Of a stretch of 64,000 nt of DNA, positions 1 to 64,000 are shown in pieces; position 1 is the first letter of the stretch; every line of letters starts with the position of its first letter. The stretch is from Saccopteryx bilineata (taxonomy: Eukaryota > Chordata > Mammalia > Chiroptera > Emballonuridae). Both the position numbers and the translations under genes were made by a program. The notes under the pieces are model-generated. The model was not told the origin of the DNA. It saw nothing but the letters and a program-made list of their open reading frames with translations, and did no database searches. The stretch is taken from contig NC_089495.1 of NCBI RefSeq assembly GCF_036850765.1, forward strand, positions 68,176,410 to 68,240,409. The letters are read 5' to 3'.

Positions 1-352
1 TTTCAAGGATACATCATACTATTTTTCATAGTCCCCTCTCTAATTTATAACTCTGCTCAACTTTTGATGGGATTTTTTTTCTTTTTCATGTTAAGTTGTA
101 TAAGTTTCTTATATATTTGTGTACTAGACTTATCTGAATGATCACTTCATAAGTTATATAAATATCTATTCACTTGAAACTAATATAAAATTGTATGTCA
201 ATTAAATTAAAACAAAAATTTAAAAATACAGAGTTCAACTATTAATCTCAAGCAATATACTGTATATATTTAAATATCGATTTATAAAATACAGTTTATA
301 ATATATAATTTATGGTATAACACAAAATCTAAAATTCAGAACTCTGGCTAGG
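1..352. other. AT-rich DNA, no gene recognised
   Basis: Very AT-rich sequence with short homopolymers. I see no open frame of note, no RNA gene and no repeat I can name. Confidence 0.5.
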
Positions 353-361
353 CAAATCAAC

Positions 362-730
362 CTTTTATTTTATTTTTTTGTGATAGAGACAGAGAGAGAA
401 AGACAGTGAGAGAGACAGGAACAGAAAGATAGAAAGAGAGACAGTGAAAGAGACAAGAACAGAAAGATAGGAAGGGAGAGGGATGAGAAACATCAATTCT
501 TTGTTGCGGCACTTTAATTGTTCATCGATTGTTTTATCATATATGCCTTGACTGGGGGGTTATGGGAGACCAAGTGACCCCTTGTTCAAGCCAGTAACCT
601 TGGGTTCAAGTTAGTGAGCTGTGCTCAAACCAGATGAGACCACACTAAAGCTGGCAACCTTGGGGTTTTGAACTGGGTCATCTGCATCTCAGTCCGATTC
701 GCTGCCAACTGTGCCACCGCCTGCTCAGGC
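362..730 (-). mobile_element. tRNA-derived SINE, type A
   Basis: Non-autonomous retroposon transcribed by RNA polymerase III and mobilised by L1. The tRNA-like head lies at the right end, reading leftward as a 'cctgagcaggcggtggcac' type start. The tail at the left is a GA/CT-rich microsatellite ending in an A-run (seen as T-run). The 9-bp duplications CAAATCAAC at 353-361 and 731-739 define both ends. The copy is diverged, so it is not among the youngest. Confidence 0.85.
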
Positions 731-739
731 CAAATCAAC

Positions 740-1345
740 TATTTTTTTTAATAAGAATGGGAATTTAAAAAGAAATAGTAACATTTTTACTGTCACATTA
801 TAAGAACTATCATATTTTACTCACTTTCTGAACATCTACTGACTGCCTCAGAACCTTTTATAGTGCCTTTGATACAGATAGGCTTTGTTCATATATGTGG
901 GATAATTCTATAGGTTAGTGTTTCTAGCACTTAAGAAATATTAACAGGGACAAGTTGTGGGATTTAGCATAAAATTTACACTATTGAGATGGGGGCACAA
1001 CTTAGCCCACAGTGGTGAATTCACTGGGAACATTTTTTTTTTTTTAATTTTCTGTTGCATGACGTTTTAGAACTGTTTCTATATAACTCTGCATCAATGG
1101 TTCCAAATCTGAAATCTTTTTTTTGGTGCATGTTCTAGCTTTTCTGTAATTTTAATTTATTTTTGTTACAGTTAATGGCATACATTGCTTTTTAAATTGG
1201 AGTTAAAGGATAACGACTCTTAGATTGAACATAACCACAAGGCAATTAATGTTTTACAAACATCACTTTTACATAATTGTAGTTGTTTTTAAATGTAAAA
1301 AATTATTTGTAAAAACACCCTCTTATTTTGTTTTAAGATTAAATC
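740..1345. other. AT-rich DNA upstream of the relict gene
   Basis: No gene recognised. It may hold the 5' leader of the relict coding sequence that begins at 1346, but no promoter, intron or terminal repeat can be demonstrated. Confidence 0.4.
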
Positions 1346-1400
1346 ATGGCTTCTTCAAGTAGGCATAAATGTAAGAATAGTCCTGACACCTTCTGTTATA

Positions 1401-1995
1401 CAGTGTGTCCATAAAGTCATGGTGCACTTTTGACCGGTCCCAGGAAAGCAACAAAAGATGATAGAAATGTGAAATCTGTACCAAATAAAAGGAAAACTCT
1501 CCCAGTTTCATACCAATTCAGTGCAGTTCGATGTGGGCTCATGCACAGATTTTTTAGGGCTCCTTAGGTAGCTAACCTATATAGCCTCTACAGACTCATC
1601 ACTGACTGATGGCCTACCAGAACGGGGTTTCTCCACCAAACTGCAGATTACCTTCAACTGCTTATCCCACCAAGTAATGTTATTCCTATGTGGTGGCACT
1701 TCATTATAAACACCGATATTCACATTGCACTTTGGTCACAAATTTGAATTTAGGGAGCCACAGAACACACTGAACTTTCCTCTGTACTGTCCACATCTCG
1801 ACTGGCATAGCAGTGGGCTGCTCTGCTGTATACACGGTGTTATGTCATCATCTGCACATGCGCACATGCTGCCACATCATTCTACAGAAACTGGGAGGGT
1901 TTTCCTTTTATTTGGTACAGATTTCACATTTCTATCATCTTTTGTTGCTTTCCTGTGACCGGTATAAAGTGTACCATGACTTTACGGACACACTG
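1401..1995 (-). mobile_element. Non-autonomous mariner/Tc1 transposon with transposase remnant
   Basis: A 595-bp cut-and-paste element bounded by TA at 1399-1400 and 1996-1997. The terminal inverted repeats start CAGTGTGTCC and stay alignable for roughly 100 bp at each end. On the minus strand the interior still reads as the N-terminal DNA-binding part of a mariner-like transposase, including a KPRSGRPSVSDESVEAI block (near 1577-1627) typical of the linker after the helix-turn-helix. The catalytic domain is absent, so this is a deletion derivative. It sits inside the relict gene, and its removal with one TA joins the flanks in frame. Confidence 0.85.
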
Positions 1996-2324
1996 TATAT
2001 GTGGCTGTTACACACTTCAACGTCAAAGGCATAATATTTCATCATTTGTGACACGTGCATATATTGCCTATTTTCAAGTTCCCCTTGGCGATCAAGACAA
2101 GAATTGGGCTTCTCATATTGTGTGTCATAATTGTGAGAAAATGCTTTGTGACTGGACAAAAGGAAAATGCAAAGAAATGCCTTTTGGTATTTCCATGGTT
2201 TGGTGTGAACCTAAGGACCACAGCAATGACTGTTATTTCTGTCTGATCCATACAAAGAGCATCGGCAAGAAAAAATGGCATATGATTGCATATCCTAATA
2301 TTCCTTCAGCAATAAGACCTATCC

Positions 2325-2599
2325 CAGTGGTCCCCAACTTTTTTGGGGCCACAGACCGGTTTAATGTCAGAAAATATTTTCAAGGACCAGCCTTTAGAGT
2401 GGGATGGATAAATGTATCACGTGACTGAGACAAGCATCAAGAGTGAGTCTGAGACGGATGTAACAGAGGGAATCTGGTCATTTTTTAAAAATAAAACATT
2501 GTTCAGACTTAAATATAAATAAAACGGAAATAATGTAAGTTATTTATTCTTTCTCTGCAGACCAGTACCATTCTGCGGCCCAGGGGTTGGGGACCACTG
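2325..2599. mobile_element. hAT-type MITE (275 bp)
   Basis: The terminal inverted repeats read CAGTGGTCCCCAAC at the left and the complement GTTGGGGACCACTG at the right. The 8-bp duplications are 2317-2324 (acctatcc) and 2600-2607 (atctatcc, one mismatch), which is the hAT signature. There is no transposase. It is inserted in the relict gene after a conserved SAIRPIP segment, and excision restores a continuous reading frame there. Confidence 0.9.
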
Positions 2600-3531
2600 A
2601 TCTATCCCACGCTCTGAGAACTCCCAGTTCCAGTTTTCAATGGTATAATTTTTTCTAAGGATGAAGAAAGTGAACATGGTGATCAAGTGTATTTTGATAA
2701 GATGCATGAGGAAATGGTTGTAGAATCTGAAGGTCTTCTTCTGATGCCAAGCAGCCATTTACCCCACAGCTATTTAGCCAACCCAAATTGAATAACTTAG
2801 TAAGAATGAGATAAAAATTGTCCTTGACTTTCTGAGCATGAGGAGAATAACTAGATCATTTGTGTAGATCTTAAAGTGGTAAATTTTCTGCTAGGACAAT
2901 AGAGAGGTTTCACAAAGCATCCTTGCTTTCTGTATTTGTGGGACAGCCGAGCTTGGGAGAAACACTGGACACAGAAGGAATGGCTGAAATATGAAGCTCT
3001 GGAAGTAGGGATGCAAAATATTGTGAATGAACCTGTAGTTAATCAAGACAGAATCATTTTCCCCCACTTCACATCAAACTTGGCTTAATGAAGCAGTTTG
3101 TTCAGGCTTTGAATAGAGAAAGTGAATGCTTTCAACATATTGTTTCTGCTTTTCCTGCCTTGTCTTTCAAGAAGATAAAAGCAGGTGTATTCGATGGACC
3201 TCAAATTTGAACCCTTATATGTGATGAAGAATTTGCCAGGAAGGTGAATAAGGAGGAGAAAGCAGCATAGCAGTCTTTTGTGGCAGATACAAAGAACTTC
3301 CTTGGCAACAAAAAAGCAGAAAACTATGAACTTCTGGATGCTGTTGGCTTTTTGCAACATTGGATGTAACATGAGCATTAAGATTCACTTCTTGAACAGT
3401 CACTTTGTTAAGTTTGCTGAAAATCTTGGAGCTGTTAGTGATGAGCAGACTACTGCTGGAGCATCAAATGAGATTGTCCTCAACAAGTACACAAACGCAA
3501 GAGCTACAAATGCAAATTTTTGCCTGAATAG

Positions 3532-5639
3532 AATTTACATAAATTTTGCGCAAATTTTATGATGAAAATAAATGTTTTAATATGTTCTATTTCAAAATTA
3601 TAGACAAATTCTGATGCAATCATATCTTTTAGAGTATTAGTGTGTTTACTGCATTATATAGATTATTACATTTTTCACAAAGATGATGCCCAAGAAGACA
3701 TTTTACTTTATTATGTTAAAGTAAATGTTGAAAATTTTACAATAAGATGAAAACCTAAAATCTTGAACTGCAAAAAAACTGTATCTTACAGAGAAAAACT
3801 AATGTCAGACTTGAGATCAGCATACTTGAATTAGGTAAGAAAAAGTGTTTTTGTGGATGCAACAAAAATTTTGTTCCCCAGTGTTATCAAAGGTAGAACT
3901 GAGTTACTTAGATGAACTGAAACCTCCTAGTTGGGGGTTAATGGTAGATAGAATGAAAAAATTATAATGTAATCACATAGGCAGGAAAGTGTGCAGGCAT
4001 CTGGGCAGCGAGATGAGCATATAGGAAATAATTTCCTAAAGGGTTTTTTGGAAATGATTAAATATAGCACTGAGATAAAGAATTGGGATGGATTAATGTT
4101 GAACTGCTTTCCTTGTAAAAAGAAGAAAACCACAACAATCCTTGAAGCTGTCCCAAATTGATATGGCTAAAATACGGTTGCTCTGAGGATCCCCATTCCT
4201 TCGAATGACTTTTTTACCTAAGATAATTTGTTAGCTACTGGATTTATTTATAGTCCTAGACCTGAAGGAAAATGCTTGTTTGACTTTTAATAAGTCCTAA
4301 TTTGTTATTTATTAACAATGTAATGCAAAAATACTTGTTGTCTTTCCATTTTTACTCTGGCAAGTATTAACATGATACTATTAGGATTCACTTTACTTTG
4401 AAAAAAAAATACACTTTAATTATTTTAAATAAGTTGGCTGAAACTTCTAGAAACCTCTTATGATATAGAAAGATATGAAGTATTTAATGCATAGTGCTAA
4501 ATTGGCACACATATACATCATGTGTTTATCAGTTTAACATTATTTTTTAGCCTTACTAGTCACAAATTCATATTGAAGAACTGGGTTGTATAACATAGTC
4601 TGTTGTTCTAAAAATATGATTTAAATTATGGATAGATATAAAAGATTATATGCTGTCTTTCTTTAAATATTTCAAATATACTAAATCTCTTCCTGCAATA
4701 AAGAAAAAAGTAAATTGATAGATTATTTCATTATATGGGGTAGCACATTCTACACCATTTTCATTTGTAAAAATTTTCAATACTTTGTCTTAATTTTTTA
4801 GTATTAAAAAAAGTTTATAAAATGAGAAATTGTATTACAATTTAATTGGACTTTATAGACTTAGGTATTGTAAGGTAATTGACACATCTGTATCTTATGA
4901 AAATGATTTGTACATAGTATCTATATATAGTCCTTTGAATATTTTTATAAAACTTTTTAAGTAAGCATTATTATTACATGACTAAAACATCATTTATTTA
5001 GTAAAGAACTGTAGAATACAGTTCATAATATCATAATTGACATTTTTCTTTGTTATGAAATACTTTATATCTCAGTTGACAAATTATTAAAAAATCTATT
5101 AAAATTTTCAAACAATTATTTTGATACTCTACAACTTATACTTGCTCTATCTTCTTCATACATGAGATAGTTTTATCAATGGCCATTCATTGAGTTGCCC
5201 TGGCCACATTAGTCTCATTTCTGTTCCATGAACCTAGGAAGAAGACTTACACACTAACTCCATGAGTCAAATTAGAGATGAGTTCTAAGGCTTAAACCAT
5301 GTATGTTACTCTTTTAAGGCCAAGAAGACAAAGTTTTAAATAAAAAGTAGTTACAGGGACTTTAAAGAGACCTGTGTAAATGTGGAGTCCTGAAGCTTAT
5401 GCTGTCTTAGCCTCATGGTCAAGCTCTTAAGCTATATGTAGTAGCCTAATGGTATTAGCCTCCTACTATGTGTCTTTGTTAGGCAATTAGCTCTACTTGG
5501 AGATAACTTCATAGCTAAGTATCTCACAACCTTTAAGTTCTGTTCTATGGTCACTGTCTCAACAATACTTACCTTATGTATCCTATCCTATCCTGTCCTA
5601 TCCTTACCTATCCAGTACTCCTGAATCCTTTATATCTTC
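3532..5639. other. Unassigned AT-rich DNA
   Basis: No gene, RNA or confidently named repeat. A short run of TCCTA-type repeats lies near 5580-5612. The first part may be the 3' untranslated region of the relict gene; an AATAAA occurs near 3569, without a clear poly(A) tail. Confidence 0.4.
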
Positions 5640-6310
5640 TCTTCTCTTTCTCTTTTTTTCCATGTTGCATATCTCCTAACATACTGCATAATTAAATTAG
5701 TCATTATGTTTATTGTTTATTTTCCCATATAGAAGTTATGGTCCATAAGGGCAGAGATTTTTCTTCATTTGGTTTATCGATGACTTTCAAATGCTTTGGT
5801 ATGCAACAAAAATTATTTAATTAAGTGAATAAAGAGACCATCTTACTGTTCACTAATGATTTCTTAAACTCTGGCCATCATTACTTCTATAAAAACATAA
5901 GCTAGCTTGATAACTTCTTTTCAAAAAATTTAAAATTGTTTACCATTAATGTTTTTTCACTGAAGTTAAGTTAAACACTAAATTCTTCATATAACCTATA
6001 AACCCTTCATAACCAGATTCCATGCTCTCTCTAACTTCCTTCCAATCATCTTTTAAAAATCTCAACATAATAATCTTCCCAAACTGCATTTCTACTTCAT
6101 TCAAACTCCCATTTTGTTTTTGCATTTTGCTTCCACCAATAATCTACAATCTCTCCTTTTTGTTCTCTTTAAACACACCCACACAGTCTTCTTTATTAGA
6201 TTCGAAACTTCTTGAAGAAAAATAAAATTATGTTTCTAATGATAAATTCAGTATTTAGCATAGTGACTGGTACATGGTAAATATTAAACAAGTGTTTGGT
6301 GAATGTATGA
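5640..6310 (+). repeat. Ancient L2/MIR-like 3' remnants
   Basis: Two diverged stretches (about 5690-5830 and 5985-6310) follow the order of an L2 3' end: a 'catgctctctctaacttcc' block, a 'cttgaag...aaaattatgt' block, then 'catagtgactggtacatgg' leading to 'gtttggtgaatg'. Similarity is recognisable but weak, so subfamily and exact ends are uncertain. Confidence 0.5.
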
Positions 6311-7434
6311 AGTTAATCCATTATATAACTTAAAGTTTCTATGTGAAGTTCTTTTGATAGCATATAAAATACATTTTAAAAATGTTTTCTTGAAAATACC
6401 TGAAATCAGAATTTTTAGTAAGGAAGTATAAATTGCATTATAAATAGAAAAATACCAAAAATTAAAAAAATAATCTCTTTATCTTTGTTATTAAGTATAT
6501 AATGATTATCTTTATTTTTTCTACTAAAATTATTTTCACTTTGTTAGCACTATAATATTAGCTACTTATTCAAAGTGTATAAACTTCCAAGTCTCCAGGT
6601 GATTGGAAACTAATATTCCAAAACAACATTTACTGAATCTAGACTTTCTTGCACCTACAAAATTATTGCTATCAATACTGCTCACATATTCACTCTATTT
6701 AATTGAATATAATAAATTCATAGAGTGCCTATATTTCAACATAAATTCATATTGTATGTCCCATAAGTTGTCTTAGCCTTAACCTTAGAATGCTCCTCTG
6801 TGGGAAGAAGAAATAAAGGTCTAATCTTTATGTTCTCTTGTTAGCCATGGTTGTCTGTATTTTTTTCTTTAAAAAAAAATCCACCTTACTATGTGACATT
6901 GATACATTTCTCCCAAGTCTTAGTGCATATGGGACAAGCCTTGCATGGCACTGGAATAATGGGAACACATATACATTGCTGGTGGGTATGTAAATGAGGA
7001 AAGTGATCTGTGGTGGAATTGTTCTGTATATAGTAAAACTGAAGCTGTGTATGCATTTTGAGCAGTATTGCCCCTAGCTATGTAACTTAAGAAAATGGTG
7101 TCAGATTCACAACATGAAAATACATTGCAAAATCATGTGTAATGTAAAAATATTAAAGACATTTAAAATATCCTTCAGATGTTAAATCAATAAATGTTCT
7201 GAAGTATAATCATACAAATATGAAATAAATAATAAAGTTATTCATATAAACATTCTTTAATTCCATAGCCATACAGAATAGAAAAATTATAGAATAATAT
7301 ATACAATAGAATATGCCATTATATGAGTGGTATCTTACACATAAAGAAATATAAAAATAATATTACTTATTTTCTCAGCTAAAAAGTGAGAATTGACCAT
7401 AATTTGAAATTCTGTGCCCTTGATGAAGTACTAG
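6311..7434. other. Unassigned AT-rich DNA, possible old L1 scrap
   Basis: Mostly featureless. Around 6970-7080 the text 'attgctggtgggtatgtaaat' resembles an old plus-strand L1 ORF2 C-terminal region, too diverged to claim firmly. Confidence 0.35.
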
Positions 7435-7705
7435 TGAGGATTCCTTTTTTTTTTTTTTTTTTTTAAATAATTTTATTTTTTTAATGGGGTGACATCAGTA
7501 AATCAGGATACATATATTCAAAGATAACAAGACCAGGGTATCTTGTCGTTCAATTATGATGCATACCCGTCACCCAAAGTCAGATTGTCCTCTGCCACCT
7601 TCTATCTTGTTTTCTTTGTGCCCCTCCCCCTCCCCCTTTCCCTCTCCCATTCCCCCCTCCCCCCCGTAACCACCACACTCTTATCAATGTCTCTTAGTTT
7701 CACTT

Positions 7706-10700
7706 TTATTTCCCAACTACATATGGAATAATGCAGTTCCTGGTTTTTTCTGATTTACTTATTTCGCTTCGTATCATGTTATCTAGATCCCACCATTTTG
7801 CTGTAAATGTTCCGATGTCATCATTTCTTATGGCTGAGTAGTATTCCATAGTGTATATGTGCCACATCTTCTTTATCCAGTCATTTATTGACGGGCTTTT
7901 TGGTTGTTTCCATGTCCTGGCCACTGTGAACAATGCTGCAATAAACATGGGGCTGCATGTGTCTTTATGTATCAATGTTTCTGAGTTTTTGGGGTATATA
8001 CCCAGTAGAGGGATTGCTGGGTCATAAGGTAGTTCTATTTTCAGTTTTTTGAGGAACCACCATACTTTCTTCCATAATGGTTGTACTACTTTACATTCCC
8101 ACCAACAGTGTATGAGGGTTCCTTTTTCTCCACAGCCTCTCCAACATTTGCTATTACCTGTGTTGCTAATAATAGCTAATCAAACAGGTGTGAGGTGGTA
8201 TCTCATTGCTGTTTTGATTTGCATTTCTCTAATAGCTAAAGAAGATGAGCATCTTTTCATATATCTGTTGGCCATTTGTATTTCTTCCTGGGAGAAGTGT
8301 CTGTTCATATCCTCTTCCCATTTTTTTATGGGATTGTTTGTTTGTTTGTTGTTGAGTTTTATGAGTTCTTTGTATATTTTGGATATTAGGCCCTTATCTG
8401 AGCTGTTGTTTGAAAATATCATTTCCCATTTAGTTGGCTTTCTGTTTATTTTGTTATCAGTTTCTCTTGCTGAGCAAAAACTTCTTAGTCTGATGTAGTC
8501 CCATTCATTAATTTTTGCCTTCACTTCTCTTGCCATTGGAGTCAAATTCATAAAATGCTCTTTAAAACCCAGATCCATGAGTTGAGTACCTATGTCTTCT
8601 TCTATGTACTTAATTGTTTCAGGTCTTATGTTTAGATCTTTGATCCATTTTGAGTTAATTTTAGTACAGGGGGAGAGACTGTAGTCCAGTTTCATTATTT
8701 TGCATGTGGCTTTCCAGTTTTCCCAGCACCATTTATTGAAGAGGCTTTCTTTTCTCCATTGTGTGTTCTTGGCCCCTTTATCAAAGATTATTTGACCATA
8801 TATATGTGGTTTTATTTCTGGACTTTCTATTCTGTTCCATTGGTCTGAGTGTCTATTTTTCTGCCAATACCATGCTGTTTTGATTGTCGTGGCCCTATAA
8901 TAGAGTTTGAAGTCAGGTATTGTAATGCCCCCAGCTTCATTCTTTTTCTTTAGGATTGCTTTAGCTATTCGGGGTTTTTTATAGTTCCATATAAATCTGA
9001 TGATTTTTTGCTCTATTTCTTTAAAAAACGTCATTGGAAGTTTGATGGGAATTGCATTGAATTTGTATATTGCTTTGGGTAATATAGCCATCTTGATTAT
9101 ATTTATTCTTCCTAGCCAAGAACAAGGTATATTCTTCCATCTCATTATATCTTTTTCAATTTCCCTTAACAATGGTTTATAGTTTTCATTATATAAGTCC
9201 TTTACATTCTTTGTTATGTTTATTCCTAAGTATTTTTTTGTTGTTGTTGCAATCGTGAAGGGGATTATTCTTTTGAGTTCCTTCTCAGTTGTTTCATTGT
9301 TGGCATATAGAAAAGCTATTGACTTCTGAATGTTAATTTTGTATCCTGCGACCTTACTGTATTGGCTTATTGTTTCAAGTAGTCTTTTTGTGGATTCTTT
9401 GGGGTTTTCGATGTATAGGATCATATCATCTGCAAAGAGTGATACCTTTACTTCTTCTTTTCCGATATGGATGCCTTTTATTTCTTTGTCTTGTCTGATT
9501 GCTGTGGCGAGAACCTCTAGTACCACATTAAATAAGAGTGGAGAGAGTGGACAACCCTGTCTTGTTCCTGATTTAAGGGGAAAAGCCTTCAGTTTAGTGC
9601 CATTTAATATGATGTTAGCTGATGGTTTATCATATATGGCCTTTATCATGTTGAGATATTTTCCTTCTATACCCATTTTGTTGAGAGTCTTAAACATAAA
9701 ATTGTGTTGTATTTTATCAAAAGCCTTTTCTGCATCTATTGATAAGATCATGTGGTTTTTGTTCTTTGTTTTGTTGATATGGTGTATTACATTAACCGTT
9801 TTGCGTATGTTGAACCATCCTTGAGAATCTGGGATGAATCCCACTTGATCATGATGTATTATTTTTTTAATATGTTGTTGTATTCGATTTGCTAGTATTT
9901 TGTTTAGTATTTTAGCATCTGTATTCATTAGAGATATTGGTCTGTAGTTTTCTTTTTTTGTGCCATCGTTGCCTGGTTTTGGTATGAGGGTTATGTTGGC
10001 CTCATAAAATGTGTTTGGAAGTATTGCTTCTTCTTCAATTTTTTGGAAGACTTTGAGTAGAATAGGAACCAAGTCTTCTTTGAATGTTTGATAAAATTCG
10101 CTGGTATAGCCGTCAGGGCCTGGACTTTTATTTTTGGGGAGGTTTTTAATGGTTTTTTCTATTTCTTCTCTACTGATAGGTCTGTTTAGGCTTTCTGCTT
10201 ATTCTTGACTCAGTCTAGGAAGGTTGTATTGTTCTAGGAATTTATCCATTTCTTCTAGGTTGTTGAATTTAGTGGCATAAAGTTTTTCATAGTATTCTAC
10301 AATAATTCTTTGTATATCTACGGTGTCCGTGGTGATTTCTCCTCTTTCATTTTGGATTTTGTTTATATGAGTTCTTTCTCTTTTTTCCTTGGTAAGTCTT
10401 GCCAAGGGTTTGTCAATTTTGTTAATCTTTTCAAAGAACCAGCTCCTTGTTCTATTAATTTTTTCTATAGTTTTTCTGTTCTCTAATTCATTTATTTCTG
10501 CTCTGATTTTTATTATCTCCTTTCTTCGGCTGGTTTTGGGTTGTCTTTGTTCTTCTTTTTCTAGTTCCTTAAGGTGGGAAGTTAAGTGGTTCACTTGGGC
10601 TCTCTCTTGTTTGTTCATATATGCCTGAATGATATGAACTTCCCTCTTATCACTGCTTTTGCTGCATCCCATAGATTCTGATATGTCGTATTGTCATTTT

Positions 10701-11532
10701 CATTAGTCTGTATAAATCTTTTGATCTCTGCACTTATTTCTTCTTTGACCCATTCATTTTTTAGAAGTATGTTGTTTAGTTTCCACATTTTTGTGGGATT
10801 TTTTTCCTCTTTTTTGCAGTTGAATTCTAGTTTCAAGGCTTTATGATCAGAAAATATGCTTGGTACAACTTCAATTTTTCTGAATTTGCTGATGTTGTTT
10901 TTGTGGCCCAACATATGGTCAATTCTTGAGAATGATCCATGTACACTGGAGAAAAATGTATACTCAGTCACTTTGGGATGAAATGTCCTGTAGATGTCTA
11001 TCATATCCAGGTGCTCTAGTGTTTTGTTTAAGGCCACTATTTCTTTGTTGATTCTCTGTTTGGATGACCGATCTAGAGCCGTCAGCGGTGTATTGAGGTC
11101 TCCAAGTATGATTGTATTTTTGTCAGTTTTTGTTTTAAGGTCAATAAGTAGCTGTCTTATATATTTTGGTGCTCCTTGGTTTGGTGCATATATATTAAGA
11201 ATTGTTATGTCTTCTTGATTCAGTGTCCCCTTAGCCATTATGAAATGGCCATTTTTATCTCTGAGTACTTTTCCTGTCTTGTAGTCAGCATTATTAGATA
11301 TGAGTATTGCTACACCTGCTTTTTTTTGGATGTTATTTGCTTGGAGTATTGTTTTCCAGCCTTTCACTTTGAATTTGTTTTTATCCTTGTTACTTAGATG
11401 AGTTTCCTGTAGGCAGCATATAGTTGGATTTTCTTTTTTAATCCATTCTGCTACTCTGTGCCTTTTTATTGGTTAGTTTAATCCGTTTACATTTAGTGTA
11501 ATTATTGATACTTGTGAGTTCCCTATTGCCAT
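7706..11532 (-). pseudogene. L1-1 ORF2 (endonuclease/reverse transcriptase), broken
   Basis: ORF2 protein nicks DNA and reverse transcribes L1 and SINE RNA. The start is the ATG at 11530-11532, matching the start of ORF2 in L1-2. Endonuclease: CCLQETH (near 11400), [13 protein letters not shown] (near 11110), RIDHMLG and SDHKALKL (near 10850). Reverse transcriptase: 630-residue open stretch 8180-10072 with [10 protein letters not shown], keeping both catalytic Asp (near 9413-9440). The C-terminal region runs to a TAA at 7706-7708. Breaks seen: stop at codon 20 (near 11473); a frameshift near 10630; a GAA-to-TAA change at 10199-10201; an AGA-to-TGA change near 8180 after HLTPV; further shifts before 7975. 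Full length would be near 1,270 residues, usual for L1. Confidence 0.92.
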
Positions 11533-11822
11533 TTTATATCTTGCTTTCTGTTAGTTTTGTGTCTTGTTTGATCCTTCTCTTTCGTTTTTCTATCTTTTGT
11601 TTTTATTTGGTTGTATTCCATACATCTTTCCTCTGTTGCTATCTTTTTTATCTCATGTGCTTCTGTGGTGGTTTTTCAATGGTGGTTACCTTTGAGTAAT
11701 GAAAAGGGTCCCTACCCTGTTCATTGTAGCAAACTATTTTGTGAGTACTTTTGCACTCCATCGTCCTTTGCTACTGTTAATCTCCATCTTCTCCCCCTCT
11801 TTCTTTTTGTTGTTGTCACAGT

Positions 11823-12854
11823 TTAAATTTGGTTGTATTGTGTTCTTCTTGGAGCTTTTACTTGTGGCTCTGTTTTTTTTTTGTTCTTTGTATCTGATTG
11901 GAGAACCCCCTTTAGTAATTCCTGGAGTGGGGGTTTTCTGATGATAAATTCCCTCATCTTTTCTGTATCTGTGAATGTTTTTATTTCTCCTTCATATTTG
12001 AAGGATAGCTTTGATGGGTATAGTATTCGTGGCTGAAAGTTTCTCTCTTTCAGGACTTTAAATATTGGGGTCCACTCTCTTCTAGCTTGTAGAGTTTCTG
12101 CTGAGAAATCTGATGATAATCTAATGGGCCTTCCTTTATATGTTGTATTCTTCTTTTCCCTGGCTGCCTTGAGAATTTTTTCTTTGCTGTTGGTTTGTGT
12201 CAATTTCATTATGATGTGCCTTGGAGTAGGTTTGTTGGGGTTAAGAAAACTCGGTGTTCTGTTTGCTTCTTGAATTTGAGGCTTTAGTTCTTTCCACAGG
12301 CTTGGGAAGTTCTCATCTATTATTTGTTTGAGTATGTTCTCCATTCCATTTTCTCTCTCTTCTCCCTCTGATATACCTATTATTATTATGTTATTCTTTT
12401 TGATGGAGTCAGATCATTCTTGTAGGGCTATCTCATTTTTTTAAATTTTTGAGTCTCTTTCTTCTTCTCTCTGTTGTACCTCAAGTTGCTTGTCTTCTAT
12501 TTCACTAATCCTCTCTTCTATCTGACCTGTTCTATTAGCTAAGCTTGTTACTTCGTTTTTCAGCTCGTGAATTGAGTTTTTCATCTCTGTTTGATTTGTT
12601 TTTATAGTTTCAATTTCTTTGGACATATATTCTTTGTGTTCATTGAGTTGTTTTCTGAGCTCCCTAAATTGCCTTTCTGTGTTTTCTTGTATATCTCGGA
12701 GGATTTTTAGGATTTCTATATTGAATTCTCTGTCATTTAGCTCCAAGTTTTCCAGTATATTAAATTTTTTCTCCATAGATTTTTCCTCATCTAGCTGTGT
12801 TACCTCTCTTTCTTTTGTATCCATGATATTCGATTTTCTCTTCCTTAATGGCAT
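11823..12854 (-). pseudogene. L1-1 ORF1 (RNA-binding coiled-coil protein), broken
   Basis: ORF1p is the trimeric nucleic-acid chaperone that packages L1 RNA. The start ATG (12852-12854) opens MPLRKRKSNIMDTKE. The first 137 residues form a Leu/Glu/Lys-rich coiled coil (heptads through ETIKTNQTEMKNSIHELKNE). A stop in KI*KNE and another after LQE, near 12440-12410, separate it from the second part (12344-11823), which holds the RRM and C-terminal domain, with RPIRLSSDFSAETLQARR and RILYPSKLSF. The corresponding residues in L1-2 are intact (KIIKNE, LQELSD), so these are private mutations. Confidence 0.9.
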
Positions 12855-14210
12855 CTGAGGGTGGTTTTGTTGATAGTATTAATGAGATTTAATAAAGAAT
12901 AAAAAGTTAAAAAAAATAAAAAATCAAAAAGAGTTGTTTTTTTTAAAAAAATTAATAATGAAATAAAGAAAAATAAAATAATAATTTTTAAAAAAAGGAA
13001 ATTATTCCCCCCCTCCTTTTTTCCTCTCCTCTCCCCTTTTTCTTGAGAAAATCTTGTGGTGAACTGTGAATTATAACAAACAATGCCTGTGATGGAGGTC
13101 TTGAATTTGGGAAAAGTAATAAAGGGGCAAAAAAAAAAAGAAAAAAAAAGAGGAAAAAAAAAAGGGGGGGCGGTATGGACCCACAAAAAGCAAATAAGGA
13201 AAAAATTTGGGTCAAGAATAAAATGATTTGCTTTTAGGTGTTGGTGTTGTCTAAGAGTTATGATGAGAGGAATAAGAGAACAGAAAAATGGGGGGACAAA
13301 TTAAAAAAATACTATTGTATTTAGTGGAACAAGAACTAGATAAAATGGAGAGTCAGGGATGGGAGCACTGCTAGTGAGTTAAAAAGGTGAAGTAAAAAAC
13401 CCCCAAAATGCCACAAACATAAGTTTGAGTCCCAGATAAGATAATTTGTTTGTTATTGAGGTTTGAATGAGAGGAGATGTAAAGGAGAAAGGAAGAAACT
13501 AATATAGAGGGAGAAAAGAAAGAGAGAGAGAGAAAAAATGAGGGAACCACTAAAAGAAGAAAAAAGAAAGGAGAGAGAGAGAGTTAAGGGTTTTGGAGTG
13601 CAACCCTCATAGAGAGAAAGGAAGAGGAGAAAAAAGATAATGGGAGATGTAACACTTATGGGTAGTGTAGTTCAAGGAGAGGAGAGAGTAAGACCGGCAG
13701 AGAATTAATCGGCCAAATTGGAGGAGGAAAAAAAGTATCAAGAATGAAGATAAGAGAAACAAACGAACAAATATAATAAAATGGGATAGGTTATAAAGTC
13801 TGCAGATTATTCTTGATTTTGCGAGGTTATCTTCTTGTTTTTTCTTTTCTCTCCCTCTTCCTGGTCGGTGACTCTGTACCCCAGGTTCTGCCCCTTTGGC
13901 ACGCTCAGGTAGAGGTTTGCAGTTGATAAGTCTCTATGGCAATGTCATGTATTGTGCTTTAGTCTCGTTGGGAGTCAAGGCTCATTAGCTTTCATAGGCT
14001 CCGACAGTGAGAGAGTCCGTGTTCCTGGAGCCTTTCTCCTAGTCTTTCCTTCCTCAATTAGTAGCCTGATAATCCATCTATGGGGTTGTTGCTGCCTCTG
14101 CCTGGATAGTAAGAGGTTCAAAGAGCTGGCAACTCCCCACTCTATTTCCACTCAGAACAGGGCTCTGGCTAAGGCTCAGTCAGTCAGAGCTGCTAGCATA
14201 ATCAGGCGGG

Positions 14211-14815
14211 CTTTCCGCCCACTCAAAGACCTCTGGCTCTGCCACTCTGTCCGGTAACACAGGCGGGCACCCACTTCCAGGGTGCTTGGAGGAAACTCTC
14301 ATTCACTATCTGCGCGCGCAGACCAGGATATCCGGCCAGTAGTCTCAAGCTCTGAGTGAAACCCCCAACTGCATGGAAATTTGCAGCGCTGGAATTCGCT
14401 CTCGCTCCGTCCCCGTTCGCGGCTTTTGCAAGGCGCTGGGGCGGCCCGAGATTCCGCTTTTGCCCACACTAAGGCCCCTGACTCTGCCCCTCTGTGCGAT
14501 AACATGGGCGCGCCCTGCCGAGGCACTAGGAGGAATCGCTCACTACCTATCAGCGCGCGCACACCAGGATATGAGGCCGGCTGCGTTTCCCTGAGTGAAA
14601 CCCTCACCAGCACGGAAAATTTCCACCGTTGGAATTAGTTCTCACTCCCTCCCGTGCGCGGCTTTCCCAGGGCGCTGGGGCTGCCCAGAGATTCTGCTTT
14701 CGGCCCACAGAAAGGCCTCTGACCCTGCCTCTCTGTGGGGCAACACGGACACCCACTTCTGGGGCTTAGGAAGAGATCTCTCGCCCACTAACTGCGCACC
14801 AACCAGGAGAACGGG
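14211..14815 (-). repeat. Tandem ~240-bp monomers in the L1-1 5'UTR
   Basis: Two full units and part of a third: 14211-14456, 14457-14696 and 14697 to about 14815. Each starts with a 'cttt-cgcccac' block followed by 'aaggcc-ctgactctgcc-ctctgt', and later has 'aggcgctggggc-gccc-agattc-gcttt'. Units are diverged from one another but align throughout. The arrangement recalls the monomeric promoters of mouse L1. Confidence 0.8.
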
Positions 14816-15222
14816 TAAAATGGCTGCCCCGCTTGTCTTTCTTTGTTTGGGTTTGGCGCGAGTGTTAGCTTGTATTACCCGGCTTGCCACAGGAACAGTT
14901 TTTCCTCCGCTAGGATCCCCGTGCCACAGCCTGGTTCGGCCTTTTGTGCGCGGCCTGGATGTATTCACCCCCTTTGCCCGCCTCAGTTTCTATATTCACA
15001 GTTACCAGAGAAAGCCGCCCTGTTTAGGTTAGTGAGGAAGGCGGAGCATTTCTTACTCCCTATTTCCTTCAGGATTTGGTTATATATTTAGCCAATTTTT
15101 CACTCGACCATACCTTCGGGTGTATTGTGAAGCATCTGGAGGCTCCAAGTATAGGTTTTTCTGTTTCTGGTTGAAGATCTTGTTGAGTTTTGGGGGAGAT
15201 TCATCGGTATCGCTTCCTACTC

Positions 15223-15241
15223 CGCCATTACTCTGATGTCA
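15223..15241 (-). promoter_or_regulatory. L1-1 promoter tip: YY1-like and CRE-like sites
   Basis: On the L1 strand TGACATCA (complement of 15234-15241) is followed by AATGGCGGAG (complement of 15220-15229). These match a CpG-decayed CRE (TGACGTCA) and the YY1 core ATGG. Their spacing is identical in L1-2, where the CRE is intact. Confidence 0.6.
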
Positions 15242-15319
15242 TCCCACACATTTATGTTCTGAGGATTCCTTTTATGGTAAGTGAACACAGCCTTAAAAAA
15301 TCTACACATGTCCTCTGCC

Positions 15320-15344
15320 TTTTATTTATTCATTTTTGGGAGGA

Positions 15345-15390
<46 letters not shown>

Positions 15391-15651
15391 AAGGGAGAGA
15401 GATGAGAAATACCAATTCTTTGTTGCGGGACCTTAGTTGTTCATTGATTGTTTTATCATATGTGCCTTGACCTGGGAGGCTATAGCAGACGAGTGACGCC
15501 TTGCTCAAGCCAACGACCTTGGGTTCAAGTGGGTGAGCTGTGCTCAAACCAGACGAGCCTGTGCTCAAGCTGGCAACCTCAGGGCCTCAAACCTGGGTCC
15601 TCTGCATACCATTCCAATGCTCTATCCACTGCACTACCACTTGGTCAGGCT
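15320..15651 (-). mobile_element. SINE type A with long GA microsatellite
   Basis: tRNA-like head at the right ('gcctgaccaagtggtagtgc' on its strand) and a (GA)n-type tail at about 15347-15386. The target CTCTGCC is seen at 15313-15319 and 15652-15658. Confidence 0.85.
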
Positions 15652-15665
15652 CTCTGCCATTTTTA

Positions 15666-16052
15666 AATTTTTTTTTAAATTAAAAAAATTTTTTTTTATT
15701 TCTCTGAAGTGAGAAGCAGGGAGGCAGAGAGACTCCTGCATGCACCCACCGGGATCCACCCGGCATGCCCACCAGGGGATGATGCTCTCCCTATCTGAAG
15801 CATTGCTCTGTTGCAACCAGAGCCATTTTAGCACCTAAGGCAGAGACCATGGAGCCATTCTCAGTGCCTGGGTCAACTTTACTCCACTGGAACCTTGGCT
15901 GCGGGAGGGGAAGAGAAAGACAGAGAAACTAGAGGGAGAAGGGTGGAGAAACAAATGGGTGCTTCTTCTGTTTGCCCGGGCTGGGAATAAAACAAGGTAC
16001 TTCCACATGCCAGGCCAATGCTCTACCACTTAGCTAGCCACCCAGGGCAGCA
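15666..16052 (-). mobile_element. SINE type B
   Basis: Head at the right near 16045 on the complement, body with the 'ccttggctgcgggaggggaag' block near 15893, A-run at the left (T-run 15667-15700). The target CTCTGCCATTTTT recurs at 15652-15664 and 16053-16065, the same target as the neighbouring type A SINE. Confidence 0.85.
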
Positions 16053-16425
16053 CTCTGCCATTTTTTAATTGGATTATATGTTTGGTGTTAACTTGTATGA
16101 GGTTTTTATATTTTTTTGGTATTAACACCTTGTCGGAGCTGTTGTTTGCAAGTATCAATTCCCATTTGATTGATGGCCTTTTTGTTTTGTTGCCAATTCT
16201 TTTGCTGTGCAGAAGCTTTTTAGGATGATATAGTCACAGTTATTTATTTTTGTCTTTTCTTCCCTTGTTTTGGGGGTCAACTTCATAGAGTTGACCCTAT
16301 CTAAGGCCAAAATACATAAGTTTATTACCTATGTTTTCTTTTAGATAGTCTATTGTTTCCGGTCTTATATTTAATTCTTTGATCTATTTTAATTTTTGTA
16401 CATGGAGACAACAGCAGTCTAGTTT

Positions 16426-16560
16426 CTAAATGGTAATGGAGATGACTTGACTTTGAGTGGTGGGCACATAATGCAATATGAAGATCATGTATCACAGATA
16501 TGTACACTGAAAACTATATGTAACTTGTTAACCAATGTCACCCCAACAAATAAAAAAAAT
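16426..16560 (+). mobile_element. L1 3'UTR fragment, plus strand
   Basis: A short 5'-truncated L1 tail: 'tatgtacactgaaaactata' then 'aaccaatgtcaccccaac-aataaa' and an A-rich end. The same ending occurs at about 61083-61205. Confidence 0.6.
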
Positions 16561-16639
16561 AAAAAAAATTCATATATACTCACAGAGTGAGATTTAGGTG
16601 AAATATGTCATATAAACTTGGCTGTTTGTAGTCAGCAGG

Positions 16640-16820
16640 AAGGTTCTGCTAGAGTTAGTTATAACAGAAGCACCTGAGGTTGCAAGTTCAAGGATTAGCC
16701 CTGCCCAGTCAAGGCACATCGAGAAGCAACTAAGAGTTGATGCTTCCTGTTCCTTGCCAACCACCCAACCCTGCTCTTCTCCCTCTCTGTCTCCTTTCTC
16801 TGATAATCAATAAGAGAAGC
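16640..16820 (+). mobile_element. Degenerate SINE (probably type C)
   Basis: Diverged remnant: 'gaggttgcaagttcaaggat' (B-box-like), 'agtcaaggcacatcgagaag', 'gttgatgcttcctgttcctt', then a CT-rich end. No clear target duplication. Confidence 0.5.
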
Positions 16821-17781
16821 TACTAACCAAATGCATTTAAATAGCTGTAAACAAAGAGTTCTTGGACTATTAATGGTGCTCATGCTTGTCGCCTGAAGGA
16901 AGCTTGCCAGATATACAGGGCTTAAAATTATCCATTAAATATGAAACAATATTTTTGAGTTTAAATATTTTTAGCTCATTTGTTATTTTATAAATATAAG
17001 AATAGTTAAAGAATTATTTAAAATGATTAAATATCAGGATCATCACTTTTGCATTAGGGTAATAAATATTCTTAATGTAATTGAAATTCTTAAAATAGAG
17101 TGCTATCAGTGCAAAATGGAGAGAAAAATCAAGAAGATAGATTATACAACCACAGTGGTATGCTTGAAAAATAACATTTATTGTCAAATAATTGGGATAC
17201 CTACTCAAATCATTTTAAAATAAATATTATATAAATAAAAAAGTTTAATATAAAAAAACAAGTAAGTAGAGGTAAACACTTATTTTATGAAACGTGAAAA
17301 AGAAAATTATAAATAGACGAAAACTAATTTCAAATTTTCCATATCATTAATTTAATGAATGCAGAAAAAAAACCTTGATGACATTTTTCCATGAGTTTAT
17401 AAGAAATAACTATACTAAATATTGTAAAATTTGTAATAAATGAATATTCTAATGTATTCTTGACAATAATATTTTTAATTTTAATACTTCATGAAAAAAT
17501 TTACTAGGTCATTCTATAACTAACAATTTTGTATAGATTATAAAAGTAATTTCTTTTTCGGGAATTTTGAAAAATTATCATTAAAATGTCAGTATAATTA
17601 AATAGAATTATGTTATCAGTTTTATTTTTAACAGAATAAATACTTTGTCCTCTATGCTGATTGACTAAAAAAATTATGACACATACAATGTCTAGATTAG
17701 TATACATTTATTAACAGTTTTATTTAAAATGTGTGATGAACTATATTTGGTGAAAACTGCAAGATTCAAAATACTACATAT
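16821..17781. other. Unassigned AT-rich DNA
   Basis: No gene or recognisable repeat; the open frames are short and AT-driven. Confidence 0.5.
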
Positions 17782-17793
17782 AGAACTATTCAA

Positions 17794-18148
17794 ATTTTCC
17801 TGGACTAGGGAGTGACACAGTGGATGGAGCTTTGAATTGGGATGTAGAGGACCCAGGTTTAAAACTCCGAGACCCCTGACTTGAGCTTGGGCTCAGCAGC
17901 TTGAGTACAGAGTTGCTGGCTTGAGCGTGGGATCATAGACATGACTCCATGATTGGTGGCTTGAGCTGAAAGGTCTCTGGCTTAAGCAAGGGGTCACTTG
18001 GTCTGCTGTCGACCACCAGTCAAGGCACATGTAAGAAAGCTCTCAATGAACAACTAGGTTGCCGCAACAAAGAATTGATGCTTCTCATCTCTCACACTTC
18101 CTGTTTGCCTGTCCCTCTTTCTGTCTCTCTCTCTCTGTCACAAAAAAA
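17794..18148 (+). mobile_element. SINE type A, plus strand
   Basis: Head 'agtgacacagtggatggagc' with A-box and 'ggacccaggtttaaaactcc' as B-box region; body with repeated 'ttgagc-tggg' modules; CT-rich tail and A-run. The duplication AGAACTATTCAA is perfect at 17782-17793 and 18149-18160. Confidence 0.92.
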
Positions 18149-18160
18149 AGAACTATTCAA

Positions 18161-18519
18161 CTTTCATATACCTACAATATAATGTGGAAAATACAGAGAT
18201 AGTGATTGTTTTTATGAAATTTGATTATTGCCATTAATTTTTATTTTCTGCATATTATCTACATGAATATGTATATTTTTACATCAAAATAAATCCAAAT
18301 TTTAAAATAATAACAAAACAGTACAAGTGTCAAGAAAGTGAACGCAATTAACATTGATTGCCCACTTAACAAAAGCTAGTCAAATTTCTAGAATAATAGT
18401 ATTTCTATACTTTTTATGACAGGAACTAGGCAATCCAGTTTTAACTTTATAACTATGATTATACTGTATAATTTATAGTTGCACCAAAATTATAAATAAT
18501 ATTTTAGCAAAGAAAATGT
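18161..18519. other. Unassigned AT-rich DNA
   Basis: Nothing recognisable. Confidence 0.5.
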
Positions 18520-19070
18520 TTTATATTCTAAGTTCGTACTGCTGCTATAAAATAGTCCCATATGTTTGATATTTTAAAAACATCACAAATTCCTTATCAT
18601 AGAGCTCCGGAGAATAGAAAGTGAAAGTGGGATTCATTGGACTCAAATTAATTTATCCTCAGGCCTGTGTTTTTTCTGGAAGCTCTGAGATCTATTTCTC
18701 TGCTTTTCTAGCTTCTAAAAGCTGTCCAAATTCTTTGATTTGTAGCCATATGCCTGCTTTGATGTCTGCTTTTGTTGTCACTTTTACCCTATTCCATGGC
18801 TCTTGCTAATCATATTGCTTTTTCTCTCTGCTTTCATTGTAACATGACATTCTTTCACGCTGACTCTGCTGCTTCCATTTTATAAGAACCCTTACGATTA
18901 TGTTAGGTTCACAGAAATAATCTAGGATAACTTTGCCATACCAAAAATCTTTAACTGAATTCACCTTCAAGGCCTGTTTTGCCTTCTAAAGTAACATATT
19001 CACAGGATTAGGGATTAGGGCACGGGCATGTTTTGGGGTCCTATTTCAGCCTGCCATATACCCATTGAAG
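18520..19070 (-). mobile_element. MLT1-type MaLR solo LTR
   Basis: Reads as the complement of an MLT1 LTR: 'tactgctgctataaaatag' at the left, 'ctcaggcctgtgttttttct', 'cttttctagcttctaaaagc', 'ataagaacccttacgattat', 'acatattcacaggattaggg' and 'cctatttcagcctgccata' at the right. These are non-autonomous LTR retroposons of the ERVL-MaLR class, old in mammals. No internal sequence is attached. Confidence 0.7.
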
Positions 19071-19974
19071 CTTAACATTAATTTGGAGGTTCAAATAAAA
19101 TAATTATTTAGTGGTTAAGTGAATAAACTAACAGAAAATTTTTCTCTATATATTATAGGTACATGGGTAATTTCTGCTTAAATTCATGACAATTTTAGAA
19201 GGAGAATTGACTTTAGTGTGTAGATTAGTTGAAAGCTAAGTTGCTTTTATATATATGACAAATTTAACGATATGTTAATAAACTATACATGCAAGTTAAC
19301 ACACGTCAGAGAAATTAATACAACAAATAATGATATTTAGATATCATCTTCTTAAACATCATCCTAAAGATCTGCAAGTTATAGGAATCTAAACATATGA
19401 GATATATACCATTATATTTTATGATTAGTTAGAAAATATATTAATATTATTTAGTATTTAAACAAAAGTTCTTAGAAATAAATGAAAAATATGCTCTTGG
19501 AGCTAAGGAAATTACGAAGTCAAAGCAATTTAATCAATCTCAGTGATTCATTTACCTCTTCCTTAAATAAGTAGAGAATTATATAATATATTTTAGCATA
19601 CCTATACTCTTTCAAATTTTGAAGCCTAAGGAATGGTTATTTTTAATATTTTTTTTATAATAATCAGGGTAGCAAAGAATTTGATTTTGAATGCCAATAG
19701 TGGTCATAAGTAGCCTAAATTCATTAAAATAGTTATTGATTCCTTTATGAATAGATGTATCTTTTAACTCTTGTCTAGTTAAGAATCCAGTAATGTTAAT
19801 TTAGTGGGATGATGGATGGACAATACATAAATACATGTATTTGATATTTTGCATATGTAAACTTATAATTTAGTGTTTAAATTTATAAAATTATCTGACT
19901 TTTAAATAATTGAAGATCTTTTCTATGTTCAGCAATATATCCTTTAATTTTTTAAAATTTATATTTTATATTGA
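19071..19974. other. Unassigned AT-rich DNA
   Basis: No gene or repeat recognised. Confidence 0.5.
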
Positions 19975-20008
19975 ATTCATAAGGATAACATTGTTTTGCA
20001 AAATCATA

Positions 20009-20340
20009 TTTCTTTCTTTGTTTTGGGTTTTTTTTTAGGTGAAAGGAAGGGAGATAGTGAGGCAGACTCCTATATGTGCCCAAACCAGGATTACTGGCAA
20101 CCCCACCTTGGGCTGATGCTCAAGTACTGAACTATGTTTAGTGCCTGAGGCTGATGCACTCCAAGGGAGCTTTCCTCAGCACCCAGAACCGTGCTCAAAC
20201 CAGTGGAGCTACTGGTTGCGGAAGTGGAAAGAGGAGAGAAGGGAGAGATGGAGGGGAAGCAAAGCAGATAGTTACTTCTCCTGTGTGGCCTGATGGGAAT
20301 TCAATACTGAATATACATACACTGAGCCACCAGCCAGGGC
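20009..20340 (-). mobile_element. SINE type B in old L1
   Basis: Diverged head at the right ('cctggctggtggctcagtgt' on its strand), A-run at the left (T-run 20028-20038). The target CAAAATCAT is repeated at about 20000-20008 and 20341-20349. Confidence 0.8.
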
Positions 20341-20531
20341 CAAAATCATGTAGGTTTAAAGTGTACAACTCAATAACACATTATCTGCACACCATCATTC
20401 ACAAATCACTCCAATCAAACCCTCTTTCCAGCCCTATTACCTCCTGCCTCTTTGCCCACCTCCACTTAACCTCTCAGCCTCCTTTTCCTCTGGCTATCAT
20501 TGCACTGTTGTTTCTGTCAATGTGTTATATA

Positions 20532-20771
20532 CACTGCTCACAAAAATTAGCAGATCAGGGAACGTGCAGATACTCCAGTACTTTCAACCTTTTGTATAGT
20601 GCATTTTTCACCAATAAAATAAAAGTTGGTTTTGTACCTCATTTTCATAATTGAACTTTCTTTGACATGTTCTTTGCTTTTCTGATGTTCTTGTTTGATT
20701 AAAAAAATCAAATGCTTCTTTTTTATATTACTTCATATTTATTTTAAAACATCCCCTAATTTTTATGAGCA

Positions 20772-20772
<1 letters not shown>
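20532..20772. mobile_element. Tc1/mariner-type MITE
   Basis: Near-perfect terminal inverted repeats: CACTGCTCACAAAAATTAG at the left and the complement of CTGCTCATAAAAATTAG at the right. Both ends are flanked by TA-rich sequence, consistent with a TA target. No coding capacity in about 240 bp. Confidence 0.7.

Positions 20773-20838
<66 letters not shown>
20773..20838. repeat. (TA)n followed by T-run
   Basis: About 19 TA units, then 28 T. It may have expanded from the TA target of the adjacent MITE. Confidence 0.95.
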
Positions 20839-21341
20839 GGTTAATCCCTTTGCCTTCTTTCATACTATCCCCTAAACTCTCCCCTCTGACAACTGTCAGT
20901 CTAGTCCTGACCTCTGTTTCTACATTGTTTATTAGTTTATTTTTGTTCATTGGATTCCATATATAATTTAAATCATATAATATTTTTCTTTCTCTGTCTC
21001 GCTTATTCCACTTAGCATAGTAATCTTCAGGGCTAGTTATGCTGTCAGAGAAGGTAAAATTTCTATTTATTTATTTATTTAATTTTACAGCCGAGTAGTA
21101 TCTATTGTGCAAATATACTATAGTTTTGTCCACTCTTCTACTGATGGATATAGGGGTCAATGTACTCTTTTGAAATAGTGATTTAGATATTTTTAGATAT
21201 GTTCCCCAAAATAAAATTGTTGAGTTTAAAGGAAGTTCCATTTTTATTTTTTTAAGGAAACTCCATATTGTTTTCCAAGTGGCTACACAAGTCTGCATTC
21301 TTACCAGCAGTGCACAAAGGTTCCCTTTTCTTCACATTTTT

Positions 21342-21482
21342 TTTTAATTTAAATTTACTTGTTCTTTATTTTAAATATTGTATTTGTCCCCTTTTTGTTT
21401 TTTACTTTAAAATAAGATATGTGCAGTGTGCATGGGGATTTGTTCATAGTTGTTTTTTTATTTTATTTTATTTTATTTTTTT
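21342..21482 (-). other. Candidate L1 3' transduction
   Basis: On the L1 strand the element's own A-rich end (complement of the TTTTA repeats, 21453-21482) is followed by about 103 bp of non-L1 sequence (21350-21452). Then comes an AATAAA (complement of 21365-21370) and, about 16 nt later, a second A-run (complement of about 21338-21349) that abuts the target duplication. This is what is expected when transcription reads past the weak L1 poly(A) site to a downstream genomic signal and the extended RNA is inserted. Confidence 0.65.
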
Positions 21483-21743
21483 AAATAAATTTTTATTAAT
21501 GGTAATGGGATGACATTAATAAATCAGGGTACATATATTCAAAGAAAACATGTCTAGGTTATTTTGTCATTAAATTATGTTGCGTACCCCTCGCCCAAAG
21601 TCAGATTGTCCTCCGCCACCCTCTATCTAGTTCTCTGTGCCCCTCCCCCTCCCCCTAACTCTCTCCCTCCATCCCTCCCATGTCCTCCCTCCCCCCACCC
21701 CTGGTAACCACCACACTCTTGTCCATGTCTCTTAGTCTCATTT

Positions 21744-24700
21744 TTATGTTCCACCAATGTATGGAATCATGTAGTTCTTGTTTTTTTCTGATTTACTTAT
21801 TTCACTCCTTATAATGTTATCAAGATCCCCCACCATTTTGCTGTAAATGATCTGATGTCATCATTTCTTATGGCTGAGTAGTATTCCATAGTGTATATGT
21901 GCCACATCTTCTTTATCCAGTCTTCTATTGAAGGGCTTTTTGGTTGTTTCCATGTCTTGGCCACTGTGAACAGTGCTGCAATGAACATGGGGCTACATGT
22001 GTCTTCACGTATCAATGTTTCTGAGGTTTTGGGGTATATACCCAGTAGAGGGATTGCTGGGTCATAAGGTAGTTCTATTTGCAGTTTTTTGAGGAACCAC
22101 CATACTTTCCTCCATAATGGTTGTACTACTTTACAGTCCCACCAACAGTGTATGAGGGTTCCTTTTTCTCCACAGCCTCTCCAACATTTGCTATTACCCA
22201 TCTTGTTGATAATAGCTAATCTAACAGGGGTGAGGTGGTATCTCGTAGTTTTGATTTGCATTTCTCTAATAACTAATGAAGCTGAGCATCTTTTCATATA
22301 TCTGTTGGCCATTTGTATTTCTTCCTGGGAGAAATGTCTGTTCATGTCCTCTTCCCATTTTTTTATGGGATTGTTTGTTTGTTTGTTGTTGAGTTTTATG
22401 AGTTCTTTGTAAATTTTGGATATTAGGCCCTTATCTGAGCTGTTGTTTGAAAATATCATTTCCCATTTAGTTGGCTGTCTGTTTATTTTGATATCAGTTT
22501 CTCTTGCTGAGCAAAAACTTTTTATTCTGATGTAGTCCCATTCATTTATCTTTGCCTTCACTTCTCTTGCCATTGGAGTCAAGTTCATAAAATGTTCTTT
22601 AAAACCCAGGTCCATGATTTTAGTACCTATGTCTTCTTCTATGTACTTTACTGTTTCAGGTCTTATATTTAGGTCTTTGATCCATTTTGAATTAATTTTA
22701 GTACACGGGGACAGGCTGTAGTCGAGTTTCATTATTTTGCATGTGGCTTTCCAGTTTTTCCAACACCATTTGTTGAAGAGGCTTTCTTTTCTCCATTGTA
22801 TGTTGTTGGCCCCTTTATCAAAGATTATTTGACCATATATATGTGGTTTTATTTCTGGGCTTTCTATTCTGTTCCATTGGTCTGAGTGTCTATTTTTCTG
22901 CCAATACCATGCTGTTTTGATTATCGTGGCCCTATAATATAGTTTAAAGTCAGGTATTGTAATGCCCCCAGCTTCATTCTTTTTCCTTAGGATTGTTCTG
23001 GCTATTCGGGGTTTTTTATAGTTCCATATAAATCTGATGATTTTTGTTCCATTTCTTTAAAAAATCTCATAGGGATTTTGATGGGAATTGCATTAAATTT
23101 GTATATTGCTTTGGGTAATATGGCCATTTTGATTATATTTATTCTTCCTATCCAAGAACAAGGAATATTTTTCCATCTCATTGTATCTTTTTCGATTTCC
23201 CTTAACAATGCTTTGTAATTTTCATTATATAGGTCCTTTACGTTCTTTGTTATGTTTATTCCTAGGTATTTTATTTTTTTTTTGTTGCAATCGTGAAGGG
23301 GATTATTTTTTTTTAGTTCGTTTTCTAATATTTCATTGTTGGCATATAGAAAGGCTATGGACTTTTGTATGTTAATTTTGTATCCTGCGACCTTACTGTA
23401 TTGGTTTATTGTTTCTAATAATCTTTTTGTGGAGTCCTTCGGGTTTTTGATGTATAGGATCATATCATCAACAAAAAGTGATACCTTTACTTCTTCTTTT
23501 CCGATATGAATGCCTTTTATTTCTTTGTCTTGTCTGATTGCTCTGGCCAGAACTTCTAGCACCACGTTAAATAAGAGTGGAGAGAGTGGACAACCCTGTC
23601 TTGTTCCTGATTTAAGGTAGAAAGTCCTCAGTTTTATGCCGTTTAATATGATGTTGGCTGATGGTTTATCATATATAACCTTTATCATGTTGAGATATTT
23701 TCCTTCTATACCCATTTTGTTGAGAGTCTTAAACATAAAATTGTGTTGTATTTTATCAAAAGCCTTTTCTGCATCTATTGATAAGATCATGTGGTTTTTG
23801 TTCTTTGTTTTGTTGATATGGTATATTACGTTAACCGTTTTGCGTATGTTGAACCATCCTTGAGAATCTGGGATGAATCCCACTTGATCATGATGTATTA
23901 TTTTTTTAATATGTTGTTGTATTCGGTTTGCCAGTATTTTGTTTAGTATTTTAGCATCTGTATTCATTAGAGATATTGGTCTGTAGTATTCTTTCTTTGT
24001 GCCATCCTTGCCAGGTTTTGGTATGAGGGTTATGTTGGCCTCATAAAATGTGTTTGGAAGTATTGCTTCTTCTTCAATTTTTTGGAAGACTTTGAGTAGA
24101 ATAGGAACCAAGTCTTCTTTGAATGTTTGATAGAATTCACTAGTATAACCGTCTGGGCCTGGACTTTTATTTTTGGGGAGGTTTTTAATAGTTTTTTCTA
24201 TTTCCTCCCTGCTGATTGGTCTGTTTAGGCTTTCTGCTTCTTCATGACTCAGTCTAGGAAGGTTGTATTGTTCTAGGAATTTATCCATTTCTTCTAGATT
24301 GTTGTGTTTGGTGGCATATAATTTTTCATAGTATTCTACAATAATTCTTTGTATATCTATGATGTCTGTGGTGATCTCTCCTCTTTCATTTTGGATTTTA
24401 TTTATTTGAGTCCTGTGTCTTTTTTTCCTTGGTGAGTCTTGCCAAGGGTTTGTCAATTTTGTTGATCTTTTCAAAGAACCAGCTCCTTGTTTTATTGATT
24501 TTTTCTATAGTTTTTCTGTTCTCTATTTCATTTATTTCTGCTCTGATTTTTATTATCTCCTTTCTTCGGCTGGTTTTGGGTTGTTTTTGTTCTTCTTTTT
24601 CTAGTTCCTTAAGGTGTGAAGTTAAGTGGTTTACTTTGGCTCTCTCTTGTTTGTTCATATAGGCCTGAAGTGATATGAACTTTCCTCTTATTACTGCTTT

Positions 24701-25568
24701 TGCTGCATCCCAGAGATTCTGATATGTCGTATTTTCATTTTCATTTGTCTGTATATATCTTTTGATCTCTGCGCTTATTTCTTCTTTGACCCATTCATTT
24801 TTTAGAAGTATGTTGTTTAGTTTCCACATTTTTGTGGGTTTCCCCCCTCTTTTTTGCAGTTGAATTCTAGTTTCAAGGCTTTATGATCAGAAAATATGCT
24901 TGGTACAATTTCAATTTTTCTAAATTTGCTGATATTGTCTTTGTGGCCCAACATATGGTCAATTCTCATGTTCCATGTACACTAGAGAAAAATGTATACT
25001 CTGTCGCTTTGGGATGAAGTGTCCTGTAGATGTCTATCATATCCAGGTGTTCTAGTATTTCGTTTAAGGCCACTATATCTTTATTGATTCTCTGTTTGGA
25101 TGACCGATCTAGAGCCGTCAGCGGTGTATTGAGGTCTCCAAGTATGATTGTATTTTTGTTAGTTTTTGTTTTAAGGTCAATAAGTAGCTGTCTTATATAT
25201 TTTGGTGCTCCTTGGTTTGGTGCATATGTATTAAGGATTGTTATGTCTTCTTGATTCAACTTCCCCTTAATCATTATGAAATGACCATTTTTGTCTCTGA
25301 GTACTTTTTCTGTCTTGTAGTCAGCATTATTAGATATGAGTATTGCTACACCTGCTTTTTTTTGGGTGTTGTTTGCTTGGAGTATTGTTTTCCAGCCTTT
25401 CACTTTGAATTTGTTTTTGTCCTTGTTGCTTAGATGTGTTTCTTGTAGGCAGCATATAGTTGGATTTTCTTTTTTAATCCATTCTGCTACTCTGTGTCTT
25501 TTTATTGGTAAGTTTAATCTATTTACATTTAGTGTAATTATTGACACTTGTGGGTTCCCTACTGCCAT
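21744..25568 (-). pseudogene. L1-2 ORF2 (endonuclease/reverse transcriptase), broken
   Basis: The start MAVGNPQVSIITLNVN is intact and runs 200 residues (25568-24966) with [14 protein letters not shown] and ILGDLNTPL before a deletion shifts the frame near 24965. A linker segment (24829-24398) and the reverse transcriptase (24474-23002, 490 residues) follow, with a shift near 24425 between them. The RT has the active-site loop as [10 protein letters not shown] (near 23452-23480): both Asp are kept, but Ala of FADD is Val. A further shift near 23040 precedes the C-terminal region, which includes a cysteine motif ([18 protein letters not shown], near 22150). An extra C near 21828 shifts the last residues; the ancestral stop is the TAA at 21744-21746. 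At least four frameshifts, so inactive. Confidence 0.92.
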
Positions 25569-25893
25569 TTTATAAATTGCTTTCTGTTAGTTTTATATCT
25601 AGTTTGATTCTTCTCTTTTGTTTTTCTATCATTTGTTTTTGTTTGTTTGTGTTCCATATTTCTTTCCTCTGTTGCTACCTTTTTTAAGTCAAGTGTTTTT
25701 CTGGTGGTTTTTTCAAGGGTGGTTACCATTAAGTAATGAAAAGGGTACCTACCATATTCATTGTAGTACCCTATCTTATAAGTATTTCTGCACTTCATCT
25801 TCCTTTGCTACTGTTAATCTCCATCCTCTTCCCCCTTTTTTTCCTTTGTTGTCACAGTTTAAGTTTGGTTTTATTGTGTTCTTGGTGAAGCTG

Positions 25894-26889
25894 TTACTTG
25901 TGGTGTTGTTTTCTTTTGTTCTTTGAATCTGGTTGGAAAACCCCCTTTAGTATTTCCTGGAGTGGGGACTTTCTGTTGATAAATTCTCTCATCTTTTCTG
26001 TATTTGTGAATGTTTTTATATCTCCTTCATACTTGAAGGATAGCTTTGATGGGTATAGTATTCTTGGCTGAAAGTTCCTCTCTTTCAGGGCTTTAAATAT
26101 TGGGGTCCACTCTCTTCTAGCTTGTAGAGTTTCTGCTGAGAAATCTGATGATAATCTAATAGGCCTTCCTTTATATGTTGTACTCTTCTTTTCCCTGGCT
26201 GCCTTGAGAATTTTTTCTTTGTCATTGGTTTGTGTCATCTTTATTATGATGTGCCTTGGAGTGGGTTTGTTGGGGTTAAGAAAACTCGGTGTTCTGTTTG
26301 CTTCTTGAATTTGAGGCTTTAGTTCTTTCCACAGGCTTGGGAAGTTCTCGTCTATTATTAGTTTGAGTATATTCTCCATTCCATTTTCTTTCTCTTCTCC
26401 CTCTGATATACCTGTTATTCTTATGTTATTCTTTCTGATGGAGTCAGACAATTCCTGTAGGGCTTTCTCATTTTTTATTATTTTTGAGTCTCTTTCTTCT
26501 TCTCTCTGTTTTGCCTCAAGTTGTTTGTCTTCTATTTCACTAATCTTATCCTCAATCTGGGCTGTTCTGTTAGCTAAGCTTGTTACTTCGTTTTTCAGCT
26601 CGTGAATTGAGTTTTTCATTTCTGTTTGATTTGTTTTAATAGTTTCAATTTCCTTGGTAATATATTCTTTGTGTTCATTGAGTTGTTTTCTGATCTCCCT
26701 ATATTGCCTTTCTGTGTTTTCTTGTATATCTCTGAGTATTTTTAAGATTTCTATTTTAAATTCTCTGTCATTTAGCTCCAAGGCTTCCAATATGTTAAGT
26801 CTTTTCTCCATAGATTTTTCCACATCTATTTGTGTTACCTCTCATTCTTTTGTATCCATAATGTTCGGTTTCCTCTTTCTTATTGGCAT
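25894..26889 (-). pseudogene. L1-2 ORF1, nearly intact with one early stop
   Basis: Trimeric RNA-binding chaperone of L1. From an internal Met (26823) it is open for 309 residues: coiled coil (ETIKTNQTEMKNSIHELKNE), RRM-like part (KNNIRITGISEGEEKENG) and C-terminal domain (RPIRLSSDFSAETLQARR). The ancestral start, by comparison with L1-1, is the ATG at 26887-26889 (MPIRKRKPNIMDTKE); a TGA directly after that stretch, near 26845, interrupts the first codons. A protein lacking about 22 N-terminal residues could still be made from the internal Met; this is inference. Confidence 0.9.
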
Positions 26890-28904
26890 CTGAGGGTGGT
26901 CTTGTTGATAGCACTAATTAGAATTAATAAAGAGTAAAAAGTAAAAAAAAAAAGGGTAAAACACCCCACACAAAAAAAACAGTAATAATTTATTATTTCC
27001 CCCTTTGTTTCTTTCTTCTCTTTCCCTCCTCTCCCCTCCTCAGGGAAATATCGTGCCTATAATGGAGGGCCTGATTTGGGGTGAAGAGTTCAAGGGGCAA
27101 AAATAGGGAGTAGTGACCTACTAAATGCAAAAAAAAAAAAAAAAAGGAAGAAAATTTTAGACAAGCATAAGATGATTTGCTTGTAAGTGATGGTCAACTA
27201 AGAGATATAATGAGAGGGATAAGAGGAAACCAGAAAAAAGGACCAAAAAAAGAATAATAAAGAAGAAAAAAATAAAAATAATAAGTAAATATCTGTTGTA
27301 TTAAGTGGGGCGAAGACTAAATATAATGGAGACCTTGGGTTGGGAGGACCCAAAATGCCACAAAAATAAACAAACAAGAAAAAAACAAAAACAAAAGCAA
27401 AAAAGAAAAATAAAGCCAAAAAAAGCCTTGAGTCCCAAATTAACTAATTCATTCGTGATTGAGGATTAAATGGGAGGAAAGTAAAACGAGAAAAGAAAAA
27501 ACAAATAGAAAGGAAAAAATAAGAAAAAGAGAAAAACGAAGGAAGAAATAAAAAAGGAAGGGAAAAAAACAAAATAAAGCAAATAAAAAAAAAAAAACAA
27601 AAGAGGAGAGAGTGAGAGTTAAGTGTTTTGGAGTATAACCTTAAAGGAGGGTGAGGATGAAGAAGAGAAATAAAATGTAACACTTATGGGTAATGTAGTT
27701 CAAGAAAAGGGAAGCATAAGATGGGTAGAGAATAGAAGGACCAAGGTGGAGGAAATAAAGGCAATAAGATAGAAGAAACAAACAACAACAACAAAAAAAT
27801 TAGTGGAACAAATTGTAAAGTCTGTGGATTTTTCTTGATTTTGAGAGGTTAACTTCTTCCTTTTTCTTTTCTCTCCCTCTTCCTGGTCGGTGACTCTGTA
27901 CCCCAGGCTCTGCCCCTGTGTCACACTTAGGTAGGGATTTGCAGTTGATGGGATTCTATGGCAATGTCATATAATTGGCTTTAGTCTTGCTGGTAGTCAA
28001 GGCTTGTTGGCGTTTGCAGGGTCCAACGATGAGAGAGTTTGCTTTCCTGGATTCTCTCTCCTAGTCCCCCCTTTCTGAATTAGCAGCCTGGTGATCCAGC
28101 TATAAGGCTGCAACTGCATCTGCCTGGGGAGTAAGAGGCTCAAAGAGCTGGGAAATCCCCACTCTATCCCTACTCAGTGCAAGGCTTTGGGAAAGGCTCT
28201 GGCAGTCAGGGCCTCCAGAGTAATCAGGCGGGGGTGGGAGTCAATTGTTGTCAAGGTGACTGTTCAGTGCCTAGCATTCAGTTGGACCTCTCAACCCAGG
28301 CTTTCCACACTTTGTAGCCTGTTTTGCCTGGGAAGAAGAGGCACTAGTCTCTGCTTGCGACTAGTGTAGTATAGATCTTATTATCTGCCAAGTCCCTCTT
28401 GTTAGCGTTTATCCTTGAATATGGAGGCTCTATCAATCAGAAGTTGCCCCCACCCCTTTAGCGAGAGGCACTAAAAAATATCACGCCTCTTGTCTTGGGT
28501 CGCTGAACTGAGAGAGATCTTATCAATTAGAACCGAGGGTGCGCAGATTTCATGGGTTAAGCTAATTTCAGTGATTGGGTCGCAGCTGTGCTTCCGAAGG
28601 TATTTTAGGCTGCCTGCGCGCGCCCCTCCCCCAACGCTTGATTGTTAGCTTGAATGGCTGGTTGAGGTGCCCCGCCCACGGAGAGAATCTCCCAAGTAGA
28701 AGACCACCCTGGCGCCTCTCCCGCTCGCCCTGCCGCTGGCGGCTGGATCGCACCAGGCACAGGATAATGGGGCACCCTGGGTGTGCGGGCCAGTAGGGCG
28801 CTCTGGGCGTGTGGAATGCCCAGGGCACATGCGCGAATGGGGTGCTCCGGGCACCGGTGGCTGGCGACTCTCACTCACAGTGCGCGGGCTGCTGGGAACG
28901 TTAG

Positions 28905-29094
28905 CGGTGATCGCTCTGCAACCGTACTGGGTGCGCGCCAGCGGCTGCTCGCCGCTCCGGAGTGTGGGCGGTGCTCGCTCTGCAACCGGACCGGGCGCGC
29001 CAGCGGCTGCTCACGGCTCCCGAGTGTGGGCGGTGCTCGCTCTGCAACCGGACCGGCCGCGCACCCGCGGCTGCTCGCGGCTCCCGAGTGTGGG
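28905..29094 (-). repeat. Three ~63-bp GC-rich tandem units in the L1-2 5'UTR
   Basis: Units 28905-28968, 28969-29030 and 29031-29094, each running from 'cggtg-tcgctctgcaacc' through 'gcggctgctc' to 'gagtgtggg'. All are CpG-rich. The second and third are the most alike. Confidence 0.9.
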
Positions 29095-29304
29095 CTGACT
29101 CACCACAGGCGCACTCCCTCGCGGCTTGAATGAACCTCGCTGTGGTAGCTTCCTCCATACCCTCGTCTCTCAGATTCAAGTGATAACAGTCCTTTCGCTT
29201 TCAGTTTGTGTGGAACTCTGGAATGCTCCGAGGATAAATTTTTCTGTTTCTAGTTGATAAATTTGTTGTGATTTAGGGGAGATCTGTCGGACGCGCTGCT
29301 CACG

Positions 29305-29324
29305 GCGCCATTTCCGTGACGTCA
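29305..29324 (-). promoter_or_regulatory. L1-2 promoter tip: CRE and YY1-like sites
   Basis: A perfect CRE palindrome TGACGTCA at 29317-29324 lies within the first 15 nt of the element. A YY1-like GAAATGGCGCC (complement of 29305-29314) follows. Human L1 also carries a YY1 site near its 5' end that directs start-site choice; a comparable role here is inference. Confidence 0.65.
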
Positions 29325-30440
29325 CCTCTCTTCACATTTTTGTCAACACTTGTTTGTTGACTTATTGATGATAGCCATTCTGACAAATGTGAGATAATAC
29401 CTTATTCTGATTTTAATTTGCATTTCTCTGATGATTAGTTACATTGAGCATTTTCTTCATATGTCTATTGACCATTTAGTTTTATTTTTTGCATGTAATT
29501 GTCCAGTTTTTTAACACTATTTATTGAAGAGACTGTCCTTACTCTACTGTGTACACCTGCCTTCTTTGTGTAGTATTAATTGACCATAAAATGTGGCTTT
29601 ATTTCTGCACTCTCTTTTTTGTTCCATTGATCTGTTTGCCTGTTTTTATGCCAATATCAGGCTGTTTTGATTACAATGACCTTATAATATAATTTGATTG
29701 CAGGTACTATGATATCTCCAAATATGTTCTCTTTCTCAATATTACTTACTCTTTTTGGGGTGTTCCTAGGTTTCATAAAAATTTTTGTAATATTTTTCTA
29801 GATCTGTGAAATATGCCATTGGTATATTTTAATAAAAATTACATTGAATCTATATATTGTTTTGGGTAGAATGGACATTTTAAGGATGTCAATTCTAATT
29901 CATTAATATAGTATATGCCCTTATTTATTTTTATCTTTTTCAATTTCTTTCCTGAGTATCCCATAATTTTCTGAGTATAGGTCTTTTATATCTTTGGTTA
30001 TATTTATTCCTAGGAACCTAATTTTTCATGTTGCAATAGTAAATGGGATTGTTTTCTTTATTTCTCTATTAGATAGCTTATTATTGGTGCATAAAGTTGC
30101 AAATAATTTCTGGATATTAATTTTACATTCTGTTACTTTACTAAATTCACTTATCAGTTCTAATTTTTGGTGGAAACTAGAATTATCTATATACAATATA
30201 ATGTAATCTGCAAATAATGACAGCTGTATTTCTTTTTCAATTTGGTTATCTTTTAACTGTTTTTTTTTTTTTGTCTGATTTCTGTGGTAAGAACTTCCCA
30301 GTACTATGTTGAATAAGAGTGGTGAAAGTGGACATATCTGTCTTGTTTCTGATGTTAAGAAAAACAATATTAGTTTTTGCCCACTGAGTATGAGGTTGGC
30401 AGGGTTTTTTTTGTCATATGATCTTTCTTTTTGAACACGT

Positions 30441-31309
30441 TTTAAATGACATATTGAATTCAATTAATAGTTTAAAATACTTGTTTTTTAATGATTATGT
30501 AATTAAAATGTAAATACTACTATGGTTAAAAACCAATGTATCTAATGATTAATACATGAAAATCAATTAGTCAGTTGAAATACTCATTTCTTTGTTTTTG
30601 CTAAAGTAAGTAATTTTTAAAATATACCAAACCTCAGATGATATATATTTGCAGACCTATACCTTTTGGTTTTATTTCACAGCTAGGGATAGTGCCTCTA
30701 GCAACTTATTCCTATGGTATTTTCATAATAGAAAATGTGAACTTAAATTAGATAAATATTGATTATATATTGTTTTAAATAGGTTCAACTTAATTCTTAG
30801 AGAATATGAAAAAAAGCTTTAACAGCTAATATAAAATATATAATTGTCATAGAACTCATAGACAGAGATTAACTTTTAACAAGTTTATTTTTTGTTTAGA
30901 TTTTTATTATCAAATATATACATATGTTAAGCTGAATTCTCTTGAATATATAATATTCTATGTTGCTTAAAACAACAGTAAATCAGGTAGTGAGCTACAA
31001 AGTATAAATGTTTCTGTCTTTTTTCAAAAATTAGCCATCATTTAGTGTCTCATATTAAGAGAATCTTTAGCAACAGCATCACTATTTCTTATAGAATATA
31101 TAAGATTAAAATGATAATTATCATTGTCTGAATAATATAAAAAATGAGCATATAAAAGCATTATTTTCAATATAACTCCATTCTTAACTTTGTGATAATA
31201 ATAAAAGAAAAATGTTAACTTTTTTTAAAGATTCTGAAAAAAAATTAATCTTCCTGTATTTTAGTTTAATTTTATTGTAATATAATTTTATTTATATCAC
31301 TATTTTATT
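30441..31309. other. Unassigned AT-rich DNA
   Basis: No gene or repeat recognised. Confidence 0.5.
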
Positions 31310-31818
31310 ATATACCAGTATGTAATAAATTTCTACTATATTCCAAGCACTATTCTCAGTCCTAGATATTCAAATTTGAACAAATATGATACAATATTTT
31401 GTAGAGATAATATTCAAATAAATATGGGAAATCAATAATAGATAAAAAGGTAAATAAAAATTATGGAAGAGAATAAAATAGAATTATGTGATAGTGATTA
31501 TTAAATGGGTGGCTACTTTGGGTTGGGATGCAGAAGATGCCATACTTATTGATTTCACAGGTTTCTGAATGACCAGGAAAAAGTTACCATGAGACTATCT
31601 GAATTAGGAATGATCTAAGGACAGAAAATCTCATACAATGAGTATCAAACTGGAAATAAGCATTATGAAGCCATGAAAACAGAAGTCAGGCTAGAGTACA
31701 GTGTTTCAAAAAGTAATACACATGGCAATGATATAAGCCAATCTAAAAAGATTGGATTTTTTCTTGACAGCATAATTGGAAGTTATTAAAATATTTCATG
31801 TAAGGGAAATTTACAATT

Positions 31819-31852
<34 letters not shown>

Positions 31853-32100
31853 CGCATGCGCGCGCACGCTTTGTATGGATGTGTTAAATGGGTGAAGAAC
31901 AAGAGGAGAATTCAGGGCAATCTCTAGGTGTTTGGCTTGGTACTTTTTTGCTGGAAGAGAAATCGGTAAGCATAATCAAGTGGGGTAAGGCAAAGAAATT
32001 CACTTCTGCTTCTGTTAGTTTGAAATGACACCCAGAGGAGATATCAGGAAGGTCAATACATATTCAAGTCTGACATATCAGGGTACAGAACCCTCAAATA
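31310..32100. repeat. Ancient interspersed mammalian repeat, unnamed
   Basis: Weak similarity to an old mammalian repeat whose text runs 'ccaagcactattctcagtcc', later 'ggtttctgaatgaccagg', 'gattggattttttcttgaca' and 'tctctaggtgtttggctt'. The order is right but divergence is high; I cannot name the family with confidence. A TG/CG tract interrupts it. Confidence 0.4.
31819..31869. repeat. (TG)n(CG)n alternating purine-pyrimidine tract
   Basis: 51 bp of unbroken purine-pyrimidine alternation: about 12 TG steps, then a CG-rich part holding an exact 18-bp palindrome at 31848-31865 centred on GCATGC. Such DNA is the classical Z-DNA former. Confidence 0.95.
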
Positions 32101-33399
32101 TTAATAGTTAACCAGAACAAACAGTTCGTTTTTTATTTTATTACATGAAAATTACAGGTAGCCTTTTTCTTTGTTGTGCTAGGTTGGGCTCAGCTGGGCT
32201 CTGCTGAGCACTACCTGCCTCCTAATTCTGGGTCCATAGTTAAAGAAGCACTCACTATTTGGAAAATTATTTTTTTTTCTGTCAAATCAAAATTCTCAAA
32301 TGAAGGATGGACAGACTATATAATTTTAATATTTTTGCTCCAGAATGGCTGATGTTATATTTGCACATATCTCATTGGCTCTGGCAAGACATATAGCAAG
32401 TCCAAAGTCAATGAAGTGAGGAAGTATAATCTTACTACTCAAAATAATAACAGCAGGGGTGAAAAGAAACAATAGATTGCTAACAGTTATAAAATTTAAC
32501 ATATAGAGAGACATTATATTTTTCTTGTATCAGTGAATTATATGATAATTACTGAGTATAAAAAATTTAGCTATTTTAGGTACACTTTTTTTGATAGAAA
32601 AATTGTTATAATGCTGTTATAGACAAGTGGCTATATGGCAAGATGTTTGTAATTGGTTGCCATTAACCTGTCTTATTAACTCATTATTGCCACATTCATG
32701 ACCTTCACTTTCACTGGCTCAGACACTGGATCGTTAGAGCATAACTGATACAAGTGGGAGGAGCTACTCACATAAAAATTCACATTCATTGCAAATAGTG
32801 GTTAAATGTTTTTGTTAAACTATGCTTGAGAAGCATGAACATAGAACATGAAGAATCTGTTTTAAGCTTTTAAAAGTTTTTAACAGCCAGGATCCTGGAA
32901 GACACAGATCTGTACCCTATAATACATTCTTGGTGAATATTGTTTCCTCTGTGACTCACTGTACCCCTGTACTGAAAAGTAACCTTATTTCTAAATGACT
33001 CATACTTTCTACTAATATGTTTATATCATCATACAAGACATATGGAGCCATTCTGACTCCCTAGAGCTACTTTACATATTTCCATTCTGACTCATTACAG
33101 GTTCATTAAGTTTTATTTTTGGAAATTTTGTTAGGGGTAATATTTGTTGGTGGGCATGCAATGACAAATGATGCAGATGTGATTCAGATCAGTCCTGATA
33201 TATCAGTCAAAGATGATAATTTAATACTACCAATATATCCAAGCACAACTGAAGAGGAATGTAATATAACATTAAAAAAGGCTTTATTGAATTTTATGCT
33301 TGTTTCCTGTGGGATGCAGTGATGACCATTGGGTTAGAAGAGTGAGCAACTAGCCTCATTTTTACTGCTTATTTTCACCTCCCTTTTGACTTTGTCAGT
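32101..33399. other. Unassigned DNA with one unexplained small frame
   Basis: No gene recognised. A 67-residue frame at 33119-33322 (MEILLGVIFVGGHAMTNDAD start) has ordinary amino acid composition and ends just before the ZNF207 retrocopy. It resembles nothing I know and may be chance. Confidence 0.4.
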
Positions 33400-35925
33400 A
33401 AACTGCGGTTAGGGGGTCACACACACAAAAAAGCAGCAGCTGAAGCTGTGGTACTGGGTTGTAATAGAAATTTTGATGATGAGAAGATCTTTAGCACCAA
33501 AGAGCAAAATATTTTAAATGCCATATATATCATAAGAAATTGTACACAGGACCTGGCTTGGTTATACATTGCATGCAGGTGCAGAAAGAGACAGTAGATG
33601 CTGTACCAAGTGCAACACCTGGGAGAACAGACAGAGAGTTGGAAAAATATGGTATGGTATGGAAAGCATTCCAGGAAGACCATGGATGAAAGAAGATGAC
33701 TTCTCAAACAGAAAATGCAGGCAGGGGATCATAAAAAGAAGCAATATGGTGATTCTGATAATTAAAATGATGATTCTGCAGCTTCAACTTCATTCAGTCA
33801 CAGCATATTCAACCCCAACAAGGGGATATCCCCCTAATGGCACAACCAGGCCTGCCACCAGTTCCAGGAACACCAAGAATGCCTCCAGGGACACCTCTAT
33901 TAATGCAAAGTGTTTCTGCTCTAATGCCAGAAAGGCCATTGTTTATGCCACACATGCCATTTGGATTGGATCATTGGAGAAACTACACCCAATAATTTTG
34001 TGGTGATGCTAATTGGTGGAATGATGCCATCTGGACCAGGAATACCACCTCTGATAATTGGTTTGCCACCAGGTATGCCCCATCCTGTTTCATGTCCTGG
34101 AATTCCTCAAAAGATTCAAGCGTGGGCCATTTCAGTACCAGGTATTTTTTTTTCTTCCTCACCCCACCTTCTTGTCCCCCATTGCCCTACCTTCCTCTGG
34201 GATTTGCTGTCCTCTTATCTGTATATATGTGTTATGTATGTATATTTTACTAATACCTTCACCTTCTCTGATCTCATCCCTTCTTCCCCCTTCCCTATGC
34301 TACCTGTAACCCCACCTCTGCCTCTATTCTAGTCCTCAGTTTACTTTGTTTATTATATTCCACATATAAGTAAGATCATATGATATTTGTTTTTCTCTGC
34401 ATGGCTTATTTCAGTTAACATAATAATTTCCAAGTCCATTCATGTCACTGCAAAAGGTAAGATTTCCTTCTTTTTCAAGGCTGTGTAGTATTCCATTGTG
34501 TATATGTACCACTGCTTTTTAATTCACTCATCTACTAATGGACACTTGGCTGTTTCCAGATCTGATGAGGGGTTAATAAGCAAAATTTATAAAGAACTTC
34601 TAAAATTCAACCCCAGGACGGTAAATAGTCTAATTAAAAAGTGGGCAAGATAACTGAATAGATACTTCTCCAAAGAGGATATACAGATGGCCAATAGGCA
34701 TATGAAAAAAAAAGTTCAACATCATTAATCATCAGAGAAGTGCAAATTAAAAGCAACAGGTATTCTTAATAGACCACCTATGCCAACAGCAACAGTTACT
34801 GTTCCACAGCCTCCAGTTGCTAAACTTCTTTTCCTCAGTTCTGGACAGGCTCTGGCAGCTGTCTAATGACTTGTTGGACTAGATTTCAAGCCCTTAGATA
34901 GTAGCCCTGCAATAACTTCAGAACCCCTGATGCTTATATCCCCTGCTTATACACAGTCTACAGCTTCAAACACTAGCACAACAAATAGCACTGCAGCTAG
35001 ACCAGTGGCTTCAATAACAAATAAGCCTGCTACTCTTACAAGAACCAATACAAGCAGTGAAGTAATCCATCCAGATAAGGATATATTGCTGAAGATAGAA
35101 GGACACAGTTAACTAATATCAGCATAATCATTTCCAAGACAGGCTTCTATTGGTAATCCACCAGTTGAATCAATTGGAAGTATAATGCCACCATAGCCAG
35201 GCATTGCACAGCAACAAGAAATGAGACACTCAGTGCCGTCTCATGGTCAGTGTGGTGGTCAACATCAAGGCATGTACAGTTACCTTCCTGATGCTATGCT
35301 TCCATATGGGCAGGAGCTGCCAATGTTGCCCCCTTACCTAGGTGGGCCTCCTTGATCTCCGATGTGAATGAGACCTCCTATAATGTTACAGGTGACTGTT
35401 TCTGATCTCATTTCATCTAAATTAATAGGTTTAGAGATTAAACCTTCTCTCAATTTGTGCTATTTACATAGTCAAGCTTCCATCAGTGAGACTTCATTGT
35501 GATTTTAACAAATATTACCTCCTCACATACTAGAAATTCTTGGACATTTATTTTACATGAAAAAATTTATTTGGAATAATGAAGGAGGAAATTTTCCTGA
35601 AGTTGCAATTTATACTGTATGTCTTCTTTTGCATGTTTCATTTAGGTTTTTAGCATAAAGCATAGTCAATTTGGTTTGTTATATTGTGAAGCCGCCAGAA
35701 TTGCATGAATATACCACCTTAATAAAGGCAAGATCTGTAAGCTTACATTGCTACTTGAAAAGTTATGCTTTCACTGTATTTCACAGATGCTATTGAACTT
35801 CATGTCCCCAACTTAGCTTGGTGAGGGCTGAAGCTAGTGCCAAATAACATAATTAGAAGTGTGAATGTGTAACAATATTTAATATATTTAGATTTCTTCA
35901 TGTTGCAGGGTTTAGAAATCTAACC
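33400..35925 (+). pseudogene. ZNF207: Processed pseudogene of ZNF207 (BuGZ)
   Basis: ZNF207/BuGZ is a microtubule-associated zinc-finger protein that loads BUB3 at kinetochores and also phase-separates at spindles. The relict follows its coding order without introns: the basic start before the C2H2 fingers (about 33425-33560, degraded CWYCNRDFDDEKI), the acidic and S/Q-rich part (about 33745-33810), the Gly/Met/Pro-rich repeats (33830-34090, GMMPSGPGIPPLI), the Ser/Thr/Ala-rich stretch (34930-35080, AYTQSTASNTSTTNSTAA and KPATL), the Pro/Gly-rich C-terminus (35150-35380), then 3'UTR to about 35925. Many stops and frameshifts are present. An L1 (34147-34756) splits it. It is an L1-mediated retrocopy and not expressed as protein. 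Confidence 0.88.
34147..34756 (-). mobile_element. 5'-truncated, 5'-inverted L1 inside the ZNF207 retrocopy
   Basis: The 3' part of the L1 lies on the minus strand (34147-34560, T-run at 34144-34152). The 5' part is inverted onto the plus strand (34561-34756, 'acagatggccaataggcata' text). CAGGTATT at 34139-34146 and 34757-34764 is the target duplication, and the pseudogene text resumes exactly there. The junction is the usual twin-priming product. Confidence 0.85.
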
Positions 35926-35929
35926 TTTG

Positions 35930-36250
35930 GCCCTGGCCAGTTGGCTCAGCGGATAGTGTCAACCCACATACATGCATCTCAGGGCTAATTCCTGGTCAGG
36001 GCACACATGATTAGTGACCATTTGCTTCTTTTCCCTCCCTCTCCCTATCTGTTTTTTCCCTTCTTGCAGCTAATGGATCGAGTGGTTTGAGCACTAGCCC
36101 TGGGCATTGAGGTTAGCTCAGCTTGTCCGAGCATTGGCCTCAGGTACAGAGGATAGCTTGTTTCAAGCATTGGCCCAGGTGGGCAGTTGCTGGGTGATCT
36201 CGGTTAGGGTGCATGTGGAAGTCTGTTTTGTTATCTCTCCTCATCTCACC
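35930..36250 (+). mobile_element. Diverged SINE type B
   Basis: Head 'ccctggccagttggctcagc', a second head-like 'gctcagcttgtccgagcatt', then 'tgatctcggttagggtgcat' near the end. It is followed by the GGAA microsatellite in place of a simple A-tail. Confidence 0.7.
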
Positions 36251-36587
36251 AGGAAGGAAGGAAGGAAGGGAGGGATGGAGGGAGGAAGGAAGAAAGAAAA
36301 GAAGGAAGGAAGGAAGGAAGGAAGGAAGGAAGGAAGGAAGGAAGGAAGGAAGGAAGGAAGGAAGGAAGGAAAAAAGGAAGGAAGGAAGGAAGGAAGGAAG
36401 GAAGGAAGGAAGGAAGGAAGGAAGGAAGGAAGGAAGGAAGGAAGGAAGGAAAAAAAGAAGGAAGGAAGGAGGGAGGGAGGGAGGGAGGGAAGGAATGAAA
36501 AAAGGAAGGAAGGAAGGAAGGAAGGAAGGAAGGAAGGAAGGAAGGAAGGAAGGAAAAAAGGAAGGAAGGAAGGAAGGAAAGGAAAAT
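36251..36587 (+). repeat. Long (GGAA)n microsatellite
   Basis: About 340 bp of GGAA repeats with a few AAAA and GGGA interruptions. All frames in it (KEGR or LPSF repeats) are artefacts. Confidence 0.97.
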
Positions 36588-36835
36588 TTGACCCACCAAA
36601 CTTAAGTGACATTTCTGTAATGTTAAACTTAATTATCATAAAATAAAATTTAAAAAAGTTTATTGTTGATCACTAAAATTAGGTTTAAATAAATAAACTA
36701 GGTTTTTAAAAATGTATACTCAGAATGAATGTCATGCTTGATTTAGGCATTTCAATCAATTTTAGACTCATTTTAGAATACTCTTATTTCTCTAATTTTT
36801 TTCCTCTCTGTCTTTCTCCATTGGTAGATAATAGA

Positions 36836-36846
36836 AAGATAGATAA

Positions 36847-36888
<42 letters not shown>

Positions 36889-36962
36889 GATAGATAGATA
36901 AAGATAGATGATAGATAGATGATAGATAGATAGATAAATAGATAAATGGATGATAGATAGAT
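36836..36962 (+). repeat. (GATA)n microsatellite
   Basis: GATA/TAGA repeats with TGATAGA and AAAT interruptions. Confidence 0.95.
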
Positions 36963-37239
36963 CTTTCTAAAATTAAGTAATTTGTGTTAAGTAGTAGAAA
37001 GGTTCTTACTTAATTTGAAGTTCTTTTTCAGAATTTTTGGTATTCTCTCTATTCCATCCTCTTGGTTAAAAAAATAAATAAAAATTTTAAGCTAGCAAAT
37101 TAAAAACTATCTAATTTTAATATCCTGAAATTGTGCAAAGTGTCCTCAGTATAACTTGTTGTGTTATTTTTCTATTGTTATTTTAACAAATTACAAAAAA
37201 AACCAACAATGGCTTAAAACAATACAGACATAGTTTCTT

Positions 37240-37280
37240 TTTTTTTTCTTTTTTCTTTTTTTTATTCATTTTAGAGAGGA

Positions 37281-37330
<50 letters not shown>

Positions 37331-37911
37331 ACAGAGAGAAGGGGGGGAGGAGCTGGAAGCATCAACTCCCATATGTGCCTTGACCAGGCAAGCCCAGGGT
37401 TTTTTTGTTTTGTTTTGTTTTTTTTTTTGCATTTTTCTGAAGCTGGAAACAGGGAGAGACAGTCAGACAGACTCCCGCATGCGCCCGACCGGGATCCACC
37501 CGGCACGCCCACCAGGGGGCAACGCTCTGCCCACCAGGGGGCGATGCTCTGCCCATCCTGGGCGTCGCCATGTTGCGACCCTCCTGGGTGTCGCCATGTT
37601 GCGACCAGAGCCACTCTAGCGCCTGGGGCAGAGGCCACAGAGCCATCCCCAGCGCCCGGGCCATCTTTGCTCCAATGGAGCCTTGGCTGCGGGAGGGGAA
37701 GAGAGAGACAGAGAGGAAGGCGCGGCGGAGGGGTGGAGAAGCAAATGGGCGCTTCTCCTATGTGCCCTGGCCGGGAATCGAACCCGGGTCCTCCGCACAC
37801 TAGGCCGACGCTCTACCGCTGAGCCAACCGGCCAGAAGCCCAGGGTTTTGAACTGGCGACCTTGGCATTTCCAGGTCAATGCTTTATCCACTGCGCCACC
37901 ACAGGTCAGGC
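37240..37911 (-). mobile_element. SINE type C, host of an inner SINE
   Basis: Pieces 37240-37389 ((GA)n tail and 'gctggaagcatcaactccca') and 37850-37911 (head, 'cctgacctgtggtggcgcag' on its strand). Target duplication CAGACATAGTTTCTT at 37225-37239 and 37912-37926 is perfect. Confidence 0.92.
37404..37835 (-). mobile_element. SINE type B inserted in SINE type C
   Basis: Well-preserved head at the right: complement reads 'ggctcagcggtagagcgtcg' (A-box) and 'cccgggttcgattcccggcc' (B-box), typical tRNA-like polymerase III boxes. Target duplication AAGCCCAGGGTTTT at 37390-37403 and 37836-37849. The body has two tandem duplications (CCAGGGGGC-GCTCTGCCCA and TGGG-GTCGCCATGTTGCGACC). One of the younger copies here. 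Confidence 0.93.
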
Positions 37912-38339
37912 CAGACATAGTTTCTTATAGTACTAGGCTTAGAAAATCAACATGGATATTAATGGGCTTAAATAAAAATGATGATATCTCTACATGCCTC
38001 TGAAGGCTAGAGAGGAGAAAATCTGTTTCTTTGCTTTTTCTAGATTCTAAAAGCCACTAGAATTTCTTGGTTTGTGGGAACTCTCTCCTTCAATACAGCA
38101 TTGCCCAGTCAAGTTGTTCTTATGAAGTACCATTCTGATACTGTCTTTTCTGTTACTCTACATTGTGATTACACTGATGGAGGGGACAATTCCCCTTGCT
38201 AGGATCCTTAACTGAATTAAAGATGCAAACTCCCTTTGTCCTGTAAAGTAATATATTTAGAAGTTCCATGGATGAGTATTTGAATACCCGAGTCAGGGGC
38301 ATTATCTGCTTACCACAATTTTCTTCTAAAAGAATATCA

Positions 38340-38542
38340 CAAGGATAAAATTCAAATTATTTCTTTTCAAATGTAGCTAAAAATACATTTAGAAACACAA
38401 TCTCAAAGGCACAATCTAAGAAAAAAAGATTTGGTAAACTGGATTAAAATTAAAAATTTCTGCTCTATAAAAGACTGTCAAAAATGAAAACATAAGCCAA
38501 AGGCTGGGAAAAATATTTGCAAAAGACATAACTAATATTTCA
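38340..38542 (+). mobile_element. Old L1 ORF2 fragment, left part
   Basis: Plus-strand L1 text: 'ctgtcaaaaatgaaaacata' and 'ggctgggaaaaatatttgca'. It continues after the ZNF207 UTR copy at about 39050. Confidence 0.7.
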
Positions 38543-39049
38543 TAAACCCTGCAACATGAGGAAATCTAAATATATTAAATATTGTTACACAATCACACTT
38601 CTAATTATGTTATTTGGCACTAGCTACAGCCCTCACCAAGCTGGGTTGGGGACATGAAGTCCAATAGCATCTGTGAAATTCAGTGAAGGCATAACTTTAC
38701 AAGTAGCAATGTAAGCTTACAGAACTTGCTTTTATTTTTTTTAATTTTTTATTTATTCATTTTAAAGAGGAGAGGGAGAGACAGAGAGAGAGAGGAGAGA
38801 CAGAGAGAGAAAAGGGGGGAGGAGCTGGAAGCATCAACTCCCATATGTGCCTTGACCAGGCAAGCCAGGGTTTCGAACCGGCGACCTCAGCATTTCCAGG
38901 TCGACGCTTTATCCACTGCACCACCACAGGTCAGGCTCAGAACTTGCTTTTATTAAGGTGGTATGTTCATGCAATTCTGGCGGCTTCACAATATAACAAA
39001 CCAAATTGACTATGCTTTATGTCTAAAAACCTAAATAAAACATGCAAAA
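38543..39049 (-). pseudogene. ZNF207: Second copy of the ZNF207 3'UTR, inverted
   Basis: Without the SINE at 38737-38937 and its duplicated target, 289 bp match the complement of 35627-35914 with about 14 differences by eye (about 95 percent). No coding part is present. It lies between two pieces of one old L1, and no poly(A)/T tract is visible at the boundaries. Confidence 0.85.
38737..38937 (-). mobile_element. SINE type C
   Basis: Head at the right ('cctgacctgtggtggtgcag' on its strand), GA-rich tail at the left. The 17-bp target duplication CAGAACTTGCTTTTATT is perfect at 38720-38736 and 38938-38954. Confidence 0.93.
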
Positions 39050-39960
39050 AAATCAACAATAAAAATATTTTAAAAACTAGAATAAAGATATACAGATGGT
39101 AAATGAGCATGTGAAAAGATGCTCTACATCTTATATCATCAAGGAAATGTAAATTAAAGTAATGAGCTACTATTTTACACCTATTGTAATGACCAAAACT
39201 CAAAACACTTAATTCACCAAAGGTTGTTGAGAATGAGGAGCAACAGAAACTCTTATTCATTGCTCTTGAAAATGCAAAATGGCATAATTATTTCAGAAGA
39301 CAGATTGGTAGTCTCTTACAAGTTAAACATAGTCTTAGAATATGATTCAGCAATCTCTCTCCTTGGTTTTAACTCAAATGGACTAAACATTTATGTCCAT
39401 GCAAAAACCTGTACACAAACATATATAACAGCTTTAGTCTTAATTACAAAATGTTGGAGCAACCAAATGTCCTTTAATTGGTGAATAGATGAATAAACTC
39501 TGTTACATTCTAACAATGGAAACATACACAGCACTAAAATAAATAAATAAATAAATAAATAAGTAAATAAATGCATGCTGTCAAGCCAAAAAGAAAAAAA
39601 TAGGTGAACCTTAAAAACATTACTAAATTTAAAAAGCCAATCTGAAAAGTCTATGTTCTATGCGATTTCAACTATATTACATTCTGGAAAAGGAAAAACT
39701 GTGGATACAATAAAAAGATCAGTTGTTGCCAGGGAGAGAAAGAAGGAATGAATAGGTGGAATACAGAGGATTTTTAGGGCAGTAAAACTACTCTGTATGA
39801 TACTATAGTGGTGGATATATGTTATTATGTATTTGTCTAAAACCATGGAATGTACAACCAAAAATGGTCTGTGTTGTAAAGTATGGAGTCTAAGTAAGTG
39901 ATTATGATGTTTCATTGTTGATTAATCTTTAATTAAAAAAAAGAAAAAGAAAAAAGAAAA
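39050..39960 (+). mobile_element. Old L1 ORF2 C-terminus and 3'UTR
   Basis: Plus-strand order: 'atatacagatggtaaatgag', 'ctattttacacctattgtaa', 'cctttaattggtgaatagat', then a 3'UTR with 'tcagttgttgccagggagag' and an A-rich end. An (AAAT)n run lies at about 39537-39570. Confidence 0.75.
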
Positions 39961-40290
39961 CACAGAAGCAAAACCATTCTGATGAGTGACTCTAATAATG
40001 GACAGGCTATTCATGTGCGTGGGCTGGGGTATATGGGAAATTTCTGCACCTGCCATAAAAGTATGCTTTCAATCTAAAACTGCTTTAAAAAATAAGTCTA
40101 TTAAAATACATTTAAAGCTTAAACAAATTTAGTTTGATTCAGTAGGATTGAATTTAGTTAAAATATCGTGAGTATTGCATTGTACTAGACATTGTTATGG
40201 GTATTGATAATTTAAAATCTTAATATTAGAAATGACACCATTTTTTTCTGACATGCTGTTTGCAAAGAGTATTTTTAGATTTCTGTATAT
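39961..40290. other. Unassigned DNA
   Basis: Nothing recognisable. Confidence 0.5.
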
Positions 40291-40302
40291 TCCAAGATAG
40301 TT

Positions 40303-40668
40303 TATTATTATTTATTTTTATTTTTTTATGACAGAGACAAAGAAAGAGACAGAGAGAGAGACAGACAGGAAGGGAGAGAGATGAGAAGCATCAATTCTTC
40401 GTTGCAGCATCTTAGTTGTTCACTGATTGCTTTCTCATATGTGCCTTGACCAGGGGGATACAGCAGAGCAAGTGATCACTTGTTCAAAGCTAGTGACCAT
40501 AGGGTCACATCTATGTTCCCATGCTCAAGCCAACAACCCTGTGCTCAAACCAGTGAGCCAGCACTCAAACAGATGAGCCCATACTCAAACCAGCAACCTC
40601 GGGGTTTTAATCCTGGGTCCTCTGCATCCCAGTCTGATGATCTATTCACTGCGTCACCACCTAGTCAG
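40303..40668 (-). mobile_element. SINE type A
   Basis: Head at the right ('gcctgactaggtggtgacgc' on its strand), GA-rich tail at about 40330-40380. The imperfect target CCAAGATAGTTT / CCAAGATAATTT flanks it at about 40291-40302 and 40670-40681. Confidence 0.88.
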
Positions 40669-40681
40669 GCCAAGATAATTT

Positions 40682-41910
40682 CTAATTGCTACTTATGATA
40701 TTAAGCCAGTTTTGCTGAAATTATGTTATTTTCTTTTTTCTGGACCTGACTATGTTATTTCTAGTTCTATACAGCAAGTTCTATTATTCTTTAAGACCTA
40801 AATTAAATGCTCCCTCCTTGTGACCTTATGCAGTTATTCTAGGCATACCACATTCTTTCTTCTGTGGTTTCAGAGATCTCTTGTCTTTAATATCTGCTGT
40901 TATATTGTATAACATCTATTTATTAATTTAAATAGTCATGTCTTCCACTGAGGACTCTTAGAAATGAAAAGAATATGATATTTACCTCTTTAATACCTTT
41001 AACTTACATAGATACTAGCAGCAAATGGAATGTGCTCCATAAGCATATACTGTTTATTAAGTTAGCAATTAAATACAGATAATTGGATCATAGAGTTAAT
41101 AATAAAGAAAAATACATATATTACAAGGTAATTTTATACAAACACTAATTATTTAAATATGACCTTCCCTCACCTGCCTCTTGTTTTTCATTTCACTAGC
41201 TTTTAATATTAAGCCCAGTCACAGTAGGAATTTTACATTTTGTACTATAGTCCCTCCAGGTGATCATAAATATAGTAGAGTTTTATGTAAAAGCAGTTGA
41301 CTCTATATTTCTGGAAGTCACTCTCAGAGTTTTCACCCAGGGGTTTATTGTGCTGAAAGTCTTAAAGAGTCATTTTCATGTCAACTAGTACACTCTATAG
41401 TACTTTGCAATAAGTGACTCTGGGCTGATTCCTTTTGTTCTCTAAGTATCATCATTTCTAAAGGAATCCATTATAACTAGATGGCATTCATGTTATTTGA
41501 ATATCTGCTGACAGTTAAAGAACTATTTCTGTTCTATCATGCCATTTATGTTTATTCAATGCATGCTAAAATTTCTCTGAGATTCCTGGGGGAAAAATGA
41601 TTTTAAATTTTCATCTTAGCTTTTACAACTCAGTAAAAGAATAAGACTAAAAAAAAAAAAATTAAACGTAGCAATCAATCAAGTGGTCATTTCATAATAA
41701 GCATGCAATATTAACATGTGTCTTTGAGCTTAATATGCATTCATATTTGGATATAAATAATAGGATTTCTTTGCTGCCAATAAAGTCACCACCTTCTGAT
41801 ATAACTGCTATTTCTTTACTTGGTTGGCCCTTGATATTAAGGACCATTAAATAGGAAAGTTAATTTTCTGCATCATTGTATAACTTGACAGTAAAGTCTT
41901 GCTTTAAAAA
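40682..41910. other. Unassigned DNA
   Basis: No gene or repeat recognised. Confidence 0.5.
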
Positions 41911-41914
41911 AAGC

Positions 41915-42202
41915 TAGGAACTGACTGGTGGTGATGCAATAGATAAGAGCATCAACCTGAGACATTCCTAGGTTGCTGGCTTGAGCATGGTGTTAGCAGC
42001 TTGAGCACACCGTTGCCTACTTGAGTTCAGGAATGATCTTCATGATCCTATCCTTGCTGACTTGAGCCCAAGGTTGCTGAATTGAGCAAGAGGTCCCTAA
42101 TGAATGAACAACTAAAGTGATGCAACTACAAGTTGATGCATCTCATCTCTCTCCCTTCCTGTCTCTTATCTACCATCTTCCCCCCCCCCACCAAAAAAAA
42201 AA
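41915..42202 (+). mobile_element. SINE type A, plus strand, diverged
   Basis: Head 'ctgactggtggtgatgcaat', body with 'cttgagcccaaggttgctga' and 'gatgcatctcatctctctcc', then C-run and A-run. Target duplication not clear. Confidence 0.8.
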
Positions 42203-43674
42203 GCCAAAGATAAGGGTGAAAAAAAGTGAGAATTGTTTAGATTAATATTTTGTTTTTAAATAGATAGTCACCTCATTAAGACAAAATATTAGGAAAAGGT
42301 GCCTATTTAGTTTGTTCCACTTGAGGGGATATACACACAGAAATGGGCAAAAATAAGTTTATAAAGAACTCTGTGCAAATGTGTCTTGAATACTTGAATA
42401 TAGCAAGTAGACTATAAGAATGTAAATAATGAAGGCTGACAATTAGAACATTTAAGAGATTGTTTACTGTGTCATTGTGACATTCTTCTGCATTAATAAA
42501 GCTATTGTAATAATTATAACTTGTATGGCTTTTTCCATACAAACAACTATAAATCTTTTTTATTCCACCCTGTATATACCTCCACATAATAGAATTATTA
42601 GTTCTTCCCTCCCTAGAGCTAGAACAACAAAATTCTTGTTGTAGGTCAGTCAGATTACTTACTCAGACATAACACACGTACTGAGAATATATAAAATGAT
42701 TTAGGTGCTAGGGCACTTTTGTATACCAAGTTCCCCTAGAAGAGTTTTTTGTATTACTAACCATTTATCACTCTTTGACTTATATTGAGAAAATACTCTT
42801 TCAGTCTCCAAAATGTTGAATTTAAAGATAAACCAACACCCTACTCAAAATATTACTTCTTAATTTACTTATATCCCATATTTTTTCCTTTGTTTTGGCT
42901 GGCAATCTAGATGATGTAACTGTCCGACAGATCTGCATCACTGTCTAGTTTCCATGAATGTATTTCCTTTGATGCCATAAAAACAAGTTGGCCTTTTTTT
43001 TCAGTATAGCAATACTGCTGACACACTGCCCATGTGAAGATTCAAGGAATTCTTCAGAAAAAGCCTGGCTCAGCTGACAAAGTTAGATACATTCAAATCC
43101 CAACTTTTAAATAACTCCAAACAATTCTGGAGTCATCACAGTTTCTCTGTAGTATATTAATTTCTTCAAATTCTAAAAGCATAATGAGTTGTGATTCTTA
43201 AACTTTGATTTCATTAATGTCTTACTAAATTTTAATAATCAGAATATAATTTTATACCTGTGAAGTATTACCACAAGGCTTTGGTTTTATTTAGATCTAA
43301 TACATTTCTGAGTAAAGATAGGATAATATTATATAGAGATGCAGCCACTGAGATCCTTTTATTAGGATCCTTTATATTATTTAAGTTTGAAGAACTTAAG
43401 TAATATAAATTCTTGAATATACTTTTACCTTCTATATAGTTATATTACTTTTATTGCTTTCCTGAATGTACTTAGTTATTATTACCTATTTATATTAACA
43501 GAAAACCTGCATTTTTAGAATCAAAAATAGCATTATTTTTTAATTTTAAATTAAATTTAACAGAGTGACAATAATAAGAATACATAGGTTTTAGTTGAAC
43601 ATCTTTATAGCATTTGAATTGTTGTGTTGTGTGCCCATCACGCAAAAGTCAAATCATTTTTTAAAATGTTTGAA
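42203..43674. other. Unassigned DNA
   Basis: No gene or repeat recognised. Small near-palindromes such as 'aggatccttttattaggatcc' occur, with no further context. Confidence 0.5.
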
Positions 43675-43685
43675 AGCACAGTTGG

Positions 43686-44020
43686 CACTGGCCAGTTGGT
43701 TCAGTGGATGGAGTTTTGGCTCAGCATATGGACATGCTGGATTGATTCCTGTTCAGGGTACACAAAAGAAGCCAGCATCTGCTTCTCTCTTCCTCCCTCT
43801 CCTCCTTGTCTCCCTCTTCTCCCCACTCCACAGCCAGTGGCTTGATTTATTTGAATGTGGTTCAAGTCACTGAGGATAAGTGGTTGGTTCCAGCATCAGC
43901 CTCAGGTTCTAAAAATAGTTTGGTTGATTGGAGCATTGGCCCAAGATGGGTGGACGCTAGTCAAGGAACATGCAGAAATCTGTCTCACTATCTACACTCA
44001 TCTCACTTAAAAAAAAAAAA
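43686..44020 (+). mobile_element. SINE type B, plus strand
   Basis: Head 'cactggccagttggttcagt'; body with a CT-rich block and 'ggttccagcatcagcctcag'; A-run at 44009-44020. Target CACAGTTGG / TACAGTTGG at about 43677-43685 and 44022-44030. Confidence 0.85.
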
Positions 44021-44307
44021 GTACAGTTGGTTAGCATCATCCATTTTCTAAGTTTTTATTTTGGTTGAGATCACATTTAATTCATGGGACAATTTAAGAA
44101 CAATTGACATTATGAAGTCATCGTCTCCATTGCCATGTTGTGTCTTTTTTATTAATTTAAATGTTCCTTTCCATAACTAATAGGTTTTAAGGTTAATGTG
44201 TTTACTTTTTGTCTGCTTGCTTATTGTCTACATTTTTCTGTAAACCATTTATTAGGTGTATCTCTTTATAAACAATATATTTTATTGTTATTAAAACATA
44301 ATTACTT

Positions 44308-44618
44308 TATTTTGCGAGAGAGATAGAGACAGAGTGACAGAGAGACAGACAGACAGGAAGGGAGAGAGATGAGAAGCATCAATTCTTAATTGCAGCACCT
44401 TACTTGTTCATTGATTGCTTCCTCATATATGCCTTGACTGGGGGGCTCCAGCAGAGCGAGTGACCTCTTGCTCAAGTCAGCAACCTTGGGCTTAAGCTGG
44501 TGAGCCTGCACTCAAGCCAGATGAGCCCATGCTCGAGCCAGTGATTTCAGGGTTTTGAATCTGGGTCCCCTGCACCTCAGGCTGACACTCTATCCACTGC
44601 ACCCTGCTTGGTCAGGTG
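44308..44618 (-). mobile_element. SINE type A
   Basis: Head at the right, GA-rich tail at the left, body 'tgccttgactggggggctcc'. Target AAAACAT(A/G)ATTA(C/T)TT at 44293-44307 and 44619-44633. Confidence 0.9.
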
Positions 44619-44979
44619 AAAACATGATTATTTAATTGTTTTAACTTGTATATAGACCCATGTTCTTATTTCTTTATGATTCCAATTATTTTTTATATTA
44701 TTAATTCATTGTGTTTACATAGATTCTAATGTCACTCGTGTTCCCCAGTACCTCCTCCCTGTCTTCCTCCCCATACCACCCTCACCCCTTCCCTCCAGGA
44801 TTTGTTTTTCTGCTCTCGTCCCATCCTATCACCCAATCATTCCCTTTTCCTTTGTCTGCTTTCCTTCTGGATCCTTTGATCCTGCCTCTGTCTCTGTTCC
44901 ACTCCTCAGTTCATATTGTTCGTCGGATTTCTCATATGAGTGAGGTCATATGATATTTTTTTTCACTGCCTGGCTTATT

Positions 44980-47900
44980 TCACTTAACATAATAGTTTCC
45001 AGTTCCATCCATGTTGTCGCAAAAAAAATATTTTCTTTGTTTTCATAGCCCCATAGTATTCCATTGTGTATATGTACTACTTCTTTTTAATCCAATCATT
45101 CACTGATGGACACTTGGGCTGTTTCCAGGTCTTGGCTATTGCAAACAATGCTACCATAAACATGGGGGTACATTTCTCATTTTCAAATTGTGCTATGGTA
45201 TTCTTGGGGTATATTCCTAAAAGTGGGATGACTGGGTCAAAAGGTAGATCAATTTTTTTTATTTTTTCAGGAACCTTCACACTTTTTTCCACAGTGGCTG
45301 CACCAGTCTGCATTCCCACCAGCAGTGCAGGAGGGTTCCCTTTTCTCCACATCCTCACCAGGATTTACTCTGTTGTTTTGTTGATGAGTGCCATTCTTAC
45401 TGGTGTGAGATGATATTGCATTATGGTATTAATTTGCATTTCTCTAATGATTAGTAATGTTGAACATTTTTTCATGTGTCTATTGGTCATCTGTATATCC
45501 TCTTTGGAGAAGTGTCTATTCTTCTCTTTTCCCATTTTTTGATTGAACTTTTTATCTTCCTGGTGTTGAGTTTTACAAGTTCTTTATAAATTTTGGTTAT
45601 TAATCCCTTATCAAATGTATTGTCAAATATGTTCTCCCATTGTGCGGTTTGCATTTTTATTTTGTTTATATCATCCATAGCTGTGCAAAAGCTTTTTAGT
45701 TTGATAGAATCTCATTTGTTTATCCTGTCCTTTATTTCCCTTGCACATGGAGATAAATCAGCAAATATATTGCTGTAAGTGATGTCGGAGAGATTATTGC
45801 CTATGTTTTCCTTTAGAATACTTATGGTTTCATGACTTACATTTAAGTATTTTATCCATTTTGAGTTTATTTTTGTGAATGGTGTGAGTTGGTGGTCTAG
45901 TTTCATTTTTTTGGCAGGTAGCTGATCAACTTTCCCAACACCATTTGTTAAAGAGACTGTATTTACTCCATTTTATGCTATCACCACCCTTGTCAAATAT
46001 AAAGGTTGTTTATAAAGGTGCAGGTGGTGGTTACAGGGGGAGGGGGGAGAGGGAGAGGGAGAGGGAAAGGGGGAAGGGAATGGCACAAAGAAAACTAGAT
46101 AGGTGACAGAGGACAATCTGACTTTGGGTAATGGGTATGCAACATAATTGAATGACAAGATAACCTGGACATGTTATCTTCAAATATATGTATCCTGATT
46201 TATTGATGTGGCCACATTAAAAAATAAAATTATTTAAAAATAAATAAATAAATAAATAAAAATAAAGGTGCGGGGTTATTTCTGGGTTCTCTGTTCTGTT
46301 TCATTGATTGGTATGCCTGTTCTTATGCCAGTACCAAGCTGTTTTGTGTACAATGGTCTTGAAGTATAACTTGATGTCCAGAAGTGTGATAACACCCACT
46401 TTATTCTTCTTTTTTAAGATTGCTGAGGCTATTCATGTTTTTTTTTCATTCCATATAAGTTTTTGGAATATTTGTTCTATATCTTTGAAGTATGTCCTTG
46501 GTATTTTAATAGGAATTGCATTGAATTTGTAAATTGCTTTGGGTAATATGAACATTTTAATGATGATTATTCTTCCTAGCCATGAACACAGTATATGCTT
46601 CCACTTGTTTGTATCTTTCTTAATTTCTTCTTTTAATCAATGTTTTATAATTTTCTGAGTACAAGTCTTTAACCTCCTTGGTTAAATTTACTCCTAGGTA
46701 ATTTTTTGTTGTTGTTGTTGTTGCAATAGTAAAGGGGATTATTTTCTTAATTTCTCTTTCAGACAGATCATTGTTGGTGTATAAAAATGTCTCTAATTTC
46801 TGAGTATTAATTTTATATCTTGCCACCTTGCTGAATTCATTTATAAGATCCAGTAGTTTTTTGACTGTGACTTTAGGGTTTTCTAGGTACAATTCATATC
46901 ATCAGCAAATAATGATAGTTTTCTTCTTTTCCAATTTGGATGCCTTTTATTTCTTCTTCTTCTCTGATTGCTGTGGCTAGGACTTCCAGAACTATATTGA
47001 ATAAGAGTTGTGAAAGGGGGCACCCTTGCCTTGTTCCTGATCTTAAGGGGATTGCTTTTAACATTTGCCTGTTGAGTATGATGTTGGCTGTTGGCTTGTC
47101 ATAGATGGCCTTTATCATGTTGAGGTATGTTCTATGTATTCCCACTTTGCTGAGAGTTTTGATCATAAATGTGTGCTGGATTTTATCATATGTTTTTCTG
47201 CATCTATTGATATTATCATGTGGATTTTGTCCTTTCTTTTGCTTGTGTGATGAATCACATTGACTGATTTGAGAATATTGTACCAGCTTTGCTTCCCCAA
47301 AGTAAATCCCACTTGATTATGGTGTATGATTATTTTCATGTATTGCTGGATCTGGATTGCTAATATTTTGTTGAGGATTTAAGCATGTAAATTCATCAGG
47401 GATATTGACCTATATTTTTCTTTCTTCATGTTGTCTTTGCCTGGTTTTGAAATCAGAATTATGCTTGCCTCATAAAAGGAGCTTGGAGGTTTCCCCTCCT
47501 CTTTAATTTTTTGAAATAGCTTGAGAAGGATAGGAATTAATTCTTCTTTGAATATTTGGTAGAATTTGCCTGTGAAGCCATCTGGCCCAGGATTTTTGTT
47601 TGTTGGGAGTTTATTGATAACTGTTTTTATCTCATTTGTTGTAATCAGTCTATTTAGGTTTTCTGATTCTTCCAGATTAATTTTTGGAAGATTGTATGTT
47701 TCAAGGAATAGGTTGTCTAGTTTTTTGGCATACAGTTCTTCATAGTATTTTCTTACAACCCTTTGTATTCCTGTTGTGTCAGTTGTTACTTCTCCAACCT
47801 GATTTCTAATTTTATTTGAGTCCTTTCTCTTTTTTTCTTGGTGAGTCTGGCTAAGAATTCATTGATCTTGTTTACTTTTTCAAAGAACTAACTCTTGGTT

Positions 47901-48960
47901 TCATTAATCTTCTGTATTGTTTTTTTAGCCTCTATGTCATTTATTTCTGCTCTGATCTTTATTATTTCCTTCCTTCTACTTCCTCTGGGCTTTACTTGCT
48001 ATTTTTTTCCTAGCTCTTTTAGTTGCAGCATTAAGTTGTTTATTTGAGCTTTTTCTAGCTTCTTAAGGTATGCCTGTAACAATATAAACTTCCTTCTCAG
48101 GACTGCTTTTGTTGTGTCCCACAGATTTTGAATTGTTGTATGCTCATTTTAATTTGTCTCAAGGAATTTTTTTTATTTCTTTCTTGATCTCATTGTTGAC
48201 CCAGTCATTGTTTAATAACATGCTATTTAGTTTCCAAGTGTTTGAGCATTTTTCAGTTTTCCTATTGTAGTTGATTTCTAGTTTCATGCCATTGTGGTCA
48301 GAGAAGATGCTTGATATGGTTTCAATCTTTCTAAATTTGTTGAGACTCATTTTATGCCCTAATATGTGGTCTATCCTAGAGAGTGTATTATGAGCACTTG
48401 AAAAGAATGTATATTCTACTGTTTTAGGGTGGAAGGTTCTGATGATATCTATTAAATCCAGTTGATCTAGTGTATTTCTTAATTCTGTTTTTTCTTTGTT
48501 AATTTTCTTTCTTGAGGAACTATCCATTGATGTTTGTGAGGTATTGAAATCCCCTACTCTTATAGTATTGCAGTTGATCTCTCCTTTTATGTCCATTAAA
48601 ATCTGCTTTATATATTTAGGTGTTCCTATATTAGGTGCATAGGTATTTATAATGGTTATCTCTTCCTCTTGGATTACTCCCTTTATCATTCTGTAATGAC
48701 CTTCTTTATCCCTTACTATAGTCTTTATTTTAAAGTCTATTTTGTCAAATATAAGTATTGCTACCCCAGCTTTTTTTTTTATTGCCATTTGCATGAAATA
48801 TTTTTTTTTCCATTCTTTTACTTTCAGTCTATGTGTATCTTTTGTTTTGAGGTGCATCTCCTATAGATAGCATATGTACGGGTCCTGCTTTCTTATCCAT
48901 TCAGCTACCCTATGTCTTTTGATTGCAACATTTAATTTATTTACATTTAAGATTATTATT
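44980..48960 (-). pseudogene. L1-3 ORF2, decayed
   Basis: Endonuclease segment 48857-48159 keeps TYAPN, RVGDFNTSQ, SRIDHILG and SDHNGMKLE. RT segments: 47166-46894 with [18 protein letters not shown]; the FADD loop is present just after it, but a frameshift separates it from the preceding GKEE. The C-terminal segment is at 45358-45077 with [12 protein letters not shown] and [15 protein letters not shown]. It is broken in at least six places. Confidence 0.85.
46022..46261 (+). mobile_element. 5'-truncated young L1 tail, plus strand
   Basis: 240 bp equal to the extreme 3' end of the L1-1 type: pyrimidine/purine-rich 'gggggagagggagaggga', 'gacaatctgactttgggta', 'gtatcctgatttattgatgt', then A-rich AAAT repeats. 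Target duplication ATAAAGGTGC at 46012-46021 and 46262-46271. Confidence 0.92.
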
Positions 48961-49119
48961 GATATGTAGTTGTTTATTGCTATTTTATTCTTTAAAGTTA
49001 TATTCCTCTTTTACTATATTCTTTTTCCTTTGTTTTGTTTACAACAAGCTCCTTAACATTTCTTGCAGCATTGGTTTGGTTGTAATGAATTCCTTGAGTT
49101 ATTTTTTGTCTGAGAAGCT

Positions 49120-49900
49120 TTATATTTCTCCCCCAATTTTAAATGATAGCCTTGCTGGATAACAAATTATTGGTTGTAGGCTCTTGTTCTGAATTACTTT
49201 GAATATTTCTTGCCATTTTATTCTAGCCTTAAATGTGTCTGTTGAGAAGTCAGATCTCATCCTTATGGAGGCTCCTTTGTAGGTGATAGCCTTTTTTTCT
49301 CTAGCAGCTTTTAATATTTTCTTTTTATCTCTTAGCTTTGGTATTTTAATTATGATTTGTCTTGTTGGGGATATTTTTGGGTTTCTCTTTAATGAAATTC
49401 TCTGTGGTTCTTGAACTTGTGTGACTTTTTCCTGCATCAGTTTAGGAAAGTTTTGACCTATGATTTTATTGAACAAAGTCTCTAACCTGGTTCTTTCTCT
49501 TTTTCTTCAGGAACCCCTTTGATGCAGATGTTGTTTCTCTTTAGGTTGTCAAAGAGCTCTCTTAGAGTTTCCTCAGATTTTTTTGGTCTCTTTTCTTTTT
49601 ACTGCTTTGCTTCTGTGCTTTCACTTATCTTGTCCTCTAAGTTGCTGATTCAATCCTCTGCTTCATCCAGCCTGCTTTTAATTCCTTCCATTGTATTCTT
49701 TATTTCTGATATTGTGTTTCTCATTTCTGTCTCGTTCTTCTTATGATTTTTGTTTCTTTTTTGATGCTTTCAATTTCTTTATTGAAATGTTCATTAAGTT
49801 CATCCACTGTAGCTTTGAGATCTTTAAGCATCCTAAAAATCATTATTTTATACTCTGCATCAGGTAATTTGATTATTTTCAATTCATCCAAGACTTTATC
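49120..49900 (-). pseudogene. L1-3 ORF1, decayed
   Basis: The 49476-49120 segment has the ORF1 C-terminal text RQIIIKIPKLRDKKKILKAA and SIRMRSDFSTDTFKAR. The coiled-coil part upstream (49500-49900) is broken by stops. Confidence 0.75.
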
Positions 49901-50000
49901 AGAGGATTTATCTTGTTAAAGCATATGACTTATGCTTCTCTGCCTATCCATTATTCTCTATGACTTGTAGGCTTCTTCCAGCTGTGATCTCCTTACCTAG

Positions 50001-52290
50001 TAGAGCCTCTTTGAAGTCTTTGGCATGTTGTTATTTTTATAATTAGCCTACAATAATTGAATTTTATAAAAATTTTGCATGTAGTTTGCATTTACTTCTT
50101 TTTAGTTTTCTGATTATGTAGTTATATCAACAAATTATTCAAGATTTATCTTTAAATTTCAGTATTTTAGAAACTTCAGAAGCATTTTTCTAATATGCAT
50201 AACTATATAAGATTTGCTAAAATAAAAATAGTTGTTTTCTAAATATAAATTACATTTTATTTATTATTTATAATTTATAATCATTTTCCCCATTTTATGA
50301 TATAAGTGTGCCTTGATTATATTGCTTTAGGAATCTTCTGTTCTTCTTCTAATATGCAAAACCAAGTGCAGAGTAGAAAATTGACTTTGATTTTGCTTCT
50401 CAGTATTTTTAGCTTGAACTATAAAAAAGGTCCTTAAGTACTTTCAAAAATTTGGGGAAGTGATTATCCACTTTTACTTTTACTTTCCCTACATTCTCAC
50501 CCCACTACCCAACTACCAATCAGACAATCAGAGTAACTTGATCTGATAATGAGATTAAAACCTGCATAAGCATAGATAGTTCAGATCTTCTCACTTCTCT
50601 CTGTCTTTCCCTCTTCTTCTTTTTTTTTTCTTTTTGTATATACATAACTAGTCTTTCTGAACACAGGAAAAAGAAAAAATAAAATCTCTTCTCTTGGGGA
50701 CAATTTTCTTAGCCATGAGCTGGGTATAAATCATTACTTCGAAAAAATCAAGAGCTCCAAAATCTGGAAATAAGATAAATTGTTGAAAGCCTCATTTTAG
50801 CTACACATCTAAGTTGTGCTTTCTACTCCAGATATATCATCAGAAATATAATTTCCTTTTAATCTAAACGTACATTATTTTTCATATAGATGAGAAGGCA
50901 ATAGAGAGAGGTTGTTATAACAACTTCACAGAAAACAACACAATGTACAATGTGACTTAGGACCTCTGGAGAAAAAAGCTTTAGAGACAACTGTAACTTG
51001 GAAGACTAAAATTTATTATACTCAAGGTGAAAAATATTTTCTTGCAAACAATGGACCATTGTGATTTAATCTTTACCAATCAATCATTGATATCAGAAAT
51101 CAGGTGGTAAATGTACGGCTTTTTCGAAGGAGTACAGGATGCCTAACTAGTCTTTTTAAGTAGACTTTCAACAGCTCATGTTGATCCTCTGAAAAGCATG
51201 AATCTAATAGGGCCAATACTTTCCCTAGATTATTAGTAAAAGAGAGTTGGAATTCCCAGTGATAGCTGATTTAAAATAAACAGACTTTTAGGTTAGCAAT
51301 ATTTTAGGCTTTATAGAGTGAGATGATATTCTGTTAATTATTCTATATTTCACAGACAAAATCTCTAGAATGGCATTCTGTAATACAGCTAACTGCCTAA
51401 ATTACAAAGGACTAAATTTAAAATTTAAGTACTGGGTATTTATAGTAATTAGCCATTCTGATTTTCTTTTTATCTTATTTTATACCTTTCAAAGACAGAA
51501 AAAGAAGTATAGACAAACTTCTTAAATCAAGTGCATCTTCCATGTTTCCAAATTCATTCTGTAACAGATGGTCTTATTATAACTCTGTTTGTTAATCTTA
51601 TATGCACTGACCATGGCTTAGAGATTCACATAAAAAGATTGTGGTTTTTTTTTAAACAAATAACTATCTTCCATTTAAAGATTATAGCTAGTACATGGTA
51701 TATGACTATAAAGATGTCAATGTTAAAATGCAAACTGCTTTCTTTTAATCTTTTAACTATCTTGTTTGATCATTTGTATTATACTGTTGCTGTGACTCGT
51801 GAAACAAGTTTATTCCAGGGTCCGAAGTGGAAATGGTACGAAATTGAATGAAAAATAGACTTAATGAAATGAAATGATGGGTTCAGGAGGATTTTCACAG
51901 CCTCAGCCAGCAGTAACTTTTCTGCCTTAGCTGAGCTGCAAAACATGGCTTCCTCCAGAAAACATTCTTCTTTATTTACTGGATGAGATGGGCCATTAGC
52001 AAATCAATCAGGTTTCCAAGGCAGCACAAGAAAACTACCAGGTGTAGAAAACACCCCACCAACATTTAAAATACACAACCTTAGTAACTTCCTTCCAGTC
52101 CTTCTGGAGAACATAGGATGAATACTGAAGCACAGCCCTTTGCAATTTAATCAGGCAGGTGAGGTGGGCATTTGGGCAGACTATCAGTTTACAGTCATCT
52201 CCCAGCATCTCTGTCCAAACTGCAGAATATCTTGTTGATTTTTCAGTCCCCAACATACTGTGACATTGAGTTAAGAATCTTAATATTTTA
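50001..52290. other. Unassigned AT-rich DNA
   Basis: No gene or repeat recognised. A 106-residue frame at 51531-51851 has no recognisable features and is probably chance. Confidence 0.5.
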
Positions 52291-52299
52291 TTTTTTTGG

Positions 52300-52672
52300 T
52301 TATATATATATATTTTTAATAATTTTATTTTTTAATGGGGCGACATCAATAAATCAGGATACATATATTCAAAGATAACATATCCAGGTTACTTGTCATT
52401 CAATTATGTTGCATACCCATCACCCAAAGTCAGATTGTCCTCTGTCACCTTCTATCTAGTTTTCTTTGTGCCTCTCCCCCTCCCGCTTTCCCTCTCCTTC
52501 TCCCCCGCTCCCCCTGTAACCACTATACTCTTATGAATGTCTCTTAGTCTCACTTTTATGTCCCACCTACGTATGGAATAATGCAGTTACTGTTTTTTTC
52601 TGATTTACTTATTTCACTTTGTATAATTTTATCAAGATCCCACCATTTTGCTGTAAATGATTCGATGTCATT
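52300..52672 (-). mobile_element. 5'-truncated young L1 3' end
   Basis: Matches the L1-1 3' end closely: 'atggggcgacatcaataaat', 'tcacccaaagtcagattgtc', then ORF2 C-terminal codons. The truncation point is near 52672. Target duplication not certain. Confidence 0.88.
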
Positions 52673-52689
52673 ATAATTTAATTCCATTG

Positions 52690-54400
52690 ATGTGCACTTG
52701 TTTTTATTATTTAATAAAAATATTATGCCTATAGACCAAAGACTTGAAAAACTAAGTTCTTTCCTATTAATATTTACATAGGAAAAAAGCAAAAAATTTA
52801 GGAGATAGTAGCATAAGAATTAATTATTAAACTTTTAAAATTATGTTTTATTTTTAAGAATTGGGGCTCAAAAGATATGAAAAATTCTGTCTGCCAATTT
52901 ATAATGAAGTGCTCATTATTTATCCCACTCTTAAGATTTTTCATACTTACTAGCATAGAAATACAATCATTTAGTATTGACAGTTTGTTAAATGTTTTTT
53001 TCTGTTAGAAAATGTTAACTATATGATTGCTATATCATACATTTTCAACATTTGAAAAAATGTTAGATTAAATGTTGTTTTGAAAAACAGGACAGAGTGA
53101 AAATTAAGCATGTATAAATCATAAATTAGGACAAAAATATTTATTATACTAAAGCTTAATGTTCCATTGTACCACTATAAGGCTAATGCAGAAAAAGCAA
53201 TGAAAAAATAAAAATGTAGGGAATATAGTTTTAAATAAATAGGGTTTGACTAAGTAATAAATGGTACTTTCATGTCAATATACACATCACTCTCAGGAGG
53301 ATAATTTAAGCGTCTATTGTACAGACACAAAGGGAATTTATATTTTTCATCTTATTTGATTCAAATAATTAAGAAATGTACACTAAAAATATCTAGTATG
53401 AGCTATGACTTACACAACTTATAGCTGATTTCTTGTATATTCTATATGAGGCAAATTTATTGTGTCATTGAGTCTGAAATAATATTTAACCTAAGAATTG
53501 ATTGTCATAATACAAAACAATAAATAAAGCACAGTCTGCACACAGGTTGCATTTAAAAAACTGTGTTTGTGACTTTTTACATAGGTAGACCGTATTTATT
53601 TATCAAGGCAATTGGGCTTTTTCAGACAAATGAACAAAACAGCAAATGAAATAAAACACAGAAAGTTTCATCTATTTCAAAGACATACATATAATGTTTT
53701 AGCTACAGCTCTGTCAACTGTTATCTTTTCTGACAGGTGAAGTAGGGGAAGAATTACTCTTGGGTGTTACTTTATTGATTCATAGAAGGATAGTGAGAGG
53801 CTTCTGAAAGATTGGTATCATGGAGAAAGACAGGAAATGTGCTTGTGTGATAGATCAGGGATTTGATAAAAAGGAGATTCTAATACTTTTCCATCACTGA
53901 GATGGTGACATGATGAACAATTGAATGAGAATATGGCTTAAGACAGCCAACAGCCAATGAGATAACTAACATCCTTCAATGTAACATATTCATGGAAGTG
54001 AAAAAGTGAAAATGCTTGCAATAAACTCATTTTGAATCACTATAAAAGTTTGGAATGTTGCTTGCATAAACTTTTTAGACTTTAAATAGAGTAATTAATG
54101 TCATTGCTCTAATAGCCATATGCACAGTCAAAGCTTTTCTATTACATTGAAAGCCAAGTAAATATACATGTAAACATTCAGAACAGTCTAGATTCTTTAT
54201 GTCTATTTTAGAAAACCCTCCTTATTTCCACAGGTAATGTATCTTCCTTTACCTAACCTGCTGGAGATACTTTTTCTACCTCAAAGAATAAATATATGTA
54301 CATCCATATAACATAGTTATAGAGAAAACTAGATTTTATTTTCTCTATAATGTAACTTTTATAGAGGAAGAACCAGAGTTGGCTTTTATTACTTTCAGAG
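52690..54400. other. Unassigned AT-rich DNA
   Basis: No gene or repeat recognised. Confidence 0.5.
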
Positions 54401-54404
54401 GGTT

Positions 54405-54840
54405 ATCATAGCAAAATATCAAATCTAAATGGTTTAAAACAAAATTTCTTGTTTTAACAGTTCTGGAGTCTAGAAGTCTGAAATCAAGGCATTATTAGTG
54501 ACAAGAATTCTCTAGAACCTCTAGGGGAGGATACCTCCTTGCACTCGCTAGCTCATGGCAACCCCAGGCATTTCTTGGCTGGAACTGTATAAATCCCATT
54601 TCTATCTCTGCTTTCATGTGGCTAGCTGTCTTTTCTTTGCTTGTGTCTGTATCCAAGTGTTTCTTCTTTTATACTAACTAGCCATATTGGATTAAAGGCC
54701 CATCCTACTCCAATATGATGTCTTAACTAATTACATTGCAATGAACCTATTTCCAAATGAAGTCACATTCTGATGTACTAGGAACTTGGACGTTAATATA
54801 TCTTTTGGAGGGATACAATTCAAGCTAAAACAAGTATGTC
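54405..54840 (-). mobile_element. MLT1-type MaLR solo LTR
   Basis: Complement of an MLT1 LTR in order: 'cttgttttaacagttctgga', 'tctagaagtctgaaatcaag', 'tctctgctttcatgtggcta', 'taactaattacattgca', 'atttccaaatgaagtcacat' and 'ggagggatacaattcaa'. Confidence 0.8.
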
Positions 54841-55285
54841 TGGAGGAAAAAAGAGAGAAAAAATGAGAAAGAAATGTATCTTTGCCAAAGGTAATTTCCT
54901 GATTTCTAAATTAAAGTCTGAATTATATATAAGTTTTAAAAGGTCAAACTATTTATTTTTCATTTTTACAAAGCTGATAACGTTTCTATGTAAAAAGGAT
55001 CATCTTTAAGAGCTAGTCATACTAATGTCACAGAACATGTTGTTGGAAAAAGTTGTGACTATTCTTAATGCATAGGCATCACACTGAACTGTAAAGGGAT
55101 ATCTAACACCTAACGTTCTGGTTTAGGACTACCTTTCCTTCTTTTCATATTGTATATCACTTAAGCTTTTAAACATTGATTTTTTTTTTTTTTAGAGAAT
55201 TGACCTATAATATCTATGTTTAAAAGATAATAGGAAGGGCTCTAATATTCCAGGTGCAGCAGACCTAAGATACCTGCAGTAGCTT
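54841..55285. other. Unassigned DNA
   Basis: Nothing recognisable. Confidence 0.5.
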
Positions 55286-55302
55286 TGAAAAGCGAGGGCT
55301 AG

Positions 55303-55662
55303 GCCCTGTCTGGTTGGCTTGGTGGATAGAGTGTCCACCCAGCATGTGGATACCCCAGGTTCGATTTCCTAGTCAGGCCATGCATGAGAAGTGATCATCT
55401 GTTTCTCTTCCTCTCCCTCTCACTCTTCTATCTCTCTTCCCCACTTGCAGTGGCTCAGTTGGTCTGAGTGTCAACCCTGGGCACAGAGGGTAGCTCGGTA
55501 GTTGAGCGTTGGCCCCAGACAGGAGTTACTGGGTATATCTCGGTCAGGGCACATGAGGGAGTCTGCCTCACTATTTCCCTTCCACTCACCTAAATAAATA
55601 AATAAATAAATAAGAATCTCTCTCTCTCTCTCTCTCCTCCTCCTCGCACTTAAAAAGGGAAA
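55303..55662 (+). mobile_element. SINE type B, plus strand
   Basis: Head 'ccctgtctggttggcttggt', B-box region 'ccccaggttcgatttcctag', then (AAAT)n and (CT)n tracts. Target TGAAAAGC-AGGG-CTAG at 55286-55302 and 55663-55679, with small differences. Confidence 0.88.
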
Positions 55663-55835
55663 TGAAAAGCAGGGACTAGATGATGCAACATAATGTGGTA
55701 ATTAGTTTATTTTCCTATCTATGCTACTAAATTCTATCCCCTATTTCAACTAATAGTACTAGCCATCTCCTCTAGTCAGGGGAGTAGATGAATGAGGAAA
55801 GCCTCGGCTCTCATACTCCAGTTTACTTCCTAGAC

Positions 55836-56022
55836 CCCTGATGGCGAACCCTTTTATAGAAACTACCCACTTTGCAGTGCTGGTCAACCTGGTCCCTCCC
55901 GCTCACTGGTGGGCACTCCAGCTTTCATGCTGGGCCAATTGCAGCACCGTTTGATTGCTCTGCTACTAGGTTGACCAGCACTGCAAAAGTGGGTGGTTTT
56001 TATAAAAAGGTTCCCATCACGG
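55836..56022. mobile_element. Foldback hAT-type MITE (187 bp)
   Basis: The 8-bp duplication TCCTAGAC is perfect at 55828-55835 and 56023-56030. The ends read CC(C/G)TGATGG-GAACC inward, and the inverted repeats extend about 60 bp per side ('cccacttt-gcagtgctggt'), so the element can fold into a long hairpin. No coding sequence. Confidence 0.92.
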
Positions 56023-56213
56023 TCCTAGACAATACAGAGAAATTAAAACAGTGAACTGTTGTGACATAGCCTAATCTTAAAATGAAATACTTTCCTGATA
56101 ATAAAATCAGATCTGTGGACAACAGTCATGTCAAAACATAATATCAGTAGCTGTGAAGTTGCTAAATTGGAAAGATATTTCACTTGCTCTTATTTATATC
56201 TCAAAACATTTTT

Positions 56214-56760
56214 TAAAATTGTATTTATTTATTCATTTTAGAGAGGAGAGGGAGAGACAGAGAGAGAGAGAGAGAGAGAAGGGGGGAGGAGCTGGAAGCA
56301 TCAACTCCCATATGTGCCTTGACCAGGCAAGCCCAGGGTTTCGAACTGGCGACCTCAGTACTTCCAGGTCGATGCTTTATCCCACTGCACCACCACAGGT
56401 CAGGTTATATATATGGAAATGGGGAGAGACAGTCAGACAGACTCCTGCATGCACCCGATCCACCCAGCTCTGCCCACCAGGGGGCGATGCTCTGCCCCTT
56501 CCGGGTGTTGCTCTGTCGCAACCAGAGCCACTCTAGCGCCTGGGGCAGAGGCCGAGGAGCCATCCCCAGCGCCCGGGCCATCTTTGCTCCAATGGAGCCT
56601 TGGCTGCGGGAGGGGAAGAGAGAGACAGAGAGGAAGGAGAGGGGGAGGGGTGGAGAAGCAAATGGGCGCTTCTCCTGTGTGCCCTGGCCGGGAATCGAAT
56701 CCAGGACTTCTGCACGCCAGGCCGACGCTCTACCACTGAGCCAACCGGCCAGGGCCAGGC
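56214..56760 (-). mobile_element. SINE type C with a type B SINE inserted at its head
   Basis: Type C at 56214-56405 (GA tail, 'gctggaagcatcaactccca', head at the right). Type B at about 56411-56754, well preserved, with 'ggctcagtggtagagcgtcg' on its strand. Outer target TATAT(C/T)TCAAAACATTTTT at 56195-56213 and 56761-56779. CAGGTTATAT / CAGGCTATAT marks the inner target. Confidence 0.88.
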
Positions 56761-57032
56761 TATATTTCAAAACATTTTTGAAGCTCCTCTTTAAATTGCC
56801 TTTAGATTTTAATGTATTGTTTAAAACATAAATTTATTATATTTTCTCAAAGTTAACCCTTTAGATATCTGAAATCAATCTAATATAAATAAACTAAATG
56901 TGATGATAAAATTAAAATTTTTATGACTTAAAACATTTTTCCTGGAAAATACTCTAACCTACAAAATATAAAGCTTGGGAATTAATGCTACACAAAAGGG
57001 CACTGCATGCCCTTTAAAATAAGTTGTTTTGA

Positions 57033-57225
57033 ACCTGACCTGTGGTGGCACAGTGGATGAAGCAACGACCTGGAACGCTGAGGTCACTGATTCGAAACCC
57101 CCAGCTCGCCTGGTCAAGGCACGTATGGGAGTTGATACTTCCTGCTCCTTCCCCTGTTCTATCTCTTTCCTCCCCTCTCCTCTCTCTCTCTAATAAAAAA
57201 AAATTTTTTTGAAAATAAATTTTAA
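57033..57225 (+). mobile_element. SINE type C, plus strand
   Basis: Head 'acctgacctgtggtggcaca', B-box region 'cactgattcgaaacccccag', CT tail, A-run. Target AAAATAAG(T/C)TGTTTTGA at 57016-57032 and 57226-57242. Confidence 0.93.
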
Positions 57226-57326
57226 AAAATAAGCTGTTTTGAGACACGAGAATACATGAATTTTAAAGTAACACTGTCTTTGTATCAATGTGTCAAATAC
57301 AAATTCTATCTACCACATTAGGTTAA

Positions 57327-57725
57327 TGTTCTTATTTTATTTTATTTTTATTTTTCTTATGTGAGAAGCAGGGAGGCAGAGAAACAGACTCCCACATGGG
57401 CCCCAACTGGGATTTTCCCAGCAAGCCCCTTATGGGGTGACACTCTGCCCATCTGAAGCTCTTGCTCCATGGCTCAGCAACTGAGCTATTTTAATGCCAT
57501 TCCAGCACCTGAAGTGAGGCCTTGGAGCCATCCTCAGCACCCAGGGCCAACTTGCTCCAACCAAGCCAGAGAGAGACAGAGAGAGAGAGACAGAGAGAAA
57601 GAGAAGGGAGAGGGGATGAGTGCAGAAGCAGATGGTTGCTTCTCCTGTGTACCCTGACTGGGAATCAAACCCCGGATGTCCACACACCAGGCCAATACTC
57701 TACCACTGAGCCAGTGTGCCAGGGC
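57327..57725 (-). mobile_element. SINE type B
   Basis: Head at the right ('ccctggcacactggctcagt' on its strand), A-rich tail at the left. Target CCACATTAGGTTAA / CCACATTAGGTAA at 57313-57326 and 57726-57738. Confidence 0.92.
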
Positions 57726-57739
57726 CCACATTAGGTAAA

Positions 57740-59236
57740 CTTGTATTGTATACATAAATACAAATGTGCACAGGCATACTCAGGCAGATATAGTTTTAAA
57801 TTGAGGAGTGATTGTTTCATCACCCCAAATTACTTTGTTTTTTCTTAATTATATACATTGCCATTTCAGTATTAAGAAATTGTATATTCTTAATTTAGTA
57901 AAAACTAAAACTAAATAAACCCAGAAGTGCTATATGATATAGCTCAAGTTCAAGGTCTCAACATCATTTAAAATATTTCTGATATTAGTAATATAATAAT
58001 GCCTATTTTATTAACTCATATTTTCCTCATTTGTTTTATTCAAAGAGATCTTATTTTTACTTATATATTTAATAAATACAATTTCTTTTTAATTCTAAAT
58101 ATGCTTTGATATATCAACAAGATATTTAATGTTTATAAATCACTTATATGTTTCTGTAAGAAAAATAACCTCTAAAAGTTTTGTCACTGAATACAAACAC
58201 AATACAGGATGAAGAAAAGTTAGGTTTTCAGTTGTTCATATGGAATCTAGTACAATAATTAATAAATAATAATATAGGAGTAAACTGTTTCATGTACTCA
58301 CAATTGTAAACCTACTTTTATTCCACCTTATACACTGTTTTATGTAAATGCTTTAAGAATCTAAACATATTTCCAAATTACTTATTTTATGAAAAGGGAA
58401 AAAGCCAGTTAATTTGACTCTTTTAGCTATTTGATTATTTTATTTAATTTCTGTAATATTTATAGAAAATAAAAATAAATGTAGAAAGCCTTACCTTAAA
58501 GAGCATTTAAAATAATTAAACACTAACGTATGCATATAATTTTATCCATCATCTATGTAATTAAAATTTGTATAAATATACATTTTTATGTCCAGGTCTG
58601 AATATGCAAACAAATTTTATGAGTATGTACATCTGTGTATGAATAAAGACTAAGTAACTATCTACTGATTTTACAGTGTTTCAAAAATTCTCTCCACTTA
58701 AATGCCTTCTTCATCCTTGATTATTTCATTTACATCCTATTTGTCATTAGTTGACTCTGTCTTATAAACTTTGAAATTAATGCTATAAGGAATAGATCAC
58801 TTTAATGAAAGCTTCCCTCATTCCTATTTATGAATGACTTGAACTGTAAATATACATGTGGATATCATTCCAATATAAGTATGAAAATATAAAGTATTGT
58901 TTTGATAAGGGGGTTTTCCAATTATTCTTCAGTGTTCAAATTCTAGGGACAAAATGATAGAAATATAACAATAAATTTTGCCTTTTTAATTAAGTTTAAC
59001 CACAAAATGCAGATTTCTTACAAGGTCAACTTAAAAAAGGATACATATGTAATTATAATACCTCTTTTTATAAAAAGTTTATATAGTATGTTGAAATATT
59101 ACTTTTATTTTCATAACATTTGTATCTATTTTATAACAAAAGCACATTAAGATAAGAATGAATTATAGTTAACTGCTAAATTCAGTACTTCTACATAAAC
59201 TTTTGTGCATTAAAGAATAACAGAAAACTGGAATTT
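57740..59236. other. Unassigned AT-rich DNA
   Basis: No gene or repeat recognised. Confidence 0.5.
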
Positions 59237-59252
59237 AAAAAGGAATTTATAG

Positions 59253-59622
59253 GTCCTGGCTGGTTGGCTCAGTGGTAGAGCATCGGCCTGGCGTGAAGGA
59301 GTCCCGGGTTCGATTCCTGGCCAGGGCACACAGGAGAAGCGCCCATCTGCTTCTCCAACCCTCCCCCTCTCCTTCCTCTCTGTCTCTCTCTTCCCCTCCC
59401 ACAGCCGAGGCTCCATTGGAGCAAAGATGGCCCGGGCGCTGGGCATGGCTCCTTGGCCTCTGCCTCAGGCGCTAGACTGGCTCTGGTTGCAGTAGAGCGA
59501 CGCCCTGGATGGGCAGAGCGTCACCCCCGGAGGGCGTGCCGGGTGGATCTCAGTAGGGTGCTTGCGGGAGTCTGTCTGACTGCCTCCCCATTTCCAGTTT
59601 CAGAAAAATACAAAAAGAAAAA
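59253..59622 (+). mobile_element. SINE type B, plus strand, well preserved
   Basis: Head 'tcctggctggttggctcagt' with A-box TGGCTCAGTGG and B-box GGTTCGATTCC. The body contains 'gcaaagatggcccgggcgct'; A-rich tail. Target AAAAAGGAATTTATAG perfect at 59237-59252 and 59623-59638. Probably the youngest SINE here. Confidence 0.95.
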
Positions 59623-59879
59623 AAAAAGGAATTTATAGTACCCGAAACTGGAGACTATATTTGCTATGCATATTATGGGAAGGGATTAGATTCAAGCCTA
59701 TATATCAGATTGTTATATATCAACAAGAAAAGATTCAACACCTAAATAGCCAAGTAGTGAAAGGACATGAACAAGAATTAATAGATAACAAAACTGAAAT
59801 GCGTAAGTAGTATAATAAAAATAATCTTATAGAGAATAATTGTGAAAATGTAAATTAAAACCACAGTAAAATACTGTTG

Positions 59880-61300
59880 CTGAATAGAATGCAGAAACAC
59901 ACAGTTTCTTTATACTAAGATCACACTGGAAAAAAACAGCTGGGAATATATCCTAAAAATCCCAAAACACCAACTAAAAAGAATATATGTACCCCTGTGT
60001 TTATTGAAGCATTATTTGAAATATCCAAGATCTGGAAGATGCCCAAGTATCCCTTAGTAGATGAGTGGATGAAAAAACAGTGGTGTATTTACACAATGGA
60101 ATACTACATAGCCATAAAAAAGAAAATATTATTTTTTGTGACAGCATTGTGTGTTCACCACCCGAAGTCAAGCCTCTATTCATCACCATCTATCACCACT
60201 TTACCCTCCTCTCCTACCCTCAATCCCCTTTTCTTCCTGCAATTCCCACAATCTTGTCTGTCTATAAGGGTTTTTTTTTTAATTTACTTAATCATTTCAC
60301 TCAGTCTCCCAACCTTCATTCCCTCTGACAGCTTAAAAAATGATATTAATTGGCTCCAATAGTAAATGTGGTCAGTAACTTACATGCTATAAATTTATAT
60401 GCTTCACTGTTTAATTGTTCATTAGATGCTACATATAAGTAAAATCATATGATACTTTTTCTCTGACTGGCTTATGCTACCTAGCGTAATAATCTCCAGA
60501 TCCATCTATACTGTCATTTTTATGGCAGAGTAGTATTCCAGTGTATAAATGTACCAGATTTTTTATTCACTCATCTACTGATGGGCATTTGGACTGCTTC
60601 CAAATCTTGGCTATTGTAAATAATGCTGCAATAAACATAGGGCTAAAATGTTTTTGTACAGCAAAAGAAACCATCCACAAAATGAAAAGGCAGCCCAATG
60701 AGTGGGAGAACATATTTGGCAAAACATCTGAAAAGACTTAATATCCAAAATTCTCAAGGAACTTATAACATTTAACATCTGGAAAAAAAAAACAGTTAAG
60801 AAATGTGTAAAGGTTTTGAATAGACACTTTTCAAAAGAAGACATACAGATGGCCAATAGACATTTAAATAGATACTCAATATGACTAATCATCAAAAGAA
60901 TGCAAATTAAAACCACCATGAGGTATTATATCACATCTGTCACAATGGCTATCATCAATAAGTCAATAAACAATAAGTGCTGGTGAAGATTGGAAAAAGG
61001 GAACCCATGTGCATGTGCACTGTTGGTGGGAATGCAGATTGGCTCAGCCACTATGGAAAGTAGTATGGAGGTACCTCAAGGATGAAGAACTTGATTTGAA
61101 TGGGTAAACACACCATTTGATATACAGAGATGTGCTGTAAAATTGGGCACCTGAAACTTCTATACTTATGTTAACCATTGTCACCCCAATAAAATTCAAT
61201 TACAAAAAAAATTGCAGGTCAATTGCAAAAAACAAACAACTTCCTTATGACCTAGTAATTCTACTTCTGAGAATATATCCAAAGCAATCTAATTTTTCAA
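59880..61300. mobile_element. Mosaic of old L1 fragments in both orientations
   Basis: Plus-strand ORF2 C-terminus at about 59880-60120 (MFIEALFEISKIWK, YTMEYYIAIKK). Minus-strand 3' end at about 60122-60648. Plus-strand ORF2 text at about 60650-61082 ('acagatggccaatagacatt'). An L1 3'UTR with 'aaccattgtcaccccaataaa' at 61083-61205, then the ORF2 continuation (LPYDLVILLLRIYPK). Part of this looks like a 5'-inverted L1, but boundaries and order are not resolved. Confidence 0.65.
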
Positions 61301-61575
61301 AAGTTTTAATACCACTTTTATTGTTTTTTTATAAATACTATTTTAAAATACTTTAGGGAAGCTGTCAAAAATTATTTGACATCCTGTTCCTCCAACATTA
61401 ATCACATAGGGAGTTTTAACAGAGACTTTTTTATTACAGCATTAATCATAACTTGACTTGAAAAAATTAGAAAAAACCTTATATCATTCAGCCACCTCAG
61501 ATGTAGAATTGCATTTTAAAATTAGGGGTGGAGTGTGACAATTCCACTTCCCAGGATATGAGTTACTTACCTCTG

Positions 61576-61924
61576 TGTAATGCCAGAGGCCAAGGCCAGG
61601 CAGATCCATATAGGATTCATGCAGACAGTAGAGAAACTGCAGAGCTGAAAAGTGTTGGGCCATTCCATTTAATAAAGTCTCACAACAGCAGACAAACACA
61701 CAAGCAGGGGAAAACATCATCTCAGGCAGACAAACAGCAAAATGGCCCCTCGTAGTGGTGAGAAGGCAACCCGCCATTCACAATCCCCCATCTCTCTTGA
61801 GCGCAAGTACCTATAGCCTTATATAGGCCATACACTCGTGGCTCTGCTTTGTGCTTATGCACAAATCAGGCAGATTGCTTATAACTGGTAGCCCTGCAAG
61901 CAAACCTAACACAGCTGCCCCACA
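61576..61924 (-). repeat. ERV-A 3' LTR
   Basis: Begins TGTGGGG and ends TTACA on its own strand. It has a TATA box (TATATAAG, complement of about 61818-61826) and a poly(A) signal ATTAAA (complement of 61668-61673). A polypurine tract lies immediately upstream. Confidence 0.8.
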
Positions 61925-61925
61925 T

Positions 61926-61940
61926 TCCACCCCTTTAGGG
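61926..61940 (-). promoter_or_regulatory. ERV-A polypurine tract
   Basis: The complement reads AAAGGGGTGGAATG directly before the 3'LTR start, the expected place for the plus-strand primer. The same text precedes the LTR of ERV-B near 63808-63825. Confidence 0.65.
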
Positions 61941-62059
61941 TTGCTCATATCACAATAGGTACATTGTATATATACCAAATGTGAAAATTACAGAGGTACC
62001 CTTTACAAGGTCTCCCTGAGTACTCTGCCCAGGGAATTAACTGGTGGCCCACCTCTAAC

Positions 62060-62300
62060 TCCCCAGCCCACAGTGCCAACAAGGCCACCCATCATAGGTG
62101 AAGGGCCTGTATAATCCATGGCCATATTCATTGAAACCAAAAAGTATCCTTGGTGCATCTCTGCAACTGGCTAAGAGCAGCTTTCTGGTGCAGGAAGGCT
62201 TCCACAGGTGCCATGAATCCCCCTTCCCATCAGGGTCTCTCATAGTCACAGTCTAAAATCAGTCCATGATATACAGCCCAGCTGTCTGTGAAAATCACCA
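62060..62300 (-). pseudogene. ERV-A pol remnant (RNase H/integrase boundary)
   Basis: On the minus strand a TDSWAV motif near 62275-62295 resembles the RNase H region around a catalytic Asp in retroviral pol. Further on, DYTGP near 62110-62125 resembles the start of an integrase core. The frames are broken between them and most of pol is missing. Recognition is by short motifs only. Confidence 0.45.
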
Positions 62301-62349
62301 AGGTAAAGGTCCATTACAGGCAACTAGGTTCACATAGGGCCTCAGGCCA

Positions 62350-63030
62350 CCTCCCTCATCCCTGTAGTCATGGCAGCTCTGAAGACACTGCCCAAAGGGG
62401 GAGCATGTGGCAACTGTGACCAACCTCTACAATCTCCATCTCTGCTCCAGAGAGCATGATGTCATCTACCCTTATGTCCCACAATCTTGGCAAGCCTACC
62501 AGCGGCTCAGTAGGTACTCTTCACTGCTGGGTTTTTACCTTCTGGATGACCTCTGGCCAAGCTCTGAGTATGCAAACAGCATCTTCAGCCTGAGACTCCT
62601 CATTCTCAGAAGAGGAGTTGGAAATGCCTGCTCCCACCAACTCAGAGTCACTCCCCTGGCACAGCTCCATCTTCTGTTCCTGAGGTTGCCAGCTTTCCTG
62701 AGGCTGCTTGAAGATGAACCCACAGTTGTTCCTCCAACAACTGCCACTGCCAACACTCAACCTCCAGACAAAACTGCAACTCACGAACCCATTGAGACTT
62801 CTTCTCGAGCCCTCGCTCCAGTTCAAGCTGTTGCTGCTGCTGTGTCTGCAACTCATCCTGGAACTCTCAACCTCAGGCTGCATCTCACATAGAACTCTTG
62901 GTTTCCTCTCACAGGGCTATAAAAAAAACAGCCAGTCCATGATTCCCAAAAGGACAGCCATGGGGAGTCATAACAATGACCAGTCCTCACCCCTCAAAGG
63001 TGGCTGCAGCTCCATACCCATCTGCTCTGA
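62350..63030 (-). other. ERV-A leader/gag-like internal region, unresolved
   Basis: Contains frames on both strands. On the proviral strand there is a Gln/Glu-rich stretch (QTQQQQQLELERG, about 62815-62851). I cannot tie it to gag. A 161-residue plus-strand frame (62407-62892) is antisense and probably not a gene. Confidence 0.4.
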
Positions 63031-63048
63031 GTTTTGCCCACTATGCCA
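63031..63048 (-). promoter_or_regulatory. ERV-A candidate primer binding site
   Basis: The complement begins TGGCATAGTGGGCAAAAC, two bases after the 5'LTR end (CATCACA). The leading TGG fits a tRNA CCA end; the tRNA is not identified. Confidence 0.5.
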
Positions 63049-63050
63049 GA

Positions 63051-63388
63051 TGTGATGCTGGTGGTCAAGGCCAGTCAGGTCCACATTAAATTTTGGAAGA
63101 CGGTAGAGAAACTGCAGAGCTAAAAAGTGTTGGGCCATTCCATTTAATAAAATCTCACAGCAGACGAGTACACAGGAAAGGGAAACCACCTCTCAGGCAA
63201 ACAAGCAGCAAATTGGCCCCTCACAATGGAGGACAAGCAACCCGCCATCCACAGGCCCCCATCTCTCTCGAGCGCAAGCACCCGTAGTCTTATATAAACC
63301 ATACACATGTGGCACTGCTTCACACCCAAGCATCAATTAGGCAAAATGCTGGTAACCCCACGGGCAAACCTAACATAGCTTTCCCACA
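63051..63388 (-). repeat. ERV-A 5' LTR
   Basis: Aligns along its length with the 3' LTR: start TGTGGGAAAGC, TATATAAG, ATTAAATGGAATGGCC, GCTCTGCAGTTTCTCTAC, end ATCACA. The two LTRs are clearly diverged, so the insertion is not recent. Confidence 0.8.
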
Positions 63389-63424
63389 CTCTGCCTTTAT
63401 TCGAATTATCAACTTGAGAATTTA

Positions 63425-64000
63425 TGAGGCCAGGCAGGTTCTTGCTGAACTTGGGCAGACAGTAGAGGAACCAAGGAGCCGGAAAGTGTAGGACCATATC
63501 CCTTTACTGGAGGCTCAGAAAGACAGGTGAGCAAATAAACAAAAAAGGAAAAGAACTAATAAGCAAAGGAAAACCTGATTTTTGCAGCGAAGGGCAATGG
63601 AATAGGAAAACCACACCTCACAGTGGTGGGAAAGTAGTTCACTTTCATGAGTAGTTCACTTACATGGAGAATCACCCCTGAGGGGAAGTATCCATAGCCT
63701 TACATAGACTACCCACACGTGGTGCTGCCACATGTCACACACCAATCAGGCAAAGTGCTTGCAGCTGTTAAACCAGCAAGCAATCCTAACACAGCTGTTT
63801 TCCTCACATTCCATCCCTTTAGGGTTGCTCGTCTCACAATCTACCTGACAGATAGCTTTCACAATGGTCCCTCTGTAAAGAGTGAGGTACATTACGCAAC
63901 AGAGTACAGACTACATCAACAGAATTACAAAAACACAAGCTAAGGTTGAACAGGGAGAGTGGTCAGCAGCACTAAGAGAGGCAAATCTTCCCTTTCTGGC
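63425..64000 (-). mobile_element. ERV-B: related LTR and start of internal sequence, cut by the window
   Basis: An LTR of the same family at about 63425-63806 (shared 'gtagaggaaccaaggagccg', 'cacaccaatcaggcaaagtg', TATA-like 'cttacataga'). A polypurine tract (complement AAAGGGATGGAATG) and proviral internal sequence continue from 63807 beyond the window edge. It is therefore the 3' LTR of a second provirus. Confidence 0.7.

Follow-up and report, generated by a model that had tools for sequence, protein, structure and literature searches.

We analysed a window of 64,000 nucleotides, i.e., the whole stretch of DNA presented here, from the genome of the bat Saccopteryx bilineata. Positions 1022-3883 are almost certainly a dead copy of a Chapaev3 element, a cut-and-paste DNA transposon of the CMC group, the class being assigned from agreement with the published description. 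The parts of this copy are listed below; the counts refer to 41 aligned rows (the window and 40 other copies), and A and B are two internal deletions defined against the copy L014.

1022..3883, forward strand: whole Chapaev3 copy (assigned as above) of the non-autonomous A+B subfamily, with two younger inserts, delimited by shared similarity edges and both terminal motifs
1022..1035, forward strand: 5' terminal inverted repeat CACTGGGAACATTT, shorter by one G than the usual CACTGGGGAAC
1346..1400, forward strand: first 18 codons of the transposase frame
1401..1995, forward strand: mariner-like insert CAGTGTGTCC...GGACACACTG, with TA at 1399-1400 and at 1996-1997
1996..2324, forward strand: coding part, N-terminal Cys-rich domain, whose family weakly resembles zf-AD
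2325..2599, forward strand: hAT-like insert CAGTGGTCCCCAAC...GTTGGGGACCACTG, with flanks ACCTATCC/ATCTATCC, 7/8 alike
2600..2805, forward strand: middle coding part, as far as deletion A
2805, forward strand: junction of deletion A, 324 bp absent relative to L014 (reference 900-1223, ~codons 194-301), in 15 of 41 rows
2805..3448, forward strand: transposase part with broken frames, holding the second catalytic Asp, LH, H(4)H and the Glu of SDEQ
3445..3448, forward strand: junction of deletion B at a GCAG microhomology, ~76 bp absent, in 36 of 41 rows
3449..3531, forward strand: C-terminal tail of the transposase frame, ending in KRKSYKCKFLPE
3870..3883, forward strand: 3' terminal inverted repeat TTTGTTCCCCAGTG

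The original prediction had described a decayed relict of an intronless mobile gene at 1346-3531. All of the peptides it quoted are present there, in changing frames (HIVCHNCEKML, DCYFC, PCFLYLWDSR, PPLHIKLGLMKQF, KAGVFDGPQI, NFLGNKKAENY, GAVSDEQ and KRKSYKCKFLPE). These coordinates cover the reading frame, but the element extends over 1022-3883, and the terminal repeats suggested to lie further out were found at the 1022 and 3883 ends. In the C(2)C motif of this copy the first Cys is kept and the second is a Tyr.

The two hits by DNA transposons that had been proposed correspond to the mariner-like and the hAT-like inserts. Neither belongs to the aligned Chapaev3 unit, and both were inserted after the Chapaev3 copy. 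The inverted arms of the mariner-like insert are 109 bp long and 94.5% alike, and a relative of both arms occurs upstream of another Chapaev3 copy (L023, 399-509 and 704-812). The hAT and mariner elements of bats are likewise DNA transposons in bat genomes, but they belong to other superfamilies and are represented here by the two younger inserts within the Chapaev3 copy. Cases of hAT and piggyBac elements acquired horizontally by bats are described in PMC4298943.

Elsewhere in the window, a 5.5-kb repeat is present twice (7445-12920 and 21461-26953, 92% alike), and its minus-strand frames resemble LINE-1 reverse transcriptase. A short repeat at ~360-730, presumably a bat SINE, is also found beside Chapaev3 copies (e.g., L010, L013 and L017; 68-79% alike).

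Copies, ends and target sites

In a first look at the host genome, the 113-aa piece encoded by 1997-2335 had a match at all 150 scored of 4,365 candidates, and the 40 copies aligned with the window were taken from the best of these 150. Full-length copies are ~2.4 kb long and have a single transposase frame of ~563 codons, comprising the Cys-rich N-terminal domain and the core: L014 is 2,391 bp long, the stop-to-stop frame of L024 has 572 aa, and the column majority gives 563 open codons. In 18 of the first 20 copies, similarity to the window extends from 1018-1039 to 3883-3896; in the remaining two, L016 and L020, it breaks off at 3745 and 3764. The element carries the inverted repeat CACTGGGGAACA / TGTTCCCCAGTG at its two ends. 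These CAC/GTG-type ends were located, with up to three mismatches in ten positions, in 36 of the 41 rows, the window included, although they were sought by the terminal motif near the similarity edge and the motif itself is therefore partly obtained by construction. The right (3') end of L020 is doubtful; this copy is counted among the 36 rows and left out of the 35 analysed below.

The flanks of the copies reveal the target site. Identical 3-bp flanks were found in 17 of 35 copies, against 7.8 in shuffled flanks, and none of 5,000 shuffles reached 17; in the same 35 copies there was no excess of exact flanks at 2 or 4 bp. The exact duplications are ten TAA, six TTA and one TAT, i.e., 16 are TWA, with an A at -4 in 16 of the 17 and a T at +4 in 13. 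Related copies carry TWA duplications that mostly lie between A and T. The window copy itself lacks an exact 3-bp duplication (its flanks are ATT/TTA), as do 18 of the 35 copies. Transib elements leave 5-bp target duplications, which are not a feature of the bat element: 5-bp flanks were identical in one of 36 copies, and the excess is at 3 bp only.

To count copies genome-wide, we searched the 2.61-Gb genome with the 28-base 3' end and obtained 2,670 matches with at most three mismatches, and none with the backward control. This search would find 31 of the 41 known rows, and the true copy number is therefore nearer 3,500. The original prediction of a mobile, intronless and multicopy element thus agrees with thousands of copies. 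An ordinary host gene or a processed pseudogene could account for an intronless coding relict, and Saccopteryx leptura has an annotated protein with the same domain. Yet thousands of copies share both termini, their target duplications are in excess, and the S. leptura gene model is a transposon frame followed by exons of DLGAP5, which leaves this explanation next to no probability.

The transposase and its class

Of 2,350 candidate proteins, 1,657 matched a read-through of the pieces of the window copy at E ≤ 1e-3, with P0001 of S. leptura in first place (1.5e-208); the peptide similarity is far above chance. Among the 120 matches listed, many are on contigs of 2-3.5 kb, and the named eukaryotes are S. 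leptura, the frog Ranitomeya, the snake Erythrolamprus, the lizard Rhineura, Hydra and the firefly Pyrocoelia. The relationship to arthropod proteins proposed in the original prediction was recovered through the firefly, together with relatives in Hydra and vertebrates; the family is not single-copy in this genome. A viral origin was considered and dropped, as 18 pattern matches in viral contigs included no relative, and so was a prokaryotic one, with none among 17 pattern matches in genome contigs. One Chapaev3 transposase labelled Pseudomonadota (P0019) lies on a 2.7-kb contig and is probably a eukaryotic contamination.

Across 64 relatives, the residues D281, D335, C354/C357, L402/H403, H511/H516 and E530 are conserved, i.e., DDE, C(2)C, LH and H(4)H. 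The model of a single relative (P0002) predicts an RNase H catalytic fold like that of Transib and of RAG1, an enzyme of the human immune system, with only 9-13% sequence identity in the alignments; solved structures yielded no relative when searched by sequence alone. Chapaev3 transposases have an N-terminal Chapa zinc domain. The N-terminal domain of the present family (P0002 residues ~14-112) is Cys-rich, and RAG1_imp_bd matched one of the 64 relatives, weakly (E 0.011). Weak matches to zf-AD, below the Pfam cut-off, occurred in 28 of the 64 (best E 0.0018). A second model, of the N-terminal domain, had a pLDDT of 64, and its best three Foldseek matches were all ZAD, with non-significant E-values of 0.76 to 2.0. 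From these predictions, the zinc domain of the transposon and ZAD may be related.

PIF/Harbinger elements also leave 3-bp TWA duplications, and the duplication alone would suit an element of this type. Such elements encode an IS5-type transposase and a second, Myb-like protein. The CAC/GTG ends, the C(2)C-LH-H(4)H set and a predicted fold most similar to RAG1/Transib contradict this assignment, which we regard as barely conceivable. Sola was our first guess; a literature search on it yielded nothing, and the evidence then favoured Chapaev3.

The published hallmarks of Chapaev3 are a TWA target between A and T, CAC/GTG ends and the motif set (PMC4079192). The bat family shows CAC/GTG ends, the TWA target, DDE/C(2)C/LH/H(4)H, a length of ~2.3-2.45 kb and a protein of ~560 aa, to which the model would add a RAG1-Transib-like fold. 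The Chapaev3 families Garfield, Merrow and Conan have the ends and the TWA duplication between A and T in common, and Garfield and Merrow resemble the bat element in their length (2.3-2.45 kb) and in transposases of 556-562 aa with C(2)C, LH, H(4)H and DDE (PMC4079192). Chapaev3 families are also patchily distributed over distant animals, as is the case here (PMC4079192). They differ from the bat element in other respects: the transposases of Garfield and Merrow are encoded in two exons and that of the bat in one frame, and, as far as descriptions can be compared, many bat copies are nested internal-deletion derivatives, unlike Garfield, Merrow and Conan. Conan, from the tenrec, is the published case of Chapaev3 in one mammal (PMC4079192); 88 copies were counted there, against thousands in this emballonurid.

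No Pfam model scored above its cut-off with five pieces of the window copy and the full-length relatives, and NCBIfam gave no match, hence the impression of an unnamed family. The original prediction had accordingly called the element unclassified, but it fits a group with a name, one that the reference list of PMC4411706 dates to Repbase in 2007-2008. One might still propose a separate CMC lineage, a sister of Chapaev3 that lacks a name, given the sub-threshold Pfam models, the lack of NCBIfam matches and the assignment by description instead of by direct alignment with Repbase Chapaev3 proteins. We find this very improbable, because the A-TWA-T target, the CAC/GTG ends, the size, the single frame of ~563 aa and the motifs all fit published Chapaev3.

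In a tree of 121 rows (quick method, SH-aLRT only), the two bat sequences form a fully supported pair within a clade of 22 rows, one of them labelled Pseudomonadota. The lizard groups with Hydra and one further row, and the frog and the snake are in another clade. The tree disagrees with the relationships of the hosts, which fits horizontal spread, a process published for other Chapaev3 families (PMC4079192). Entry into the bat lineage was, on these sequences, likely horizontal.

Inherited deletions and age of the burst

Relative to L014, three rows are full-length (L014, L024 and L035), 21 have deletion B, 15 have A and B, the window among them, and two are otherwise cut (L029 and L042); these shares are biased, as the 40 copies come from the top-scoring matches to an N-terminal piece of the window copy itself. 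None of the classed rows has A without B. Deletion A removes the first catalytic Asp, and the window row has no codon at this position; deletion B takes the stretch directly after the catalytic Glu. The junctions recur. Fourteen of the 15 A rows are within three mismatches of one 32-mer (the fifteenth has 12, the other rows 10-13), and 34 of the 36 B rows are within three of another (the rest have 7 and 12, the other rows 10-13). The B junction was found at 2,458 places in the genome, with none for the control, which makes most of the counted copies B derivatives.

Because both deletions are shared by other copies, the window copy was already defective when it inserted; without the first Asp and the post-Glu stretch it encoded no working transposase, and it presumably moved in trans, with transposase from elsewhere. 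It also carries private stops and frameshifts, so that one might imagine a full-length insertion that later lost both pieces independently. This is highly improbable given the same junctions in other rows and the B junction at thousands of places. The decay that had been proposed is thus real for the stops and frameshifts, but the two internal losses were inherited from a non-autonomous founder.

By the chemistry of the family, the Chapaev3 enzyme would bind both ends, excise the element and, with a 3-bp stagger, join it to an ATWAT site. The subfamily of the window copy had lost the ~76 bp that follow the catalytic Glu before it lost the 324 bp with the first Asp, and the window copy later gathered its point changes and the mariner-like and hAT-like inserts.

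Outside CpG sites, copies differ from their subfamily majority by 3.2% on average, both in the 15 A+B rows and in the 21 B rows; the window copy differs by 4.1%. Pairwise mean divergences are about twice the distance to the subfamily majority, as for a burst. With 2.2e-9 substitutions per site and year, the mammal rate, or with 2.9e-9, this dates the burst to roughly 11-15 million years ago. The second value is the tenrec rate (PMC4079192).

The copy beside DLGAP5 exons

Up to about residue 563, P0001 (681 aa, 12 member sequences) consists of a Chapaev3 transposase. It continues as a stretch of DLGAP5, its tail being identical at 98 of 103 positions to residues 678-780 of S. bilineata DLGAP5. 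The latter gene is at C4:44978262-45021371 (+), and two of its 3' exons are duplicated and inverted at C4:45167570-45176029. We examined the following loci.

C4:45175700-45182600 (L050, L051): DLGAP5-linked Chapaev3 copy and inverted partial duplicate of DLGAP5
C4:45012500-45015900 (L049): DLGAP5's own intron, with no element inside

The Chapaev3 copy adjoining the duplicated exons (~C4:45177719-45180813) shares 97.7% identity with P0001 across 564 aa of a single frame, which is interrupted by one stop, at codon 105, and is apparently orthologous between the two Saccopteryx species. At its 3' end the copy meets DLGAP5 intron sequence within an ATAAT, one T short of a clean TWA insertion, and its 5' flank is unlike the 1.9 kb of DLGAP5 intron with which it was compared. 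Two histories would fit this arrangement: the joining of a transposon end to DLGAP5 followed by duplication, or recombination between two copies.

The linked copy has 30 nonsynonymous and 20 synonymous changes, against 1,738 and 648 in the pooled copies (p 0.054), which is suggestive at most; its in-frame stop speaks against a conserved function in S. bilineata. In S. leptura, the full-length transposase and the duplicated 3' part of DLGAP5, brought together through a transposon end at the ATAAT intron site, might form an intact, expressed young fusion gene, although we think this unlikely. The copy with the 572-aa open frame (L024, C4:288231600-288237200) was also considered for domestication, and the idea was dropped (35 nonsynonymous and 20 synonymous changes against the same pool, Fisher p 0.17), its LH motif reading LY. 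It was rejected as the orthologue of P0001 as well, sharing 11 of 29 P0001 changes (next best, 6 of 27).

Bat transposons are reportedly the subject of work by Paulat et al. in 2023. Our literature search, with most subscription journals outside its reach, found no report of Chapaev in bats. Chapaev3 itself is known, but its large spread in S. bilineata may be undescribed. It may add an undescribed expansion in a bat, a member of the mammalian group best known for its recent DNA transposon activity. From the nested deletions one sees that a transposase-defective derivative can form much of a family's copies, and at the DLGAP5 junction a RAG1-like transposase lies beside host exons, an arrangement that can be tested. 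A large animal protein family without a Pfam name thereby gains a name and a mechanism, with sequence, ends, target site and predicted fold all pointing to Chapaev3.
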